From Thiomicrospira cyclica ALM1 (GTDB lineage Bacteria > Pseudomonadota > Gammaproteobacteria > Thiomicrospirales > Thiomicrospiraceae): a DNA stretch of 64,000 nt. Location of the stretch: contig NC_015581.1 in assembly GCF_000214825.1 (NCBI RefSeq), forward strand, positions 496,001-560,000, written 5' to 3'. The notes beneath the pieces are model-generated. The model worked only from the letters and a program-made list of their open reading frames with translations. It had not been told where the DNA came from and ran no database searches. Below, piece after piece: positions 1-64,000 of the stretch. The stretch's first letter is position 1. Each line of letters begins with the position of its first letter. Made by a program: the position numbers and the translations under genes.

Positions 1-2
1 AA

Positions 3-818
3 GCAAACCGACCCGACCTATTAGTTTTGTTGGAACGTCTCGAGCGCACGATACAGCTTGCTGAGCACTTTTATGAGTTACCGACTATTCTGTTTCATCC
101 GGGTAACCTTCTTGACCCTGCGTTTCAGCGAGTTTTACATCCTACCTATCAGCAACAGGCGCTGGCGCTTAAACCCTGGCTAGATAGACATGATGCACGA
201 CAAATTACTTGGTTACAGTGGCACAATGCATCATCGTTATTGTTGCGGCGTCTTAACCATCAGTTAGATAGGGATTTAGCACCGTCACTGGTAGAGTCGA
301 ATTCGCAGCTTAATGATCTGGTGGCGCAACGCTTTGGCCAACAAGAAAGTTTGGCGCGCCAGAATTGGCTGGCACGGATTATTGAGCAACCACTAACTGG
401 CATAGGTCGCAGTCGCCAGGATCAAGCCGTCGTTGTATTTTATGGTCCGATAGAACAAGCCATGTTATTGCGGCCTTTACTAGAATACCATCAACAGGAT
501 ATTCCTATCTTATGGTTGCCCTCAGAGCTTCCTGATCCGAATTTTTTTAACCTAAGTTTGGCGCGATGGCAGGACACGCTCGCATTATTTCCTAGTCATT
601 TTTTGGCCGATTTGTCGCAAAATACAGGGTTGACTTCAGAAGATGGCTTGTTTTTTGCATTAGGAGAGGTGATGGTAGAGCTGATTCGGCGTTCTGCTAA
701 TCCTCTGCCTGATCAGTTTGATACGGTCTATGGGCAAGTAATGGTCAGCGAACGGGGCGAGTTTCATTTAGAGCAGCAGTGGTATCGCCTGCAGAGGGGT
801 TTGGAACCGTCTTACTGA
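3..818 (+). CDS. C-terminal part of a periplasmic-binding-like protein, possibly LpoA family (5' end outside window)
   Basis: The frame is open from the window edge, so the N-terminus is missing. A TTG at 27 is only the first internal start-like codon. The visible part is soluble, with no membrane segment, and has two stretches typical of a type I periplasmic-binding fold. One is a hydrophobic strand VVVFYGP followed by a helix and LLRPLLEY. The other is a C-terminal YGQVMVSERGEF-LEQQWYRLQRG segment. That ending resembles LpoA, the outer-membrane activator of penicillin-binding protein 1A, whose last strand reads like G-LSLD-GR--R-L-WA-F-NG. The resemblance is by eye only. It converges on pfkA with a 15-bp gap. 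An ABC-type solute-binding protein is an alternative. Confidence 0.45.
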   Translation, partial: ANRPDLLVLLERLERTIQLAEHFYELPTILFHPGNLLDPAFQRVLHPTYQQQALALKPWLDRHDARQITWLQWHNASSLLLRRLNHQLDRDLAPSLVESNSQLNDLVAQRFGQQESLARQNWLARIIEQPLTGIGRSRQDQAVVVFYGPIEQAMLLRPLLEYHQQDIPILWLPSELPDPNFFNLSLARWQDTLALFPSHFLADLSQNTGLTSEDGLFFALGEVMVELIRRSANPLPDQFDTVYGQVMVSERGEFHLEQQWYRLQRGLEPSY

Positions 819-833
819 CGTCCGCCAACTACG

Positions 834-2096
834 CTAATTTTTATCCGTTGCAAAGCTGGGCAGGGACTTGGCGATGCGTTTCCAGTTGAGTGGTTGAAGG
901 GCCGGCAATCCTTGGCGCCATATCATGGGCCGTTCGCCCATAACAAGCGGTCTTAAATAAGCCAAGCCAGCATCGGTTATATCCATGCCATCGTCGCTAA
1001 TATAGTCATCAGGTACGCGTAATTCTAATTCAGCGACATCGGCCAGTGGATAGCTTTTAAAGCGCCAAGTAAACGGCTGATCTTGTACTTTTTCGATAAT
1101 CGGTAATACGCCGTGCTCGCCTTGTTGTGCGGCGTGAACAGCTGCCGCACCAGCCTCGTAAGCCATTTGCCAATCTGTCGCAGATACACATAATGCCGAA
1201 GAACGCTGTAAGTAGTCTGGGTTCGCACTGTGTGTTTTTACCTGAAGAGCTTGTTCCACTAGCTGGGCGAGCTTTTGGGCAACACCACCAAATTGGCGAT
1301 AAACTTTCCCGTGCGCATGTTCTTCGCGAGCAACAGACAAACACTGCCCCTCGGTATCACAAAGTCCCTCTGATGCCATGCATACACAATAGCCGTGCTT
1401 ATCAATTAGCTGAGAAACTTTATGTAAGAAGCGTTGTTCATTGAAGGCACGCTCTGCGGGCAAAATAATCAGCGGTAAGTCGGCTATAACATCCTTAACC
1501 AGGCCTGCTGAAAGAGCGAGCCAGCCCACATTGCGCCCCATTGCTTCCATAACAAAAAACTTAGTTGAGCTGGCTGACATCGATTGGATGTCTAGCGTTG
1601 CTTGTAGAAAGTGACTGGCAAGGAATTTGGCGGCACTGCCAAAGCCGGGGCTGCAGTAGCTCATGGCTAGATCGTTATCTATAGTTTTTGCTACGCCAAT
1701 ACAGCGAAGTGGATAACCTTTCGACTGGCAATAGTCAGCGACTTTTTGTGCGGTCAGCATGGATCCATTGCCGCCGTTGTAAAAAAATGTGCCAATATCG
1801 TAATAGCTAAAAATTTGCAGTAGGCGTTCGTATTGATCGGGACGTTTTTCTAGCGTATCCAAATCAAAGCGACAGGCTTGAAATGCACCGCCAGGTAGAC
1901 ACTTAAGACGTTCTAGTTCGGCATCGTTTATTTGAGTTAAATCGACCAACTCTTCATCTAATAAACCTTGAATGCCATTGATCGCCGCATAGATGCGTGG
2001 CGTATTGTATTGGCGTAAGGTTTCGATAACGCCCGCCGCGCTGACATTTATGACGGCAGTCACGCCACCGGCTTGGGCGTAAAGGGCATTGTGCAT
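834..2096 (-). CDS. pfkA: 6-phosphofructokinase (group III type, phosphoryl donor uncertain)
   Basis: Phosphorylates fructose 6-phosphate to fructose 1,6-bisphosphate in glycolysis, or runs in reverse if PPi is the donor. 420 aa from the ATG at 2096, which has AAGGA six bases upstream; a TTG six bases earlier is too close to that site. Family motifs in order: AQAGGVTAVIN near the N-terminus (donor loop), GGNGS near residue 108, KTIDND near 140 with the catalytic Asp, and MEAMGRNVGW near 185. Lys in KTIDND is the residue typical of PPi-dependent and group III enzymes. The GGNGS loop carries Gly where most PPi enzymes have Asp, so the donor cannot be assigned. It is followed by rnd upstream on the same strand (16-bp gap), a likely co-transcript. 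Confidence 0.88.
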   Translation of the reverse strand: MHNALYAQAGGVTAVINVSAAGVIETLRQYNTPRIYAAINGIQGLLDEELVDLTQINDAELERLKCLPGGAFQACRFDLDTLEKRPDQYERLLQIFSYYDIGTFFYNGGNGSMLTAQKVADYCQSKGYPLRCIGVAKTIDNDLAMSYCSPGFGSAAKFLASHFLQATLDIQSMSASSTKFFVMEAMGRNVGWLALSAGLVKDVIADLPLIILPAERAFNEQRFLHKVSQLIDKHGYCVCMASEGLCDTEGQCLSVAREEHAHGKVYRQFGGVAQKLAQLVEQALQVKTHSANPDYLQRSSALCVSATDWQMAYEAGAAAVHAAQQGEHGVLPIIEKVQDQPFTWRFKSYPLADVAELELRVPDDYISDDGMDITDAGLAYLRPLVMGERPMIWRQGLPALQPLNWKRIAKSLPSFATDKN

Positions 2097-2112
2097 AAGC
2101 AATCCTTTTCGT

Positions 2113-3279
2113 TTATGGATTAGGGTTGGTTAATAGAAGTTTAGGGTGAAGGGGCTGAGTTTTATTATCAATTCGTAAATGGAGCTGCCCTTGCATAAAT
2201 TGCTGAAGCATTTTCCCAAGTATTAAATACCGCCAGCCCTGATTCAGTTGTGAGGGTTGGTTTAGCAACAGCGCGGTTAATTCCTGTTTATTGGCCAGGT
2301 TGGGTAGATGAATCCCTTGCTCTTGCGCGACCTGTTGACTAATGGCCTGCAAAATAGCCAGTAGGGTTTGTTGTTCTGATGTTAAAGGTTTTTGAGGTGC
2401 AAGGCTTGGCCAGGTGTCTGGGTTTTGAAGAGTGTTATCGACAATTTGGATAAGGCTTTCACCATGGTGACGGATCAGCTCACCATCAAATTGGTTCAAT
2501 TTATACAGATCCTGTACTTCGCGAACGGGGCGCTTGGCCAACTGGAGAATCGCATCATCAGAGATAATCCATTTGCGTGGTTGATTGCTCGATACGGCTT
2601 GCGTTTCCCGCCAAGCAGTTATGTGTTTTAGTAAGGCACTTTGTTTCGGTGATAAACCGGACGAAAATTTAATGCGTAACCAGGCTTGATCCGGGTTAAT
2701 CCGATAGAGTTCGGGGTTGCTTATCGCATCAAAGTCGGCTTCTAGGGCTTGACGCTGAGTGGGTGAGAGTTGCCGAATAATTTTGGGATAGGCTTGTGCC
2801 AAAAACCAAACATCTGCCGCCGCATAGGCTAATTGTTCTGGGTTTAGGGGACGGTCTAACCAGGGTGTTCTGGCCTGGTCCTTGTTCAGTTTTTCTTGGC
2901 AGAGCTCTTCAACGAGTCGTGCATAGCCTACTTGATCACCAAGACCTAAAAAAACACCAGCGAGCTGGGTATCGAAAATGGGTGATGGCATCCGATCAGC
3001 TTGTTGATATAACACTTCAAGATCTTGGCGCGCGGCATGGAAAACTTTCAGAATGGTTTGATTGGCCAACAGTGCCCATAGATTGTCTAAATTACTAATC
3101 GATAAAGGATCAATTAAGTAAACATCAAGAGTGGGAGTGGCAATTTGTACCATCGCCAGCTGCGCAAAAAAAGTATCTTGACGCATAAACTCGGTATCCA
3201 CAGCAAGCCATTTGTGCTGTTGTAGTTGGTTGCAAAGGCTATTAAGGCCTTGGTCATCAGTAATGAGCTGGAAATTCAT
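2113..3279 (-). CDS. rnd: Ribonuclease D
   Basis: A 3'-5' exoribonuclease of the DEDD family that trims tRNA 3' ends and other structured RNAs in the cytoplasm. 388 aa, close to the E. coli length. The exonuclease domain shows all four acidic positions: VDTEF near residue 27 (D and E), the HAARQDLEVL block near 80 (D), FDTQLAG near 102, and the Y-x3-D motif YAAADVWFL near 153 (D). C-terminal to this are two HRDC-like helical regions, the first around residues 210-290. The ATG at 3279 is the first in frame. It sits just upstream of pfkA on the same strand. The 212-bp gap to the next gene contains an AT-rich stretch with promoter-like TATAAC but no clear -35. Confidence 0.93.
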   Translation of the reverse strand: MNFQLITDDQGLNSLCNQLQQHKWLAVDTEFMRQDTFFAQLAMVQIATPTLDVYLIDPLSISNLDNLWALLANQTILKVFHAARQDLEVLYQQADRMPSPIFDTQLAGVFLGLGDQVGYARLVEELCQEKLNKDQARTPWLDRPLNPEQLAYAAADVWFLAQAYPKIIRQLSPTQRQALEADFDAISNPELYRINPDQAWLRIKFSSGLSPKQSALLKHITAWRETQAVSSNQPRKWIISDDAILQLAKRPVREVQDLYKLNQFDGELIRHHGESLIQIVDNTLQNPDTWPSLAPQKPLTSEQQTLLAILQAISQQVAQEQGIHLPNLANKQELTALLLNQPSQLNQGWRYLILGKMLQQFMQGQLHLRIDNKTQPLHPKLLLTNPNP

Positions 3280-3491
3280 TCGTGTTCTTTTTTAAATATT
3301 ATGAAATGATTCTATCAACTTTAGTTATATAAACCTAAGAATTATCTATTATAAGTTTTGCATCATTATTTGCTATTGTATAACTGTGGTAGAACTTTAT
3401 ACCCCTCAATCTACATCGCTAAAAAGCTTGTTGTATAGGGTTTTTCAGAGGGTTGTATTTGTGATTTACAAAATCGACAAAGGAGGCAATC

Positions 3492-4337
3492 ATGTCTGGT
3501 CATACTCAAACTTATGGACATCTATCTACTGACGAACATGTCCATGATCATGTCACCGAACAAGGTGAACATATCATTTCTACTGATGCTAAGGTGTCTG
3601 ATATTGGGCGTTGGCTAAAACGCGGCTGGCAAGATATGGCAGAAATGCCAGGAATATCATTTTTCTATGGCGCTATTATGGCACTATCGGTCGTACTTGT
3701 TTATTTTTCTTTCCGTAATAATCCGATTCACATGTTTACGATTGCAACGGTATTTGTGATGCTGTCACCTTTCCTTGCAACCGGTTTATATTATGCTGCT
3801 AAACAATTGGAGGAAGGTAACAAACCCAAGTTACTAGATTCCATGGTGTCGTGGAAGTCAAATGCGGGTGATATTGGATTCTACGCCGCCGTGTTAGGCG
3901 TTATTACCGCAGCTTGGGCTATCTTTACTCCACTTCTTGCCGCGATCGTTGCACAGTCGCATGGCTTGTTAATTGTTGACCCATCATTGGGCCTCATGGG
4001 GTTTGTATTATCTGAAGCTGGCGTAAAATTCATGGCATATTTTGTGGTTTTGGCTGTTGCGCTAACCGCATTTGTTTTCACTATTAGTGTAGTTACTATT
4101 CCGCTGTTGATGAAAGATAAAAACATTGGTGCGGTACAGGCAATGATTCTTAGCTTCCAAATCTCAATGGAAAATAAATTTGTGATGGCGGTATGGGCAT
4201 CGGTTATTGCTGTGCTAATTGCAATAGCTATTTTTTCACTAGGTTTGGGGATGTTAATTGTCATGCCACTTTTAGGCTACGCTAGTTGGCATGCTTTTAC
4301 CGATCTCGTGAAAATAGTACCTGCCTCGCAAGAATAA
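3492..4337 (+). CDS. DUF2189 integral membrane protein
   Basis: Function unknown. 281 aa with a His-rich hydrophilic N-terminus of about 40 residues (HTQTYGH, EHVHDHV) followed by about six hydrophobic segments. These are at roughly residues 58-75, 80-100, 128-155, 165-200 (split) and 225-265. The order IGRWLKRGWQDM - P-S-FYG at residues 36-60 is the hallmark of the DUF2189 family, in which the protein is often found near respiratory oxidase genes; none is next to it here. AAAGGAGG lies 6 bases upstream of the ATG, an unusually strong ribosome-binding site. A clear intrinsic terminator follows at 4361, so it is probably transcribed alone. Confidence 0.8.
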   Translation: MSGHTQTYGHLSTDEHVHDHVTEQGEHIISTDAKVSDIGRWLKRGWQDMAEMPGISFFYGAIMALSVVLVYFSFRNNPIHMFTIATVFVMLSPFLATGLYYAAKQLEEGNKPKLLDSMVSWKSNAGDIGFYAAVLGVITAAWAIFTPLLAAIVAQSHGLLIVDPSLGLMGFVLSEAGVKFMAYFVVLAVALTAFVFTISVVTIPLLMKDKNIGAVQAMILSFQISMENKFVMAVWASVIAVLIAIAIFSLGLGMLIVMPLLGYASWHAFTDLVKIVPASQE

Positions 4338-4360
4338 TAAAATCACTCTCCATTATTTAA

Positions 4361-4386
4361 CTCAGCCTTGTGCTGAGTTTTTTTAT
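4361..4386 (+). terminator. Intrinsic terminator of the DUF2189 gene
   Basis: A perfect 7-bp stem ACTCAGC / GCTGAGT around the 5-base loop CTTGT is followed directly by a run of seven Ts. It lies 23 bp after the stop codon of the DUF2189 gene. It isolates that gene from mpl, which begins 48 bp further on behind its own TATAAT at 4407-4412. Confidence 0.9.
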
Positions 4387-4433
4387 TTAGGAAGCCCTCA
4401 ACCGTTATAATGTTTGGACAATGAGGAGTAGCT

Positions 4434-5837
4434 ATGCGCGTTCATATTTTAGGTATTGCGGGAACATTTATGGGCGGTGTTGCGCAATTAGCGCAGGCGC
4501 TGGGACATGAGGTAAGCGGTTCAGATAAAGCTATTTATCCCCCTATGAGTGATCAGTTGTCAGCAGCAGGCATTAGGGTAATGGATTTAGATGATCTCAG
4601 TTTTCTAGATCAAGATGTTGATCTTGTTGTTATTGGTAATGCGATGACCCGAGGCATGCTGGCGGTAGAGGCAACTCTTAATCGACACCAGGCGTATTGT
4701 TCGGGACCCGAGTGGTTATCCAGATATTTATTAAAGGACCGTTGGGTGCTGGGTGTGGCCGGAACTCATGGCAAAACAAGTACTTCAGCGATGTTGGCGT
4801 GGATTTTAGAGTCAGCAGGCCTGGCGCCAGGTTTTTTGATTGGTGGTGTACCAGAAAATTTTGGCCAGTCTGCTCGTTTAGGTTCAGCACCTTTTTTTGT
4901 TGTTGAGGCTGATGAATACGATACGGCGTTTTTTGATAAACGCTCAAAATTCGTCCATTATCATCCTAGAACACTTGTATTGAATAATTTGGAATTTGAT
5001 CATGCTGACATTTTTAGTGATTTGGCGGCCATTCAAACGCAGTTCCATCACTTGATTCGAACCGTACCTAGTAATGGTCTAGTAGTGATGCCTGCTGATG
5101 AACCTGCGTTGGACACGGTGCTTGATCGAGGCTGTTGGACACAGGTCTGTCGTCATAGTTCTTTGCAATCTACCCCCAATGCACATTGGCATTATGTTCT
5201 TATTGAGCCAGATGCGAGTGTATTTGAAGTCTGGTTTAAGGAGCGTCTGCAAGGAGTAGTGCGTTGGTCGCTTAGCGGTGAACATAATGCGCGTAATGGC
5301 ATGAGTGCTATTGTCGCTGCTCAGCATGCAGGCGTTCCAGTTGCGCAAGCGATTGAGGCTTTAGCCGGCTTTAAAGGGGTTAAACGCCGAATGACGCACC
5401 TTGCAAGTATGGCAGATATCAATTTATACGATGATTTTGCTCATCATCCAACGGCCATCGCTACGACCTTAGTTGGGCAGAAAGCTAAAATAACGGCCGC
5501 GCCATCACCGCGGCGATTGGTGGCGGTCTGTGAGCCGCGTTCTAATACGATGCGAATGGGTGTATTCAGTGAGCAGTTGGTATCCGCATTTGATGCGGCC
5601 GATAAGGTTATGCTGTATATCGACCCGAAATGGGGCTGGGATCTGCCTGAGTCAGCTCGTTTTAAACGTCATATTCAAATATTTTCAAGTTACGAAGCCC
5701 TTTATGACGGATTAATGTCTCAGCTTAAAAAGGGCGATGACGTGGTCTTTATGAGCAACGGGAGTTTTGCCGGATTGCCAACTAAGGTTACCAAAGGTCT
5801 AAAACAGACCATGAAAGAACTTGGTGTTGTACATTAA
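4434..5837 (+). CDS. mpl: UDP-N-acetylmuramate:L-alanyl-gamma-D-glutamyl-meso-diaminopimelate ligase
   Basis: Recycles cell-wall peptides by joining the tripeptide L-Ala-gamma-D-Glu-mDAP to UDP-MurNAc in the cytoplasm. 467 aa, a normal Mpl length, with the three Mur-ligase domains in order. The N-terminal Rossmann motif is HILGIAGTFMGG. The ATP P-loop is GVAGTHGKTSTSAM near residue 107. The centre has VVEADEYDTAFFDKRSKF and LNNLEFDHADIF, and the C-terminal domain starts near FAHHPTAI. IAGTFM and the DEYDTAFFDKRSKF block are typical of Mpl rather than MurC. ATG with GAGGAG 6 bases upstream. DUF1840 follows after 22 bp and is probably in the same transcript. Confidence 0.95.
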   Translation: MRVHILGIAGTFMGGVAQLAQALGHEVSGSDKAIYPPMSDQLSAAGIRVMDLDDLSFLDQDVDLVVIGNAMTRGMLAVEATLNRHQAYCSGPEWLSRYLLKDRWVLGVAGTHGKTSTSAMLAWILESAGLAPGFLIGGVPENFGQSARLGSAPFFVVEADEYDTAFFDKRSKFVHYHPRTLVLNNLEFDHADIFSDLAAIQTQFHHLIRTVPSNGLVVMPADEPALDTVLDRGCWTQVCRHSSLQSTPNAHWHYVLIEPDASVFEVWFKERLQGVVRWSLSGEHNARNGMSAIVAAQHAGVPVAQAIEALAGFKGVKRRMTHLASMADINLYDDFAHHPTAIATTLVGQKAKITAAPSPRRLVAVCEPRSNTMRMGVFSEQLVSAFDAADKVMLYIDPKWGWDLPESARFKRHIQIFSSYEALYDGLMSQLKKGDDVVFMSNGSFAGLPTKVTKGLKQTMKELGVVH

Positions 5838-5859
5838 AATTTATCAAGAGTAATTACAG

Positions 5860-6153
5860 ATGATTGTATTTCGTACTTCACACCACGCCGATGTCAAGAT
5901 GTTTGATGACTTAGCTAAGTTTGCCATTAATAAAATGGGTGCAAGTGACGCACTGCCAAGCGCTTTGTCAGGTGAACTGCTTGCTGAGAGTTGCGAAAAA
6001 CTAAGACTAGCCCGTGAGCAGGCGCAAAAAACGGCCGCAACTTGGGGAGAAGATGGTGTGGCTTTGGCGGTTCGATTAGCGCCTTTAGAAGCCTTGCTTG
6101 CTTATGCGGTTGCTAGTAACCAATCAGTGATGTGGGAGAGCACAGCTTGGTAA
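5860..6153 (+). CDS. DUF1840 domain protein
   Basis: A 97-aa soluble protein of unknown function, with IVFRTSHHADVKMFDDLA at its start as in the DUF1840 family. The second half is helical and rich in Ala, Glu and Leu. There are no catalytic motifs or signal peptide. It lies 22 bp after mpl, and its last codons overlap the probable TTG start of the TonB receptor gene. The three genes may therefore share a transcript, although the functions have no obvious link. Confidence 0.75.
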   Translation: MIVFRTSHHADVKMFDDLAKFAINKMGASDALPSALSGELLAESCEKLRLAREQAQKTAATWGEDGVALAVRLAPLEALLAYAVASNQSVMWESTAW

Positions 6154-8333
6154 AAGGTGTAAAAATAAACAGTGTTCTAATGGCACTGAGCCTCGCGGGA
6201 TTCGTTAATCCAACGAGTTGGGCTTTCGGTGATGAAGCCGCCGCCTTAGCCGAGTGGCAGGCGTTTTTAAATCAGCAAACCGAACTCGTTACCCGAACTA
6301 AGCTGAATGCTGATTATGTTCCGGGGTCAATAACGGTATTGCATGGCGAAACCTTGGTGATGAATGGTGCTCGCATCCTTGCTGACGCTTTGGCACTGGC
6401 GCCTAATTTTGATATGCAAATTAATCTGTTGGGACAGCGTGTCATAGTCATGCGTGGTGTGGGTGCGGCTTTTTCGAATTCCAGCGTGAAGGTGATGCTG
6501 GACGGGGTTAATACGGTGCACGCCAGCCAGGGGTTTGCGCAAACTTTGTTACATATGCCCATTGAGCAGATTGAGCGTATCGAGATTATTCGCGGTGCCG
6601 CGACGGTAGTGCACGGTGATGATGCGGTTGCCGGGGTAATTAACATCATTACACATGATAGTGCGCAAGCGCATTTAGCAACGGGCTCGAAGGGTTATCG
6701 TTCAGCGAGCATCACTCAAGGCAGCGAGTTTGGCAGTGGGCGTTTGCGGTTAAATTTGAGTGCATGGGGGCATGGGGCAACCGGTGTGCGAGCAGAAGGT
6801 GATGCGGTGACGGTATCTGGTTTTGAGCAATACTCTTCGGCACCAGGACGAGTCAATAACCAACGCGCTTTTGAGCAGCTTCAACTGGGTTGGCATAATG
6901 AAACAACCCAGCTAAACTTTGCCTATAATCGCTTGCGTACCGGTGATTTTTATGGCGTGATTGAGTTTTTACCGCCAAGTAGTGATCGCTATGCGCAGAA
7001 TTATGAAGATTATTTGATACGTTTAAACCACGAAGAATCAGTAACACCCAATCTAAGAAGTGTGACGCAATTGTCGCTTGGGCAGCTGAGTTACGAATTG
7101 GATACGCTTTATGTGCCAAAAACTTTTATTGGTACTGACTTTGACGACGCGTCAGCTCGAGGTTTTAGTGATTTCATTTATCGCCAAACCTATTTAAACC
7201 AAGTCCGTGAACAGCAAGTTCAACTGGAGCAACAGTTTGTTTATGATGTGAGTGATACGCATCGTTTGTTGTTAGGTTTTGACGTTCGTTGGGTTGAAAT
7301 CACCCATGCCAATGCGAAGGGTATTCAGAATAAAGATCAAGATGCCCATGAAAATGTTAGAGCTCGCCTTGGTTCAACAGGCGATAGGCATTATCGCCTA
7401 GCAATGTTTTTGCAAGATGAGTGGCGTATTTCACCAACCTTTACACTAACTTCAGGGCTGCGCTTGCAACAGCAGTGGCTGAACTATACTGATCGTTCAA
7501 AGGATAATGACAAGATGACCAACCCCTGGCAGGAGTTAGAGGTTAGACAGGTCACCCCAAAGTTGGCTGCCGTTTGGCAAGTCGCACCCAGTCATATTTT
7601 AAAAGCACAGTTTAGTCAAAGTCATGTGACACCACCGATTGGCCAAGTTACCTATGTCGGTAATTTAGCTAATACGGCGATTCGGCCAGAGGCGGCTAAA
7701 ACAGATCATTATGAACTGGGTTATATTTATGCTGGTCCTGTTCATACACAGCGGATAACCTTTTATCATTCCGAGTTTGATCAGTTGACCCATGGTACCA
7801 ATTATTTTCATTACTTCAGACCTTTAAGCGCAAGTGGTTTTGGCCAGGAGGATTATCCAGGTATGAGACAAATTCGGGCGAGGGGCATTGAGTGGGATAG
7901 TGACTTCCGCTTTGGCTATCGTTGGCGAGGTTTTGCGAGTGTCAGTTTTAATCACACGGATGATTTAGCAGGCAACGCCGTGGTGGGTTCAAGACCATAC
8001 CTTGGCAACTTAGGTTTGGATTATCGACTTAGTGATGCGATTCACTTAGCAGGCAATGTGTCTTATGGCGGAGCGATGGCAATAGAGCCTTATGATGATC
8101 GTGAACGTTTTGCAAGCTATTGGGTATGGAATTTAGCCGCAAATTATAATTTACCGAAAACAGGCTGGCGGGCACGTTTTGTGGTGAACAACCTAACAGA
8201 TGTGGCGGTCGCCAGCCCTTCGCCGATTAATATTGACTTGAGCGGTTTAGCAGAAAAACCAACCGCACCTTATGCGGCTGGTTATTTAAGCCCTGGCCGC
8301 CAATTTACTTTGAGTTTGGACTATCAGTTTTAA
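6147..8333 (+). CDS. TonB-dependent outer-membrane receptor
   Basis: Imports a scarce substrate such as a siderophore, haem or cobalamin across the outer membrane using TonB energy; the substrate is not evident. 728 aa from TTG at 6147, chosen because GGGAG precedes it by about 8 bases and the product then begins with a signal peptide (VKGVKINSVLMALSLAGF, cleavage near SWAFG). An upstream GTG at 6132 has no ribosome-binding site. Plug-domain landmarks are VMRGVGAAFSNSSV, VMLDGVNT, PIEQIERIEIIRGAATVVHG and AGVINIIT, within residues 40-170. The C-terminus is a long beta-barrel ending in FTLSLDYQF, with the terminal Phe needed for insertion by BAM. The 3' end overlaps the convergent ubiB gene by 29 bp. 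Confidence 0.9.
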   Translation: MVKGVKINSVLMALSLAGFVNPTSWAFGDEAAALAEWQAFLNQQTELVTRTKLNADYVPGSITVLHGETLVMNGARILADALALAPNFDMQINLLGQRVIVMRGVGAAFSNSSVKVMLDGVNTVHASQGFAQTLLHMPIEQIERIEIIRGAATVVHGDDAVAGVINIITHDSAQAHLATGSKGYRSASITQGSEFGSGRLRLNLSAWGHGATGVRAEGDAVTVSGFEQYSSAPGRVNNQRAFEQLQLGWHNETTQLNFAYNRLRTGDFYGVIEFLPPSSDRYAQNYEDYLIRLNHEESVTPNLRSVTQLSLGQLSYELDTLYVPKTFIGTDFDDASARGFSDFIYRQTYLNQVREQQVQLEQQFVYDVSDTHRLLLGFDVRWVEITHANAKGIQNKDQDAHENVRARLGSTGDRHYRLAMFLQDEWRISPTFTLTSGLRLQQQWLNYTDRSKDNDKMTNPWQELEVRQVTPKLAAVWQVAPSHILKAQFSQSHVTPPIGQVTYVGNLANTAIRPEAAKTDHYELGYIYAGPVHTQRITFYHSEFDQLTHGTNYFHYFRPLSASGFGQEDYPGMRQIRARGIEWDSDFRFGYRWRGFASVSFNHTDDLAGNAVVGSRPYLGNLGLDYRLSDAIHLAGNVSYGGAMAIEPYDDRERFASYWVWNLAANYNLPKTGWRARFVVNNLTDVAVASPSPINIDLSGLAEKPTAPYAAGYLSPGRQFTLSLDYQF

Positions 8334-9963
8334 GCACTAACCAAGCCGCACTAATCAGCAGGCCTACTTGTATCCATATATAGGATAGGTTCTGGACGGC
8401 GGTTTGACCCGCCGCCTGCCACTCCAAATAAGCAGCAACAGCAACCAACGCAACGGCAATCGCGCGCCGACGTTGTTGCTTGGCTTGATTCTCCAAGGCT
8501 TGCTCTAAACGTGCAATTTGGCCAGAATGTAATTCTAATTGGCCATGTGCGGCTTTGTTTAACACTGAATGCACTAGGCCTGGTAGTTGCGGCGCATTTT
8601 CAATCCAGAAGGGTAGGTTACGCTTGGTGTTTTTTAGCAAGCTCTTGAGGCCGACACGCTCTTGCATCCAATCTTCTAAGAAGGGTTTAGCGGTATCCCA
8701 TAAATCCAGCTCATCATCCAATTGACGGCCTAAGCCTTCAATATTAAGCAGGGTTTTTTGCAATAACACCAATTGCGGTTGTACTTCCATGCCAAAGCGG
8801 CGCGCGGTTTGGAACAGACGCATTAAGAATAATCCAAATGAAATCTCTTTCAGCGGTCGATCCCAAATCGGTTCACATACGGCACGGATCGCCGATTCGA
8901 GTTCGTTAACACGGGTATCTTTTGGTACCCACTCGGATTCAATATGTAGCTCCGACACGCGCAAGTAATCACGGTTAAAGAAGGCTAAAAAGTTCTCCGC
9001 TAAATAACGCTGATCTTCCGGCGTGAGCGTACCCATAATGCCAAAGTCAATCGCGGCATAACGGCCATCGGGTAGCACAAAAATATTGCCTGGATGCATA
9101 TCGGCGTGAAAAAAGTTGTGTTTAAACACCTGAGTAAAGAAGATTGTCACGCCTTTAGCAGAGAGGTCAGTGAGATCGATGCCTTGTTCAATTAATTTTT
9201 CAGTTTCAGAAATGCGCGTACCGTAAATACGCTCCATAGTTATGACGTTTTCATTGGTGTGAGACCAATAGATTTCCGGCACATAAAGTAGGTCTGAGCC
9301 TTCAAAATTGCGTTTAAGTTGCGCGGCATTGGCGGCTTCTCGCATCATGTCCATTTCATCAAGGATGGTTTTTTCAAACTCACCAACCACCTCGGTTGGG
9401 TGTAAACGGCGACTTTCCTTGACGGCTAACTCTAACAAACGCGCTAGAGTAAACATAATCGACACGTCTTGCTCAATCACTGGTTTAATATCCGGGCGCA
9501 CGACTTTAATCACGACCTCTTCACCGCTATGCAAACGCGCGGCGTGAACTTGAGCCATCGACGCAGAGGCCATCGGTGTTGCTTCAAATTCGGCATAGGC
9601 TTCTTTGATTGAGCGTTTGAGGCCCTTTTCAATAATTTGGCGCGAATGGGTTTCGTCAAACGGTGGGCAATCGTCTTGCAGTTTAGTCAGCTCGACCGAG
9701 ATGTCTTCCGGCAACAGGTCTTTACGCGTTGACAGGGCTTGACCCAGCTTAATGAAAATAGGTCCGAGCTCTTCCAGCGCTAAACGTAAACGCACACCGC
9801 GCTCCCCAGTATGGCGCGGACGCCAGTTCCAGGGTAAGAGAATACGGTTTAGCCATACGAGTGCCTGATATTTACTTTGGCTTAATACCATGTCATCAAG
9901 ACGATAATGGGTGACTATACGGTTAATTTTTATTAAACGGACGATTTGTTTGATGAGGTTCAT
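8305..9963 (-). CDS. ubiB: UbiB, ABC1/ADCK-type atypical kinase for ubiquinone synthesis
   Basis: A membrane-associated atypical kinase/ATPase required for ubiquinone biosynthesis. 552 aa, normal for UbiB. The family KxGQ motif is seen as FIKLGQALSTRKDLLP near residue 75. The AAAS-like nucleotide loop appears as PMASASMAQVHAA near residue 130, then ITMERIYG, and the catalytic block HADMHPGN-FVLPDGRYAAIDFGIMG near residues 290-315. Two hydrophobic segments close the protein (residues about 505-520 and 525-543), anchoring it in the inner membrane. It is the last gene of hslU-DUF971-ubiE-ubiJ-ubiB and overlaps the TonB receptor 3' end tail to tail. Confidence 0.95.
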   Translation of the reverse strand: MNLIKQIVRLIKINRIVTHYRLDDMVLSQSKYQALVWLNRILLPWNWRPRHTGERGVRLRLALEELGPIFIKLGQALSTRKDLLPEDISVELTKLQDDCPPFDETHSRQIIEKGLKRSIKEAYAEFEATPMASASMAQVHAARLHSGEEVVIKVVRPDIKPVIEQDVSIMFTLARLLELAVKESRRLHPTEVVGEFEKTILDEMDMMREAANAAQLKRNFEGSDLLYVPEIYWSHTNENVITMERIYGTRISETEKLIEQGIDLTDLSAKGVTIFFTQVFKHNFFHADMHPGNIFVLPDGRYAAIDFGIMGTLTPEDQRYLAENFLAFFNRDYLRVSELHIESEWVPKDTRVNELESAIRAVCEPIWDRPLKEISFGLFLMRLFQTARRFGMEVQPQLVLLQKTLLNIEGLGRQLDDELDLWDTAKPFLEDWMQERVGLKSLLKNTKRNLPFWIENAPQLPGLVHSVLNKAAHGQLELHSGQIARLEQALENQAKQQRRRAIAVALVAVAAYLEWQAAGQTAVQNLSYIWIQVGLLISAAWLVLKTDSPNSK

Positions 9964-9975
9964 AATCGAGAGTCT

Positions 9976-10275
9976 TTAGATCTGATGGGTGGCGTTAAGG
10001 AGATTGGATAGTCTTGCTTCAACTGCCGTGACACGACTCTCCAGTTCGCAAATGGCTTGGCCATGAGCACTTAGCTCCGCTTGACTCGGTACAAGATTCA
10101 GTTCATAGCGGATATATTCGTTGAGTATTTGGCTGAAGTCTTGTTGGCGCTGGTCCGAAGACTGCGCAAACTGGGCTTTGGCATCACGAATTCGATAGGC
10201 GATTTGAAAAGCGATAGGATCGCCAATAAGCTTCGCTAAATCCTCTTCCCAGTCTCTATGTGCGCGCTGGGTCAT
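9976..10275 (-). CDS. ubiJ: Short UbiJ-like protein lacking the SCP2 domain
   Basis: The position between ubiE and ubiB is that of UbiJ, the lipid-binding scaffold of the ubiquinone biosynthesis complex. UbiJ is usually about 200 aa, with an N-terminal SCP2 sterol-carrier domain and a C-terminal helical tail. This protein has only 99 aa. It matches the tail by eye: DWEEDLAKLIGDPIAFQIA, then a helix, then NEYIRYELNLVPS, and a final coiled coil ELESRVTAVEARLSNL. The start codon overlaps the ubiE stop by one base and no upstream extension is possible in frame without running through ubiE. Either the SCP2 half has been lost or it is encoded elsewhere. Similarity to UbiK (also a small coiled coil) is an alternative reading. 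Confidence 0.55.
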   Translation of the reverse strand: MTQRAHRDWEEDLAKLIGDPIAFQIAYRIRDAKAQFAQSSDQRQQDFSQILNEYIRYELNLVPSQAELSAHGQAICELESRVTAVEARLSNLLNATHQI

Positions 10276-11033
10276 TAGAATTTCCAGCCACGATGTAGGG
10301 CGACAATGCCACCGGTCATATTTACATAGGTTGCGCGATCAAAGCCGGCGGTCACCATCATAGTTTTGAGGGTTTCCTGATCAGGGTGCATTCTAATCGA
10401 CTCGGCTAGGTATTGGTAGCTGGCTTCGTCTTTCGCAATTAATTTGCCCATCTTGGGAAGGATATTAAAAGAGTAGATATCATAAGCCTGGCTCAGTAGC
10501 GGGTTATGCACTTTGGAAAACTCTAAAATCAGCGCTTGACCACCGGGTTTTAGCACCCGATAAATTTCGGCGAGGGCTTGCTCTTTATGGGTCACATTTC
10601 GCAATCCGAAGGCCATTGTGACCACATCAAAGTGATTATCAGGAAAGCTGAGCGCTTCGGCATTAGCAACATTAAATTTAACCTGCGCACCGACGCCGGC
10701 ATCAATCAAGCGATCGCGACCTACTCGTAACATGGATTCGTTGATGTCGGCGAGTACGACCGTGCCGTCTTTACCCACTTTTTTTGCCATGGCAAGACTT
10801 AAATCGCCTGTGCCACCAGCTAGATCAAGCACTGTCATGCCCGGACGAATCCCGCTCAGCGCCATGGTTTGCTGTTTCCACAAGCGATGAATGCCCATCG
10901 ACATCACATCGTTCATAACATCATAGTTTTTGGCAACCGAGTCGAATACCCCTTTAACTTTTTTAACCTTCTCTTGGAGGGGCACTTGGCTAAAGCCAAA
11001 GTCGATGGTTTCACGAGTATCTTTAGCGCTCAT
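10275..11033 (-). CDS. ubiE: Demethylmenaquinone/ubiquinone C-methyltransferase UbiE
   Basis: SAM-dependent C-methylation of the quinone ring (DDMQ to DMQ, and demethylmenaquinone to menaquinone) in the cytoplasmic Ubi complex. 252 aa. UbiE signatures are [19 protein letters not shown] near residue 29, SAM motif [13 protein letters not shown] near 68, ADINESML near 92, [15 protein letters not shown] near 135, and [13 protein letters not shown] near 160. The start overlaps the DUF971 stop by 4 bases, and the stop abuts ubiJ, so translation is probably coupled along this operon. Confidence 0.96.
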
Positions 11034-11419
11034 TTTCCTGCTTCCTTTTTAAGTCGGGTTAAATCAGGGTGGCTATGGCCGGCACGCATCAAGCGCCGCA
11101 AATAATCGACCCAGCAAGCCTGGTAATTTTCGCCAAGATCATACAAACGTTCCCAGGTGTAAATACCACTGTCGTGGCCATCATCAAAGTGGAGGCGAAT
11201 CGCGTAGTTTCCAACCGGGCTGATGGCTTCAATCGCCACATCCTGTTTATCTAACTGCAGTTTTTCTTGTCCTGGCGCGTGTCCTGTGACCTCTGCCGAT
11301 TGCGAATAGACTCGCAAAAATTCCGCGGTGTAGATGAAGCTTTGATCATCATCAAAGACTATTTCTAATTTACGCGACACTTGATGGAGTTTGATTTCAA
11401 CCGGTATAGCTGTGGTCAT
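11030..11419 (-). CDS. DUF971 (gamma-butyrobetaine hydroxylase-like N-terminal domain) protein
   Basis: A small stand-alone DUF971 protein of 129 aa, commonly found between hslU and ubiE in gammaproteobacteria. It has a beta-rich fold: [19 protein letters not shown], then [42 protein letters not shown], and the end WVDYLRRL. The domain carries a metal or Fe-S cluster role in related proteins; no cysteine cluster is obvious here beyond a single Cys. ATG at 11419 is preferred to the ATG at 11434 because GAGGA lies 6-7 bases before it. It follows hslU by 18 bp and overlaps ubiE by 4 bp. Confidence 0.82.
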
Positions 11420-11437
11420 AAACTGTCCTCGCAAGCT

Positions 11438-12757
11438 TTATAAAATATACTGCGATAAATCCTGATCTTTCGCTAGCGCGCCCAGACGTTCGTCTACAAA
11501 TGTTGCATTAACCTCGAGGGTTTGTCCCGCTTGATTGGGTGCATTATAAGACGCTTCTTCAAGCAAACGTTCCATAACAGTGTGTAAGCGTCGTGCGCCA
11601 ATGTTTTCGGTGCTTTCATTCACTTGATAGGCAATTTCAGCCAAGCGCTGGATACCATCCGGGGTAAAGCTCACATAAAAACCTTCGGTGCCTAATAACG
11701 CTGTTGCCTGCGTGGTCAGTGCCGCTTTCGGTTCGGTCAGAATACGCACAAAATCTTTCACCCGCAGCGATTTTAGTTCAACCCGAATGGGTAGGCGGCC
11801 TTGTAATTCGGCAATTAAATCGGCCGGTTTGCTCATGTGGAACGCGCCCGAGGCAATAAATAAAATATGGTCGGTTTTAATCATGCCATATTTGGTGGAG
11901 ATGGTGCTGCCTTCAATCAGTGGCAGTAGGTCACGCTGTACCCCTTCTCGCGATACATCACCGCCCGATGCGCCATTACGCTTGGTAACTTTGTCTATTT
12001 CATCAATAAACACGATGCCGTTTTGTTCTACGTTTTCAACAGCTTGCGATTTTATGTCTTCGTCATTGACTAGGCGCTGGGCTTCTTCTTCAATGAGTAA
12101 CTTGAAGGCTTTTTTGATCGGCAATTTTCGCTTTTGCTTTTTGTTGCTGCCAAGGGATTGAAACATATCTTGCAGCTGAGAGGTCATGTCTTCCATGCCC
12201 GGTGGCGTCATGATTTCAACATGTGCTGGATTCACTTTTAGGTCAATTTCGATCTCTTTGTCGTCTAATTGACCTTCACGCAGTTTTTTGCGGAATTTTT
12301 GGCGAGTTTCCGCCATGGCTTCATGGCTATCCTCTTCGCGCCCACGAGCCGGTGGTAGCAGAATATCCAAAATACGTTCTTCAGCGGCATCTTCTGCGCG
12401 CGTTTTAACTTTTTGCACGGCTTGTTCCCGTTGCATTTTGACCGCATTATCAACTAGATCGCGAATGATCGAGTCAACATCACGGCCAACATAACCGACT
12501 TCGGTAAATTTCGTCGCTTCAACTTTGATAAACGGGGCATTAGCCAGTTTCGCTAAGCGGCGCGCGATTTCAGTTTTACCAACACCGGTTGGACCAATCA
12601 TCAAAATGTTTTTAGGGGTGACTTCGGCCCCTAATTCCTTAGGAAGTTGCATCCGGCGCCAGCGATTGCGTAAGGCAACGGCGACAGCTTTTTTGGCGTC
12701 ATCTTGCCCAATGATATGTTTGTCGAGTTCGTGAACAATTTCTTTTGGCGTCATCAT
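11438..12757 (-). CDS. hslU: ATP-dependent protease ATPase subunit HslU
   Basis: AAA+ unfoldase that feeds substrates to the HslV peptidase in the cytoplasm. 439 aa. Walker A is [15 protein letters not shown] near residue 55, Walker B is VFIDEIDK near 247, and the start is [16 protein letters not shown]. The pore loop GYVGRDV is near 90 and the I domain lies between about residues 110 and 230. The C-terminus ends SQYIL, matching the tail that docks into HslV. Its partner hslV is not adjacent but 4.9 kb away on the other strand. The upstream region shows TATAAT on the minus strand (12796-12801). Confidence 0.96.
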
Positions 12758-12809
12758 GCTGGTCGCACACCTCAGTGATTGGTATAAAACCCAGTATTAT
12801 AGTGCAAAA

Positions 12810-12836
12810 GCCATCAATTCGAAGTTCAATGATGGC
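12810..12836. other. Inverted repeat between hslU and selD
   Basis: Arms GCCATCA and TGATGGC enclose a 13-base loop. It lies 53 bp upstream of hslU and about 95 bp upstream of selD, in the 174-bp divergent region. There is no T-run, so it is not a simple terminator; an operator or leader hairpin is possible. Confidence 0.4.
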
Positions 12837-12931
12837 GCGAATAAGGGTAAAAATGTAAACATCCCGTGAAAAGGATTACTTGGTCGTCATTAATAATTGC
12901 TGTCATAATACCTCTTTTTAGGGTTGAAATT

Positions 12932-13987
12932 ATGGATGTTTTACTAACACAATTTAGTCATGGTGCTGGGTGTGGTTGCAAAATTTCACCGAGTCAACTC
13001 GATATTATTTTAGACGGTGCTCGTTCAGAGTTGCGTTTTCCAGGCCTGGTTGTTGGTCAAGGCGCCAAAGATGATGCGGCGGCGTTTGATTTAGGCGATG
13101 GTCGCGTTATTTTATCGACTACGGATTTTTTTATGCCGATTGTCGATGATCCGCGCACCTTCGGACAGATAGCGGCAACCAATGCCCTATCGGATATTTA
13201 TGCGATGGGTGGCCAGCCGATGATGGCGGTTGCGATTTTGGGTTGGCCGTTGGATAAATTGGGTGCTGACGTTGCCGCAGCGGTGGTTGCTGGTGGGCGC
13301 CAGGCCTGCGAGACCGCAGGGATTCCGTTGGCCGGTGGTCATTCCATTGATACGCCAGAACCCATTTTTGGTTTAGCGGTTACTGGGATTGCGCAAAAGT
13401 CGCAGTTAAAAACCAACGCGATGGCCGATGCCGACTGTGCCATATTTCTAACCAAACCATTGGGCGTGGGGATTTTAACGACCGCACAAAAGCAGCAGAA
13501 AATTCGTCCAGAGGACTTACAAAACGCCATTAACACTATGTGCCAACTCAATAAAATAGGCGCCGATTTAGCCACTTTGGCTGGTGTTAGCTGTATCACC
13601 GATGTAACCGGTTTTGGACTGCTAGGGCATTTGTTAGAAATTTGTGAAGCGAGTCATATTAAAGCGGTTATTGATGCCAAGGCGGTGCCCTTATTGCCGA
13701 ATGTTGTGGACTATTTGCAGCAAGGATGTGTTCCAGGTGGCACGATGCGCAACTGGCAAAGCGTTCAACATCAGGTCGCAGGTTCGAATGGTCAAACGCT
13801 TGATCAGCAAACCCAACGGCTATTATGTGACCCTCAAACCTCGGGTGGTTTATTAGTGATGGTCCGGTCCTCGGCCATGGCGGATTTTCAAGCACACTGT
13901 TACCAACAGGGTTTAAATCTAACGCCGATTGGCAAAACGCTTGCTGAATCTGCCACAGACGCTGGGCCACGGATCGAGGTAATTTGA
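12932..13987 (+). CDS. selD: Selenide, water dikinase (selenophosphate synthase)
   Basis: Makes selenophosphate from selenide and ATP, the selenium donor for selenocysteine and for selenouridine in tRNA. 351 aa from ATG at 12932, which gives the conserved start [19 protein letters not shown]. The catalytic Cys (first Cys of GCGCK) and the Lys are present; no Sec codon is involved. The AIRS/PurM fold motifs [35 protein letters not shown] and [11 protein letters not shown] are all seen. An in-frame ATG at 12866 would add 22 residues not found in the family. The stop codon overlaps the mnmH ATG (TGATG), so the two are translationally coupled and selenium is directed to tRNA modification. Confidence 0.95.
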
Positions 13988-15084
13988 TGATCACTGCCTT
14001 GCCAAGTGTCGATGATTTTCAAGCGATTGCTGAAGCTCAGTTACCCTTGATTGATGTGCGCGCACCGGTTGAATTTCAACGGGGTTCGATACCCAATGCA
14101 ACCAATTTGGTACTGATGAATGATGATGAGCGTCATCAGGTTGGACTTTGCTATAAGCAGTCCGGGCAGCAACAAGCGATAGTTTTGGGGCATCAATTAG
14201 TGCAAGGGGCGGTACGTGAACAGCGCACGGCCGATTGGCTAGACTTTGTTAAGCAACACCCTAGTGCCATGCTCTATTGTTTTCGGGGTGGGTTACGCTC
14301 TCGCACCTCGCAGCAATGGTTGAGTGAGGCTGGGGTGACCATTCCGCGTATTGCCGGCGGATATAAAGCGTTTCGGCAATATTTAATCGACACACTCAAT
14401 CAAACAGCACAGGAACTAGCACAAGGTGTCTTGCAATCCTGGGTGATTGCCGGTCGTACCGGTTCTGGTAAAACCGCGCTATTGGCTCAGTTAGCGGCTG
14501 GGGTTGATTTAGAGGCGATGGCACAGCATCGCGGCTCCAGTTTTGGTGGCAGAGCTTGGCCACAGCCTTCGCAAATTGATTTTGAAAATCAGCTGGCTTA
14601 TCGTTTGATCGCGCTGAATCGCAACGTTGGGCGCCAACGTATTTTTGAAGACGAAGGGCGTAATATTGGCTCCGTGCATTTGTCTGCCGAGCTGTTTTCA
14701 GCGATTAAAGCGGGGCATCGGGTGATGCTAGAGGTGCCTTTTGATAGCCGCTGTCAGCACATTCTTCAAGAGTATGTGATTGAAGGACAGCAAGAGTTTG
14801 GCGGTCTGGCTCCGTGGATAACCCATATGCAAAGTCGTTTTGTCCGCATTTCTAAACGTCTAGGGGGCGTGGGTTATGCCAAGGTTTGTCAGGCGTTTGA
14901 GCAGGCGTGTCATCAGCAACAGCTGAATCATCAGTTAGAGGCGCACCTGGGTTGGATTGTGTATCTACTGCGTGACTATTATGATCCTATGTATGATTAT
15001 CAGCTACAACGCTACCCACAACCGATCATGATACAGGGTAGTCCAGAAGAGCTAATGGCCTTTTTCAATCAGCTAAAAGATTAG
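13987..15084 (+). CDS. mnmH: tRNA 2-selenouridine synthase
   Basis: Converts 2-thiouridine to 2-selenouridine at the wobble position of tRNAs for Lys, Glu and Gln, using selenophosphate from SelD. 365 aa. The N-terminal rhodanese domain (residues 10-130) has the active-site Cys in LYCFRGGLRSRTSQQWL near residue 97. A P-loop, AGRTGSGKTALL, is near residue 157, followed by HRGSSFGG, typical of SelU/YbbB. The start overlaps the selD stop. No selA or selB is in the window, so this gene alone can account for selD here. Confidence 0.95.
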   Translation: MITALPSVDDFQAIAEAQLPLIDVRAPVEFQRGSIPNATNLVLMNDDERHQVGLCYKQSGQQQAIVLGHQLVQGAVREQRTADWLDFVKQHPSAMLYCFRGGLRSRTSQQWLSEAGVTIPRIAGGYKAFRQYLIDTLNQTAQELAQGVLQSWVIAGRTGSGKTALLAQLAAGVDLEAMAQHRGSSFGGRAWPQPSQIDFENQLAYRLIALNRNVGRQRIFEDEGRNIGSVHLSAELFSAIKAGHRVMLEVPFDSRCQHILQEYVIEGQQEFGGLAPWITHMQSRFVRISKRLGGVGYAKVCQAFEQACHQQQLNHQLEAHLGWIVYLLRDYYDPMYDYQLQRYPQPIMIQGSPEELMAFFNQLKD

Positions 15085-15120
15085 CTATACTTAATATTAA
15101 TTAAACGATAGGCGCAATCG

Positions 15121-15996
15121 ATGAGTATAGGATTTAGCAAAATGCATGGTTTGGGCAATGACTTTATGGTGGTCGATGCCATTAATCAGTCAATTGACTT
15201 GACACCAGGCCTGGTTAAAAGCCTTGCCGACCGGCATTGGGGCGTGGGGTTTGACCAGTTATTAGTGGTTGAGCGACCCAAGTCAGAGGTAGCCGATTTT
15301 CGTTACCGAATTTTTAATGCCGATGGTTCAGAAGTTCAGCAATGCGGTAATGGCGCCCGTTGTTTTGCCCGCTTTGTTTATGACCAAGGCTTAACCCAAA
15401 AACGTGAAATCCCCGTTGAAACCGCTTCGGGGCTAATCGTGTTGTATTTGGAAGACGATGGTCAAGTGCGGGTCAATATGGGGTTGCCGCGTTTTGCGCC
15501 GAACAGCTTGCCTTTTGTGGCCGAGGCACAAGCCGAGAATTACCAGATTGAGGTCGACAACCAGGCCTGGTTAATCGGCGCAGTGTCGATGGGCAATCCC
15601 CACGCGGTATTAATGCCATTTGAAGATGTTACCCAAGCGCCGGTGGCAACGCTGGGTGCGGCGTTGGAATCCCATCCACGCTTTCCAGAGCGCGTGAATG
15701 TGGCCTTTCCACAGTTGGTGAGTCCACAGCATATTAAGTTGCGTGTGTTTGAGCGTGGTGCCGGCGAAACCCAGGCATGTGGTACCGGTGCCTGTGCGGC
15801 GATGGCGGTATTGCGCCGTTGGGGACAAGTGGCTGAAGAAGTCACTGTATCTTTACCCGGTGGGGATTTAGTGATCCGTTGGTCAGGTCAGCTGGATGAG
15901 CCACTTTGGATGACAGGGCCGGTAGCACAGGTGTTTACCGGCCAATTGGGTGCGGGTTGGTTGAGCGAAACGAAAGGGGTCGTGCATGACGAGTGA
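15121..15996 (+). CDS. dapF: Diaminopimelate epimerase
   Basis: Cofactor-independent racemase converting LL-DAP to meso-DAP for lysine and peptidoglycan synthesis. 291 aa. The two catalytic cysteines are in QQCGNGARC near residue 75 and QACGTGACA near residue 221. The start [16 protein letters not shown] and GNPHAV near residue 160 are family signatures. It overlaps the DUF484 gene by 11 bp. dapF-DUF484-xerC is a standard gammaproteobacterial cluster. Confidence 0.97.
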
Positions 15997-16702
15997 AAAA
16001 AAAGGCTTAAGAGCCGATGAGGTTGCCGAGTATTTGGCGAAAAACCAACAGTTTTTTCATATCTTCCCCGGCCTGTTAGATGAATTGAGTATTCCGCATC
16101 CAGAATCGGGTAAAGCGTTATCGCTGTTAGAACGTCAGGTGTGGCAGTTACGTCAGCAAAAACAATTGTTGCAAGATCAGGTCGATTCCTTGGTGAGTAT
16201 CGCCGGTGACAATGGGGTGATTATGCAAAAGCTACATCACTTAGCCTTGCGTTTGTTACAAGCGCCCAATCAGCAAGCGTCATTAGACGCGCTTTATCAG
16301 CAACTTCAGGGGTCGTTTGCCGTTGAGCAAGTCACCTTATTTAGCTGGGAACTACCCAATAGCAGTTTAGCAGGCCTGCAGCAGCTCGGTGTGCGCCAAG
16401 ATTGGGTTGCCAGTTTAAAAGAGAGTCTAGTGCCAGGTCAGCCTGTTTGTGGCTTTATTGAAGCGCAATGGAAGCAAGGGTTGTTTAAAACCACCGAGCC
16501 GATTGAGTCGATGTGCTGTGTGCCGCTTGGCTGGCAGTCGGTTTGGGGTGTCTTAGCCTTGGGCAGTCATAGCAATCGTTTTCAGCCGGATTTAGGCACC
16601 TATTTTTTGAAAATTCTGGGTGAGTTGGTGAGTGCCCAATTTAACGCTTTGTTTAATGACGCTATGCCAGCATCTGCTGATTTAGTGAACAGCGAATTCT
16701 AA
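15986..16702 (+). CDS. DUF484 family GAF-like protein
   Basis: A 238-aa soluble protein conserved between dapF and xerC in gammaproteobacteria, function unknown. The N-terminus [29 protein letters not shown] followed by a coiled coil ([23 protein letters not shown], described in two parts, residues 45-70) is typical. The rest has a GAF-like fold ending in [21 protein letters not shown]. It overlaps dapF and is separated from xerC by one base. Confidence 0.85.
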
Positions 16703-16703
16703 T

Positions 16704-17693
16704 ATGGATGCGTGTTTAGCCGCTTTTGTTGAGGATTTAGCGGCACAGCAGTATTCTGCGCATTCAGTCGCTAATTATCAGCGTGACATTGTTGCTTACC
16801 AGGCCTGGTCCGCAGACCCAGGTTGTTTGTCGCAACCCCACACTACAGCCGCCAGCGCGCTGTTTTGGCAAGCACAAAGCCTGCAAGATTTTGAAAATTA
16901 TGTTATGTCCATGAGCGAGCAAGATAAGCACTCTCGCACCATTCGTCGCCATCTATCGGCATTACGGCGGTTTTATCAATTTATGCTCCGTCAAGGCTGG
17001 GTCGAGGATAATCCGGTGCAGTGGGTGCAGGCACCTAAAGCAGATAAACCCTTGCCCAAAAGTGTGTCTGTTGACAAGATGCAGCAGTTATTAGACCAGC
17101 CGTTGGATTCCGATTTGGCGGTTCGCGACCAAGCGATGTTTGAGCTGCTCTATTCATCCGGTATCCGCGTTGCCGAACTGGTCAGTTTGCGTTATCCCGC
17201 CAGTTTAGCCTTGTTGGATGAGGGTTATATCAGTGTTGTAGGCAAGGGCAATAAACAGCGTTTGGCAATGGTTGGACGCACAGCGGTGCAGGCATTGCAG
17301 GCCTGGTTGCCGCTTCGGCAACAATGGGCGCTTGAAGATGATGCGCTATTCATTAGTCAGCAGGGTAAGGGTTTAACGGTGCGCAGTGTGCAAAAGCGAC
17401 TCGCGCAACGGGGTCGGACTGCGGGTTTGGACAGCCGCATTAGCCCGCATCGTTTGCGCCACGCCTGTGCGACCCATGTGCTAGAATCCAGTGGTGATTT
17501 ACGTGCGGTGCAAGAGTTATTGGGGCACGCCCAGCTAAGCACCACCCAAATTTATACCAAATTAGATATGCAACACTTAGCGCAGGTTTATGACCAAGCC
17601 CACCCTCGGGCACGCAAAGGGGCGCAAGTAGCTGATGAACACCAGAACACAAGAAACACTCATCGAGTAGAGGACAACACAGATGCAACATGA
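16704..17693 (+). CDS. xerC: Tyrosine recombinase XerC
   Basis: Site-specific recombinase acting with XerD at dif to resolve chromosome dimers. 329 aa, about 30 longer than E. coli XerC; the extra length is mainly a hydrophilic C-terminal tail after the catalytic Tyr. The SAM-like N-terminal domain (residues 1-100) is followed by the catalytic domain with [14 protein letters not shown] (Arg), a Lys strand [20 protein letters not shown] (His, Arg), [16 protein letters not shown] (His and nucleophile Tyr). The stop overlaps hslV by 11 bp, so the two are likely co-translated. Confidence 0.94.
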
Positions 17694-18240
17694 TCCGGCA
17701 ACAATTTACGGCACCACGATTTTATGCGTCAAGCGCAATGGACAAATGGTTATTGGTGGTGATGGCCAAGTCACCCTAGGACACATTGTGATGAAAGGCA
17801 ATGCCCGTAAAGTGCGTCGTCTGTATAACGGTCAAGTGCTGGCCGGTTTTGCCGGTGCTACCGCCGATGCGTTTACCTTGTTTGAGCGTTTCGAAGGTCG
17901 TTTGCAAACCCACAATGGACAGTTGATGCGCGCCGCGGTAGAAATGGCCAAGGATTGGCGCACTGATCGTGCTTTGCGCAAGTTAGAAGCGATGATGATC
18001 GTTGCTGATGCCGACACCATGCTACTGATTTCTGGGACAGGTGATGTGATTGAACCACAAGACGACTTTATTGCGATAGGTTCTGGCGGCAGTTATGCTC
18101 ATGCCGCGGCTCAAGCCCTAATTCGCCATAGCGAGCTCGGTGCCGAGGATTTGGTGCGTAATGCTTTAACGATTGCGGCCGATTTATGTATTTACACCAA
18201 CCACAATTTAACGATTGAAGTTTTAGCCAATACTAATTAG
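17683..18240 (+). CDS. hslV: ATP-dependent protease subunit HslV with short propeptide
   Basis: Peptidase core of the HslUV protease. 185 aa. The catalytic Thr is the first Thr of GTTILCVKR at residue 11, so a propeptide of about 10 residues ([10 protein letters not shown]) must be removed to expose it. E. coli needs only Met removal; several other proteobacteria carry such an extension before [14 protein letters not shown], the [12 protein letters not shown] block and [14 protein letters not shown] are all typical. ATG with GAGGACA upstream is inside the xerC 3' end. The partner hslU is 4.9 kb away on the opposite strand. Confidence 0.95.
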
Positions 18241-18251
18241 TCAATACCTAA

Positions 18252-19790
18252 TTAACCAACACCTAGGGCTTTCAGCATCGGGTATTCACGCTCTAAGAAG
18301 TGGGTTGCGCGTTGGGTCAGTTCCGCCAGATTATCTTCAGCGGACTCCAGGGTGCGGCCATATTTCATGACCCCTTCACCGAGGGGCTCTAAAATCGCCC
18401 AAACATACTTAGCCAGGTCTTCTGCCGAGGTTTGTCCTTGTTGATAGCCTTGTAAAAAGAGTTGACTAAAACGCGCCACTTCAATGCCACCACCGGTCAC
18501 CGGACAGGCTAAAAAATAGATGCTGGCACTGCCATGGGCTTTGGTCAGCAATGCTTGATTGAATTTGTCGCAACGTCCCTGCACCGCCGCTATAGCCTCA
18601 TCACTTTGAGCGGATTGAATTTCTCCGCGATGGGTGAAAATAAACATCGCTTGAACAATTTCTTGCAGACCAATTTTGCCATGACTCGCTAGGGCTTGTT
18701 CAATCTCGCCCAGAGTATGAACCTGATAATCAGCAAGATAATCTAAAATCGGGTTATAAATATCGGCCGCTAAATCAGCAATGCCCAGTGCACCTTCCAA
18801 GACCAATGAAATAGCGCCACGGGGTTTGGTCATTACCACGCGCTCGGCGCGTAAAGCATTAACCACTTCAACAGGATTTAGGTTTTGCGCACCCTTGATC
18901 CAGTAATCTTTGCGGAATTTTTTATCCACACAGAAGTCGCGGGTATTTTCTTTTAAGGCGATATCATCAATTTGATTGAGCAGTTGTTGCTGTTCGGCTG
19001 ACAAATTAATCGCCTCAATCAAATCAAGGTAGCTGGCCGAGCTGGCGTAATCTAATTTTGCCTCTGCCATGACTTCGGCCATGTCCGCGAAGTCCATCGG
19101 CTGCCAATCACGGTTAAAGTATTCATGCGCCAGATAGTGAGGGTCTTGACCCAGTAGTTCTTGCAGTTTCGGTGCCACTTGGCTGTTCGCGGTGGCGTGC
19201 AACGGATGGGTTTTGATGACTTGATCCGCAAATTGTAAGGCTTGACGAATTCGTTGCGCACTACCTTCGCCAGCTGCGCCCATCCGCTGGGTATGTTGTA
19301 CCAGCAGACGACGTAACGGCATAATTTGCGCCCAACCAACTTGGGTGTTGTAGCTCACATAGACGACACCGCCGACTTTCAGGTTCTTCTTGATAAAAGC
19401 CATAATCAGTTGGCGGTTTTCAGCGGAAACCCAGGTCCAAACACCGTGTAGGCAGATAAAGTCAAATTTAGGCAGGTCATCGCGCGCTAAAAACTCGGCA
19501 AAGGATTCATCGGTAAATTGGGCGTTAGCACCACTGGTATTAACTAGGTTTTGGGCAAAGAGTGCTTGAGACGGCAGAAAGTCATTGCCCCACCATTGCG
19601 GCACCGCGGCACTGGCGTGGATGGCGGCACTCAAACCCTGGCCAAAACCTAATTCGCAGGCGGTCGTTACTTTAGGCGGTTCAATACCAGCGTTTAACAA
19701 GGCTAAGCGCATGCGCAGCGGGTTGAGCTCCTTGTAATAGCCATAGGTATAGCCAATATCTGCAACATAACCTGATGTCCAATCACTCAT
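18252..19790 (-). CDS. Class I SAM methyltransferase with methyltransferase regulatory domain (copy 1)
   Basis: A 512-aa cytoplasmic protein with SAM motif I seen as CELGFGQGLSAAIHASA near residue 43 and the strand FDFICLHGVWTWVSAENR near residue 110. The middle GVVYVSYNTQVGWAQIMPLRRLL is typical of methyltransferases carrying the regulatory domain (MethyTransf_Reg). The C-terminal 250 residues are helical. Substrate unknown; relatives act on proteins or on polysaccharide precursors. It is paralogous along its whole length to the 511-aa gene at 48087-49622. It converges on hslV with only 11 bp between stops. Confidence 0.75.
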   Translation of the reverse strand: MSDWTSGYVADIGYTYGYYKELNPLRMRLALLNAGIEPPKVTTACELGFGQGLSAAIHASAAVPQWWGNDFLPSQALFAQNLVNTSGANAQFTDESFAEFLARDDLPKFDFICLHGVWTWVSAENRQLIMAFIKKNLKVGGVVYVSYNTQVGWAQIMPLRRLLVQHTQRMGAAGEGSAQRIRQALQFADQVIKTHPLHATANSQVAPKLQELLGQDPHYLAHEYFNRDWQPMDFADMAEVMAEAKLDYASSASYLDLIEAINLSAEQQQLLNQIDDIALKENTRDFCVDKKFRKDYWIKGAQNLNPVEVVNALRAERVVMTKPRGAISLVLEGALGIADLAADIYNPILDYLADYQVHTLGEIEQALASHGKIGLQEIVQAMFIFTHRGEIQSAQSDEAIAAVQGRCDKFNQALLTKAHGSASIYFLACPVTGGGIEVARFSQLFLQGYQQGQTSAEDLAKYVWAILEPLGEGVMKYGRTLESAEDNLAELTQRATHFLEREYPMLKALGVG

Positions 19791-19826
19791 CTGTCTGTCC
19801 TTTTAGCGATCTTTGATTGTGGCTCA

Positions 19827-20693
19827 TTATAACCCTTCAAATGGGTTAGACCGAGGCCTTTGTGGTTCGGTGGCTGTTTCGCTATGAGCGATATCGGGTT
19901 TGGGTAGCCAGCTGGCTGTTTTGCCACTGAAAAAATAAACGCTTAAGCCAATCCATTCGCGCCAACCCGGTTCTAAAGCCTTTAAGTGGTCGTAAAAATC
20001 AAAATCAATTTGACGTAGTTCGGCACTATTGCTGCGATAGTCCACCGGATAGGGAATGACATTAACCCCTTGTTTGCGGGCGATACCGACCGAACGCGGC
20101 ATATGAAAAGCCGAGGTAATCAGCAGATAGGTGCCGTCTGGTTTTAACAAGGGTTGCAGATTACGAAAGTTTTCATAAGTATTGCGTGATTCGGACTCCA
20201 GGATTAACCGAGAGGGCAGCAGGCCAAGATCATTAAAAATCTGTTGTGCAATATGGCCTTCGGCACCGGTGTTTTGTAGTTGGATAGAACCACTGCCGCC
20301 ACTAAAAATGACCGGCGCAAAGGGGTAGATATGAGCCAGTTTTTTGGCGGCAATATAGCGATCGCCGCCTAAACCCAGTTCAGCAACATTCCAACTTAGC
20401 GAGCGTTTTAAATCTTCGCCGCCGCCGAGAATAATAATGCCATCAATCTGTGCCGGTAGTTGGGCGGGTTGACTAAAGCGTTGCTCTAGCGGTTGGATAA
20501 TCCAATCACCAACTGGGTAGCTAAGAACCAGGCCTGCTAAGAGGGTATTAGTGACGAGCAGCCATCTCGCAATACGTTGTAGTTTTAGCAGCAGCAGTAA
20601 TGTGCCGACGATAAATAACATGATTATTAAATTGCCTGGGCTGAGTAAAGCCCAAGCTAATTTGGAAAGGTAAAAAAACAAGGTATCAGTCAT
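19827..20693 (-). CDS. DUF218 / YdcF-ElyC family membrane protein
   Basis: 288 aa with two N-terminal membrane segments (residues about 8-33 and 40-62) and a cytoplasmic or periplasmic DUF218 domain. Domain landmarks are DGIIILGGGEDL near residue 86, FSGGSGS near 127, LILESESRNTYEN near 160, LLITSAFHMPRSVGIARKQG near 190 and YPVDYR. This arrangement matches ElyC, an envelope factor affecting lipid-carrier use in E. coli. The proline-rich end is hydrophilic. It is divergent from clpB, with a 111-bp gap that holds the clpB promoter. Confidence 0.82.
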   Translation of the reverse strand: MTDTLFFYLSKLAWALLSPGNLIIMLFIVGTLLLLLKLQRIARWLLVTNTLLAGLVLSYPVGDWIIQPLEQRFSQPAQLPAQIDGIIILGGGEDLKRSLSWNVAELGLGGDRYIAAKKLAHIYPFAPVIFSGGSGSIQLQNTGAEGHIAQQIFNDLGLLPSRLILESESRNTYENFRNLQPLLKPDGTYLLITSAFHMPRSVGIARKQGVNVIPYPVDYRSNSAELRQIDFDFYDHLKALEPGWREWIGLSVYFFSGKTASWLPKPDIAHSETATEPQRPRSNPFEGL

Positions 20694-20746
20694 GGGTTGC
20701 CCTGTTGTTATTCATTTTAAGTTGTGGATTATTTTGTGTATAAACT

Positions 20747-20776
20747 CTTGAAATAGCCTAGGTTAAATACCATATA
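20747..20776 (+). promoter_or_regulatory. Heat-shock (sigma-32 type) promoter of clpB
   Basis: CTTGAAA at 20747-20753, a 14-base spacer, and TACCATAT at 20768-20775. The sigma-32 consensus is CTTGAAA with N13-14 and CCCCATNT, so the -35 is perfect and the -10 matches at most positions. Transcription would start near 20783, which rules out the upstream ATG at 20784 and supports the clpB start at 20805. Confidence 0.75.
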
Positions 20777-20804
20777 ACTCATAATGGAATTTGAGGATAA
20801 CACG

Positions 20805-23369
20805 ATGATGGATAAATTTACTAGCCAGTTTCAATCGGCTCTAGCGCAAGCGCAATCTCTGGCCAATAGCCAAGATAATCAATTTATTGAACCTGTACAT
20901 ATTTTATCCAGTTTATTGCCTGACCAGGGTCATTTATTGCGCCTAGCCGGTGTCGATGTCAATGGGCTGAATCAAGCCGTGCAGGCCAAACTGAAAACCC
21001 TGCCGCAAGTGAGTGGGGCAGGCGGCGATGTGCAAATCTCGCGTCAAACCGGCGCGATTTTGAATTTAATGGAAAAACAGGCGCAGAAAAATGGCGATGC
21101 CTATATTTCGAGCGAGCTGTTTTTCCAAGCCGCTCTGGAATCCAAAGATCAGGTGGCCGATTTATTAAAGCAAGCGGGGACGACTGAGAGCAGACTCGCT
21201 CAGGCGATTCAACAAGTACGAGGAGGGGAAAGCGTGCAAGACCAAAATGCTGAGTCCACGCGTCAAGCGTTGAAAAAATACACCATAGATTTAACCTCGC
21301 GCGCCGAGTCGGGCAAACTCGATCCGGTGATTGGTCGAGACGACGAAATCCGCCGTGCGATACAGGTTTTGCAACGCCGCACCAAAAACAATCCGGTATT
21401 AATCGGTGAGCCGGGTGTCGGTAAAACCGCGATTGTGGAAGGCTTAGCGCAGCGTATTATCAATGGCGAAGTGCCGGAAGGTTTGCGTAACAAGCGGGTG
21501 TTGTCGCTGGACTTGGGCGCGTTGTTGGCCGGTGCGAAATATCGCGGCGAGTTTGAAGAACGCCTCAAAGCGGTGCTAAAAGACCTGTCGAAAAACGAAG
21601 GCCAGGTGATTTTGTTTATTGATGAAATTCATACCATGGTCGGCGCGGGTAAAGCCGAAGGCGCAATGGACGCAGGTAATATGCTGAAACCGACCCTGGC
21701 GCGCGGTGAGTTGCATTGCATCGGCGCGACCACGCTGAATGAATACCGTGACAATATCGAAAAAGACGCCGCGTTGGAGCGCCGTTTCCAAAAAGTATTG
21801 GTCGATGAACCGACTGAAGAAGATACGATTGCGATTTTGCGCGGCTTAAAAGAACGTTACGAAGTGCATCACGGCGTGGCGATTACCGATCCGGCAATTG
21901 TGGCGGCGGCGCGTTTGTCGCAACGTTATATCACTGACCGCCAACTGCCGGATAAAGCAATTGATTTGATCGATGAAGCCGCCTCGCGTATTCGGATGGA
22001 GATTGACTCTAAACCGGAAGAAATGGACAAGCTTGATCGCCGTTTAATCCAGCTCAAAATGGAGCAGGTGGCGCTGAAAAAAGAGAAAGACGATGCCTCG
22101 AAAAAAAGACTGGAAATCTTAAAAGACCAAATCAAAGAACTAGAAAAACAATATTCCGATTTTGAAGAAGTCTGGAAAAAAGACAAGGCCGCTTTGCAGG
22201 GCGCACAGCAATACAAAGAAGCGCTCGACAAAGCACGTACCGAAATGGAAGCCGCACGCCGTGAAGGCAATTTAGCCAGGATGTCAGAGTTGCAATATGG
22301 CGTGATTCCCGATTTAGAAGCCAAAATCAAAGCGGCTGAAGCGTCGGAAGCGGAAGGCGACGACCACATGCATCTGTTGCGTAATAAAGTCACCGAAGAT
22401 GAAATTGCTGAAGTCGTGTCGCGCTGGACTGGTATCCCGGTGTCGCGCATGATGGAAGGCGAGCGCGAAAAACTTCTGCGTATGGAAGAAAGCCTCAGCG
22501 CCAAAGTGGTTGGTCAAGACGAAGCGGTGAAAGCGGTGTCGGATGCGATTCGTCGTTCGCGCGCCGGATTATCCGACCCGAACAAACCGAATGGTTCGTT
22601 CCTATTCCTTGGCCCAACAGGGGTGGGGAAAACCGAGCTGACCAAATCCTTGGCGGATTTCTTGTTCGATAGCCAAGATGCGATTGTGCGGTTGGATATG
22701 TCGGAGTTTATGGAAAAACACTCGGTCGCACGTTTAATCGGTGCGCCGCCCGGTTATGTCGGTTACGAGCAAGGTGGTTATCTAACCGAAGCCGTGCGCC
22801 GCAAGCCTTACTCGGTGATTCTGCTGGATGAGGTTGAAAAAGCGCACCCAGATGTGTTTAATATTCTGCTGCAAGTGCTGGACGACGGGCGTTTAACCGA
22901 CGGTCAAGGTCGCACGATAGATTTCCGTAACACGGTCATTGTGATGACCTCCAACCTCGGTTCGCAGATTATTCAAGAACTGGCGGGCGAAGCGAATTAC
23001 GATGCCATGAAGTCTGCGGTAATGGATGTGGTCGGTGGCCATTTTCGCCCTGAGTTTGTCAACCGTATTGACGACATTGTGGTGTTCCATCCGCTTGGTA
23101 AAGCGCAAATTCGTGCGATTACCGATATTCAGCTACAGCGTCTGCGTGATCGTTTGGTGGATTTGGATATTAAACTCGATGTGTCGATTCCGGCGCTGGA
23201 TGTGATGGGCGAAGCCGGGTTCGATCCAGTGTATGGCGCGCGTCCGCTTAAACGGGTGATTCAGCAACGCTTAGAAAACCCGCTAGCGCAACGCATCCTA
23301 AAAGGCGAGTTCCTTGCGGGTTCAACTATTCACGTTGAACTGGAAGACGGCGAGCTTAACTTCCACTAA
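20805..23369 (+). CDS. clpB: Disaggregase ClpB
   Basis: Hsp100 AAA+ chaperone that works with DnaK to pull proteins out of aggregates. 854 aa from ATG 20805, close to 857 in E. coli. GAGGA lies about 9 bases upstream, and the promoter rules out an ATG at 20784. N domain residues 1-150, NBD1 Walker [16 protein letters not shown] near 205, Walker [14 protein letters not shown] near 278, long coiled-coil middle domain about 405-525, NBD2 Walker [13 protein letters not shown] near 606, Walker [14 protein letters not shown] near 675. GYVGYEQGG is the NBD2 pore loop. It is followed by an intrinsic terminator and stands as a single-gene heat-shock unit. Confidence 0.97.
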
Positions 23370-23412
23370 CTGCAATTAACGTTTATCTGCGTTAACTGTC
23401 ATAACGCACCCA

Positions 23413-23435
23413 ACCCCGCACACGCGGGGTTTTTT
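23413..23435 (+). terminator. Intrinsic terminator of clpB
   Basis: Perfect 7-bp stem ACCCCGC / GCGGGGT with an ACAC loop and a run of six Ts, 44 bp after the clpB stop. Confidence 0.92.
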
Positions 23436-23440
23436 ACATC

Positions 23441-23467
23441 AAAAACCTTACCACCAGGTCTGGTGGT
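23441..23467 (-). terminator. Intrinsic terminator of the AsmA gene
   Basis: On the minus strand an 8-bp stem ACCACCAG / CTGGTGGT with a 2-base centre begins at the asmA stop codon and is followed, after a few bases, by five Ts. The stem is one base off the iterated palindrome ACCAGGCCTGGT (GT in place of GCC at the centre). It faces the clpB terminator in the same convergent gap. Confidence 0.6.
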
Positions 23468-26040
23468 TAAAAAGGTAAACGGCGGCGCAGGTTTTCGAGC
23501 ATCTCGCCCCCACGCTCTTCAAGCTGTTGTTGAATCTGTTCGCCTATGCGCTCTTTTTGTTCTTCCACTTGTTTTTCGATTTGCTGCTGAATCCGTTCTT
23601 GCTCTTGGCGTAAGCGCTCTTCCACTTCTTGGCGAGCACGGCTTTCCAGCAGTGATGCTAAGTCTAATGACACTCTCGGACGAATCAGTGGCCCGGTCAG
23701 TTTCACCGGGATAGTTAGGCCCGCTAGATTGTTTAAATCAGCACCATCTTGTCCAACCGCAGATGCCACAATGCTGGTCCGTACCAGATAGTCCAATTCT
23801 TGTTTTGGCAGATTAATCGTTCCTTCACCCCGTATACGCATAAAAGGAGCTTCCGCCGTTAAACGTTCGGTGATCACGATGCCTTGTTTGATGGTTGCCT
23901 GCAGGTCCATGGCGCTAAAGTCGGTTTGTAATGGGCCTTCGTCGGCATTGGCGCGTTGGCCTTGGAATAAAGCTTGTGCATCGCGAACTGATTTGGCGAG
24001 GTTAAAGCCCTTAACGGCACCATCCCTTAGATTGAGGGTCAGCGACCCATTTAAGTTTTCTTGCCATTGGCTAATGCGATCACCTGTGGTGGTTAAATCC
24101 GCTTGCACCAGGCCTGTTCCTGATAAGCGATCAAAATCAACGAAACTGGTGATGACCTCACCAATCGGGATATCGCGGCTGTTCAGTTTGATAGCCATTT
24201 TGGGTTGATCAGCACGCACATCAAGCTGGGCACTTGCCTGAGCTTGAGTATTGAATAGCTCGGCACGGAGCTCCGATAGATCTAAAACACCGTCTTTCGC
24301 CTTGATTGCCACCAGGATATTGGCTATGTTTAACTGATCAAAGGTGAGTTGACCCACGCGTAATTGACCATCTAAGTCTAAACTACGCAACAGTTCATTA
24401 GGTAGCTCCAACACAAACTCCGTTTGATCTTCTGGCTTAGGTTCAGGTTCGCTAACATCTGCTGGCTTAGGAGGCATGTAATCATTCAGGTTCAATTGAT
24501 TCAGTGACAGATTCCAACGCGCTAATAGCTTATCACCCGGTTGCAGTTCGCCTTGGCCTGTAAGCTGGCTGCTATCCAGCGCTAGTTTGAGGTTGTTGAT
24601 GGCAATATTGGGTGCCTTATCACCCAGTGTGACGCGGCTATTAAAACTGAGTGCCAGCGTTTCTAGGGTATTTGCCTTGGCCATCTCGGGCAGTTCGACC
24701 TGCAGTTGATTGAGCAGTTTGCGCAAATTAAAGCTGTCAATCGCAACTTGGCTGGTAATGATGGGGGCTGTTTGTAGCTGGGTAATGTCGACTTGTGTTT
24801 TCAAAACGAGATCGAGAACCGCCAATTGTAAATGGTCAATTTGCAGGGTTTGTTCGCCAAGATTCGCTTGGACTTGCGTTTTGAGGTCGAAATTAGTTTT
24901 TCCTACCGGAAGTAGCGGGGTGTCAAGGGCACCGCTTAATAGGATGCTGGGTATTGATACGACTAGCGTATCGAGTTTGGCATCCAGCTCGGTCAAGTTA
25001 AGATTAAGATCCAGGCTGTTAAGCAGTTGCTCATCACTTGATTGGGCAGGACCTTTAGCTGCTAAGGTGAGATTAAACTCGGGCAACTTGAGCTGTTGTT
25101 CAGCAAGATTGAATGAGGCGTGGCTCACCTTGCCTTGACCGCTTAGCGATGCAATCGTTTGATTTTGCTGTAATTGTGCGCTTATGTCTAGGGTTAAGTC
25201 TGCCAAACTAAACAGCTGTTGTTCAAGATTGAGATCAATGGTTGGTAAATTTAGGCGCAGGGTTGATGATTGGATAGGCAACTCGAGACTGCTCAGATCG
25301 AGCGCAAGTGAGAGATCTTTTACGCTGAGTTCAAGTTGCTCATTAACACGAGTATCAATGCTGAACTGCCATGTCAGATTCAGTTGCGGATCCTGAACAG
25401 CTAAATTACCCGCCAGTTTTAGATTAAAAAATTGATTAAGACGAATGACGTTGGTTGTAACGTTAAGGTTATCCATTTCAATGCGTTGATTAGTGGCCTG
25501 GTCATCCCAAATAAAGGCGGCGTTTTGAATCCGAATGCCCTCAATAGCTAAGTTTTGCAATTGCGCTGTTATGGTGTCCGTATCAGTCGGCGTGGTTGCT
25601 GTGACCGGTTCCGTTTGCTCGTCTGCTTGGCTGGTTGCTGTTTCGGGGAGGAGGTCTTGCCAGTTGGTAGTACCTTCCGCATTACGAGCTAAATAGACCG
25701 ATAGGCCATTGAGCTCTAGGGTGTCGACAGCAAGTTCCTTGCGTAATAAAGGCATGAGTGCTACACCAACGCGCATCTGCGCAATAGAGAGCATATAGGG
25801 TTCATCAAAGCCGGCGGCATTGCTTAGCTTTACGTCAGTAATGGCTAAGCCAATAGTCGGATAAAGCGTTAAGCTTATGTCATCCAAACTGAGTTCACGG
25901 CCGGTGTGTTGATTGACGAGCTGGCTCATTTGATCACGATATTTGTTAGCATCAAATGTGAGCAAAAAGAGGGTGGCGCCAATTACTAACACGAGTGTTA
26001 AACCCAGAGTGATTTTAACTATCCAACCAAGCCATTTCAT
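23467..26040 (-). CDS. AsmA family protein
   Basis: A large envelope protein of the AsmA/TamB-like superfamily, thought to bridge the inner membrane and periplasm in phospholipid transport or outer-membrane assembly. 857 aa. A single N-terminal membrane segment (residues about 6-27) is followed by the typical start DANKYRDQMSQLVNQHTGRELSL (in two halves, residues 30-52). Then come repetitive beta strands and the conserved AsmA C-terminal block LNLRDGAVKGFNLAKSVRDA near residue 675. The last 60 residues form a Q/E/R-rich coiled coil ahead of LRRRLPF. It is convergent with clpB and has its own terminator. Confidence 0.88.
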   Translation of the reverse strand: MKWLGWIVKITLGLTLVLVIGATLFLLTFDANKYRDQMSQLVNQHTGRELSLDDISLTLYPTIGLAITDVKLSNAAGFDEPYMLSIAQMRVGVALMPLLRKELAVDTLELNGLSVYLARNAEGTTNWQDLLPETATSQADEQTEPVTATTPTDTDTITAQLQNLAIEGIRIQNAAFIWDDQATNQRIEMDNLNVTTNVIRLNQFFNLKLAGNLAVQDPQLNLTWQFSIDTRVNEQLELSVKDLSLALDLSSLELPIQSSTLRLNLPTIDLNLEQQLFSLADLTLDISAQLQQNQTIASLSGQGKVSHASFNLAEQQLKLPEFNLTLAAKGPAQSSDEQLLNSLDLNLNLTELDAKLDTLVVSIPSILLSGALDTPLLPVGKTNFDLKTQVQANLGEQTLQIDHLQLAVLDLVLKTQVDITQLQTAPIITSQVAIDSFNLRKLLNQLQVELPEMAKANTLETLALSFNSRVTLGDKAPNIAINNLKLALDSSQLTGQGELQPGDKLLARWNLSLNQLNLNDYMPPKPADVSEPEPKPEDQTEFVLELPNELLRSLDLDGQLRVGQLTFDQLNIANILVAIKAKDGVLDLSELRAELFNTQAQASAQLDVRADQPKMAIKLNSRDIPIGEVITSFVDFDRLSGTGLVQADLTTTGDRISQWQENLNGSLTLNLRDGAVKGFNLAKSVRDAQALFQGQRANADEGPLQTDFSAMDLQATIKQGIVITERLTAEAPFMRIRGEGTINLPKQELDYLVRTSIVASAVGQDGADLNNLAGLTIPVKLTGPLIRPRVSLDLASLLESRARQEVEERLRQEQERIQQQIEKQVEEQKERIGEQIQQQLEERGGEMLENLRRRLPF

Positions 26041-26122
26041 CAGTATTTACTCCAAACATATTTTAGTAAATACTAGCAGATCCTTGTGCTTAAAAGAATC
26101 TAGGGATGTGTGTTATTTGGTG

Positions 26123-26950
26123 TTATAAATTATTTTCAAAAGCATTTTTTCGATGCTTTTCTATCAGTTCAATGATCGCATCAGCGACAATATCAGGACG
26201 TTGTCGCTGCATGGTATGGCCTGAATCCACTTGGTGCCAGTCGGCTTGCGGATAAATCTTAGCAAGGTCCTTTCGCTTTGAGATAACGTGATTTCTGGCG
26301 GCTTGATCGCGGCTATAATCCTGCCCGGCCACCAAAATTATTATGGGCAACTGCTTAGGGTTAGGCTTCGCAAGTACAGCTTGTCCAGTGGTTGTTAAGC
26401 CAAAGAGCTCCGCTTTTTCTGTGCTTGAGGTAAAAATATTAAAACCTAAGCGACTAAAGAAATTCCAATTTTCATAAGCACCGCGGTTTTCCATTTGGGT
26501 TGGGTGAACGGAATCAACCAACAGCAAGCCAGCTAACTCGTCGGCGTAGCTGCGGGCAAAATATTGTGCATATAGTCCGCCCAGAGAGTGGCCTACAAGC
26601 AGGTAGGGTGGTTCGATTTGTTGTTGTGCTAACAGTTCGCGCAGTTCTGCCACAATAAACTTGCCGGTTCTAGGCTGGTCACTGGGTTCCGAGCGTCCAT
26701 AATCAGCGCGATTATAGACGAGGTAATTAACATCATCGGGTAATAGCGGCAGTACACCTTGCCAGGTGGTTAATTTAGATGTTAGCCCATTTTCAAATAC
26801 AATGGTGACATCGCCTTGACGGTCTTGGTGAATAAATTCGACTTGGCGATCAGTAATCATTGTTTTTTGAGTAGGGATTTGTGCACAGCCAGAGAGAAGG
26901 ACTATCTTCATCAGGAGGATTCCTAAAATTGATAATTTGCGCGTGTTCAT
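26123..26950 (-). CDS. Alpha/beta-hydrolase lipoprotein
   Basis: A 275-aa predicted lipoprotein: MNTRKLSILGILLMKIVLLSGC ends in a lipobox LLSGC, so Cys22 would be acylated. Hydrolase motifs follow: oxyanion region VFENGLTS, nucleophile elbow GHSLGGLYA (Ser) near residue 122, acid region VDSVHPTQ, and a late His in VDSGHTMQRQRP near residue 255. Substrate unknown. ATG at 26950 is preferred because AAAGGA lies 5 bases upstream and the signal peptide begins there; an earlier in-frame ATG at 26977 lacks one. It is divergent from the SMR gene with a 100-bp gap. Confidence 0.82.
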   Translation of the reverse strand: MNTRKLSILGILLMKIVLLSGCAQIPTQKTMITDRQVEFIHQDRQGDVTIVFENGLTSKLTTWQGVLPLLPDDVNYLVYNRADYGRSEPSDQPRTGKFIVAELRELLAQQQIEPPYLLVGHSLGGLYAQYFARSYADELAGLLLVDSVHPTQMENRGAYENWNFFSRLGFNIFTSSTEKAELFGLTTTGQAVLAKPNPKQLPIIILVAGQDYSRDQAARNHVISKRKDLAKIYPQADWHQVDSGHTMQRQRPDIVADAIIELIEKHRKNAFENNL

Positions 26951-27050
26951 GAAATCCTTTGAACTGTAAATAATCAATCATAAACTAGGGTAGCCAAAAA
27001 CTGGGCTACTAAAAACAAAAAAATAAGAATTAATAGGTAGGGGGTGCTCG

Positions 27051-27383
27051 TTGAATGTTTGGTTGCTATTAAGTTTGGCGATTGTGTCAGAGGTTATTGG
27101 TACGAGTGCCTTAAAAATGAGCGATGGATTTACTAAATTTTGGCCTTCGATGGTTGTGGTCATTGGTTATGGTTTGGCGTTTTACTTGTTGTCGCTCACA
27201 CTCAGACAGATTCCCGTAGGTGTGGCTTATGCCATTTGGGCGGGCGCCGGGATTGCTCTGATAACGCTGATTGGTTGGGTTGTATTTAAGCAGTCTTTGG
27301 ATTTAGCGGCGGTTTTAGGTATCGCACTCATTATTAGTGGTGTGGTGGTGCTACAGGTCTTTTCAAAAGTGGGTGGACATTAG
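27051..27383 (+). CDS. SMR family multidrug or guanidinium exporter (EmrE-like)
   Basis: A four-helix inner-membrane proton antiporter of 110 aa, the usual SMR length. The catalytic Glu is in SEVIGTSALKMSDGFTKF at residue 13, with the downstream GYGLAFYLLSLTLRQIPVGVAYAIWAG block (residues 42-68) and GIALIISGVVVLQ in helix 4. The start is TTG with AGGGGGTG upstream; the first Met codon otherwise lies too far inside. The substrate (quaternary ammonium or guanidinium) cannot be told from sequence alone. Confidence 0.9.
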   Translation: MNVWLLLSLAIVSEVIGTSALKMSDGFTKFWPSMVVVIGYGLAFYLLSLTLRQIPVGVAYAIWAGAGIALITLIGWVVFKQSLDLAAVLGIALIISGVVVLQVFSKVGGH

Positions 27384-27657
27384 CAAGTCAGGGCTGTATC
27401 GCAGTGGGTTGGTTGATTGATAAACGCAACACATGAAAATTTTAGAAATGGGGGTCAACTGTTTTAGAGTGGTTAGCTTAAACAGCGCGGTTGGCAAAAG
27501 TCTTCAAAACTCGGTAATGGTTATTGGGAATACGGCGTTTTTAAACATATCGTGACTGAATAGAGAGTTCAGCAGATGCCTAAATCATGATAGTAAGTGG
27601 CGGGATATTATTCCTATAATGTTGATATTTATGGGAACATAGTCCAATTGGGGGGGT
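27384..27657. other. Intergenic region upstream of the decayed hipBA locus
   Basis: 274 bp without a supported gene. The only structure seen is the imperfect inverted repeat at 27611-27637 just before the antitoxin gene. The remainder shows no palindromic repeat copy, RNA gene or terminator. Confidence 0.5.
27611..27637. promoter_or_regulatory. Imperfect inverted repeat upstream of hipB (locus 1), candidate operator
   Basis: Arms TTCCTATAA and TTATGGGAA (8 of 9 complementary) are separated by 9 bases, ending 20 bp before the antitoxin GTG. TTCC/GGGAA half-sites recall the ATCC/GGAT half-sites of HipB operators. Confidence 0.4.
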
Positions 27658-27963
27658 GTGGCTAAGCGTGATTTGCATAATATACTGTTTCCAAAGCAAC
27701 GAAAAATCCTCGCTTTTTTTGGTGAAGACTTGTTGCTAGCTATGAAGCGTCGTGGTTTTACGAAAAAGTTGTTGTGTGAGCGAACCGGTTTTGATCCTAA
27801 AACCCTTAACAAGGTTTTTGCGGGTGGTCCGGGGGTTGCTATCGGCACTTACTTGAAGGTTATGGCGGTGTTGGGAATGGAAAACAATTTTGCGGAGATG
27901 GCCGCTCACGATGAAGTGGGTATCAAACTGCAAAACATCAAATTGTTGGGTGGTTCGAAATGA
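27658..27963 (+). CDS. HipB-like helix-turn-helix antitoxin (locus 1)
   Basis: A 101-aa XRE-type DNA-binding protein starting at GTG, with a G-rich ribosome-binding site immediately before it. The HTH lies at LLLAMKRRGFTKKLLCERTGFDPKTLNKVF (residues 27-56, cited in parts: RRGFTKKLLCERTG and DPKTLNKVF). The protein overlaps the truncated hipA by 4 bases (ATGA). It appears intact although its toxin is broken, so it could now act as an orphan repressor or an antitoxin for another HipA in the window. Confidence 0.65.
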   Translation: MAKRDLHNILFPKQRKILAFFGEDLLLAMKRRGFTKKLLCERTGFDPKTLNKVFAGGPGVAIGTYLKVMAVLGMENNFAEMAAHDEVGIKLQNIKLLGGSK

Positions 27964-28774
27964 GCCGTGAAATTGTTCAAGTCTATGCCGATTGGTATCC
28001 CATTAAATCCCCCGTGTTACTTGGGCATCTCACTTACAGTGACTCAAGCCGAGGTGGCGTGTTTAGCTTTGCATACGATAAGGCATTTCTAACATCATCT
28101 TATCGCCTACAAATTGACCCTATGCTGACGTTGCACGTAGGCGAACTTTACAATGACCAGGCCGATAGAAACTTTCGCGCATTTTTGGATTCATCTCCTG
28201 ACCGCTGGGGGCGGATTTTGATGCAACGCCGTGCTGTTATTGAAGCACGTAAGGGTTAGTCGATTTAATCAAACGTTTTGACCGGCAGGGTGAGCAGCGG
28301 CTGCACTTTTCTTCGGCGATGACTCAGCTTCAATACTATGATGGTGAGCAGTCGCAGGGAGCCAGCTATTTGGAGATGGCTGAATTCTTATCCGCACAAG
28401 GCGCACAAACTGAAACTGATTTAGCCCAGCTTTGGCGTCGAATTGTCTTTAATATTGCGGTGTCTAATACAGATGATCACCTGAGAAACATCGGTTTTTT
28501 ACTGACCAAAAACGGATGGAAGTTATCACCAGCTTATGACTTAAACCCAATTGTTGGCAAGCAGGGTCTTCATCTGAACATTACCGACACAGACAACGCC
28601 TTAGACTACCAATTGGCTTTTGAAGTGAAAGATTTTTTTCGGCTTTCTGACGTCCAAGCGACTCAAATTTATGATGAGGTGTTAAATGCGGTTAAGGCAT
28701 GGAAAACAGTTACGCAGCGTTTGGGAATTAGCCGAGCAGAGCAGGCGATGAAGGAAACCGCGTTTGATGTTTAA
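27960..28774 (+). pseudogene. Decayed HipA toxin kinase (locus 1), internal deletion and frameshift
   Basis: Two parts of one HipA-family protein lie in different frames. Part 1 (27960-28259) has the N-terminal subdomain, including the landmark FRAFLDSSPDRWGR, and stops after EARKG. Part 2 is open from about 28262 in a frame shifted by two bases, starting DLIKRFDRQGEQRLHFSSAM. It carries the catalytic block NTDDHLRN, then SPAYDLNP. In the family about 130-150 residues, including the nucleotide-binding strands, separate these parts, so a deletion has joined them. The C-terminal part retains the catalytic residues but cannot be a working kinase alone. Confidence 0.8.
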
Positions 28775-28780
28775 TGATGA

Positions 28781-28900
28781 ACAGCGGCCAAAAAAGAAAA
28801 CGGTCATATCGAGGCGCGCCGTCTGCAAGAGATTGCCACGGCCTTTGGCCTCGCCATGGAAGTTGGTTCGCTCGGTTTTGCCACAAATTACTTAATTTAA
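28781..28900 (+). pseudogene. Antitoxin-like HTH relic
   Basis: A short open frame without a start codon reads AAKKENGHIEARRLQEIATA then FGLAMEVG and stops. The pattern resembles the recognition-helix-to-dimer part of an XRE antitoxin (ENG-I-ARRLQEIATAFGL). It lies 6 bp after the hipA relic. The identification rests on pattern only. Confidence 0.35.
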
Positions 28901-28969
28901 TGGTATTCGGTTAAGAATTACCTATCTTAGTCTTGTTTGACTCTTTGTTTCTTTAATAGCTGCTATCAC

Positions 28970-28977
28970 CAGGCCTG
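28970..28977. repeat. Intergenic copy of the iterated palindrome CAGGCCTG
   Basis: Full 12-mer ACCAGGCCTGGT, extended to CACCAGGCCTGGTG, in the gap between the hipA relic and higBA. Confidence 0.9.
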
Positions 28978-29022
28978 GTGGAACTGCGTTATGAAATCCC
29001 AAAATAAGCGTGAAGGGTTTAG

Positions 29023-29057
29023 TTGACAAAAGGACGCACTTTTCCCATAATGGGAAA
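29023..29057 (+). promoter_or_regulatory. Promoter and overlapping operator of higBA
   Basis: A near-consensus promoter: TTGACA at 29023-29028, a 17-base spacer and CATAAT at 29046-29051. The perfect palindrome TTTCCCATAATGGGAAA (29041-29057) is centred on the -10. A repressor bound here would block RNA polymerase, which fits autoregulation by the HigA antitoxin. The GTG of higB is 27 bp downstream. Confidence 0.8.
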
Positions 29058-29083
29058 GTCGCAAAGGCTTAGGTGGATAATTA

Positions 29084-29383
29084 GTGAGAATAATTTCTAG
29101 AGCCATGCTTAGAGACTTCTGGGAAACGCCTGCCTTTTCTGATGCCGAGCAAGCGTTAAAAGCTTGGTATGACGAGGCTAAGCATGCTGATTGGCAGACG
29201 CCGCAAGATATTAAGGATCAGTTTCGAAATGCGAGTTTTGTCGGCAATAACCGCGTTGTTTTTAATATTCACGGTAATAAATATCGCCTAGTCGTCGCCA
29301 TAAACTATTCATTTTCTGTTTGCTATGTGAGATTTGTAGGCACTCATAAGCAGTACGATAAGATTGATGTCGCAACCATTTAG
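29084..29383 (+). CDS. higB: HigB toxin (mRNA interferase)
   Basis: A 99-aa HigB_toxin-family endoribonuclease that cleaves mRNA on ribosomes when not bound by HigA. Family landmarks are MLRDFWETPAFSDAEQALKAW, WQTPQDIKDQFRNASFV and NRVVFNIHGNKYRLVV (residues 58-73), then VRFVGTHKQYDKID with the catalytic His. The start is GTG at 29084, with AGGTGG upstream. It is toxin-first, as usual for higBA, and higA starts 14 bp after its stop. Confidence 0.9.
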   Translation: MRIISRAMLRDFWETPAFSDAEQALKAWYDEAKHADWQTPQDIKDQFRNASFVGNNRVVFNIHGNKYRLVVAINYSFSVCYVRFVGTHKQYDKIDVATI

Positions 29384-29397
29384 CAGGGGATAAACTT

Positions 29398-29766
29398 ATG
29401 AACATTAAACCGATTAGAACAGCTGATGAATATAATGCTGCGTTAGTGCGTATTGATTCGCTGTTTGATGCTGAGCTGGGTACGGATGCAGGCGATGAGC
29501 TAGAAGTTTTGATTACCTTGGTGGATGCGTATGAATCTAAAATGCATGCCATTGAAGCGCCGGATCCGATTGAAGCGATTAAGTTTCGGATGGAACAGCA
29601 AGGACTTTCCGATGCGGATTTAACGCCCATGTTGGGACAGCGCAGTCGCGTGAGCGAAGTGCTTAATCGTAAACGTCGTTTATCGCTGAACATGATTCGC
29701 AAACTTCATCAGGGTTTGAATATTCCGCTAGAGTCGTTGATTTCTGACTATAAACTTTCTGTTTAA
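29398..29766 (+). CDS. higA: HigA antitoxin
   Basis: A 122-aa antitoxin and transcriptional autorepressor. The N-terminal helical half (PIRTADEYNAALVRIDSL) neutralises HigB. A C-terminal HTH lies at GLSDADLTPMLGQRSRVSEVL followed by NRKRRLSLNMIRKLH (residues about 70-106, XRE type). The likely binding site is the palindrome over the higBA -10. It is convergent with metR, and one palindromic repeat copy lies between the two stops. Confidence 0.9.
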   Translation: MNIKPIRTADEYNAALVRIDSLFDAELGTDAGDELEVLITLVDAYESKMHAIEAPDPIEAIKFRMEQQGLSDADLTPMLGQRSRVSEVLNRKRRLSLNMIRKLHQGLNIPLESLISDYKLSV

Positions 29767-29839
29767 TCGCTTAATGGCACGACGTGAGTGCCTGCAAAAG
29801 CCTTTCTGCTTTGCTCAGTTTGATCCTTTCTGTAATCAC

Positions 29840-29847
29840 CAGGCCTG
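29840..29847. repeat. Intergenic copy of the iterated palindrome CAGGCCTG
   Basis: CACCAGGCCTGGTG between the convergent stops of higA and metR, 17 bp from the metR stop. Confidence 0.9.
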
Positions 29848-29856
29848 GTGCTTGGC

Positions 29857-30765
29857 TTATTGCCGCATGGTTTGTTTAATGCGGTCGATAAAGTCTTGGA
29901 TATAGGGCGTTTGTTGGGCATTGGTGGCAGTATGCGTGGCCGCGTAAAGTGTTGACCAGAGGCCGTGTTGGCCGAGGCGTTTGCGCGGCAGATGTTTAAA
30001 GTCGTCTTGGGTGTCGAGTAACCATTTCGGTAGGGCGCAGACACCGCGTCCGCTTTCGACGCGATGCAACATCATCAGCGTCATATCAGTGTATTCCGTG
30101 GCTTTTGGGCGTAGATTGTGCGGGGTTAGAAACTGGCGAAAAATATCCAGTTTGTCTTCTGATACCGGATAACAAATCAAGGTTTCATTAGTGAGGTCTT
30201 GTGGCTGTAACCAGGCCTGGTTATTGGACGCAGTGTTTAGTCGATGATTCGCTGGCAGTACCAGTTGAATTTCATAGCTAAATAGGGGGTCAAAACGTAG
30301 AGCTTCATGCTCAAACGGGTCGGAAGTAATCACCAAGTCTAATTCATGTTTCAGCAGGCTGGGCAGCGCAAGGTTGCTCAAGCGTCCGGCAATATCGACA
30401 TCGACATTTGGCCATTGCGCTTGATACGGGCGCAACAGTGGCAGTAACCATTCAAAACAGGTATGACATTCGACGCCAATTTTAAGCCGACCTTGTTCGC
30501 CGATGGCTAAGCCTTTTAGCTGGTTTTCGGTCTGCTGAAGTTGCGGCAAAACCTGTTGTGCCAGTTGCAACAAGAGTTTGCCCGCTGGCGTGAATTGCAG
30601 TGGCTGGCTTTTGCGCTCAAATAGTTTGAGTTCAAGAGAATCTTCAAGCTGTTTAATCTGATGCGACAGCGCCGATTGGGTCATAAACAAGGCATCAGCG
30701 GTTTTGACCAAATTACCGTGCTTCGCCAATGTATCGAGCGTTTTAAGGTGTTTGATTTCGAGCAT
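29857..30765 (-). CDS. metR: LysR-type regulator MetR
   Basis: Activator of metE and other methionine genes, with homocysteine as co-inducer in the family. 302 aa. The LysR HTH occupies residues 1-60 (LEIKHLKTLDTLAKHGNLVKTADALFMTQSALSHQIKQLE in parts: HGNLVKTADALFMTQSALSH). MetR-specific features are IGVECHTCFEWLLPLL near residue 95 and the ligand-domain segment ITSDPFEHEALRFDPLF. It usually lies divergent from metE; here an intact hipBA operon separates it from metE. The gene follows hipA by 82 bp on the same strand. Confidence 0.9.
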   Translation of the reverse strand: MLEIKHLKTLDTLAKHGNLVKTADALFMTQSALSHQIKQLEDSLELKLFERKSQPLQFTPAGKLLLQLAQQVLPQLQQTENQLKGLAIGEQGRLKIGVECHTCFEWLLPLLRPYQAQWPNVDVDIAGRLSNLALPSLLKHELDLVITSDPFEHEALRFDPLFSYEIQLVLPANHRLNTASNNQAWLQPQDLTNETLICYPVSEDKLDIFRQFLTPHNLRPKATEYTDMTLMMLHRVESGRGVCALPKWLLDTQDDFKHLPRKRLGQHGLWSTLYAATHTATNAQQTPYIQDFIDRIKQTMRQ

Positions 30766-30847
30766 GGTTTTTCTTTGTTAGCCTTGTGTTTTTATGATAC
30801 ATCCCAACGCTAGTGTTGTTGGATGGGTTGTCTTTTTGTAAACGATT

Positions 30848-32200
30848 TTATAAGTCCTGATAGGCTTGTTCTAATTGTGCCAAGTGCTTTTGCAGTTTAA
30901 GCGTTGCATGTTGGATGATGTGTTTTTGGTTAGTCAGTCGTTGATAATAATCAACGACTTGAACATTTTCTAGTTGTTGTATTACGCCTTGCGTGACGCG
31001 ATCAAACACGGTTTTCATGGCTTTGATGGGAAATGCCGCTTCTTGAGCCATCAATGCCAAATCGTAGGCCGATACTTGGCTAATAGTAAATTCATCACCG
31101 ATCGCCATAGCTAATTTGGTGTCTATGCTGGCTGTTATCCCCTGACTTAAGCGCTCTTCTAAACCCTCAAGCTCCAAAATACATACCTGGTCGTAAAACG
31201 GGGCGATGCGAATGCGGCCATCCGCTTGCACAAAAAAACTGAGGTTTTTGGCATGAGCATCGACATTGCCAATACACAATTGAAATGCGATCCATTCCAT
31301 GAGGGTTTTCATATCCAGTATCGGTGCGGCGGAATATTGGCGAATGGCCTGAGCCAGTTTAACAATGGATGCCCCTTCACGAATCATCGCTACATCGGGC
31401 GAGCTGCCATAAGGCCGTTCCATTTTATAGTGGGGCGGCAAGTCGAGTAGTTGGCAGCCATCAATCACATGGCGTTTGCCGTAACTGCCGTTGGTTTGGA
31501 ACGTGCGGTCAAAACGTTCAATTACTAACACAGGTTCAGGTACTTCTATCAGTTGACACCCCGCTGTCGGCAAACCAATGCGTTCTGACAGTTGCATACA
31601 AAAAGCTTCATTCACCACCATCGATTCAAACTGGGCATTAACGGGCGGTGGTTTAAGAATATGGCTCGTATGGTTGTTTTGTCCTTCCGGTAAAAACCAT
31701 TGTTGATCTTTAACCTTAATGCCAATTTTGTCTTGAAAACCGGCGACGGACACCCGCACTTTTTGATCCCATATCGCAAAATCTCGTCTTTCGCGCAGTG
31801 CGAGCCGTGCTGATAGTTCGGTATGCGTTAAAGGGCGATCTTTTGTTTTGGGAGTGTTATCAAGCTGAGTCGTTAAAACAAACGCGCCAGCGGCATCTTC
31901 ACCTATCGCATGTAATAATTGAAAGCGATTGTTTTTTGAAACTCGAAGTGCCAACGCGATGTTATCTAGGTTTTGCCCTTCGGGGAGCAAGTTTTGAAAA
32001 AAGGTTGTAACGCTTCGCTCTTTAAGTGGTTGGTCAAGGGGGAGCGCTGTTGAAAGTGCAAACCCCGTTTTAGACCAGTGTTCGGTATAGTTGAAAGTAA
32101 AACCTACGCTGTTTTGTTCAGCGGTGAGTGTGCCGACATGGGTCTGTTGGTAATAAAGCTGGAGTTGTGGCTTATATTTGGGTTCTGATGATGGGTTCAT
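30848..32200 (-). CDS. hipA: HipA-family serine/threonine kinase toxin (locus 2)
   Basis: A 450-aa HipA. Relatives phosphorylate glutamyl-tRNA synthetase or other targets and induce dormancy. N-subdomain landmarks are STALPLDQPL, TTFFQNLLPEG and GEDAAGAFVL near residue 105. The kinase core has VSVAGFQDKIGIK near 152, HILKPPP near 185 (ATP-binding Lys), VIERFDR near 230, catalytic CIGNVDAHAKNLSFF near 310 and metal-binding IAPFYDQVCI near 335. All catalytic positions are present, so it should be active. The start overlaps the hipB stop by 4 bases. It sits between metR and metE. Confidence 0.9.
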   Translation of the reverse strand: MNPSSEPKYKPQLQLYYQQTHVGTLTAEQNSVGFTFNYTEHWSKTGFALSTALPLDQPLKERSVTTFFQNLLPEGQNLDNIALALRVSKNNRFQLLHAIGEDAAGAFVLTTQLDNTPKTKDRPLTHTELSARLALRERRDFAIWDQKVRVSVAGFQDKIGIKVKDQQWFLPEGQNNHTSHILKPPPVNAQFESMVVNEAFCMQLSERIGLPTAGCQLIEVPEPVLVIERFDRTFQTNGSYGKRHVIDGCQLLDLPPHYKMERPYGSSPDVAMIREGASIVKLAQAIRQYSAAPILDMKTLMEWIAFQLCIGNVDAHAKNLSFFVQADGRIRIAPFYDQVCILELEGLEERLSQGITASIDTKLAMAIGDEFTISQVSAYDLALMAQEAAFPIKAMKTVFDRVTQGVIQQLENVQVVDYYQRLTNQKHIIQHATLKLQKHLAQLEQAYQDL

Positions 32201-32457
32201 GATGTTGACTCGCTTTCATGAATATCTAAACGAATGCCGAAGCCTTGTAGCGCTTTAAATAGATTGCCACTACTTACACCTTGATCACCTTTTTCAATTC
32301 GAATTAAGGTCGTGACCGACATCCCGAGTAGATCCGCCGCATCTTTTATTTTTAAACGATTTTTTGTTCGACAATGACGCACCATCTGTCCCAGTTCTAC
32401 CAGGCCTGCTTGGATATGATTCGGTTTGTCTGCAATAACGATTTGTTTGCCTTTCAT
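32197..32457 (-). CDS. hipB: HipB-family antitoxin (locus 2)
   Basis: 86-aa XRE-type antitoxin and repressor. The HTH reads RHCRTKNRLKIKDAADLLGM followed by SVTTLIRIEKGDQGVS (residues 28-62), then NLFKALQGFGIRLDI, the beta-lid typical of HipB. Promoter-proximal gene of hipBA; candidate operators lie at 32513-32578 in the region shared with metE. Confidence 0.88.
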   Translation of the reverse strand: MKGKQIVIADKPNHIQAGLVELGQMVRHCRTKNRLKIKDAADLLGMSVTTLIRIEKGDQGVSSGNLFKALQGFGIRLDIHESESTS

Positions 32458-32512
32458 TTAAAACTCTAGTTTAGTGGAATTTAGATTGATTCTATACGAT
32501 AAATCTATTTAA

Positions 32513-32578
32513 ATCCATAATGTTGGATCTAAGCTTTAGCGATGGTTGATTTGTAAATTTAAATCCAAAATAATGGAA
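32513..32578. promoter_or_regulatory. HipB-type operators between hipBA (locus 2) and metE
   Basis: ATCC-N8-GGAT at 32513-32528 and ATCC-N8-GGAA at 32563-32578, with centres 50 bp apart. The E. coli HipB operator is TATCC-N8-GGATA, so the architecture is the same. A third half-site GGAA at 32476-32479 continues the spacing (49 bp) nearer hipB. Confidence 0.6.
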
Positions 32579-32597
32579 TTTTATATCTATTAATTTT

Positions 32598-32656
32598 ATT
32601 CAAGTTAGTTTGAATTTTATTCGTTTGTTTTCATGTTGGTAGCATCTTACCATAAT
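32598..32656 (+). promoter_or_regulatory. metE: metE promoter with candidate MetR sites
   Basis: A perfect inverted repeat ATTCAA-N6-TTGAAT (32598-32615) overlaps TGAA-N5-TTCG (32611-32623), one base off the MetR consensus TGAA-N5-TTCA. Downstream, TTTTCA-N17-CATAAT (32628-32656) is a plausible weak promoter, as expected for an activated gene. Confidence 0.5.
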
Positions 32657-32702
32657 CAACGACTCTATTTTCGTTGGTTTAAATAACACAAGGAACAGAC
32701 AC

Positions 32703-35054
32703 ATGACGATTAAAACGCATAACCTCGGGTATCCACGCATTGGTGACAAACGCGAATTGAAATTTACGCTTGAGGCCTATTGGAAGGGCGAAAAGACATT
32801 AGCCGATTTAGAAAAGCAGGCGCGGGGACTTCGCTACCAAAACGTTCAAACCCAGATTGACGCTGGTATTGAGTTGATTCCGGTGAATGACTTTGCTTAT
32901 TACGATCAAGTGCTGAATATGAGCACCTTATTGGGTGTGATCCCGAAACGGTTTCGTCAGGACCGCTTCGATGTCGAGGTGGCGTTTCGGATGGCGCGCG
33001 GACGTGCGCCGTCTGACGACCAGCCTTGCTTAGATGGGCATGATCATGCGCCAGATAAATCAAAAGCCGGATACGCCGGGGCGATGAAAAAGTGGTTCGA
33101 CACCAACTATCACTATATCGTGCCGGAACTCTATGACGACACCGAGTTTAAAATCACCGACACACGCTTATTTGACGAAGTGGCGGAATCCTTGGCGTTG
33201 AAAAGCGATGGTACTAATATCGACTTTAAGCCGGTGTTAGTGGGGCCGGTGACCTATCTGTATCTGGCAGAAAACGTATCGAATGCGATTCCAAAACTCA
33301 GTCGCTTGCCGAGTTTGTTGGCGGTGTATCAACAAGTGCTGCAAAAGCTGGCAGATTTAGGGATTAACTGGGTGCAAATCGACGAGCCGATTTTAGGCTT
33401 GGAGTTAAGCACTGAGTGGCATAATGCGTTTAATCAAGCCTATGCGGAACTTGCGCAAATACCGGTTAAATTATTATTAGCGACTTATTTTGAAACCCTG
33501 GGTGACAACCTTAACCTTGCCTGTAACTTGCCAGTAGCAGGCCTGCATTACGATGGTTTGCGTGGCGAAAAGCAGTTAAAAGACCTGGTTGAGCAGTATC
33601 CAGCAGAAAAAGTGTTGTCGCTCGGCTTGGTTGATGGGCGTAATATTTGGAAAACCGATGTGAATGCGGCGATTGCGTCGCTAAAAGCGGCGAAAACCAA
33701 ATTTGGTGACCATCTTTGGATTGCACCAAGTTGTTCGTTATTGCATGTGCCGGTGAATTTGGAGGTCGAAGAAAAGCTGAATCCTGAGCTGAAAACCTAT
33801 CTGGCGTTTGCCAAACAGAAATTGGCGGAAGTGAAGTTGTTGGCGGATGGGTTAAACGGTCAGGCGGATCAACAGGCGTTGCAAGCGAATGCACAAGCGA
33901 TTGCCGCCAAGCAAACGTCTAAGCTGATTCACAATGCACAGGTGCAAGCACGGTTGGCGCAGTTGGATCAGATTGCGTTGGATCGCCCCTTGCCTTATAG
34001 CGAGCGCGAAAAACTGCAAAAGGGCAAATTTAATTTACCCTTATTCCCAACCACCACGATAGGTTCTTTCCCGCAAACCCAGGAAATCCGCCAAGCACGC
34101 CGACAATTTAAAAACGGCGAGCTGACTGAGGCGCAATATATCGAAGCGATGCAAGCCGAAATCCGTGATGTGTGTGAACGTCAGGAACGCATGGGGATTG
34201 ATGTGTTGGTCCATGGCGAGCCGGAACGCAATGACATGGTGGAGTATTTTGGCGAACAGTTGGATGGTTATGCCTTTACCCAGTTTGGTTGGGTGCAGTC
34301 TTATGGTTCGCGTTGCGTCAAACCGCCGATTATTTTTGGTGACGTCTCGCGCCCCAAACCGATGACCGTGAGCTGGTCGCAATACGCGCAAAGCCAAACC
34401 GACAAAACAATGAAAGGCATGTTGACCGGTGCGGTGACCATGTTGCAATGGTCGTTTGTGCGCAACGACCAACCGCGCGAAACCACTTGCAATCAAATTG
34501 CCTTGACCCTGCGTGACGAGGTGCTGGATTTGGAAAAAGCTGGAATCCACATGATTCAGATTGATGAAGCAGCGTTGCGCGAAGGGCTACCAATTAAAAA
34601 ATCCGACTGGGCAGACTATTTACGTTGGGCGGTGAACAGTTTCCGCATGACCACATCGGGCGTGCAAAACGACACCCAGATTCATACCCACATGTGTTAT
34701 TCCGAGTTCAATGACATTATTGACGCGGTGGCGGCAATGGATGCGGATGTGATTACGATTGAAACCTCCAAGTCGAATATGAAATTACTCGATGCCTTCG
34801 TCGATTTTGAATACCCGAACGAAATTGGCCCGGGTGTTTACGACATTCACTCGCCAAATATTCCGACCGTGGAGCAGATGGTGCGTTTGATTGAAAAAGC
34901 GGCCAAGCTGATTCCAGCGGAGCGCTTGTGGGTGAACCCGGATTGCGGCCTTAAAACCCGTGGCTGGGCAGAAACCGAACCGGCATTGGCGAATATGGTC
35001 AAGGCCGCGCAACAGCTTCGCGCGCAGTTTGCCGAAAAGAAAAAAACGGCTTAA
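32703..35054 (+). CDS. metE: Cobalamin-independent methionine synthase
   Basis: 5-methyltetrahydropteroyltriglutamate-homocysteine methyltransferase, the last step of methionine synthesis, cytoplasmic. 783 aa. The N-terminal barrel begins [17 protein letters not shown] and the C-terminal catalytic barrel starts near residue 440 ([15 protein letters not shown]). Zinc ligands are seen in [11 protein letters not shown] near 660 (His, Cys) and [11 protein letters not shown] near 745 (Cys). AAGGA lies 9 bases upstream of ATG. Control by MetR is likely. Two tandem 20-bp units overlap its stop codon. Confidence 0.97.
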
Positions 35055-35085
35055 TAAAGCTTAATACGGCTTAATAAAGTTTAAT
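35046..35085 (+). repeat. Tandem duplication of 20 bp across the metE stop
   Basis: Two consecutive units beginning ACGGCTTAATAAAG differ at one base (C or T at unit position 15). The first unit contains the last two codons and TAA of metE. Confidence 0.85.
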
Positions 35086-35093
35086 GCAATTTT

Positions 35094-35129
35094 ACCCCAT
35101 CCGGCTACTAGCAGGCCTGGTGGGGTTTT
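35094..35129 (+). terminator. Possible terminator after metE containing a palindromic repeat
   Basis: ACCCCA and TGGGGT pair around a 21-base centre that includes GCAGGCCTGG (CAGGCCTG at 35112-35119), followed by four Ts. The long loop makes it a weaker candidate than the clpB terminator. Confidence 0.45.
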
Positions 35130-35229
35130 GCTGTTTTAATAATAAGACTAATAATATGAAACCTTGTGTTTTGGGATAATATTGAGTCAAATGATGGCGC
35201 AGAAAGTAAATTGAAACAGGAATCAATCA

Positions 35230-36261
35230 GTGAGAGTATTTAAGTGTGCGCCTTGCGGCCTGTCGGTTTTGTTGGTGGTGATGCTGCTGATAGCGGTATT
35301 GTCGATGACGATTGGTGCGATACAAATTGGTTGGTTGGATGTGTTGCTGGCTTTATTTGGTTTATCGGATAATGCGCAGTGGAATTGGGTGGTGCAAGAG
35401 ATACGCTTGCCTCGCGTGATATTAGGTGTGCTGGTTGGCGCGGGCTTGGCGGTAGCTGGGGCAGCGATGCAGGGATTATTTCGTAATCCTTTGGCTGATC
35501 CAGGCCTGGTTGGGGTATCCACCGGCGCTGCTTTGGCGGCGGTGTCGGTGATCGTATTGGGTTCCACCTACCTAGCTGGCTGGACGGCGATGACCGGTTA
35601 TTATGCGGTGCCGATTGCCGCGTTTTTGGGCGGCTTAGCGGTGACCTGGTTGATTTATCAAATTGCGACCAAAGATGGTCGTACCGATGTCGCGCTGATG
35701 CTGTTGGCGGGGATTGCGATTAATGCGATTGCTGGTGCGGCGACGGGGGTGTTAACCTATTATTCAACCGATGAAGCCTTGCGCAGCCTGACATTTTGGA
35801 CCATGGGTTCGTTAGCAAGCGCAACCTGGACGGATGTATTGGTATCCGGTATTCCGATTTTGTTAGCCCTAGTCTTGTTACCTTTTTTTGCCTTAACTTT
35901 AAATGCATTTTTAATGGGTGAGCGGGTCAGTGAGCATATTGGTTTTAATATTAAGTTGGCTAAACGAGCGATTATCGTATTAACCGCACTGAGTGTGGGT
36001 GCCGCGGTGGCCGTCAGCGGAGTGATTGCATTTGTCGGTTTGGTGGCACCGCATTTAGTCCGTATGCTACTGGGCCCAGATCATCGTTGGGTCTTGCCTG
36101 GCAGCGCGTTAATGGGGGCGATTTTAGTGATTTTATCCGACTCGATTGCGCGGATTCTTGTTGCACCTGCTGAATTGCCCATCGGGCTGGTGATGGCGGC
36201 GATTGGTGGACCGTTCTTCTTGGCCTTGTTATTACAACGCCGTAATCGTGTCGGCTTTTAG
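35230..36261 (+). CDS. hmuU: FecCD-family ABC permease, haem-type
   Basis: Inner-membrane permease of a type II (BtuCD-like) importer for iron-chelate, haem or cobalamin. 343 aa with about ten membrane segments. Family signatures are RLPRVILGVLVGAGLAVAGA followed by MQGLFRNPLADPGLVGVSTG (residues 58-97), and the ATPase-contact loop near GVIAFVGLVAPHLVRMLLGPDH (in parts, residues 263-284). It starts at GTG 35230 and is followed after 6 bp by a HmuV-like ATPase. No periplasmic binding protein or TonB receptor is adjacent. Cobalamin cannot be excluded. Confidence 0.82.
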   Translation: MRVFKCAPCGLSVLLVVMLLIAVLSMTIGAIQIGWLDVLLALFGLSDNAQWNWVVQEIRLPRVILGVLVGAGLAVAGAAMQGLFRNPLADPGLVGVSTGAALAAVSVIVLGSTYLAGWTAMTGYYAVPIAAFLGGLAVTWLIYQIATKDGRTDVALMLLAGIAINAIAGAATGVLTYYSTDEALRSLTFWTMGSLASATWTDVLVSGIPILLALVLLPFFALTLNAFLMGERVSEHIGFNIKLAKRAIIVLTALSVGAAVAVSGVIAFVGLVAPHLVRMLLGPDHRWVLPGSALMGAILVILSDSIARILVAPAELPIGLVMAAIGGPFFLALLLQRRNRVGF

Positions 36262-36267
36262 GGGTAA

Positions 36268-37056
36268 GTGGTGATTTCAGTAGAAAATTTTAACCTTACC
36301 CTAGATGGCACAGCCGTATTATGCGAGATCACGGTTGAAATAAAAGCAGGCGAGCTGTTTGTCATTCTTGGGCCAAATGGTGCGGGTAAATCGAGTTTGC
36401 TGAAGGTGCTAGCCGGTGAGTTCGAGGCTTATAAATCGGCGGTTGAATTTCATGGTCGTCCACTGTCAAGTTATTCACCCAGAGAGTTGGCGCAGTTGCG
36501 TGCGGTGATGCCTCAGGCTGTGCATTTGGACTTTCCGTTTTTGGTTGAGGAGGTGGTCAGTATGGCTGTGCTTCATGCCAATAAAGCCGAAAGCCAGCAA
36601 CGGGTAGCGGAAGCGTTGGCGTTGTTTGATGTCAGCCATCTTGCTCATCGCAACTATCTCACCTTGTCTGGCGGCGAGCAGCAACGCGTTCAGTTGGCGC
36701 GGGTGGTAGCGCAGATTTTGCACGTGGCGCAACAGGCCAAGCAGTCTGGTGGCTTACCGCCGTTATTATTGCTTGATGAATGTACCTCTAGTCTTGATTT
36801 AGCCCATCAACAGCAGGTGTTTCAGGTGTTGCGCCGAATGGCTCGTGATTACGGAATGAGTGTGATTGCGGTGTTGCATGACCTAAATCTCGCCTCGCAG
36901 TATGCGGATCGTGCCTTGCTATTGTCGGAGGGCAAAACTTATCAACAGGGGCAGGTTCATCAGGTTTTAACCCAGCAAACGATTGAAGCCGTCTATCAAA
37001 CCCCAGTTGACATTATTGATCGACCAGGAGCCTGGCCGATCATTGTGCCTCGTTAA
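36268..37056 (+). CDS. hmuV: HmuV-like ABC ATPase for haem import
   Basis: 262-aa ATPase energising the preceding permease. Walker A GPNGAGKSSLLKVLAG near residue 37, signature LSGGEQQRVQLARVVAQI near 135, Walker B LLLLDECTSSLDLAHQ near 170, switch His in AVLHDLN near 205. The unusually long segment between signature and Walker B and DLAHQ are typical of HmuV. Walker B is followed by Cys where Pro is usual (DECTS instead of DEPTS). GTG start with AGGGG upstream. Its stop codon overlaps the convergent purD stop. Confidence 0.85.
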   Translation: MVISVENFNLTLDGTAVLCEITVEIKAGELFVILGPNGAGKSSLLKVLAGEFEAYKSAVEFHGRPLSSYSPRELAQLRAVMPQAVHLDFPFLVEEVVSMAVLHANKAESQQRVAEALALFDVSHLAHRNYLTLSGGEQQRVQLARVVAQILHVAQQAKQSGGLPPLLLLDECTSSLDLAHQQQVFQVLRRMARDYGMSVIAVLHDLNLASQYADRALLLSEGKTYQQGQVHQVLTQQTIEAVYQTPVDIIDRPGAWPIIVPR

Positions 37057-38348
37057 TCGGCTTGTTGTTCGCGTGCAATGGCACGGTAGCCAATATCAGT
37101 GCGGTAAAAATGGTCTTGCCAAGAAATTTTTTCAGCAACAGCGTAAGCATTCGCCTGCGCGTCGGCGACATTTTCACCCAAGCTGGTTGCGCACAGAACG
37201 CGTCCACCGTTGGTGGTGACTTCATTATTGGCATTTAACTGCGTGCCAGCATGAAACACCTTAGCATCCGGTATTTGTGCGGCGGCTTCTAAGCCACTAA
37301 TCACATGACCAGAGGCATACTGATCGGGATAGCCGCCAGCCGCAATAACCACACCTAATGCCGGTCTTGAGTCCCATTCCACTTTAACGCTATCGAGTTT
37401 TTGTTCTAGTGCGGCCAAGCACAGATCGGCTAAATTTGATTGTAAGCGCATCATAATCGGCTGAGTTTCTGGGTCACCAAAACGGCAATTAAATTCCAAC
37501 ACTTTGGGATTGCCAGCCGCATCAATCATCAGGCCTGCGTATAAAAAGCCGGTGTAGGGCAAACCATCTGCCGCCATGCCGCGAATGGTGGGGTAAATAA
37601 CCTCGGCCATCACGCGGTCATGAATATCGCGGGTTACAACGGGTGCGGGGCTGTAGGCGCCCATACCACCGGTATTTGGGCCTTGGTCGCCATTGTCACG
37701 CGCTTTGTGGTCTTGCGATGTGGCCATGGCAACCGCGTTGATACCATCGGCCATGACAATAAAACTGGCTTCTTCACCGGTTAAAAACTCTTCGACAACG
37801 ACGCGTGAGCCTGCGGCGCCAAATTTATTACCGGCTAACATATCTTTGACAGCCGCTTCGGCCTCAGCCGAACTTTGTGCAATGATGACGCCTTTGCCCG
37901 CAGCCAAACCATCGGCCTTGATCACAATCGGCGTGCCTTTTTCAGCAATGTAAGCCAGTGCCGGTGCTATCTCGGTAAATACCTGATAGTCTGCGGTTGG
38001 AATTTTATGCTTCGCTAAAAAATCCTTACTAAAGGCTTTCGAGCCTTCAAGCTGGGCAGCGCCTTGGGTTGGTCCAAAGCATTTTAAGCCGGCTGCGGTG
38101 AACGCATCAACCACGCCTAATACCAGCGGTGCTTCTGGGCCAACAATCGCTAAGTCAATCGCGTTTTCTTGGGCAAACTGCACCAGGCCTGGTATATCGG
38201 TCGCACTAATATTCACGTTCGTTAAGTTAGGTTCTAATGCTGTACCGGCGTTGCCAGGTGCTACAAATACTCGGGTATCAGGTGCTTGTGCGGTTTTCCA
38301 CGCTAGGGCGTGTTCACGCCCACCATTACCAATAATTAAAACGTTCAT
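37053..38348 (-). CDS. purD: Phosphoribosylamine-glycine ligase
   Basis: ATP-grasp enzyme joining glycine to phosphoribosylamine, second step of purine synthesis. 431 aa. N-terminal MNVLIIGNGGREHALAWK, FGPTQGAAQLEGSK near residue 92, ATP-grasp core IVIKADGLAAGKGVIIA near 142, GDQGPNTGGMGAYSPAP near 220, and FNCRFGDPETQPIM near 285 with metal ligands. Last gene of the purHD pair, 14 bp after purH. Confidence 0.97.
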   Translation of the reverse strand: MNVLIIGNGGREHALAWKTAQAPDTRVFVAPGNAGTALEPNLTNVNISATDIPGLVQFAQENAIDLAIVGPEAPLVLGVVDAFTAAGLKCFGPTQGAAQLEGSKAFSKDFLAKHKIPTADYQVFTEIAPALAYIAEKGTPIVIKADGLAAGKGVIIAQSSAEAEAAVKDMLAGNKFGAAGSRVVVEEFLTGEEASFIVMADGINAVAMATSQDHKARDNGDQGPNTGGMGAYSPAPVVTRDIHDRVMAEVIYPTIRGMAADGLPYTGFLYAGLMIDAAGNPKVLEFNCRFGDPETQPIMMRLQSNLADLCLAALEQKLDSVKVEWDSRPALGVVIAAGGYPDQYASGHVISGLEAAAQIPDAKVFHAGTQLNANNEVTTNGGRVLCATSLGENVADAQANAYAVAEKISWQDHFYRTDIGYRAIAREQQAD

Positions 38349-38362
38349 GCTAAATTTCCTTG

Positions 38363-39925
38363 TTAGTGTTTGAAGTGGCGCATACCGGTAAACACCATCG
38401 CAATGCCATGTTCGTTGGCGGCTGCAATGACTTCTTCATCACGCATGGAACCACCCGGATGGATGACCGCTTTAATGCCAGCTGCGGCTGCGGCATCGAT
38501 ACCATCACGGAAGGGGAAGAAGGCATCAGATGCCATCACCGAGCCAGCCACTTCTAAGCCTTCATCCGCCGCTTTAATGCCGGCGATTTTGGCGCTATAC
38601 ACGCGGCTCATTTGTCCGGCGCCGACCCCAATGGTCATGCCGTCTTTAACATAGACAATCGCATTCGATTTCACGTATTTGGCCACTTTCCAGGCAAATA
38701 ACAAGTCTTGCATTTGTTCTGCCGTTGGGGCAATTTTAGTCACGACCTTTAAATCAGCTTCGGTGATCATGCCCAAGTCACGATCCTGGACTAATAGCCC
38801 GCCGGTCACGCGTTTGTAGTCATAAGCGGCTTGTTGACCATTTAATTCACCACAGGCCAGTAAGCGCACGTTCTTCTTCGCCTCAACGATGGTTTGTGCT
38901 TCTTTGCTGACGCTTGGTGCAATAATCACTTCGACAAATTGGCGATCAACAATCGCTTGCGCAGTTTGCGCGTCTAACTCGCGGTTAAAGGCAATAATGC
39001 CGCCGAACGCAGAAGTTGAGTCGGTTTTGTAGGCACGGTCATAGGCCTCAAATAGGTTACTGCCTACCGCAACACCACAGGGGTTGGCGTGTTTAACAAT
39101 TACGCAGGCGATGTCATCAAAGGTTTTAACCAATTCCAATGCGGCATCGGTATCGGCGATATTGTTAAAGGATAATTCTTTGCCTTGCAGCTGGGTTGCG
39201 GTCGAAACCGAGGCTTCGGATGCATTACGCTCAACATAAAACGCAGCGTTTTGATGCGGATTTTCACCATAACGCATGGTTTGTTTTTTCACAAACTGGT
39301 TATTAAAGGTGCGAGGGAAACGATCGGTGTTGTCCTCAGTGAACATGGTGCCAAAATAGTTGGCGATCGCGCCGTCATAGCGGGCGGTTTGTTCAAAGGT
39401 TTTAATCGCGAGATCGAAACGGGTGGCGTGCGAAAGTTGGCCATTGTTCGCCTGCATTTCGCCTAAAATGCGCGCGTAATCGTTAGGATCGGTGACGACT
39501 GCGACATCTTGGTGGTTTTTGGCGGCCGAGCGCAACATGGTAGGGCCACCGATGTCGATATTTTCGATCGCCTCTTCTAACGAACAATCGGTTTTCGCTA
39601 CCGTGGCTTCAAATGGATACAGGTTCACCACCACCATATCAATCGGCTTAATACCGTGTTCAGCCATAATCGCATCATCGGTGCCGCGGCGACCTAATAA
39701 ACCACCATGAACTTTGGGGTGTAGAGTTTTAACGCGACCATCCATCATTTCTGGAAAACCGGTGTATTCGGATACTTCGGTCACCACCAGGCCTGCTTGT
39801 TGCAGTGCCTTGTAGGTGCCGCCGGTTGATAAAATTTCAACCCCCATTTGGCTTAGGGTTTGGGCAAATTCAATAATGCCGGTTTTGTCGGATACGCTAA
39901 TTAGGGCGCGACGAACGGGTTTCAT
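38363..39925 (-). CDS. purH: Bifunctional AICAR transformylase / IMP cyclohydrolase
   Basis: Carries out the last two steps of IMP synthesis. 520 aa from ATG at 39925, chosen because GGAG precedes it by 6 bases; the ATG at 39931 overlaps that site. The N-terminal cyclohydrolase domain has [18 protein letters not shown] and [18 protein letters not shown]. The C-terminal transformylase starts near residue 200 with LRYGENPHQ-type sequence ([14 protein letters not shown]) and has [11 protein letters not shown] near 262 and the end [23 protein letters not shown]. Confidence 0.97.
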
Positions 39926-39970
39926 AAACATCTCCAGAAATAAAAATAGAGGTATATAACGGTAAAGGGA

Positions 39971-40219
39971 TTAGTCATTAGAAGGCATAAGATTGTAGTG
40001 TTGCATCTTTTTGCGCAGGGTATTGCGGTTAATGCCAAGCATTGCAGCGGTTTGTGATTGATTGCCAGCGGTTTGGGCAAGGACATATTCAATCAGTGGT
40101 TTTTCAACTTGTTGAATGACCATGGCATGAAGATTACTGACTTTTTCGCCTTCAAGGGTATTAAAGTAGTAGTCGAGACTATCAATTAAATGATTTTCAA
40201 GAGGTAAGGGTTTTAGCAT
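39971..40219 (-). CDS. fis: DNA-binding protein Fis
   Basis: Small nucleoid protein, 82 aa against 98 in E. coli; the missing residues are from the flexible N-terminus. The C-terminal half is the conserved HTH: PLIEYVLAQTAGNQSQTAAM followed by LGINRNTLRKKMQHY. It lies after dusB with a 7-bp overlap, the standard gammaproteobacterial dusB-fis order, and upstream of purH. Confidence 0.93.
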   Translation of the reverse strand: MLKPLPLENHLIDSLDYYFNTLEGEKVSNLHAMVIQQVEKPLIEYVLAQTAGNQSQTAAMLGINRNTLRKKMQHYNLMPSND

Positions 40220-41208
40220 GGTTCTAATTCTAGTCTAGTGTCTAACGCATCAAAATAATCGAGGATGCAGGCTTGTTGTTCTGTTGTCTTCGTCAAGCGA
40301 TTAAAGCTTTGACGTAGGCGATCGCCAGCAGGCAAATACTGAGCATACCAACCCAGGTGTTTCCGGGCCATTCGAACACCCTGCTCATCACCATAGAGTT
40401 GATAAATAGCTTGAAGGTGTTCCGCTATTATCTGTTGCTTGATTGGCCAACTTGGGTCTGCTAAGTGGACTTTTCGGGTAATCCAGTTCTGGATTTGTTT
40501 GAATAACCAAGGCCGACCCAGCACACCTCGGCCTAGCATTATCGCATCAGCATTCGTATAGTTTAATACAAATTGCGCTTGTTCGGCAGAACAAATATCA
40601 CCATTAGCTATGACTGGAATAGATAGTTGCTGTTTTATGAGAGCAATGGTGTCGTATTCGGCATGGCCATTAAATTTATCCGCTCGGGTTCGACCATGCA
40701 CCGTAACAGCGGCTAGCCCGCTATCTTGGGCAATCTGAGCAATGGTTAGGGCATTTTTATGTTCCGCATCAATGCCGGTTCGAATCTTAACCGTCACTGG
40801 CACAGAGACCGCAGCAACTACGGCCTGAAAAATTTTGGTGACTTGTTCAGGATAGGCCAGCAAAGCAGACCCCGCCGCTTGTTGACAGACTTTTTTGGCC
40901 GGGCACCCAAGGTTGAGATCAATAACTTGGGCACCTTGTTCCACTTGGCGTTGCGCGGCATCAGCTAGGGTTATTGGGTCGATACCGAGTAATTGAATGG
41001 CTCGGGGTTCTGGATCAGCGAGATTGACTTGGCGCGTGGCCGATTTACGACTTTCCCAAAGATGGGTTTGGGCGCTGAGCATTTCCCCAATCGTATACCC
41101 TGCCCCTTGTTGATAGCAAATTTGTCGCAAAGCGCTATCGCTGAGACCCGCCATTGGAGCTAAAACGAGCTGATTGGGGAGTTGGTAGGGTCCGAGTTGC
41201 CAGGTCAT
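40213..41208 (-). CDS. dusB: tRNA-dihydrouridine synthase B
   Basis: FMN-dependent enzyme reducing specific uridines in the tRNA D-loop (U17 in E. coli). 331 aa. TIM-barrel landmarks: LAPMAGLSDSALRQIC near residue 17, IDLNLGCPAKKVCQQAAGSALL near 95 (in parts; catalytic Cys in CPAKKVC), VKIRTG near 140, VHGRTRADKFNG near 170, VIANGDI near 200, and MLGRGVLGRPWLF near 225. Overlaps fis and follows prmA by 5 bp. Confidence 0.95.
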   Translation of the reverse strand: MTWQLGPYQLPNQLVLAPMAGLSDSALRQICYQQGAGYTIGEMLSAQTHLWESRKSATRQVNLADPEPRAIQLLGIDPITLADAAQRQVEQGAQVIDLNLGCPAKKVCQQAAGSALLAYPEQVTKIFQAVVAAVSVPVTVKIRTGIDAEHKNALTIAQIAQDSGLAAVTVHGRTRADKFNGHAEYDTIALIKQQLSIPVIANGDICSAEQAQFVLNYTNADAIMLGRGVLGRPWLFKQIQNWITRKVHLADPSWPIKQQIIAEHLQAIYQLYGDEQGVRMARKHLGWYAQYLPAGDRLRQSFNRLTKTTEQQACILDYFDALDTRLELEPC

Positions 41209-41213
41209 ACAAA

Positions 41214-42101
41214 CTAAGGGTTCTTGGCGGTTTTAACACCGACTAATAGCGCCCAGTCCTCATGTTGATTGACTAATTGCATGTGAATACCCACGTCTTG
41301 ATAGCAAGCTATTAATGTTTCTGCCTGGCTGACCAGTAAACCGGAAAGTACCAATTGACCATCAATTTGCAGATGCTGGCTTAAAATTGGCGCGAGTTCG
41401 GCTAATGGCCCCGCCAAAATATTAGCTAGAATCAGCTCTGATGTTGGTAGCCTTATTTCCTTAACCAGGCCCGCTTGCAGATTGACTTGATTACGCTGGG
41501 CATTGTCTAGCGTTGCGGTAATAGCTTGAGGATCAATGTCGGTAGCGAAGACGCTACTGGCACCCAGTTTAGCCGCTGCAATCGCTAAAATACCCGAGCC
41601 GCAACCATAATCAATTACGGATTTGCTGACTGGTGGGTTGTTATCCAACCAACCTAAGCACATGGCGGTGGTTGGATGTGTGCCTGTACCAAATGCTAGA
41701 CCGGGGTCGAGGAGGAGGTTTGTGGCAGCTGGATTAGGTGCCGGTAACCAACTGGGCACGATCCATAAATTCTCACCAAACAGCATGGGTTGGAATTGAT
41801 CCATCCATTCGCGCACCCAATCCTTGTCTTCAATCAATTCGACTTTAAATTGGCTGGGTGAAAGTTCCGGCATAAGTTGGGTGAGACCTAGTAAACACTC
41901 GGCGCTATTGATTTGGGCATCAAATAATCCCAACACTCGGGTTTGTTGCCAAATGGGTGTTGTGCCAATATCGGGTTCAAATATTTCTTGCTCGCCGGTT
42001 TCTGCAAAGGTCACTGATAGCGCGCCTAGCTCCATCAGTGCATCTGAAAGGGGTTCCGCTTCGGTTTCAGCGACGATACTAGTGATTTGAATCCAAGCCA
42101 T
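41214..42101 (-). CDS. prmA: Ribosomal protein L11 methyltransferase
   Basis: Trimethylates several positions of ribosomal protein L11. 295 aa. N-terminal recognition domain residues 1-95, then the catalytic domain with DPGLAFGTGTHPTTAMCLGWLD near residue 132 (in parts), SAM motif I VIDYGCGSGILAIAAAKLGA near 163, ATDIDPQAI near 187 and ELILANILAGPL near 220. The start abuts the accC stop by one shared base. Confidence 0.95.
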   Translation of the reverse strand: MAWIQITSIVAETEAEPLSDALMELGALSVTFAETGEQEIFEPDIGTTPIWQQTRVLGLFDAQINSAECLLGLTQLMPELSPSQFKVELIEDKDWVREWMDQFQPMLFGENLWIVPSWLPAPNPAATNLLLDPGLAFGTGTHPTTAMCLGWLDNNPPVSKSVIDYGCGSGILAIAAAKLGASSVFATDIDPQAITATLDNAQRNQVNLQAGLVKEIRLPTSELILANILAGPLAELAPILSQHLQIDGQLVLSGLLVSQAETLIACYQDVGIHMQLVNQHEDWALLVGVKTAKNP

Positions 42102-43447
42102 TACACCAAATGCTCAAGCCGATCTTCAAGATAATGAATATTGCGGCCACCTTCGGCAAAACCTTGATCACTCATAATTTCACGTTGCAATTCAATGTTT
42201 GATTCGATGCCCTTAATCGCCATTTCGGACAAGGCAGTCCGCATCCGTGCGATCGCGGTATCGCGATCGGCACCGGAGCATATTACTTTGGCAATCATCG
42301 AGTCATAGTGTGGCGGAACGGTGTAGCCAGTATAAATATGGGTGTCGATACGCACACCTGGACCACCGGGTAAATGCAAACGCTCAATTTTGCCGGGCGA
42401 GGGCATAAAGTTTTTGGCGGGGTTTTCAGCATTAATACGACATTCAATCGCATGGCCGGTAATTTTAACATCGGATTGTTTAATGCTTAGTGGACGGCCC
42501 ATGGCAATCTCAATCTGCGCTTTTACGAGGTCAATGCCAGTAACTTGTTCTGTGACAGGGTGTTCAACCTGCAAGCGAGTATTCATTTCTATGAAGTAAA
42601 ATTCACCATTTTCATACAAAAATTCGAAGGTGCCTGCCCCGCGATAGTTTATATCTACGCAAGCCTTGGCGCAGATGGCGCCGATTCTGCTGCGCTGTTC
42701 TTCAGTTACTCCTGGTGCCGGTGCTTCTTCGACCACTTTTTGATGGCGACGTTGCATCGAGCAATCTCGTTCACCAAGATGAATCGCATTGCCTTGACCG
42801 TCGGCTAAAATTTGAATCTCAATATGGCGTGGATTTTCTAAAAACTTTTCCATATAAACTTCAGGATTATTAAACGCTGCTCCGGCCTCTTGCTTGGTCA
42901 GTTGAATCGACTTGAGCAAGCTACCTTCGGTATGGACAACGCGCATGCCACGACCGCCACCACCACCAGACGCTTTAATAATTACCGGATAACCAATCTC
43001 TTTAGCAATACGCAGATTGGTTTCAGCATTATCGCCCAAAGGGCCACCAGAACCAGGTACGGTTGGAACGCCCGCGGCTTTCATAGCGCGAATCGCCTGG
43101 ACTTTATCGCCCATCATGCGAATCGTGTCACCTTTTGGGCCGACAAAAATAAAGCCACTTTCCTCAACACGATCCGCAAAGTCAGCATTTTCAGATAAAA
43201 AACCATAACCTGGGTGAATGGCTTCGGCATCGGTAACCTCAGCGGCTGAAATAATTGCGGGTATATGAAGATAGCTTTGTGCCGACGCAGCAGGACCAAT
43301 GCACACAGTTTCATCAGCCATGAGAACGTGCTTTAAATTCGCATCAGCGGTTGAGTGAACGGCAACCGTTTTAATACCGAGTTGTTTACAGGCTCGAAGT
43401 ACCCGAAGGGCAATTTCGCCGCGATTAGCGATAAGAAGTTTATCCAT
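42101..43447 (-). CDS. accC: Biotin carboxylase subunit of acetyl-CoA carboxylase
   Basis: Carboxylates biotin on AccB using ATP and bicarbonate, first committed step of fatty-acid synthesis. 448 aa. [21 protein letters not shown] at the start, [14 protein letters not shown] near residue 80, ATP-grasp [19 protein letters not shown] near 153, [17 protein letters not shown] near 230, [20 protein letters not shown] near 275 (in parts), and [10 protein letters not shown] near 335. Nine bases after accB, one transcript. Confidence 0.97.
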
Positions 43448-43455
43448 GGTTAACC

Positions 43456-43917
43456 TTACTCCACAATAAATAAGGTTTGGCCAAACTCAACCGGATCACC
43501 ATTCTGAATCAGAATTTGTTTTACGGTGCCCGAAACTTCGGCTTCAATAGGGTTCATGATTTTCATTGCCTCAATAATACATAAGGTATCGCCGACGGCA
43601 ACAGAATCGCCAATGCTAATAAAAGGACCTGCTGTTGGTGACGGCGCGGCATAGAAGGTACCAACCATGGGTGAGGTAATTTTGGTACCTGCTGGTTCAG
43701 GCGTGGCTACGGGTATTGGTGCCGATGGGGCCGCTGCTGCCGGTGATGGATTCGCCGCTGGCGCTGCTTGATAATGCATTGCAGCGGGTGCGGACATGTA
43801 GACAGGTTCTTTGTTACGGGTAATCCGCACTGAATGTTCACCTTCTTGAATTTCAATTTCATCAATGTTTGATTCTTCAACAATTTCAATGAGCTTGCGG
43901 ATTGAGCGAATATCCAT
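43456..43917 (-). CDS. accB: Biotin carboxyl carrier protein
   Basis: Carries biotin between carboxylase and transferase. 153 aa. The N-terminal [21 protein letters not shown] is typical, followed by an Ala/Pro-rich linker at about residues 40-75. The biotinyl domain has the acceptor Lys in [14 protein letters not shown] near residue 119 and ends FIVE. Confidence 0.97.
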
Positions 43918-43959
43918 GGTGTGATTCCTTGTTAATTTTAATTTTTGATTTTTAGAGCA

Positions 43960-44397
43960 TTATTCGAGATGTTTGATCGCGGCTTCCAGTGCAAAGCGAT
44001 AACCATCGGCACCTAAACCGGCAATAACACCAACGGCCGAATCCGATAAATAGGAGTGATGTCTAAAAGCTTCACGTTTATGGACGTTAGATAGGTGTAC
44101 TTCGATAAAGGGGATGTTAACTGCGGCCAACGCATCACGAATAGCGACACTGGTATGGGTAAATGCGGCTGGATTAATAATAATAAATTCAGTGCCATCA
44201 TCCATGGCTTGGTGAATACGCTCAATTAGTGCGTGTTCGGCATTGCTCTGAAAATGCCAAAGTCTTACGGCAAAATCGTCGGCAATGGTTTCGAGTTCTT
44301 CAATAATATCAGCGAGCGTTTGTCGGCCATAGATATGGGGTTCTCGGCGTCCGAGCATGTTTAAGTTAGGGCCGTTAAGGACCAAAATGCTTGCCAT
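43960..44397 (-). CDS. aroQ: Type II 3-dehydroquinate dehydratase
   Basis: Third step of the shikimate pathway. 145 aa. [18 protein letters not shown] near residue 6 (catalytic Tyr), the flexible loop with Arg, [16 protein letters not shown] near 49, [18 protein letters not shown] near 73 and [20 protein letters not shown] near 98 (catalytic His). First gene of the aroQ-accBC-prmA-dusB-fis-purHD run. Confidence 0.96.
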
Positions 44398-44562
44398 AAA
44401 ATTGCCTGCTCCAAAAAGTTGCGGTTATGGGTTAAATTTAGCAAAGACTTAGCATGATTATAATTGAAATCAAACCTCATTGCTATGGATAAGCATAAGC
44501 ATCTATTACAGAAAAACGGGAGAAGTGCGTTAAAAAGCGTCGATCTTGCAGTATTTGCTGGA

Positions 44563-44606
44563 AAACTAGCAGGCCTGCTATGAATCATCAGCAGGCCTGC
44601 TAGTTT
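44563..44606. repeat. Inverted pair of palindromic repeats downstream of dsbD
   Basis: Two copies of GCAGGCCTGC (CAGGCCTG at 44570 and 44592) lie in a perfect 17-bp inverted repeat, arms AAACTAGCAGGCCTGCT and its complement, with a 10-base loop. It is 20 bp after the dsbD stop (minus strand) and 166 bp before aroQ. It can form a strong hairpin in RNA from either strand and may end dsbD transcription, although the T-run is short. Confidence 0.85.
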
Positions 44607-44625
44607 ACTATTGAGTATGAAGCTA

Positions 44626-46941
44626 TTATCGACCCAGTGCGGCGTCGATAGTCGCTTTAAACTCCGTGGCGTTTTTAAAGCCAACCACCCGTTGTCCACG
44701 CTGTTCTACACCCTCAGGGTTGTAGAACAAAATAGCCGGTGGACCAACAATACCGAGTTCACGCATGAGTGCGCGGTGATCTGCTGTATTAGCGGTTACA
44801 TCTGCTTTTAATAAAACAACGCCATCGAGTGCGGCTTGAACCTGAGCATCACTGAAGGTGAAACGCTCCATTTCAATACAGCTGACACACCAATCGGCAT
44901 AAAAATCGAGCATGACCGGTTGGCCTTGCCCAACGCGTGCTTGGAGTTCTTCAAGGCTATTGATGTATTCAAACTGTAACTCAGCTTGCTGTTGCGCACT
45001 GCTACCGCCGCCTTGGAATACTTTTAGCGGTTGCAACAAATCGCGCGAACCGCCTGCCAAGCCAATCAGGATCACGAAGCCGGTTACTAGCAGAGATAAA
45101 CCGAGGCCTTTCCAGAGTTTGTGCCAGTTGGACTTGTCACCAATGGGTTCAAGTGCGCCCATGTAAATCGCCGCTACAATGAACAATAACGCCCAGCCGA
45201 TCATGCTAATCCAACCGGGTAGCACGCGATCAGCTAACCATAAAGCAACGGCCAGTAGTAAGACCCCAAAGACCGCTTTGACGGTATTCATCCAAGCACC
45301 AGCACGAGGTAAAAGCTTGCCGGCAGATGCGCCTAGCAGTAGTAACGGAACCCCCATACCTAAGCTCATGGCAAATAGGGCTAAACCACCAAGCATGGCA
45401 TCACCGGTTTGACCGATATAAATGAGTGCGCCGGCTAGAGGAGGGGCCACGCAAGGGCCAACAATTAAGGCTGATAAGAAGCCCATTATGGCAACGCCTG
45501 TTAAAGAACCCCCTTTTTGCTTGTTAGACAAATTCGTAATTTTGCTTTGTAGGCTGGAAGGCAGTTGGATTTCATAGAAACCAAACATTGACAGCGCTAA
45601 TAATACAAAAATAATAGCAAAGGTGCCGAGTACCCAAGGGTTTTGTAGTGCCGCTTGCAGGTTAGCGCCAAAAATACCAGCTAGTACCCCGGCAATGGTA
45701 TAGGCCATTGCCATTGCAAGTACGAACACCAACGAAATAATAAAGCCTTTACGAGCTGAAATATTTTGATTGCCTTGACCAACAATGATACTCGATAAGA
45801 TCGGAATCATTGGGAAAACGCAGGGTGTGAGTGATAGTAACAAGCCAAATACAAAGAAGGTAAGCACAACAATCCAGAGATTGGCGTTCATGAGGGTGTT
45901 GGTGATGCGATCCGCTTCAGACATTTGCGATGGGTCTGTTGGCGGTGCACTGGTTAGGCTAGGCGCCACACTTGTAGTTGCAGGGGCCGCGGTTGCCGCA
46001 GCAGTGGCACTGGCTAAACTACTTGCAGAGGGTGTGCCAAAACTGGCGCCATCAATAGTCACCTGTCGTGTCTCGGGTGGATAACAAACCCCAACATCGG
46101 CACAGCCTTGATAACCAATTTCAACCACCACACTACCCTGTACATCGGTTAGAGTGATATCCGCGGCACCTTGTCCATAATAGACTTCTACTTGACCAAA
46201 CAGTGGATCATCTTTCATCTTGCCGGCCGGCGTTACTACGCCAGCAAGGGTCGCCTGGCCAGACACCACCTTCGCAGTGATTTTGTCACGGTATAGATAA
46301 TAGCCGTCAGCCATTTGCCAGTTAGCCAAGATTTGGCCTTCGCCATTTTGGGTGTAAGAAAAGGCGAAAGCGTCGTCGACATCAAGTAAGCCCGTGTCTG
46401 TTAAACCGGTTTGGCTAGCAAGAAAATCATTTAGTGCGCGAAGAGAGCTTACTTCACTTGCCAGGCTGGCCGCTGAACCCGCGCTGGACGAGGAAGCCGT
46501 AGCCGGAAGATTAACTGCAACTTGTTGTGTTTGAGGCGGATAACAAACCCCAAACTCTTCGGAACAGCCCTGATAACGAATGGTCAGTGTGGCTTGTTGA
46601 GCCTGGCCTTGATAGGGTGCTTTTAGGGTGAAGTCTGTATCATAAATTTTTACCTGACCAAAGAAAGGATCATTTTTGTCTTTGGCGGCTGGAAATTGAA
46701 TCGCTTGTAGCTGAATATCGTTGGATTCCACGCCCAATCGATCTTGATATAAGTAGTAACCTGGTGCTACTTGCCAACTAATCGCTAGCTGTCCGTCAAT
46801 AATCTGTACAGGCTGAAGGCGAAACGCATCTTCAGGATCAAGTAAGTCATCTCCGGCCTTAAGTGGCAGAGCAATGATTAACAGGGTAATGAGTAGTGTT
46901 AGAAGTGGCAGGGGATTTCGAAAATAGGTCCAAGCCTTCAT
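44626..46941 (-). CDS. dsbD: Thiol:disulfide interchange protein DsbD with duplicated alpha domain
   Basis: Moves electrons from cytoplasmic thioredoxin across the inner membrane to periplasmic thiol proteins. 771 aa, about 200 longer than E. coli DsbD. A signal peptide is followed by two successive DsbD-alpha domains, each with a Cys pair: YQGCSEEFGVCYPP near residue 135 and YQGCADVGVCYPP near 280. Then comes the eight-helix beta domain (TPCVFPMIPILSS, GPCVAPPLAGA) and a C-terminal thioredoxin domain with DWCVSC. A class II FNR promoter lies upstream. AAGGAT precedes the ATG. Confidence 0.95.
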   Translation of the reverse strand: MKAWTYFRNPLPLLTLLITLLIIALPLKAGDDLLDPEDAFRLQPVQIIDGQLAISWQVAPGYYLYQDRLGVESNDIQLQAIQFPAAKDKNDPFFGQVKIYDTDFTLKAPYQGQAQQATLTIRYQGCSEEFGVCYPPQTQQVAVNLPATASSSSAGSAASLASEVSSLRALNDFLASQTGLTDTGLLDVDDAFAFSYTQNGEGQILANWQMADGYYLYRDKITAKVVSGQATLAGVVTPAGKMKDDPLFGQVEVYYGQGAADITLTDVQGSVVVEIGYQGCADVGVCYPPETRQVTIDGASFGTPSASSLASATAAATAAPATTSVAPSLTSAPPTDPSQMSEADRITNTLMNANLWIVVLTFFVFGLLLSLTPCVFPMIPILSSIIVGQGNQNISARKGFIISLVFVLAMAMAYTIAGVLAGIFGANLQAALQNPWVLGTFAIIFVLLALSMFGFYEIQLPSSLQSKITNLSNKQKGGSLTGVAIMGFLSALIVGPCVAPPLAGALIYIGQTGDAMLGGLALFAMSLGMGVPLLLLGASAGKLLPRAGAWMNTVKAVFGVLLLAVALWLADRVLPGWISMIGWALLFIVAAIYMGALEPIGDKSNWHKLWKGLGLSLLVTGFVILIGLAGGSRDLLQPLKVFQGGGSSAQQQAELQFEYINSLEELQARVGQGQPVMLDFYADWCVSCIEMERFTFSDAQVQAALDGVVLLKADVTANTADHRALMRELGIVGPPAILFYNPEGVEQRGQRVVGFKNATEFKATIDAALGR

Positions 46942-46983
46942 AATGTATCCTTATCATTATTATTTTTTTAAATTTTGGCTAAG

Positions 46984-47024
46984 ATTCTATCAAACCTTTT
47001 CTAAAGAAAGTTGATTTCTATCAA
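46984..47024 (-). promoter_or_regulatory. FNR-type activated promoter of dsbD
   Basis: TTGAT-TTCT-ATCAA at 47011-47024 is a perfect FNR/ANR box. On the minus strand TAGAAT (46989 to 46984) is a good -10. A start near 46977 puts the box centre about 41 bases upstream, the class II activator position. No matching -10 is found at that distance toward fxsA, so dsbD is the likely target, but fxsA at 47122 also reads away from the site. Confidence 0.7.
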
Positions 47025-47121
47025 GAAAGGTTTATGAAGGTGTGTTTTTTGTTTTGCTAACTTTTTTTAATCTTCAAAAAGTGGGACACTTAGCTGGCAC
47101 ATCATAAATTTAGGCGGACCC

Positions 47122-47667
47122 ATGTTTTTGTATTTGTTTTTAATTTTTATTGTTACTCCATTAATAGAGTTATACATTTTGATTGAAGTTGGCAGTGCGA
47201 TTGGTGCGCTACCAACCATTTTAATCATTATTGCCACCGCGGCCTTGGGCGGTATTTTAATGAAATATCAAGGTGTGCAGCTGGTCAAACAGACTCAGCG
47301 AGAAATGGCACAAGGCCATTTGCCTCAGCAAGCCGCACTTGAGGGGGCGCTGATCTTTATCGGTGGCATTATTTTGTTTTTACCAGGCCTGGTAACGGAT
47401 GTTATTGGTTTGTTGTTACTGCTTCCGCCAGTTAGGGCGAAGATGGCTAAGTTGTGGTTAATTCGTGGTGCTAAGCGTTATGCCTCACAACAATATCATT
47501 ATACCGTTGATGCGGAATGGCAGTCTCGCGACCCTGAGACGGGACGCATTCATCATCATCGTGTTCATCAGGACGGTCCCGTAGAGCAAGAGACAACGCA
47601 AGAAACGGCCAGCAACCCGAAAATTATTGAGGGTGAGTGGCGAGATGAGGATTCAAAAAAACAGTAA
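47122..47667 (+). CDS. fxsA: FxsA family membrane protein
   Basis: Inner-membrane protein of 181 aa. In E. coli FxsA relieves exclusion of phage T7 by F. The start FLYLFLIFIVTPLIELYILI followed by EVGSAIGALPTILIIIATA and LGGILMKYQG is the family signature, with a third segment FIGGIILFLPGLVTDVIGLL near residue 85. A His-rich stretch GRIHHHRVHQ follows, then an acidic cytoplasmic tail. The PGLV in segment three is encoded by a copy of the iterated palindrome. Confidence 0.88.
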   Translation: MFLYLFLIFIVTPLIELYILIEVGSAIGALPTILIIIATAALGGILMKYQGVQLVKQTQREMAQGHLPQQAALEGALIFIGGIILFLPGLVTDVIGLLLLLPPVRAKMAKLWLIRGAKRYASQQYHYTVDAEWQSRDPETGRIHHHRVHQDGPVEQETTQETASNPKIIEGEWRDEDSKKQ

Positions 47668-47711
47668 TACATACCAATCTAACCATAATAAAAATACGTT
47701 TGGAGGATATT

Positions 47712-48050
47712 ATGAAAACAACAAAGTGGCATTCAATGCGGCTTAAATCGCTTAGTCTAATTGCGGCGCCATTATTAATGGTGAGTGTTTCAGCAACGCA
47801 GGCAGGCGCTGATAACTCGGCTTTAGCAGACTCGAAGCCCTTGGTCATTCAAATTGAGTCGGTGGTGATGGGTACCGATGGACAGATGCGGGTTCGGGTG
47901 AATGGTCAGTATCTAACCCGTCATAGCGAGCGTGACGGTATTCGGGTGTTGGATATGAACTTTGATCAAGTACAGGTGCAGGCACAAGGGCAGGTGTTTT
48001 GGATGAAACCCCATCACACCCTAACCCTTGAAGACCTAACCCCGCGTTAA
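47712..48050 (+). CDS. Small periplasmic protein of unknown function
   Basis: 112 aa from ATG at 47712, preceded by GGAGG; a TTG at 47700 overlaps that site. A signal peptide (KTTKWHSMRLKSLSLIAAPL, cleavage after ATQAGA) leads to a short beta-rich domain with IQIESVVMGTDGQMRVRVNG and HSERDGIRVLDMNFDQVQV. No family recognised. It is 44 bp after fxsA and may share its transcript. Confidence 0.6.
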   Translation: MKTTKWHSMRLKSLSLIAAPLLMVSVSATQAGADNSALADSKPLVIQIESVVMGTDGQMRVRVNGQYLTRHSERDGIRVLDMNFDQVQVQAQGQVFWMKPHHTLTLEDLTPR

Positions 48051-48086
48051 GATCAGCACAGCCTGTTTAAGCAACGCCCAAATTTT

Positions 48087-49622
48087 TTAGGCTACGCCCA
48101 AGGCTTGGTAGAGTTTTAGCGGTTCGGTGAAGAAAAACTCGACCTGCTTAGTTAGTTCTGCCAAGTTATCGGCATCCGTGTCTAACCACTGACCATCACG
48201 ATGTAGTTTAACGCCGCGCTGCTTCAATAACCCCCACGCAAACGGTGCGATAGTGTCCGGCGTATTGTGACCAAATCGCATCGCTAGTAAAAACAGCATT
48301 TCGTAGCCTTGAACATCAACCCCGCCGCCGGTTACCGGACTGGCCAATACGGTAATATCGTCACGCCCGCGGGCTTTTTTCAACAAAAAGTGATTGAGCT
48401 GGTCGGTTTTAAGCTTGGCGTTGGCTATCTCATCGGTTGATTGTGCCAGTTGCAATGTTTGTTTACCAGTCAAGATCATCATGGCTTGCATGACCTTATC
48501 CATACCTATGCCCAAAGGCTGCATAGCCTGGAGTAACTCCCCTAACTTTTTAGGCTGGTAATCGGCAAAGAAGTCCAAAATAGGGCTATAGGTTTCTTCT
48601 TTGAGCTTGACGGGTCCCAGCATGCCATTAGCGCTCAACTCCACTTCATCACGTAGTTCGGTAAGCACCAGTTGCAGGCTAAAGATGGCTTCCATCTGTT
48701 CAAATTTATCTAAGCGCTTCGGCCCTTTAATCCACAAATCTTTGCGGAATTGTTGGTTCATACAAATATCGCGGACGGTTTCACGAAAGAGTGGATTGGT
48801 TTGATCGGCAATCATCGCTTCTTCCGCTTCAGTAATGTTGATCGCATTGACCTGATCGAGGGTGTTGGCCGAGCACACATAATCCAGTTTAATCGGACTT
48901 AACCAAGCGTGCATATCGGAAAAATGCATCGGTGTCCAATCATCACTAAAGTATTCATGGGCTAAATACTGGGCGTTTTGGTTTTTAACCAGGTCAAAGG
49001 TTTTACGCAGCCCCGGATTGGCTTGAAGATAGGCCGGGTTGGTGTCAAGCAATTGGTCGACAAATGCAAAGGCCTGACCAATTTTATTAACCGAGCTGTC
49101 GCCATTAATAGTCATAGTGTGGGCGTATTGATTAAGCAGGTGGCGAATCGGCATCATGGTAGCCCAGCCATTAGGGGTGTTGTAGCTAATGTAAAACACG
49201 CCACCGAGTTTGAGCTTACGGCCAATAAAATCCACCAGGATTTTGCGGTTGTCATCGGATACCCAGGTCCAGGTGCCATGCAGGCCAATAAAGTCAAACT
49301 CTGGTAAATCTTCTCGCTGTGCAAATTCAGCAAAGGATTGGTCGTATAAGCAGGCCTGGTTGTCGCAGGCGTGGCTCATCTCTTGGGCAAAACCCGCTTG
49401 CGTGGGACTAAAGTCGGTTCCAAACCAGCGGGTTTTACTACCTGCCGCATGAATGTTGATACTAACACCCTGACCAAAACCGAGTTCGCAGGCATTGATA
49501 TGTTCGGGTGGTGCAACGCCGGCATCTAATAAAGCTAAGCGGATTTGCAAGGGGTTGAGTTCTTTAAAATAACCGAATGTATAGTCAACATCAGCCGCGT
49601 AGCCGGCACTCCAGTTTGCCAT
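48087..49622 (-). CDS. Class I SAM methyltransferase with methyltransferase regulatory domain (copy 2)
   Basis: A 511-aa paralogue of the gene at 18252-19790. Shared landmarks in the same order are WSAGYAADVDYTFGYFKELN, CELGFGQGVSINIHAAG (SAM motif I), FDFIGLHGTWTWVSDDNR, GGVFYISYNTPNGWATMMPI and LAHEYFSDDWTPMHFSDM. The C-terminal half is helical and includes PVTGGGVDVQGYE. Substrate unknown. GGAGG upstream of the ATG. Confidence 0.75.
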   Translation of the reverse strand: MANWSAGYAADVDYTFGYFKELNPLQIRLALLDAGVAPPEHINACELGFGQGVSINIHAAGSKTRWFGTDFSPTQAGFAQEMSHACDNQACLYDQSFAEFAQREDLPEFDFIGLHGTWTWVSDDNRKILVDFIGRKLKLGGVFYISYNTPNGWATMMPIRHLLNQYAHTMTINGDSSVNKIGQAFAFVDQLLDTNPAYLQANPGLRKTFDLVKNQNAQYLAHEYFSDDWTPMHFSDMHAWLSPIKLDYVCSANTLDQVNAINITEAEEAMIADQTNPLFRETVRDICMNQQFRKDLWIKGPKRLDKFEQMEAIFSLQLVLTELRDEVELSANGMLGPVKLKEETYSPILDFFADYQPKKLGELLQAMQPLGIGMDKVMQAMMILTGKQTLQLAQSTDEIANAKLKTDQLNHFLLKKARGRDDITVLASPVTGGGVDVQGYEMLFLLAMRFGHNTPDTIAPFAWGLLKQRGVKLHRDGQWLDTDADNLAELTKQVEFFFTEPLKLYQALGVA

Positions 49623-49764
49623 GAATTGCTCCTCCGAGAGTCTAATGAATTATTTTTAGTTGCTTAGCATACCCTATGGGCTTAGGCACTGTTAAAAATT
49701 ATTGCCATTCGGTTGGGTTGTTACTGACACGATGCTTAATTGAGCAACATTATGGGCCAAATTA

Positions 49765-49977
49765 TTAGCAGCAAGACTTTGTACCGGGTGCTTGTTGAAT
49801 CGGTGGGCAGGGCACATCTCCATAGGAGCAATACACACAACAGTCGCCCGCTAAGGGCTTTAAGAGTGCGCCACAAAAGGTGCATTCATAAAAGTATTGG
49901 CAAGCATCCGTTGGCATCTGTTCGGTTTTTCTGTTGCCACATTCAGGGCAGGTCAGTGTTGAATTGATTTCTATCAT
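49765..49977 (-). CDS. GDCCVxC domain protein (copy 1, all-Cys form)
   Basis: A 70-aa protein of the GDCCVxC (seleno)protein family, which is often found near mercury-resistance genes; some members have selenocysteine in the GDCC motif. Here every position is Cys. Two CxxC-like pairs are visible: CPECGNRKTEQ near residue 10 and GDCCVYCSYGDVPCPPIQ near residue 47, with CTFCGALLKP between them, plus a terminal CC. AGGAGG is 7 bases upstream. It stands alone; its near-duplicate at 53684 is inside the mer-like operon. Confidence 0.85.
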   Translation of the reverse strand: MIEINSTLTCPECGNRKTEQMPTDACQYFYECTFCGALLKPLAGDCCVYCSYGDVPCPPIQQAPGTKSCC

Positions 49978-50096
49978 GCGAGTCCTCCTAATCTCACAAC
50001 TGGCAGCGAGTGTCTAGCACAATTGTAAGCCGTTTAGGTATTAGAGTTTGTTGTGATATAGTGAAAGCGAGTCCATAACGCCAAAAGGGGGTTGCC

Positions 50097-50675
50097 ATGA
50101 CTTTTTTTACGCCGTCAGTATTTAGCGTTTTTCGTGGGTTTTCGGTCGTTTTGTTGGCAGTTGTATTAGGTGTTGCTCAGGCGGCATCGGCGTTGCATCC
50201 CGATGTTGAGCGGATAATACAACAGCAGGTCGAGCCATCAGGTGTTGTCATTGAGGTGGAAAGTTTATCTCCCAAAGCGATGAGTGAAAATGTGACTTTC
50301 ATTCAGGCTCAAGTTGATGCACTGAAAGCCCAGTATCCTAATTTAGATGTGGTTATTGTCAGTCATGGTCGTGAATTAGTTGAACTTGCGAAGCCTGAGG
50401 TATCACCGCAACTTGGTTCAGCGTCTAGCCCATCAGCGCCTGCATTTTTAAGCGCTTTTGAAAATATGTCCACTAATCAGGGCGTAACCGTGCATGTCTG
50501 TGCCGTGGTTGCCGGTTGGGAAGGCAAAACCGATCAGGATTTTGTGAGTTTTGTAGATGTTTCAGCCTCTGGTGAGGCGCAAATTAATGACTATCGTGCA
50601 CTGGGGTATGAGGTGGTGATTATTGAGCGCTTGTCGGATGAAGATCGCAAGTCATTGCAACCGGTGGCGGATTAG
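50097..50675 (+). CDS. Periplasmic DsrE/DsrF-like protein
   Basis: 192 aa with a signal peptide (VVLLAVVLGVAQAASA) and a DsrE-like fold. The pattern is LKAQYPNLDVVIVSHGRELV near residue 80, then VTVHVCAVVAGWEGKTDQDF with a conserved Cys near 136, and FVDVSASGEAQINDYRALGYEVVII. Members of the superfamily bind sulfur or act in sulfur relay; the periplasmic version has no fixed assignment. Its 3' end overlaps the convergent rsuA-type gene by 24 bp. Confidence 0.7.
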   Translation: MTFFTPSVFSVFRGFSVVLLAVVLGVAQAASALHPDVERIIQQQVEPSGVVIEVESLSPKAMSENVTFIQAQVDALKAQYPNLDVVIVSHGRELVELAKPEVSPQLGSASSPSAPAFLSAFENMSTNQGVTVHVCAVVAGWEGKTDQDFVSFVDVSASGEAQINDYRALGYEVVIIERLSDEDRKSLQPVAD

Positions 50676-51344
50676 CATGAGCCGCTCTTGGTGTGACAGG
50701 CCACGGTATTGATTCGCGGCTAAATCGCCAAGATGCAAATGCATAATCCTTGTGCGCTGGAGTTTTTCTACGCGGTAACCCAGCGCTTGGCACATACGCC
50801 GAATTTGTAGGTTGAGTCCTTGGGTGAGTAGGATGTTAAAAACCTGATCGCTAACTGGCGTGACAACACAGGGCAGGGTAATAGTCTGTAAAATCGGCAC
50901 CCCCGCCGCCATAGCGCTTAAAAAAGCGGACGTGATTGGTTTATCCACCGTCACTAGATACTCTTTCTCATGCCCTTGTTCCGCCCGCAAAATCGGATTA
51001 AAAATCGCGCCATCATTGGTCAGCAATAACAAGCCTTCAGACGCCTTATCAAGCCGCCCGACCGCAAACAGCCGTTGCGGATAATCTAACGCATCCACAA
51101 GATTGCCTGGCACGCTTGGGTCGTTGGTACACACCACGCCCGCCGGCTTGTGATAAAGCAAGTAAACGGGTTTTGGTTGTTCGTCCAGCGGTTGCCCATC
51201 CAGTAAAACTACATCCTGCGAATCGACATTTTGACCAACCTGAGCAGCAAGGCCATTCACCTTAACCCGTCCCGCCAAAATCAAACGATCCGCTGCCCGT
51301 TTAGAACAAATCCCGCGTTGACTGAAATATTTATTGATTCGCAT
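50652..51344 (-). CDS. rsuA: RsuA-family 16S rRNA pseudouridine synthase
   Basis: Modifies uridine in small-subunit rRNA. 230 aa. S4 domain at residues 1-45 (RINKYFSQRGICSKRAADRL then LAGRVKVNG). The catalytic domain has LLYHKPAGVVCTNDP and FAVGRLDKASEGLLLLTNDG near residue 95 with the catalytic Asp, and GLNLQIRRMCQALGYRVEKL near 177. The first 74 codons and about 25 bp upstream are duplicated at 53060-53280. RsuA versus RluE/RluF cannot be told with certainty. Confidence 0.88.
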   Translation of the reverse strand: MRINKYFSQRGICSKRAADRLILAGRVKVNGLAAQVGQNVDSQDVVLLDGQPLDEQPKPVYLLYHKPAGVVCTNDPSVPGNLVDALDYPQRLFAVGRLDKASEGLLLLTNDGAIFNPILRAEQGHEKEYLVTVDKPITSAFLSAMAAGVPILQTITLPCVVTPVSDQVFNILLTQGLNLQIRRMCQALGYRVEKLQRTRIMHLHLGDLAANQYRGLSHQERLMLIRHRLQ

Positions 51345-51366
51345 AGCAGCCTATTCTAACCAATAC

Positions 51367-51374
51367 CAGGCCTG
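51367..51374. repeat. Intergenic copy of the iterated palindrome CAGGCCTG
   Basis: ACCAGGCCTGGT 22 bp upstream of rsuA. The similarity between rsuA and its partial copy at 53 kb ends exactly here: CCAATAC is shared, then the palindrome is replaced by unrelated sequence. Confidence 0.9.
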
Positions 51375-51446
51375 GTTGTGAGCGATTGACGGAATGTATC
51401 AATATTGACGCACACGGATAATGTGAAACAATCTATGTGTGATTTT

Positions 51447-51483
51447 ATTAACTATCCATGTATAATTTGATTAACTATCCATG
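51447..51483 (+). promoter_or_regulatory. Direct repeats and -10 upstream of the MazF-type module
   Basis: ATTAACTATCCATG occurs at 51447-51460 and 51470-51483, 23 bp apart, with TATAAT at 51461-51466 between them. The arrangement suits autorepression by the antitoxin complex. The ATG of the antitoxin is 17 bp downstream. Confidence 0.6.
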
Positions 51484-51499
51484 AGCTAAGGACTTCACT

Positions 51500-51748
51500 A
51501 TGCAAAGGGTTAACTCTTCAGATATTTTACGCAAGCCTGCGTTACTGAGCTCCTCAGATGTTTTATATATTGAGGATGGGCGCAAGCATATTTTAAAAAG
51601 TGTGCTGTTGCCGATTGATTTATATGAAACGGTTCGTGAACAAATTGAAGCCGAACTCTATTTGCGAAGAAACGCTAAAGCGCTTGACGCCAAGGCGTAT
51701 GCTGAGTTTAGTGAGACCGAGCAGGTTGTTGAGGATCTAGCGCTATGA
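51500..51748 (+). CDS. Antitoxin of a MazF/PemK-type module
   Basis: 82-aa protein preceding a MazF-type toxin, overlapping it by 4 bases. AAGGA lies 9 bases upstream of ATG. Sequence features are DVLYIEDGRKHILKSVLLPI, then an acidic helix ETVREQIEAELYLRRNAKAL and a Glu-rich end. The fold is not one I recognise with confidence; MazE/PemI-like by position. Confidence 0.7.
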   Translation: MQRVNSSDILRKPALLSSSDVLYIEDGRKHILKSVLLPIDLYETVREQIEAELYLRRNAKALDAKAYAEFSETEQVVEDLAL

Positions 51749-52095
51749 TCCGCCGGGGTGAGGTCTATCTTGTCAATTTTGGCAAACAATACAATAGCGA
51801 ATTCGGCAAGGTTCGACCCGCGCTAATTATTCAAAATGACTTAGCAAACCGTGTGCTTGAACGAGTGCACTTTAAAGGCGTCACCGTGATTCCATTGACG
51901 ACCAACCTGGTTGGTGGTGATTTGCGCGTTAAAATTGACGCACGAGATAACCTAAAACAAACCAGTGAAATCTGCATCAATGAGCTTTGCACACTCGATC
52001 TTTTACGCATTCAGCCATCCCCTCTTTTAACAAAACTGAACAGCGATGAGCTAAACGAAGTCGCACTCAAGCTGCGCCAACACCTTAGTATTTGA
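51745..52095 (+). CDS. MazF/PemK-family endoribonuclease toxin
   Basis: 116 aa. The MazF signatures are present: IRRGEVYLVNFGKQYNSEFGKVRPALII near residue 1-30 (in parts, with GKVRPALI), VTVIPLTTNLVGGDLRV near 50, and QTSEICINELCTLDLLRI near 75. It cleaves single-stranded RNA at short motifs when free of antitoxin. Intact in length and motifs. Confidence 0.9.
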   Translation: MIRRGEVYLVNFGKQYNSEFGKVRPALIIQNDLANRVLERVHFKGVTVIPLTTNLVGGDLRVKIDARDNLKQTSEICINELCTLDLLRIQPSPLLTKLNSDELNEVALKLRQHLSI

Positions 52096-52121
52096 TTGTC
52101 GGAAAAACAGTGATAGGTTAA

Positions 52122-52210
52122 CAAAGTTTATACAAGTCGTTTGGTGCCGGAATGCACCAACGATTTGAAACCGTGTTTAAGGTAATCGAAGCAATGGATT
52201 TGCAGTTTAA
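52122..52210 (+). pseudogene. HTH antitoxin-like relic
   Basis: An open frame reads GAGMHQRFETVFKVIEAM then DLQFKR. RFETVFKVIEAMDLQ matches the pattern after the HTH of XRE antitoxins such as HipB (compare IETLFKLLSVLDLELEI in the third hipB). It stops matching near 52210, where the modC copy begins. Confidence 0.4.
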
Positions 52211-52213
52211 GCG

Positions 52214-53257
52214 TTACTCCGCCAATGCCACCGATTTAATCAGTGCATAGACCACCAGGCCTGGTTGTAGGTTTAGGCGTTGGGCGGATTGTTGGGTTAT
52301 TTCGGCGAATAGGTGTTGCTGGTTGTCGAGGCGTAAGCGTACCAGTAAACGGTGGTCGGGTTGTTCGATCAGTTCGTCGATTTTGACGGGCATGTGGTTG
52401 ACGATGCTGAGGTCTTTGGGGTTGGAGAGGGCGAGGCTGACATCGCGGGCGAGTACGCGAATCCGCACGGGTTCTTGGTTAGTGCGGTTGAGCGGTTTGA
52501 CCCAGAGTGTGTTATCACCGAGTTGAATCTGTTGCAGGCCATCGCTAACCTTGCCAGGTTGGCCAATTAAAACGGAGACCGCGCCTTGTTCGTCAAATAG
52601 CGGGGAGTCGGGGCGGGAGAGGGTTTGTTGCAGGCTTTCGAGTTGTTCAACACGGCCTTGGTTTAACAGTAGCACTTGGTCGGCGAGGCGTTCGACTTCT
52701 TCCGGTGAATGGGTGATGAGTAGGATCGGTAGCTTGGAGGCTTTGGAGACGTCTTTGATCAGAGGAATCAGTTCGTTTTTGGTGCGCCAATCGAGTGCTG
52801 ACATGGGTTCGTCGAGCATCAGAATTTGCGGGTTGGAGAGCAGGGCGCGTGCGATGCCTACGCGTTGTTTCTGGCCGCCGGATAGGGTGAGCACCGATTG
52901 GTTGAGCAGGTTGCCAAGATTGAGCAGTTCAATCCAGCGGTCTTGCTGGGCGCGGTGTTGTGAGCGCTCGAAACCGGAGCGTTTGAGTGCGTAATCTAAA
53001 TTACCTTGCACGCTGAGGTGTGGCAAGAGCGCGGCATCTTGAAACACCACGCCAATCGGCTTGTGATAAAGGAGGTAAATGGGTTTGGGACGTTCACCTA
53101 ACGGTTGCCCGTTTAATAAAACCACATCCTGTGAATTCAGCTGTTGACCAACTTGAGCTAGTTGCCCATTCACCGCGACCTGCCCCGCTAAAATTAAACG
53201 ATCTGCCGCCCGTTTAGAACAATCCGCGCGTTAACTTAAATATTTATTAATGCGCAT
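52214..53257 (-). pseudogene. Chimeric duplicate: rsuA 5' part fused to modC 3' part
   Basis: From 53257 the frame reads as the start of rsuA (RINKYLS, stop, RADCSKRAADRL) with a nonsense codon at residue 9. It continues as rsuA to LLYHKPIGVV near 53060, then switches in frame to modC at FQDAALLPHLSVQGNLDYAL and follows modC to its end. The modC part matches 57574-58422 at a constant offset of 5360 with scattered substitutions and no indels. It lacks Walker A, so no ATPase is expected. A GTG at 53173 could still give a 319-aa hybrid containing the ABC signature, Walker B and the MOP domain. Confidence 0.88.
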
Positions 53258-53295
53258 AGCGGTCTTTTTTAGCCAATACGAGGACACAGTACTTA

Positions 53296-53694
53296 CTAAA
53301 GTGCTTGCAGGACGGGTAAACCAAAAGCAAAAAACGCACCAATACACCAAACCACCACCGCACCCCAATAAAAACGGTGATTCCATTTGTTAGCCGATTG
53401 GCAGGCTTGTGCGAGGGTTGGGTCAGTCGGGCAACTGCGTCCAGGGCGATAAAGCAGCCAACCGGCAAAAGCCAAAATCACGGCGGTTACGCCAAAAGTG
53501 ATGTGTTCGTTCATGCCAAACCACTGCAAAAACGGCAGATGCTCGCTGTACAAACTGACCACTGCCGACCCCATGCCTAAACTGACTAACACCACAGGTA
53601 ACGCGCAGCATAATAGCGTTGGAATCGACGCAAATAATACCAAAACGCCCCATTTTTTCGGTTTAGCGATGCGGTTGGCGGTTTTAGTTTCCAT
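53296..53694 (-). CDS. MerT-like mercuric ion transporter
   Basis: 132 aa inner-membrane protein with three or four segments. MerT landmarks: a Cys pair in the first segment, IPTLLCCALPVVLVSLGMG near residue 25, and a second pair in the loop GRSCPTDPTLAQACQSANKW near residue 87. It would take Hg(II) from MerP into the cytoplasm. Start ATG 53694 is inside the 3' end of the GDCCVxC gene. No merA reductase is found in the window, so fate of imported mercury is unclear. Confidence 0.75.
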   Translation of the reverse strand: METKTANRIAKPKKWGVLVLFASIPTLLCCALPVVLVSLGMGSAVVSLYSEHLPFLQWFGMNEHITFGVTAVILAFAGWLLYRPGRSCPTDPTLAQACQSANKWNHRFYWGAVVVWCIGAFFAFGLPVLQAL

Positions 53695-53896
53695 TGCAGC
53701 AACTACCTTGTTGTTGAATCGGTGGGCAAGGCACATCGGCATACGAACAATACACACAACAATCCCCTGCTAGGGGTTTTAACAGTGCCCCGCAAAATGT
53801 GCACTCATAAAAATATTGGCAGGCATCGGTAGGCATCTGCTCGGTTTTACTTTTGCCACACTCGGGGCAAGTAATCGTTGAGTTGAGTTCAATCAT
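53684..53896 (-). CDS. GDCCVxC domain protein (copy 2, all-Cys form)
   Basis: 70 aa, the same length as copy 1 at 49765 and nearly identical from TEQMPTDACQYFYECTFCGA to GDCCVYCSYADVPCPPIQQ. It lies between merP-like and merT-like genes, overlapping both. Start ATG 53896 follows AAGGAAGG by 6 bases; an ATG at 53902 would be inside that site. The context suggests a role in thiol chemistry with mercury or another soft metal. Confidence 0.85.
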   Translation of the reverse strand: MIELNSTITCPECGKSKTEQMPTDACQYFYECTFCGALLKPLAGDCCVYCSYADVPCPPIQQQGSCCNGN

Positions 53897-54201
53897 ACGC
53901 ATCCTTCCTTCGTAGTCATGCTTTTAAACGCAAAGCCGCGTTGGCGAAAAATAGTGTTTAACTGTTCTTCAGTAAACTGAATCGAGCCGTCGGTGCAAAT
54001 GCTGACTTCGCCTTTGCGTACATCGGTTTTAATGGATTTTACGCCATCCATCTTCTTAAATTCGGCTTCTGCGCGTGGCACACAGCTTACGCAGGTGACG
54101 CCGCCGATTTGAATTTCATAGGTTTGCTCAGCGGCTTGCATCGATAAGCTACTCAGGCTCAAAACGATACCTGCAATCCATGCATTAGGTTTTGTTGTCA
54201 T
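53893..54201 (-). CDS. MerP-like periplasmic heavy-metal-binding protein
   Basis: 102 aa with signal peptide (GIVLSLSSLSMQAAEQ) and an HMA fold. GGVTCVSCVPRAEAEFKKMDGVKSI carries the CxxC metal site near residue 36-39, and a further Cys lies in EVSICTDG. FRQRGFAFKS closes the fold. It would scavenge Hg(II) in the periplasm and hand it to MerT. It overlaps merR by 17 bases and GDCCVxC by 4. Confidence 0.8.
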   Translation of the reverse strand: MTTKPNAWIAGIVLSLSSLSMQAAEQTYEIQIGGVTCVSCVPRAEAEFKKMDGVKSIKTDVRKGEVSICTDGSIQFTEEQLNTIFRQRGFAFKSMTTKEGCV

Positions 54202-54604
54202 GCTCGTCTCCGTAAAAATGTTTGATCAAACTGCATTGCTCCAAGCTCGCGCCTTGATGACATTGCGCATGCAGTTGCTCCAAACCGAGTTTAATCTGCG
54301 CTAAATCCGCCATGCGTTGATTGATTTGCGCAATTTTCAATTCCGCACGTTGTTGAATATCGCCACATTGCGCAGAGGGTTGTTGGTGTAACTCCAGTAG
54401 CTCTTTAATTTCGTCCAACGTAAAGCCCAGTGTTTGCGCACGCCGAATAAAAGCTAGTTGCTTAATGTTGTTATCGCTGTAAAGTCGATAACCCGAGGCA
54501 CTGCGCTGCGCAGGCAGGATTAATTCCAACTGCTCGTAATAACGCAGCGTGTCGGTTTTGACACCGGCCTGTTTCGCCAGCTTACCAATCGTTAATAAGG
54601 TCAT
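54185..54604 (-). CDS. MerR-family regulator with MerR/PbrR-type Cys triad
   Basis: 139 aa. HTH: LTIGKLAKQAGVKTDTLRYY followed by EQLELILPAQRSASGYRLYS. Metal ligands are Cys80, Cys115 and Cys124. Offsets 35 and 9 are identical to those of MerR (82, 117, 126) and PbrR (78, 113, 122). With MerP- and MerT-like genes downstream, Hg(II) is the most likely inducer. It is the first gene of the operon, on the same strand as its targets, rather than divergent as in classical mer. Confidence 0.88.
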   Translation of the reverse strand: MTLLTIGKLAKQAGVKTDTLRYYEQLELILPAQRSASGYRLYSDNNIKQLAFIRRAQTLGFTLDEIKELLELHQQPSAQCGDIQQRAELKIAQINQRMADLAQIKLGLEQLHAQCHQGASLEQCSLIKHFYGDEHDNKT

Positions 54605-54623
54605 GATTTACCCTCTGAAAGCT

Positions 54624-54655
54624 ATCATAAACCTTAGAGTATAGTCCAAGGTCAA
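54624..54655 (-). promoter_or_regulatory. MerR-type promoter with long spacer
   Basis: On the minus strand TTGACC (54655 to 54650) and TATGAT (54629 to 54624) are separated by 20 bases (19 if TTATGA is used). The spacer holds an imperfect dyad, ACCTTGGAC and CTCTAAGGT. Overlong spacers with a dyad are the hallmark of promoters twisted open by MerR-family activators. Confidence 0.8.
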
Positions 54656-54696
54656 GGGTTGTTTTAGATAGAAATGACTAGGCCTGTTTATTCCAC

Positions 54697-54704
54697 CAGG
54701 CCTG
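54697..54704. repeat. Intergenic copy of the iterated palindrome CAGGCCTG
   Basis: ACCAGGCCTGGT 22 bp after the stop of the MBL gene, between it and the merR promoter. A near copy, TAGGCCTG, lies 18 bp away. Confidence 0.9.
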
Positions 54705-54725
54705 GTTGTACAGAATGGAAAGGTG

Positions 54726-55688
54726 TTATTCAAATTCCAATGCGGCAAAAATCCGCGAAGCATTGATGGCGGCCAGTTCTTCAAAGGTGTTGAGATGGCT
54801 AAATTGAGTTTGATCAATCTTCGAGGCATCGGCTAAGCCGCCGCCTTGTTCTATCAATTCACGAACCTGCTGATGCATATAAACCAAATAGTCATGGGTG
54901 TAGCGATTAACCTGCTCAAACCTGGTGACGCTGCCATGCCCGGGAACAATGATTTTATCTCGCGCTAGCTTGGCAAATTCCTGCCAAGTTTGCACCCAAC
55001 CCAGGGTGTCGGTTTCGGGTAAGACGTTTAATAACCGCTCATGAAACGCAATATCACCGGCTAAAACCACATTGCGTTCGGCAAGGATAATAGAAATGTC
55101 GCCCGGTACATGCGCCGAACCCAGCCAACGTACTTGGGCCGTAATACCGCCTAAATCCAAATCGAGCGACGAATCAAAAGTACGATCAAAGCTTACCATT
55201 TTTGTGCCATCCGCTTTTTCGCGGGTGACGCGGGTGGTGGATTCTAAGTAGGCGTGTTTATTGGTTTCAAATACCCGAACCGCGTCTTGGTGTGCGATCA
55301 GTTCAGCGCCCTGTTGTTTCCAGTAGTGATTGCCAGTGGTGGCATGCAAATCGCCATTTTCCGCCACCATGTATAGAATCGGCTTGTTAGTGTGTTTTTT
55401 AATTTCATCATGCAAGGCTTTGGCGACCAGATAGGACGCACCGGCATTAAATACAAGTACGCCACGCTCGCCGATCACAAACACCATATTGTTATTGTGG
55501 CCGGAATTTTCGTAACTAGGGCCTTGGGTGGCACCAATCGCCGCATAAACACCCTCCGCCACCTTAACGGGTTGGCTATAAAGCAAAGAGCTTGGGTATT
55601 TATCCGATTGAGCGAAAGCTTGTGTGCTGATTAAACCGGGTAGCGCGGCGATGAGGCCGAGTGAGGTTAAAAAACGTCTACGTTTCAA
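54726..55688 (-). CDS. MBL-fold protein with altered metal motif (SoxH-like), Tat signal
   Basis: 320 aa from TTG 55688, chosen because AAGGGGA precedes it by 7 bases. The product then starts MKRRRFLTSLGLIAALPG, a Tat-like signal with cleavage near TQAFA. The MBL fold is recognisable by VFVIGERGVLVFNAGAS, GSAHVPGDISI (His), VLAGDIAF (Asp) and VPGHGSV (His). The canonical HxHxDH is replaced by ENGDLH near residue 113, keeping only the last His. I recall related SoxH-like proteins with similar ENG-x-x-H, so this may be a family trait. Divergent from the BASS transporter pseudogene. Confidence 0.7.
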   Translation of the reverse strand: MKRRRFLTSLGLIAALPGLISTQAFAQSDKYPSSLLYSQPVKVAEGVYAAIGATQGPSYENSGHNNNMVFVIGERGVLVFNAGASYLVAKALHDEIKKHTNKPILYMVAENGDLHATTGNHYWKQQGAELIAHQDAVRVFETNKHAYLESTTRVTREKADGTKMVSFDRTFDSSLDLDLGGITAQVRWLGSAHVPGDISIILAERNVVLAGDIAFHERLLNVLPETDTLGWVQTWQEFAKLARDKIIVPGHGSVTRFEQVNRYTHDYLVYMHQQVRELIEQGGGLADASKIDQTQFSHLNTFEELAAINASRIFAALEFE

Positions 55689-55733
55689 TGGTATTCCCCT
55701 TATTTTTTTATTTGTAGAGCAGAGCACGCTCAG

Positions 55734-55748
55734 CCATATAATATATGG
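55734..55748. promoter_or_regulatory. Palindrome in the divergent MBL/BASS promoter region
   Basis: Perfect 15-bp palindrome CCATATAATATATGG, 46 bp from the MBL start and 39 bp from the BASS start. It is an AT-rich dyad of the kind used by ArsR-family repressors and also contains TATAAT. Confidence 0.5.
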
Positions 55749-55786
55749 AAAATGAAATATATGACAAACAAAGCGGGGAATGCAAC

Positions 55787-56739
55787 ATGCAGCGAATAAC
55801 GCTTGAGCGGTACACCAAATTGGATTTTATCTGTTAGCGATTACAGCAGGCCTGGTGGTGGGTCGTGTCGCGGGAGGATTAAACAGTTTATTTGAGTGGC
55901 TATTGTGGCCGGTATTAGCGTTTTTACTCTATGCCACTTTTTTACAGGTGCCGTTATTGCATCTTAAAGAGGCATTTAGCGATAAGCGATTTGCACTGGC
56001 TAACCTGTTAGGTAACTTTGTGCTGGTGCCGCTGATGGTGTGGGGGCTAATTCAGTTTTTGCCTGATGATTCTTTATTGCGCTTAGGCGTGCTGTTGGTG
56101 TTGCTTGTACCTTGCACGGATTGGTTTATCACCTTTACGCAATTAGGGCGTGGATGCAGTGCGCGGGCAATCGCCATTTCGCCGGTTAATCTCGGTTTAC
56201 AACTTTTGCTGCTACCGTTTTATTTGTGGCTCATGTTGCCGGACAGTTTTTCGATTGCGGTCGATTGGCAAGATTTACAGGGGGCGATACTGATTATTAT
56301 TGTGCCCTTGATCTTGGCTGTACTAAGTGAAAAATGGATTGAGCGTAAGCCAAAACGTGCCGTTTTTAGAGAGATGTTCGCTTGGTGGCCTGTGCCACTC
56401 CTTGCGCTGGTTGTGTTTCTGATTGCCGCCTCACAATCGCAAGCTGTTTGGTTGGCCGCGCATAGCTTGCTGGTGGTTATTCCGGTGTTTATCGCGTTTT
56501 TAGTTTTGGCTGCACTGTTGGCGAAGTCGATGAGCCAGGTGTTAAAGCTGACTCAAGAGCAGGGTCGCACCCTAGCGTTTAGTTTTGGCACACGCAATTC
56601 ATTTGTGGTGTTGCCAATTGCGCTCAGTTTGCCGCAAGGCGCAGAAATTGTTGTGCTGGTTATCGTATTGCAGTCATTGGTCGAGCTGTTGGGGATGGTG
56701 GTTTACTTGTGGTGGTTACCGAATAAATTGTTTAGATGA
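55787..56739 (+). pseudogene. BASS-superfamily (arsenic resistance-like) transporter with N-terminal frameshift
   Basis: ATG 55787 with GGGGA upstream reads MQRITLERYTKLDFIC and stops. Two bases later in phase the frame reads HQIGFYLLAITAGLVVGR and continues to 56739. The expected family start LER-HQIGFYLLAI is restored by removing TA at 55811-55812, so a 2-bp insertion has broken the gene. The rest has about nine membrane segments, with VPCTDWFITFTQLGRGCSA near the family centre and a late FGTRNSFVVLPIAL. A shorter product could begin at GTG 55855, lacking most of helix 1. Confidence 0.75.
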
Positions 56740-56761
56740 TGGATGGTTCAACGCCCATGAC

Positions 56762-56769
56762 CAGGCCTG
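56762..56769. repeat. Intergenic copy of the iterated palindrome CAGGCCTG
   Basis: ACCAGGCCTGGT in the 134-bp convergent gap between the BASS gene and the TauE/SafE gene. Confidence 0.9.
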
Positions 56770-56873
56770 GTGGCGGATTATTTAAATTGGAAGCATAGAT
56801 CATGAGTGATTTCGCGCATTAAAAATCATCCAGAACAAACTATCCATGCTGGAAAAGTTTGCAGCGGTGTTGT

Positions 56874-57569
56874 TTAATGCTTAAACACTTTCCACGCGGA
56901 TAACAGCAGTAATACAGCTAAAAACAAGCCGAGCCATTGTGCCGGAACCAGGCCGAGCATCAGGCCGCCGACCAGCATGGTAGGCAGGCTGACCAATAGC
57001 GACAAACTGCCTGCGGTTTTGATATCGATACCCCAAAGAATCACAATAATCGGAATCAGTAGTTCGCCACCGGCGACACCAAGAACCGCCGCCACGATGC
57101 CAACCACCAGGCCTGCTAATAAACCAACCAATGCTTGTAACCAGGCCTGGTGGAATAAAGCTGAACCGCCTTCACCAAACCCGATTAAGTGCTCCCAAAA
57201 CATAATAATGGCCAATGCAATCAATAAACCAAATACCACGCGGTTGAGCATGGCGGGGGCGAGCTTTATCACATAACCAGCGGCATACCATGCACCCACG
57301 ACTGAACCGACCAGCAGATTGACCACAATCGGCCAGTGGGGCAGCAGGCTTTCCATTGGTACACTAAAACCGCGAGAAAAAATCGAGGTGATGACCACTA
57401 CTAGGCTCATGGCTTTGTTGAGAATAATTGCTTCCAGCGTGGGCAAGCTGAACATCGCCACCAAAATCGGCAAACGAAATTCCGCACCGCCCAATCCAAT
57501 CAGCCCACCTAGTAATCCGATAAGTGCGCCCAATATCAAAGCTAACCAGAGTTTTTGCAATCGGCTCAT
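56874..57569 (-). CDS. TauE/SafE (TSUP) family permease
   Basis: 231-aa inner-membrane protein with about seven segments. TSUP landmarks: GALIGLLGGLIGLGGAEFRLP near residue 18 (in parts) and its repeat GIVAAVLGVAGGELLIPIIV near residue 157. Members export sulfite, sulfoacetate or related anions. It starts 4 bp after modC on the same strand, so it is probably transcribed with the molybdate operon. It contains two adjacent palindrome copies (57108 and 57142). Confidence 0.88.
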   Translation of the reverse strand: MSRLQKLWLALILGALIGLLGGLIGLGGAEFRLPILVAMFSLPTLEAIILNKAMSLVVVITSIFSRGFSVPMESLLPHWPIVVNLLVGSVVGAWYAAGYVIKLAPAMLNRVVFGLLIALAIIMFWEHLIGFGEGGSALFHQAWLQALVGLLAGLVVGIVAAVLGVAGGELLIPIIVILWGIDIKTAGSLSLLVSLPTMLVGGLMLGLVPAQWLGLFLAVLLLLSAWKVFKH

Positions 57570-57573
57570 TGCA

Positions 57574-58641
57574 TTATTCCGCCAATGCGACTGACTTAAT
57601 CAGGGCATAGATCACCAGGCCTGGTTGTAGGTTTAGGCGTTGGGCGGATTGTTGGGTGATTTCGGCGAATAGGTGTTGCTGGTTGTCGAGGCGTAAGCGC
57701 ACTAATAAACGGTGGTCGGGTTGTTCGATCAGTTCGTCGATTTTGACTGGCATGTGGTTGACGATGCTGAGGTCTTTTGGGTCGGAGAGGGCGAGGCTGA
57801 CATCGCGGGCGAGTACGCGAATCCGCACGGGTTCTTGGTTGGCGCGTTTGAGGGGTTTTACCCAAAGTGTGTTATCGCCGAGCTGAATCTGTTGTAGGCC
57901 ATCGCTAACCTTGCCCGGTTGGCCAATTAAAACGGAGACCGCACCTTGTTCGTCAAATAGCGGGGAGTCTGGGCGGGATAGGGTTTGTTGCAGGCTTTCG
58001 AGTTGTTCAACACGGCCTTGGTTTAACAGCAGCACTTGGTCGGCGAGGCGTTCGACTTCTTCCGGTGAATGGGTGATGAGTAGGATCGGTAGCTTGGAGG
58101 CTTTGGAGACGTCTTTGATCAGAGGAATCAGTTCGTTTTTGGTGCGCCAATCGAGTGCCGACATGGGTTCGTCAAGCATCAGGATTTGCGGGTTGGAGAG
58201 CAGGGCGCGTGCGATGCCTACGCGTTGTTTCTGGCCGCCGGATAGGGTGAGCACCGATTGGTTGAGCAGGTTGCCGAGATTGAGCAGTTCAATCCAGCGG
58301 TCTTGCTGGGCGCGGTGTTGTGCTCGCTCGAAGCCGGAGCGTTTGAGCGCGTAATCTAAATTACCTTGTACGCTGAGATGCGGCAAGAGCGCGGCATCTT
58401 GAAACACCATGCCGATGCGGCGTTGGTGAACCGGTAAAAACAACTTGTCCGATTGCCAGGCCTGGTTGTTGAGTTTGACCCAGCCTTGCGCTTTTTCTAA
58501 ACCGGATAGGGTTTTAATGAGGGTGGTTTTGCCGCAACCGGAAGGGCCAAAAACCGCGGTAATGCCGTCGCCGGGCAGTTGCACATCACCGGTTTGGAAA
58601 TCAAATCCCGGATAGCTGTGTTGGAGATTAAATTCAAGCAT
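57574..58641 (-). CDS. modC: Molybdate ABC transporter ATPase ModC
   Basis: 355 aa. Walker A FGPSGCGKTTLIKTLSG near residue 33, Q-loop GMVFQDAALLPHLSV, signature LSGGQKQRVGIARALLSNP near 128, Walker B LMLDEPMSALD near 150, switch ITHSPEEV. The C-terminal MOP domain (residues about 290-355, PVRIRVLARDVSLAL, LVRLRLDNQQHLFAEIT) binds molybdate and regulates transport. Its 3' 840 bp were copied to 52.2-53.06 kb. Nine bases after modB. Confidence 0.95.
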   Translation of the reverse strand: MLEFNLQHSYPGFDFQTGDVQLPGDGITAVFGPSGCGKTTLIKTLSGLEKAQGWVKLNNQAWQSDKLFLPVHQRRIGMVFQDAALLPHLSVQGNLDYALKRSGFERAQHRAQQDRWIELLNLGNLLNQSVLTLSGGQKQRVGIARALLSNPQILMLDEPMSALDWRTKNELIPLIKDVSKASKLPILLITHSPEEVERLADQVLLLNQGRVEQLESLQQTLSRPDSPLFDEQGAVSVLIGQPGKVSDGLQQIQLGDNTLWVKPLKRANQEPVRIRVLARDVSLALSDPKDLSIVNHMPVKIDELIEQPDHRLLVRLRLDNQQHLFAEITQQSAQRLNLQPGLVIYALIKSVALAE

Positions 58642-58650
58642 CGCGGTCTC

Positions 58651-59355
58651 CTAGAGTTTGAGCGGCGCCATAAAACGGCGGTTAAGGGCATAAAACACGG
58701 CCAGAATCAAAAAGGACAAAATCAATAGAATCGCCGATAAACGATGCGCCGCGGCATAGTCCATGCCTTGGGTGTAGTCGTAAATCGCGATCGACACCAC
58801 TTTGGTTTCACCAGGGATGGAGCCGCCCATCATCGCAATCACACCAAACTCGCCAAGCGTATGCGCAAATGAAATCACAATCGCGGTAAAAAATCCGCCA
58901 CGAGCGAGTGGCAAAATCACGGTAAAAAAACGATCAATCGGCCCGGCGCCGAGCGTGGCGGCGGCGTGAATCGGGTTACGTGGCATGGAGGCAAAGCCTT
59001 CGCGCATCGGTTGAATCGCAAACGGCAGCGAAAAAATCACCGAGCCGATCAGAATGCCGGTAAAGCTAAAAGCGAGATGGTCGAGTCCCATCGCTTCCAT
59101 TGTGCCGCCGACCCAGCCATAAGGGCCGAGAATAATCAGCAGATAAAAGCCGAGCACGGTAGGCGGCAGCACCAAGGGCAAAGCAATCAGCGCCGATACC
59201 AGCGATTCCCAGCGTGATTCGGTAAATGCCAACCACCAAGCGAGCGGCGCCCCAAATACCACTAGAATCACCGTGGTGTAAAACGCCAGTTTAAAGGTCA
59301 GCCATAGGGCTTGCAGTTCGGCGGGGGTAATGGCAAAAAAATCCATAAATTCCAT
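58651..59355 (-). CDS. modB: Molybdate ABC transporter permease ModB
   Basis: 234-aa permease with about six segments. ModB landmarks are PLAWWLAF, ALIALPLVLPPTVLGFYLL near residue 55, GPYGWVG and the EAA loop EGFASMPRNPIHAAATLGAG near 120 that contacts ModC. FAHTLGEFGVIAMMGGSIPG near 165 is typical. An internal ATG at 59346 gives a product three residues shorter and may be the true start; neither has a strong ribosome-binding site. Confidence 0.95.
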   Translation of the reverse strand: MEFMDFFAITPAELQALWLTFKLAFYTTVILVVFGAPLAWWLAFTESRWESLVSALIALPLVLPPTVLGFYLLIILGPYGWVGGTMEAMGLDHLAFSFTGILIGSVIFSLPFAIQPMREGFASMPRNPIHAAATLGAGPIDRFFTVILPLARGGFFTAIVISFAHTLGEFGVIAMMGGSIPGETKVVSIAIYDYTQGMDYAAAHRLSAILLILSFLILAVFYALNRRFMAPLKL

Positions 59356-59403
59356 GGTCGGGTGCTCTTGTAGTTCTCTTGTAGTGTTTGACTGCTGAAG
59401 TTG

Positions 59404-60150
59404 TTAGTTCACGACAAAGCCGTATTGTTCCATGATCTGTTTCGCTACTGGCTGCTCCATAAATTCGGCAAACCGAAAAGCAATCGGATTGTCTTTGGCG
59501 CGCTGCGTCACAATATAAGCTTGCTCAAGCGGTTGATGCATGTCTTCGGGGATTAAGCTGTAGCCACCGTGGCGCGAAAGTTGCGGATTGAGTGCCAAGG
59601 CGAGCGCGATAATGCCGATATTGGCGGCACCGAATTCGATGAGTTGGGCGGTGTGGGCAATGTTTTCGCCAATCACGATTTTGGGTTGAATCTCATCCCA
59701 AATGCCCGCGGCTTGCAAGGCTTCCATCGCGCGCACGCCATAGGGAGCGTGATCCGGGCTGGCAATCGCTACGCGACGATAGCGACGTTCCATTAAATCG
59801 TTCAGGCTCATTTGGCTGGCATCATGGCGGCGACTCCAAATTACGATTCGACCGAGTGCGTAAAGTTTCGGTTCGGTGGCGGCAAAGCCTTTTTGTTGTA
59901 GGTCTTTCGGATACTCCATTGAAGCGGAGAAAAACAAATCAAACGGTGCGCCATTTTCAATTTGTTGTGAAAAGCGACCAGATGAACCATAAATCACTTC
60001 GACCTGATCATTAGGATAGGTTTTAAGATATTCGGCATGGATTTCATCTAACGCGAACTTTAAATCTGACGCAGCGGCAATAATCATTTTTTGCGCTTGG
60101 GCCGTTACACTAAATGTGCTGATCATCAGCGCGATAAAAAAGGTTTTCAT
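59404..60150 (-). CDS. modA: Molybdate-binding periplasmic protein ModA
   Basis: 248 aa. Signal peptide (KTFFIALMISTFSVTAQAQ) then IIAAASDLKFALDEI, VEVIYGSSGRFSQQIENGAPFDLFFSAS near residue 50 (in parts) with the oxyanion-binding Ser, and IASPDHAPYGVRAMEAL near 130. ALGRIVIWSRR near 105 is also characteristic. It overlaps modE by 4 bases. A binding protein for molybdate or tungstate. Confidence 0.95.
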   Translation of the reverse strand: MKTFFIALMISTFSVTAQAQKMIIAAASDLKFALDEIHAEYLKTYPNDQVEVIYGSSGRFSQQIENGAPFDLFFSASMEYPKDLQQKGFAATEPKLYALGRIVIWSRRHDASQMSLNDLMERRYRRVAIASPDHAPYGVRAMEALQAAGIWDEIQPKIVIGENIAHTAQLIEFGAANIGIIALALALNPQLSRHGGYSLIPEDMHQPLEQAYIVTQRAKDNPIAFRFAEFMEQPVAKQIMEQYGFVVN

Positions 60151-60950
60151 TCATCCACTCCTAGGAGTACGTGCGAGGCTTTAATCAGTACGCAAATCGG
60201 TGCGCCTTCGGTGAGTTCAAGTTCTTCCAGCGCGCCCTGAGTGATAATCGACGACAGGGTATTGCCGCCTTTGAGTTCGACCACCACTTCTACATTCACC
60301 GGACCTTCGGTGATGCGTGTAACGTGACCGCATAAAAAGTTACGCGCGCTAATCAAGCCTTTGGCTTCTTGTTTGGCCAACACCACCCAGCTGGCTTTGA
60401 CCAGTGCCCAGGCACTTACGCCGGGTTTTAGTCCCATGCGCGTGACGCTATCGCTGGTGACGGTCGCAACGATGCGGTCTTCACCTTGCAGTTTTAACAC
60501 CACTTCGGCATTGACTGCGCCTTTTTTCACGTCTTCAATCGTGCCGTAAAAACTATTACGTGCGCTGGTTTGCATTTTGATTCTCCGCATTAAGGGCAAA
60601 ATATCGGCATCGGTGTTGTCTAGTGTTGCCATCCACATCGCCTGCATCGCTGATAAGCGTTCGTGCATGGTGACAATTTGCAGGCCGGTTGGGGTGAGGG
60701 TTGCGCCACCGCCGCCTTTGCCGCCGTGTTGACGATTAACCAATGGCTCGCCTGCCAAGTTATTCATAATCTCCACCGCATCCCAAGCAGCTTTGTAGGT
60801 CATGCCGACTTGTTTAGCGGCTTGCGACACACTGCCGGTGGCCTCAATCGCTTGCAATAAATGCAGCCGACGCGGGCTAATATCGCCACTGCCTAAATGC
60901 ACATGCCAGGGCGCAAAAAATTCGGGTTGGGTTGATGAATCTGGCATCAA
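60147..60950 (-). CDS. modE: Molybdate-responsive regulator ModE
   Basis: 267 aa, the full-length type. N-terminal winged helix (HLGSGDISPRRLHLLQAIEA followed by TGSVSQAAKQVGMTYKAAWDAV) at residues 16-80. Two MOP domains follow: SARNSFYGTIEDVKKGAVNAEVVL near 130-200 and SARNFLCGHVTRITEGPVNVEVVVEL near 200-265 (in parts). It binds molybdate and then represses mod genes. It is the first gene of modEABC-TSUP. Confidence 0.95.
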   Translation of the reverse strand: MMPDSSTQPEFFAPWHVHLGSGDISPRRLHLLQAIEATGSVSQAAKQVGMTYKAAWDAVEIMNNLAGEPLVNRQHGGKGGGGATLTPTGLQIVTMHERLSAMQAMWMATLDNTDADILPLMRRIKMQTSARNSFYGTIEDVKKGAVNAEVVLKLQGEDRIVATVTSDSVTRMGLKPGVSAWALVKASWVVLAKQEAKGLISARNFLCGHVTRITEGPVNVEVVVELKGGNTLSSIITQGALEELELTEGAPICVLIKASHVLLGVDE

Positions 60951-60980
60951 GTTATACTCAAGTAGATATCGTTAAATCGA

Positions 60981-61009
60981 AATATACTTGACACTATTTT
61001 GCTTGTCAA
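60981..61009 (-). promoter_or_regulatory. modE operon promoter
   Basis: On the minus strand TTGACA (61009 to 61004), a 17-base spacer and TATATT (60986 to 60981): near consensus. The -35 lies in a 24-bp inverted repeat CTTGACA-N10-TGTCAAG (60987-61010). Just downstream CGTTAAATCGAAATATA faintly resembles a ModE site (CGNTATATA), suggesting autoregulation. Confidence 0.75.
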
Positions 61010-61069
61010 GCTAATCGGTTTTAGAACTCGGCTAGGCCGGGATGGCAAACAAAAGATCCAGCGATTTTT

Positions 61070-61143
61070 TATACTTTTTAGCGTATAATTTGATTTTTAT
61101 TCGGTTAGGCGTATAGAATAGGTTTAATACGGGCTGGCGTATA
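61070..61143 (+). promoter_or_regulatory. Three HipB-type operators at 28-bp spacing upstream of hipBA (locus 3)
   Basis: TATAC-N8-GTATA at 61070-61087, TATTC-N8-GTATA at 61098-61115 and AATAC-N8-GTATA at 61126-61143. Right half-sites GCGTATA recur at exactly 28-bp steps. The plausible promoter TTGATT (61090-61095), 18-base spacer, TAGAAT (61114-61119) lies within the array, so occupancy would block transcription. Confidence 0.8.
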
Positions 61144-61156
61144 AGTTGGAGGTGTG

Positions 61157-61399
61157 ATGCGGGTAAACAGTATTAAAGAATTGGCGGTGGTGTTGCAGAA
61201 TCAACGCTTGTCGCTGGATTTTTCGCAAAGTCAGTTGGCGGATCTAGCGTGTACACGTCAAGCGACGGTGTCAAATTTTGAAAATAATCCGGCGCAAGCG
61301 AAGATTGAAACTTTATTTAAACTCTTGTCTGTGCTAGACCTTGAGTTGGAAATTCGCCCTAAAGGGCAGTTAGCGCATGATAACAAGCTGGATTGGTGA
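61157..61399 (+). CDS. hipB: HipB-family antitoxin (locus 3)
   Basis: 80 aa from ATG 61157 with GGAGG close upstream; GTG at 61154 is an alternative. XRE HTH: NQRLSLDFSQSQLADLACTR followed by QATVSNFENNP (residues 17-48), then IETLFKLLSVLDLELEIRP, the dimerising strand of HipB. It should repress from the three-operator array upstream. Its stop overlaps the hipA start (TGATG). Confidence 0.9.
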   Translation: MRVNSIKELAVVLQNQRLSLDFSQSQLADLACTRQATVSNFENNPAQAKIETLFKLLSVLDLELEIRPKGQLAHDNKLDW

Positions 61400-62715
61400 T
61401 GGTGATGAATGAACTTGTGGTGTCGATGAATGGCTTGCTGGTCGGTCAGCTGATTAAACACAAAAGTGGTGCGTTGCGTTTTAGTTACGCGAAAGAATGG
61501 CTGGCTTCGCCTTATTCGCGTGCTTTGTCCTTGTCTCTGCCGTTGTCAGAAAAACCTTATGAAGGCGATCTAATTTACAATTTTTTAGATAACCTATTGC
61601 CTGACAATGATTTGATTCGTGCCAAAATGCAGGCGCGATTTACGACGTCCACAACCCAGCCATTTGATTTGTTGGCGGCGGTGGGTAAAGATTGCGTGGG
61701 TGCTATTCAATTGACCAGTCATGCGCCTGTAGAGGATTCGCAAGCGAGTACAGGGCTTGAAGCGACAGTATTGAATGAATCCCAAATTGCCGATTTGTTA
61801 AAAAACTATGCCGCTAATCCGCTAGGCATGCAGGATTTGGAGCAGGATTTTCGTATTTCTCTTGCCGGTGCGCAAGAAAAAACAGCCCTGCTCAAGATGG
61901 CGGATAAATGGTATTTGCCTAAAGGCGCAACCCCAACCACCCATATTTTAAAATTGCCGATCGGTGTGTTGGCGCATAATAATCTTGATTTGTCGCAAAG
62001 TTGCGAAAACGAATGGTTGTGTATGCAAATTGCCTCTGCTTTCGGATTGCCTGTCGCTCATACGGAGGTGGTGCAGTTTGACGATCAAAAGGCAATTGCG
62101 GTTGAGCGATTTGATCGAAAATGGCTGCCTAACGAAAGGTTGGTGCGTTTGCCGCAAGAAGATATGTGCCAGGTGTTGGGTATCGCACCGGCACTCAAAT
62201 ATGAGGCGGATGGTGGGCCAAGTATCAGACAAATTATGGATGTTCTGCGAGGCTCACAGCAGGCTCAAAAGGATCGAGAGGTCTTTTTTAAAGCACAAAT
62301 TCTGTTCTGGTTGCTAGCCGCACCCGATGGGCATGGTAAAAATTTCAGCCTGTTTATTGAAGCGAATAACGGCTATCGTTTAACCCCACTGTATGACATT
62401 TTGTCAGCTTATCCTTTGATGGGCGGGCAAGGACTACAACCCCAAAAAATAAAAATGGCGATGGCGTTACAGGGCAAATCCCGACATTATAAATGGCATA
62501 GCCTTAGCCCACGACATTTTATCAGTACCGCGAAAGCCGTTGGTTACTCAGAGCAGCTTGCTCTAAGTCATCTTGAAGAGATGTGTCAAAAAACAGCGCA
62601 GGTGATTGCACAGGTTAAGTGCCAGTTGCCGGCAAATTTTCCTGAACAGATTGCGCAGCCTATTTTTGAAGGCATACTGAAAAAAGCAACTATCGGTATT
62701 AACAGTCCAACCTAA
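61399..62715 (+). CDS. hipA: HipA-family serine/threonine kinase toxin (locus 3)
   Basis: 438 aa from ATG 61399 (TGATG coupling); ATG 61405 is also possible. Landmarks: SLSLPLSEKPYEGDLIYNFLDNLLPDN near residue 40 (in parts), AAVGKDCVGAIQL near 92, FRISLAGAQEKTALL near 150, HILKLP near 185 (ATP Lys), AVERFDRKWLP near 230, catalytic LLAAPDGHGKNFSLF near 305 and LTPLYDILSAYPLMGG near 330. All catalytic residues are present. It converges on arsB/ACR3 with a 3-bp gap. Confidence 0.92.
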   Translation: MVMNELVVSMNGLLVGQLIKHKSGALRFSYAKEWLASPYSRALSLSLPLSEKPYEGDLIYNFLDNLLPDNDLIRAKMQARFTTSTTQPFDLLAAVGKDCVGAIQLTSHAPVEDSQASTGLEATVLNESQIADLLKNYAANPLGMQDLEQDFRISLAGAQEKTALLKMADKWYLPKGATPTTHILKLPIGVLAHNNLDLSQSCENEWLCMQIASAFGLPVAHTEVVQFDDQKAIAVERFDRKWLPNERLVRLPQEDMCQVLGIAPALKYEADGGPSIRQIMDVLRGSQQAQKDREVFFKAQILFWLLAAPDGHGKNFSLFIEANNGYRLTPLYDILSAYPLMGGQGLQPQKIKMAMALQGKSRHYKWHSLSPRHFISTAKAVGYSEQLALSHLEEMCQKTAQVIAQVKCQLPANFPEQIAQPIFEGILKKATIGINSPT

Positions 62716-62718
62716 GTA

Positions 62719-63825
62719 TTAAGGCGGATTTGAGTTGGTAGGTTGCTTGCCAACACAGGGTGGCTCGAACTGAGCTTTGGTGCGATTGGCATAGCGCACG
62801 AGCGCTAACATTAACGGCACCTCAACCAAGACACCCACCACAGTCGCTAAAGCCGCGCCGGATTGTAAACCAAATAATGCAATCGCCGCGGCGACAGCGA
62901 GCTCAAAAAAGTTACTGGTACTAATCAATGCGCCGGGGGCGGCAATACAGTGTGGAATTCGCCATTTTTTGGCCCAGTAATAGGCCAGCCAAAAAATGAA
63001 CAGGGTTTGAATAATCAACGGAATCGCAATTAAAACAATGTGAAGGGGATTGTTCAGAATCACCTCACCTTGAAAGGCGAATAACAACACCAGGGTAATG
63101 ATTAACGCCACGGGAGTTATTGAGCCAGCAGCGGGTAAAAACCGTTGCTGAAACCAGGCCTGCCCCTTGTGCTTAATAATCGCTTCTCGGGTTAGGTAGC
63201 CGGCCACTAACGGCACCACAATGTACAGCACGACCGATAGCAGCACGGTATCCCAAGGCACTTGAATATTGGAGATGCCTAATAGAAAAATCACAATCGG
63301 TGCAAAGGCAAACAGCATAATCACGTCATTTAGCGCGACTTGGACTAGGGTGTAGGCGGCATCACCACGGGTTAGGTAACTCCAAACAAACACCATCGCC
63401 GTACAGGGCGCCGCACCGAGCAAGATCGCACCGGCAAGGTATTCATAAGCCAGGTCTTCGGGAATAAATGGTTTGAACAAAATAATTAAGAAAAACCAGC
63501 TAATCAAAAACATACTGAAGGGTTTGATCAGCCAATTGACACTGGTTGTGACCACTAATCCTTTCGGTTGGCGGCGCACATTCATTAGGGCTTTGAAGTC
63601 AATTTGCAGCATCATGGGAAAAATCATGCCCCAAATCAACACCGCTACCGGAATTGAAACATTGGCATACTCAAATTCGGCCAGGGTTTGAGGGATGACA
63701 GCGGCATATTGACCCAGCAAAATCCCCGCTCCAATCGCTAAGAGCACCCATAGGGTTAAATAACGACCAAAGATGCCCATGGTTTCAATACTGGGGGTGC
63801 TGGATGTATCTGCTGACTGGGTCAT
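62719..63825 (-). CDS. acr3: ACR3-family arsenite efflux transporter
   Basis: 368-aa inner-membrane exporter of As(III), ten segments. The ACR3 signatures are LLGAAPCTAMVFVWSYLTRGD near residue 140 with the essential Cys, VALNDVIMLFAFAPI near 163 and APGALISTSNFFELAVAAAI near 295 with the second conserved region. Distinct from the BASS-type pseudogene at 55.8 kb. A candidate operator lies 45 bp upstream. No arsC or arsR is seen in the window. Confidence 0.93.
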   Translation of the reverse strand: MTQSADTSSTPSIETMGIFGRYLTLWVLLAIGAGILLGQYAAVIPQTLAEFEYANVSIPVAVLIWGMIFPMMLQIDFKALMNVRRQPKGLVVTTSVNWLIKPFSMFLISWFFLIILFKPFIPEDLAYEYLAGAILLGAAPCTAMVFVWSYLTRGDAAYTLVQVALNDVIMLFAFAPIVIFLLGISNIQVPWDTVLLSVVLYIVVPLVAGYLTREAIIKHKGQAWFQQRFLPAAGSITPVALIITLVLLFAFQGEVILNNPLHIVLIAIPLIIQTLFIFWLAYYWAKKWRIPHCIAAPGALISTSNFFELAVAAAIALFGLQSGAALATVVGVLVEVPLMLALVRYANRTKAQFEPPCVGKQPTNSNPP

Positions 63826-63870
63826 AACGAACCTTGCTCAATAAATTTAATAACTAGATTGGACTATTCT

Positions 63871-63896
63871 ACTATATCTGCATAGGCGGATATAGT
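63871..63896. promoter_or_regulatory. Inverted repeat upstream of the arsenite exporter, candidate repressor site
   Basis: ACTATATC-N10-GATATAGT, perfect 8-bp arms, between the exporter (start 63825) and the stop codon of the next gene. The AT-rich dyad is of the kind bound by ArsR-family repressors. Confidence 0.5.
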
Positions 63897-64000
63897 TAAT
63901 TGATCGTGGTTATTTTGAGCTTGCTAAGCTTGCGGTGCAGAGTTGAATTATCAATGCCAAGCTCCCGCGCCGCTAGAGATTTATTGCCCTGACAGCGCTC
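63896..64000 (-). CDS. C-terminus of a Fis-type HTH regulator (sigma-54 activator or similar), rest outside window
   Basis: The last 34 residues before the window edge read ERCQGNKSLAARELGIDNST then LHRKLSKLKITTIN and stop. This is the Fis-type HTH (HTH_8) found at the end of NtrC-family response regulators, for which GN-AARELGI-STL-RKL is diagnostic. A small Fis-only regulator is possible. Confidence 0.7.
   Translation of the reverse strand, partial: ERCQGNKSLAARELGIDNSTLHRKLSKLKITTIN

Follow-up and report, generated by a model that had tools for sequence, protein, structure and literature searches.

The locus analysed here poses two questions: how the beginning of rsuA, the gene for a 16S rRNA pseudouridine synthase, came to be joined in frame to the greater part of modC, the gene for the ATPase of the molybdate ABC transporter, and whether the resulting gene has a function. 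It lies in a stretch of 64,000 nucleotides from Thiomicrospira cyclica ALM1 (the window), in which the following features are relevant:

50652 to 51344, minus strand: rsuA, intact, with S4 and PseudoU_synth_2 domains (Pfam)
52214 to 53055, minus strand: modC', a second copy of modC codons 76 to 355 in an open frame, 95% nucleotide identity
52214 to 53173, minus strand: hybrid open reading frame, 319 amino acids from a GTG, with partial ABC_tran and full TOBE, without Walker A
53044 to 53283, minus strand: rsuA', the beginning of a second rsuA preceded by 26 nt from before the ATG, with a stop at codon 9
53046 to 53055, minus strand: the joint, a ten-mer (GGC[G/A]TGGTGT) common to rsuA and modC with one mismatch
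57574 to 58641, minus strand: modC, the intact original, with ABC_tran and TOBE above the Pfam cut-off
58651 to 59355: putative modB, ahead of modC, named from reading
59404 to 60150: putative modA, ahead of modC, named from reading

The chimera is real, and the description of its anatomy in an earlier note on this DNA proved accurate. Both halves lie on the minus strand, where the second rsuA contributes its 5' part and continues in frame into the second modC. As that note had stated, modC' follows modC at a constant offset of 5360 without gaps, from 52211 to about 53055 (blastn identity 95.07% over 851 columns, E 0); over 281 codons, stop included, the two differ at 40 of 843 nucleotides, 34 of the differences being synonymous and 6 nonsynonymous, and the compared coding part holds no indel, frameshift or stop. 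The rsuA' half, with its ATG end at 53257, resembles rsuA to about codon 67-70 and shows 77.9% nucleotide identity (E 1e-50) to the intact gene (51131-51370), which is 1.9 kb away. The nonsense codon reported at residue 9 is a TAA; downstream of it the earliest in-frame start codon is indeed GTG 53173, proposed as the start of a 319-residue hybrid. The second rsuA is cut at about codon 67-70 and the second modC at about codon 76-79, and the fusion falls where it had been placed, at a spot where the two genes (rsuA GGCGTGGTGT, modC GGCATGGTGT) each encode G-V/M-V and nine of the ten joint bases are common to intact rsuA and intact modC. A match across the joint was found in none of the other 56 of the 57 genomes searched.

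Several further genes surround the chimera (G000 denotes the genome of the window, G004 and G006 the two nearest relatives compared):

49765 to 49977, minus strand: GDCCVxC copy 1, grouping with G006 copy 1 (support 87)
51500 to 52095, plus strand: putative antitoxin and PemK/MazF-like toxin, located between rsuA and modC'
53296 to 54604, minus strand: merR, HMA protein, GDCCVxC copy 2 and MerT-like protein, on the hybrid's strand and just upstream of it
56776 to 56868, plus strand: relic of an antitoxin-like HTH gene, of which G006 has a whole version between modC and rsuA

The order in the window is modC, TauE, SBF symporter, a metallo-beta-lactamase-like gene (Pfam score just under the cut-off), merR, merP, GDCCVxC copy 2, merT, the rsuA'-modC' chimera, mazF, putative mazE, rsuA, X (an unnamed gene at 50097-50675) and GDCCVxC copy 1. 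The placement of the chimera between a MazF module and a mer-like operon was borne out by Pfam: the toxin matched PemK/MazF with an E-value of 1e-16 and the MerR regulator and HMA protein scored above their cut-offs, while the MerT-like protein stayed below (23.3 against 32.9 bits); the protein preceding MazF, taken as the antitoxin, had no Pfam match. The mer segment shows 84-85% nucleotide identity to G006 and G004. The second GDCCVxC gene claimed for this zone is also present, with copies 1 and 2 (53684-53902) 82.6% identical over 195 nt. The HTH relic, located between the SBF symporter gene and the TauE gene, matches the G006 HTH gene at 94.6% over 37 nt and 81.9% over 72 columns. A mobile element as the copying agent was considered and set aside, as no transposase or integrase family was hit by the ten zone proteins scanned or by the three scanned from between merR and modC, and a search of the window gave no inverted repeats of at least 60 nt.

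Comparison with relatives placed this arrangement in a broader context. The closest named relative is Thiomicrospira microaerophila ASL8-2 (95% amino-acid identity in the modC part). Among ten genomes searched, an rsuA orthologue was present only in G000, G004 and G006 (76% amino-acid identity to that of the window), the others having paralogues of 31-33% identity as well as partial matches of shorter length. Read in the orientation of modC, G004 has modC, a DUF6155 gene, yaeQ, rsuA, X, merR, merP, GDCCVxC, merT, a nif11-like gene and a nitroreductase-like gene. G006 begins with modC, a PIN toxin and Phd-type antitoxin, the HTH gene, relics, a 121-aa gene, yaeQ, rsuA and GDCCVxC copy 1, and continues past several other genes with a second copy of the 121-aa gene, the 3' end of yaeQ with the first 68 bp of rsuA, X, merR, merP, GDCCVxC copy 2, merT and nif11 (the names merR, merP, merT, trpB and nitroreductase in the relatives were read from the proteins). 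In all three species modC and rsuA neighbour each other on one strand, and pieces of their neighbourhood are duplicated in two of the three, G000 and G006; the G004 stretch compared with itself yielded no duplicated pieces. At locus L109 of G006 the duplicated pairs are 8262-8570/15467-15791, 9014-9322/15782-16088, 9978-10194/17571-17784 and 10238-10688/18223-18670 (86-94% identity); they belong to the rsuA-GDCCVxC-mer neighbourhood, with trpB-like and nitroreductase-like genes in between.

Between modC and rsuA, G006 also carries a mazF relic (31 bp, 90%, E 3e-7) and, 9 bp from it, a relic of the modC tail (39 bp, 87%, E 7e-9, 12 bp of which are an iterated palindrome), both E-values applying to a single small search; by translation the two were weak (tblastn E 0.016 and 0.11). 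A tree of the five GDCCVxC genes separated copy 1 of G000 and copy 1 of G006 from the rest (bootstrap 87), with conflict among sites, 4 backing this old split, 3 pairing the two G000 copies and 5 showing other patterns. The split and the relics, short as the pieces are and with the relic order of G006 reversed relative to the window, suggest that the duplication likely predates the separation of G000 and G006 and was later eroded differently in each line. The repeated local recombination suggested in the earlier note is strengthened by the duplicated pieces and relics of G006.

The palindrome in the modC-tail relic, CAGGCCTG (often ACCAGGCCTGGT), is highly iterated, with 35 sites in the window (13041, 49351, 51367, 52256, 54697, 57616 and 58457 among them) against 1.0 in shuffles (largest 4); the genome has 840 sites, whereas the reversed pattern used as a control occurs 3 times. 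Each of nine genus genomes has 840-1128 sites; among 58 family genomes, 30 have at least 409 and 28 have at most 74, with none between. It resembles, by analogy, the cyanobacterial HIP1 or an uptake sequence. PMC4390886 links HIP1 to methylases; a C5 methylase of the PF00145 family, an obvious analogy, was not found here, with no match at E 0.001 in the nine genus members. No paper treats the palindrome by title in the literature searched. Two AGCAGGCCTGCT palindromes between convergent genes (44563-44606) sit inside an inverted repeat of 44 bp and may represent a terminator made from the iterated palindrome. Ends of homology blocks fell within 15 bp of CAGGCCTG in 7 of 75 cases (2.7 expected, P 0.017); we do not claim that it sets breakpoints, because the ends lack independence (a single inverted pair of the palindrome itself supplies two of the seven) and alignments stop at a palindrome that is conserved. 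The palindrome may merit separate study.

Both halves of the chimera are closest to the local genes. An IQ-TREE tree of 16 rows placed modC' as sister to the modC of the window (support 87), and four-row distance sums placed both halves nearest to the intact genes of the window. The dS between modC' and modC was 0.18, compared with 0.30 from modC to G006 and 0.41 to G004; that between rsuA' and rsuA was 0.84, compared with 0.76-1.09 among the three orthologues (codon 9 dropped from all rows). The dS of each half is thus roughly comparable with that of the divergence from the relatives. The ratios to the orthologues overlap for the two halves, with rsuA dS near saturation, and are compatible with a single age, which they allow without requiring it.

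A rate comparison of the two modC copies, which the earlier note had suggested, revealed that the second copy has been constrained for most of its history; a function is not thereby established. Across codons 80-355 (joint excluded), private changes, few in number and polarised by two outgroups, were 9 synonymous and 2 nonsynonymous in modC', against 14:2 in modC, 30:4 in G004 and 17:13 in G006. With about 27% synonymous changes expected under neutrality, the P value for modC' was 2.7e-4 at kappa 2 (1.1e-4 to 7.9e-4 at kappa 1 to 5; 4e-4 by simulation), and the neutral share of the branch was at most roughly a quarter (5% level). The modC' half has therefore been under constraint for most of its history; its 9:2 ratio indicates that the second copy was not evolving as a free pseudogene, and its frame is not one free of selection as in a plain pseudogene. 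The open frame itself says little, because two thirds of neutrally simulated copies also gained no stop (stops only, without indels). Gene conversion from modC is, by argument, an insufficient cause of the few replacement changes: whatever private changes modC' gained after the last conversion event would have been neutral all the same. The rsuA' half shows, beside its stop, 7 third-position and 11 first- and second-position changes, and rsuA shows 7 and 4, with no significant difference between the two patterns (Fisher P 0.26). The constraint on modC' may stem from a full gene that was truncated late, from a recombined-in allele or, less likely, from a working hybrid; the first two accounts need nothing unusual.

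The predicted product retains part of the ModC machinery. The alignment and Pfam confirmed the claim that the hybrid has the ABC signature, Walker B and the MOP domain without Walker A: it keeps the residues of what we take to be the LSGGQ signature, Walker B and H-loop, as well as those of the Q-loop, but neither a counterpart of the GPSGCGKTT of modC nor the preceding strands. Its ABC_tran match starts only at profile position 36 of 137, whereas TOBE (PF03459) is covered from position 2 to 62 of 64 at 35.9 bits (cut-off 22.3); the S4 and pseudouridine synthase domains of intact rsuA are both missing from its Pfam matches. An AlphaFold model was of low confidence (mean pLDDT 62, pTM 0.48), with residues 1-42 below 50 and the rsuA-derived residues 1-40 at 23-33, and with higher block means for residues 51-110 (helical subdomain, 80-91) and 261-310 (part of TOBE, 75-87). 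The rsuA-derived N-terminus is modelled as disordered, and in this model the RsuA residues give the P-loop no substitute. A fold search returned ModBC 3d31 as the best match (TM about 0.4), which adds nothing beyond the sequence relationship. Expression is possible, judging from the position of the hybrid, which shares its strand with merT and begins about 120 nt downstream of it, and from a computed Shine-Dalgarno pairing of -10.1 kcal/mol at GTG 53173; promoter-like and terminator-like matches nearby were no more frequent than in shuffles. The product, which has no Walker A, is most likely inactive or not made. The earlier suggestion that it binds ModB or molybdate and interferes with transport is unsupported; Walker A is missing and the N-terminus is modelled at low confidence.

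Taken together, we consider it probable, at roughly 0.7, that the chimera is the scar of a local segmental duplication in the modC-rsuA neighbourhood, formed by an ordinary mechanism. modC and rsuA would have been close together on one strand ancestrally, as in G004 and G006, and illegitimate recombination at the ten-base near-identity would have joined the second rsuA to the second modC. The order rsuA'-modC', in which the end of a unit is followed by its start relative to the ancestral order, is that expected at the joint of a tandem duplication whose unit began in the middle of modC and ended in the middle of rsuA; a deletion joining two copies of a longer tandem array would produce the same order and is inseparable from it. 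The constrained look of modC' would be explained if, over most of the period since it split from modC, it had been a complete gene or a piece of another strain's modC that recombined in. The same-strand arrangement in two relatives, together with the relics and duplications of G006, makes a scar in a repeatedly duplicated neighbourhood the most likely origin. Against it stand the spacers 51345-52213 and 53284-57570, which hold different genes and have no repeat block in common, so that the lack of duplicated DNA between the genes counts against a simple one-step tandem form; the mer operon, which lies on the opposite side of rsuA' from that expected from G004 and G006; the purifying selection on modC', unexpected for a truncated piece dead from the start; the G006 relics, which are short, partly palindrome and reversed in order; and the conflict among the GDCCVxC sites. 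As a tentative refinement, not exclusive of the duplication scar, modC' (or modC) may have been overwritten by homologous recombination with another strain's modC allele atop an older rsuA'-modC' scar. The mostly silent differences fit this, and so does the irregular distribution of the 38 that lie outside the joint (longest gap P 0.05, variance P 0.02), although conserved motifs may account for such spacing; at 11 unpolarised differences modC' has the base of G004 at some and of G006 at others, and modB is 95% identical to G004 and 89% to G006 while the 3' part of modC is 91-92% identical to both. No donor allele was found, however, the nearest sequence being the window's own modC.

That the hybrid is expressed from GTG 53173 and useful, as the last gene of a merR-merP-GDCCVxC-merT operon encoding either a P-loop-less ModC that pairs with full ModC to form one composite ATP site or a TOBE oxyanion binder, is unlikely. 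The selection signal of modC', the open frame across the joint, the placement and ribosome-binding prediction and the TOBE score would all suit such a gene, but the missing Walker A and strands, the disordered N-terminus, the ease with which neutral copies stay open, the shuffle-level promoter and terminator matches and the lack of a match in relatives among the 57 genomes argue otherwise. Slightly more doubtful still is that selection would have kept a P-loop-less ModC as a mer-operon-linked subunit or regulator, whether as a ModC half-site partner or as an oxyanion binder under the metal-responsive MerR. Misjoins commonly arise from pairs of similar copies such as these, 5.4 kb apart, yet a misassembly between the two repeats is very improbable for copies that differ at 40 positions, a joint with only about 10 bp in common and a single-contig genome of 1,932,455 bases scored 100% complete.

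Tandem-duplication joints and deletion fusions at microhomology are known in bacterial chromosomes; no paper dealing by title with a bacterial chimeric gene was found in the literature searched. Nor was a treatment of this locus found there, including passages of PMC4390886, PMC11556111 and PMC6501319. The locus offers a clear case in which illegitimate recombination in a duplicating neighbourhood would have produced an in-frame hybrid gene in the small genome of a chemolithoautotroph, and it cautions against calling every hybrid either functional or dead, as the constraint on its conserved half predates or survives the fusion; a functional hybrid would be a rare example of P-loop loss giving rise to a new ABC subunit. 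Compared with RsuA, it is alike in the first 67-70 or so codons and differs in its stop at codon 9 and the loss of the catalytic domain. Compared with ModC, of which the closest solved example is 3d31_A, it has the same Q-loop, LSGGQ, Walker B and H-loop residues and TOBE domain, whereas the first 75 codons, including the P-loop, are replaced by RsuA residues. With the known joints it shares the segment order, the near-identical ten-mer and truncated genes on both sides; in contrast to them, the duplicated spacer is gone and one half is under constraint.
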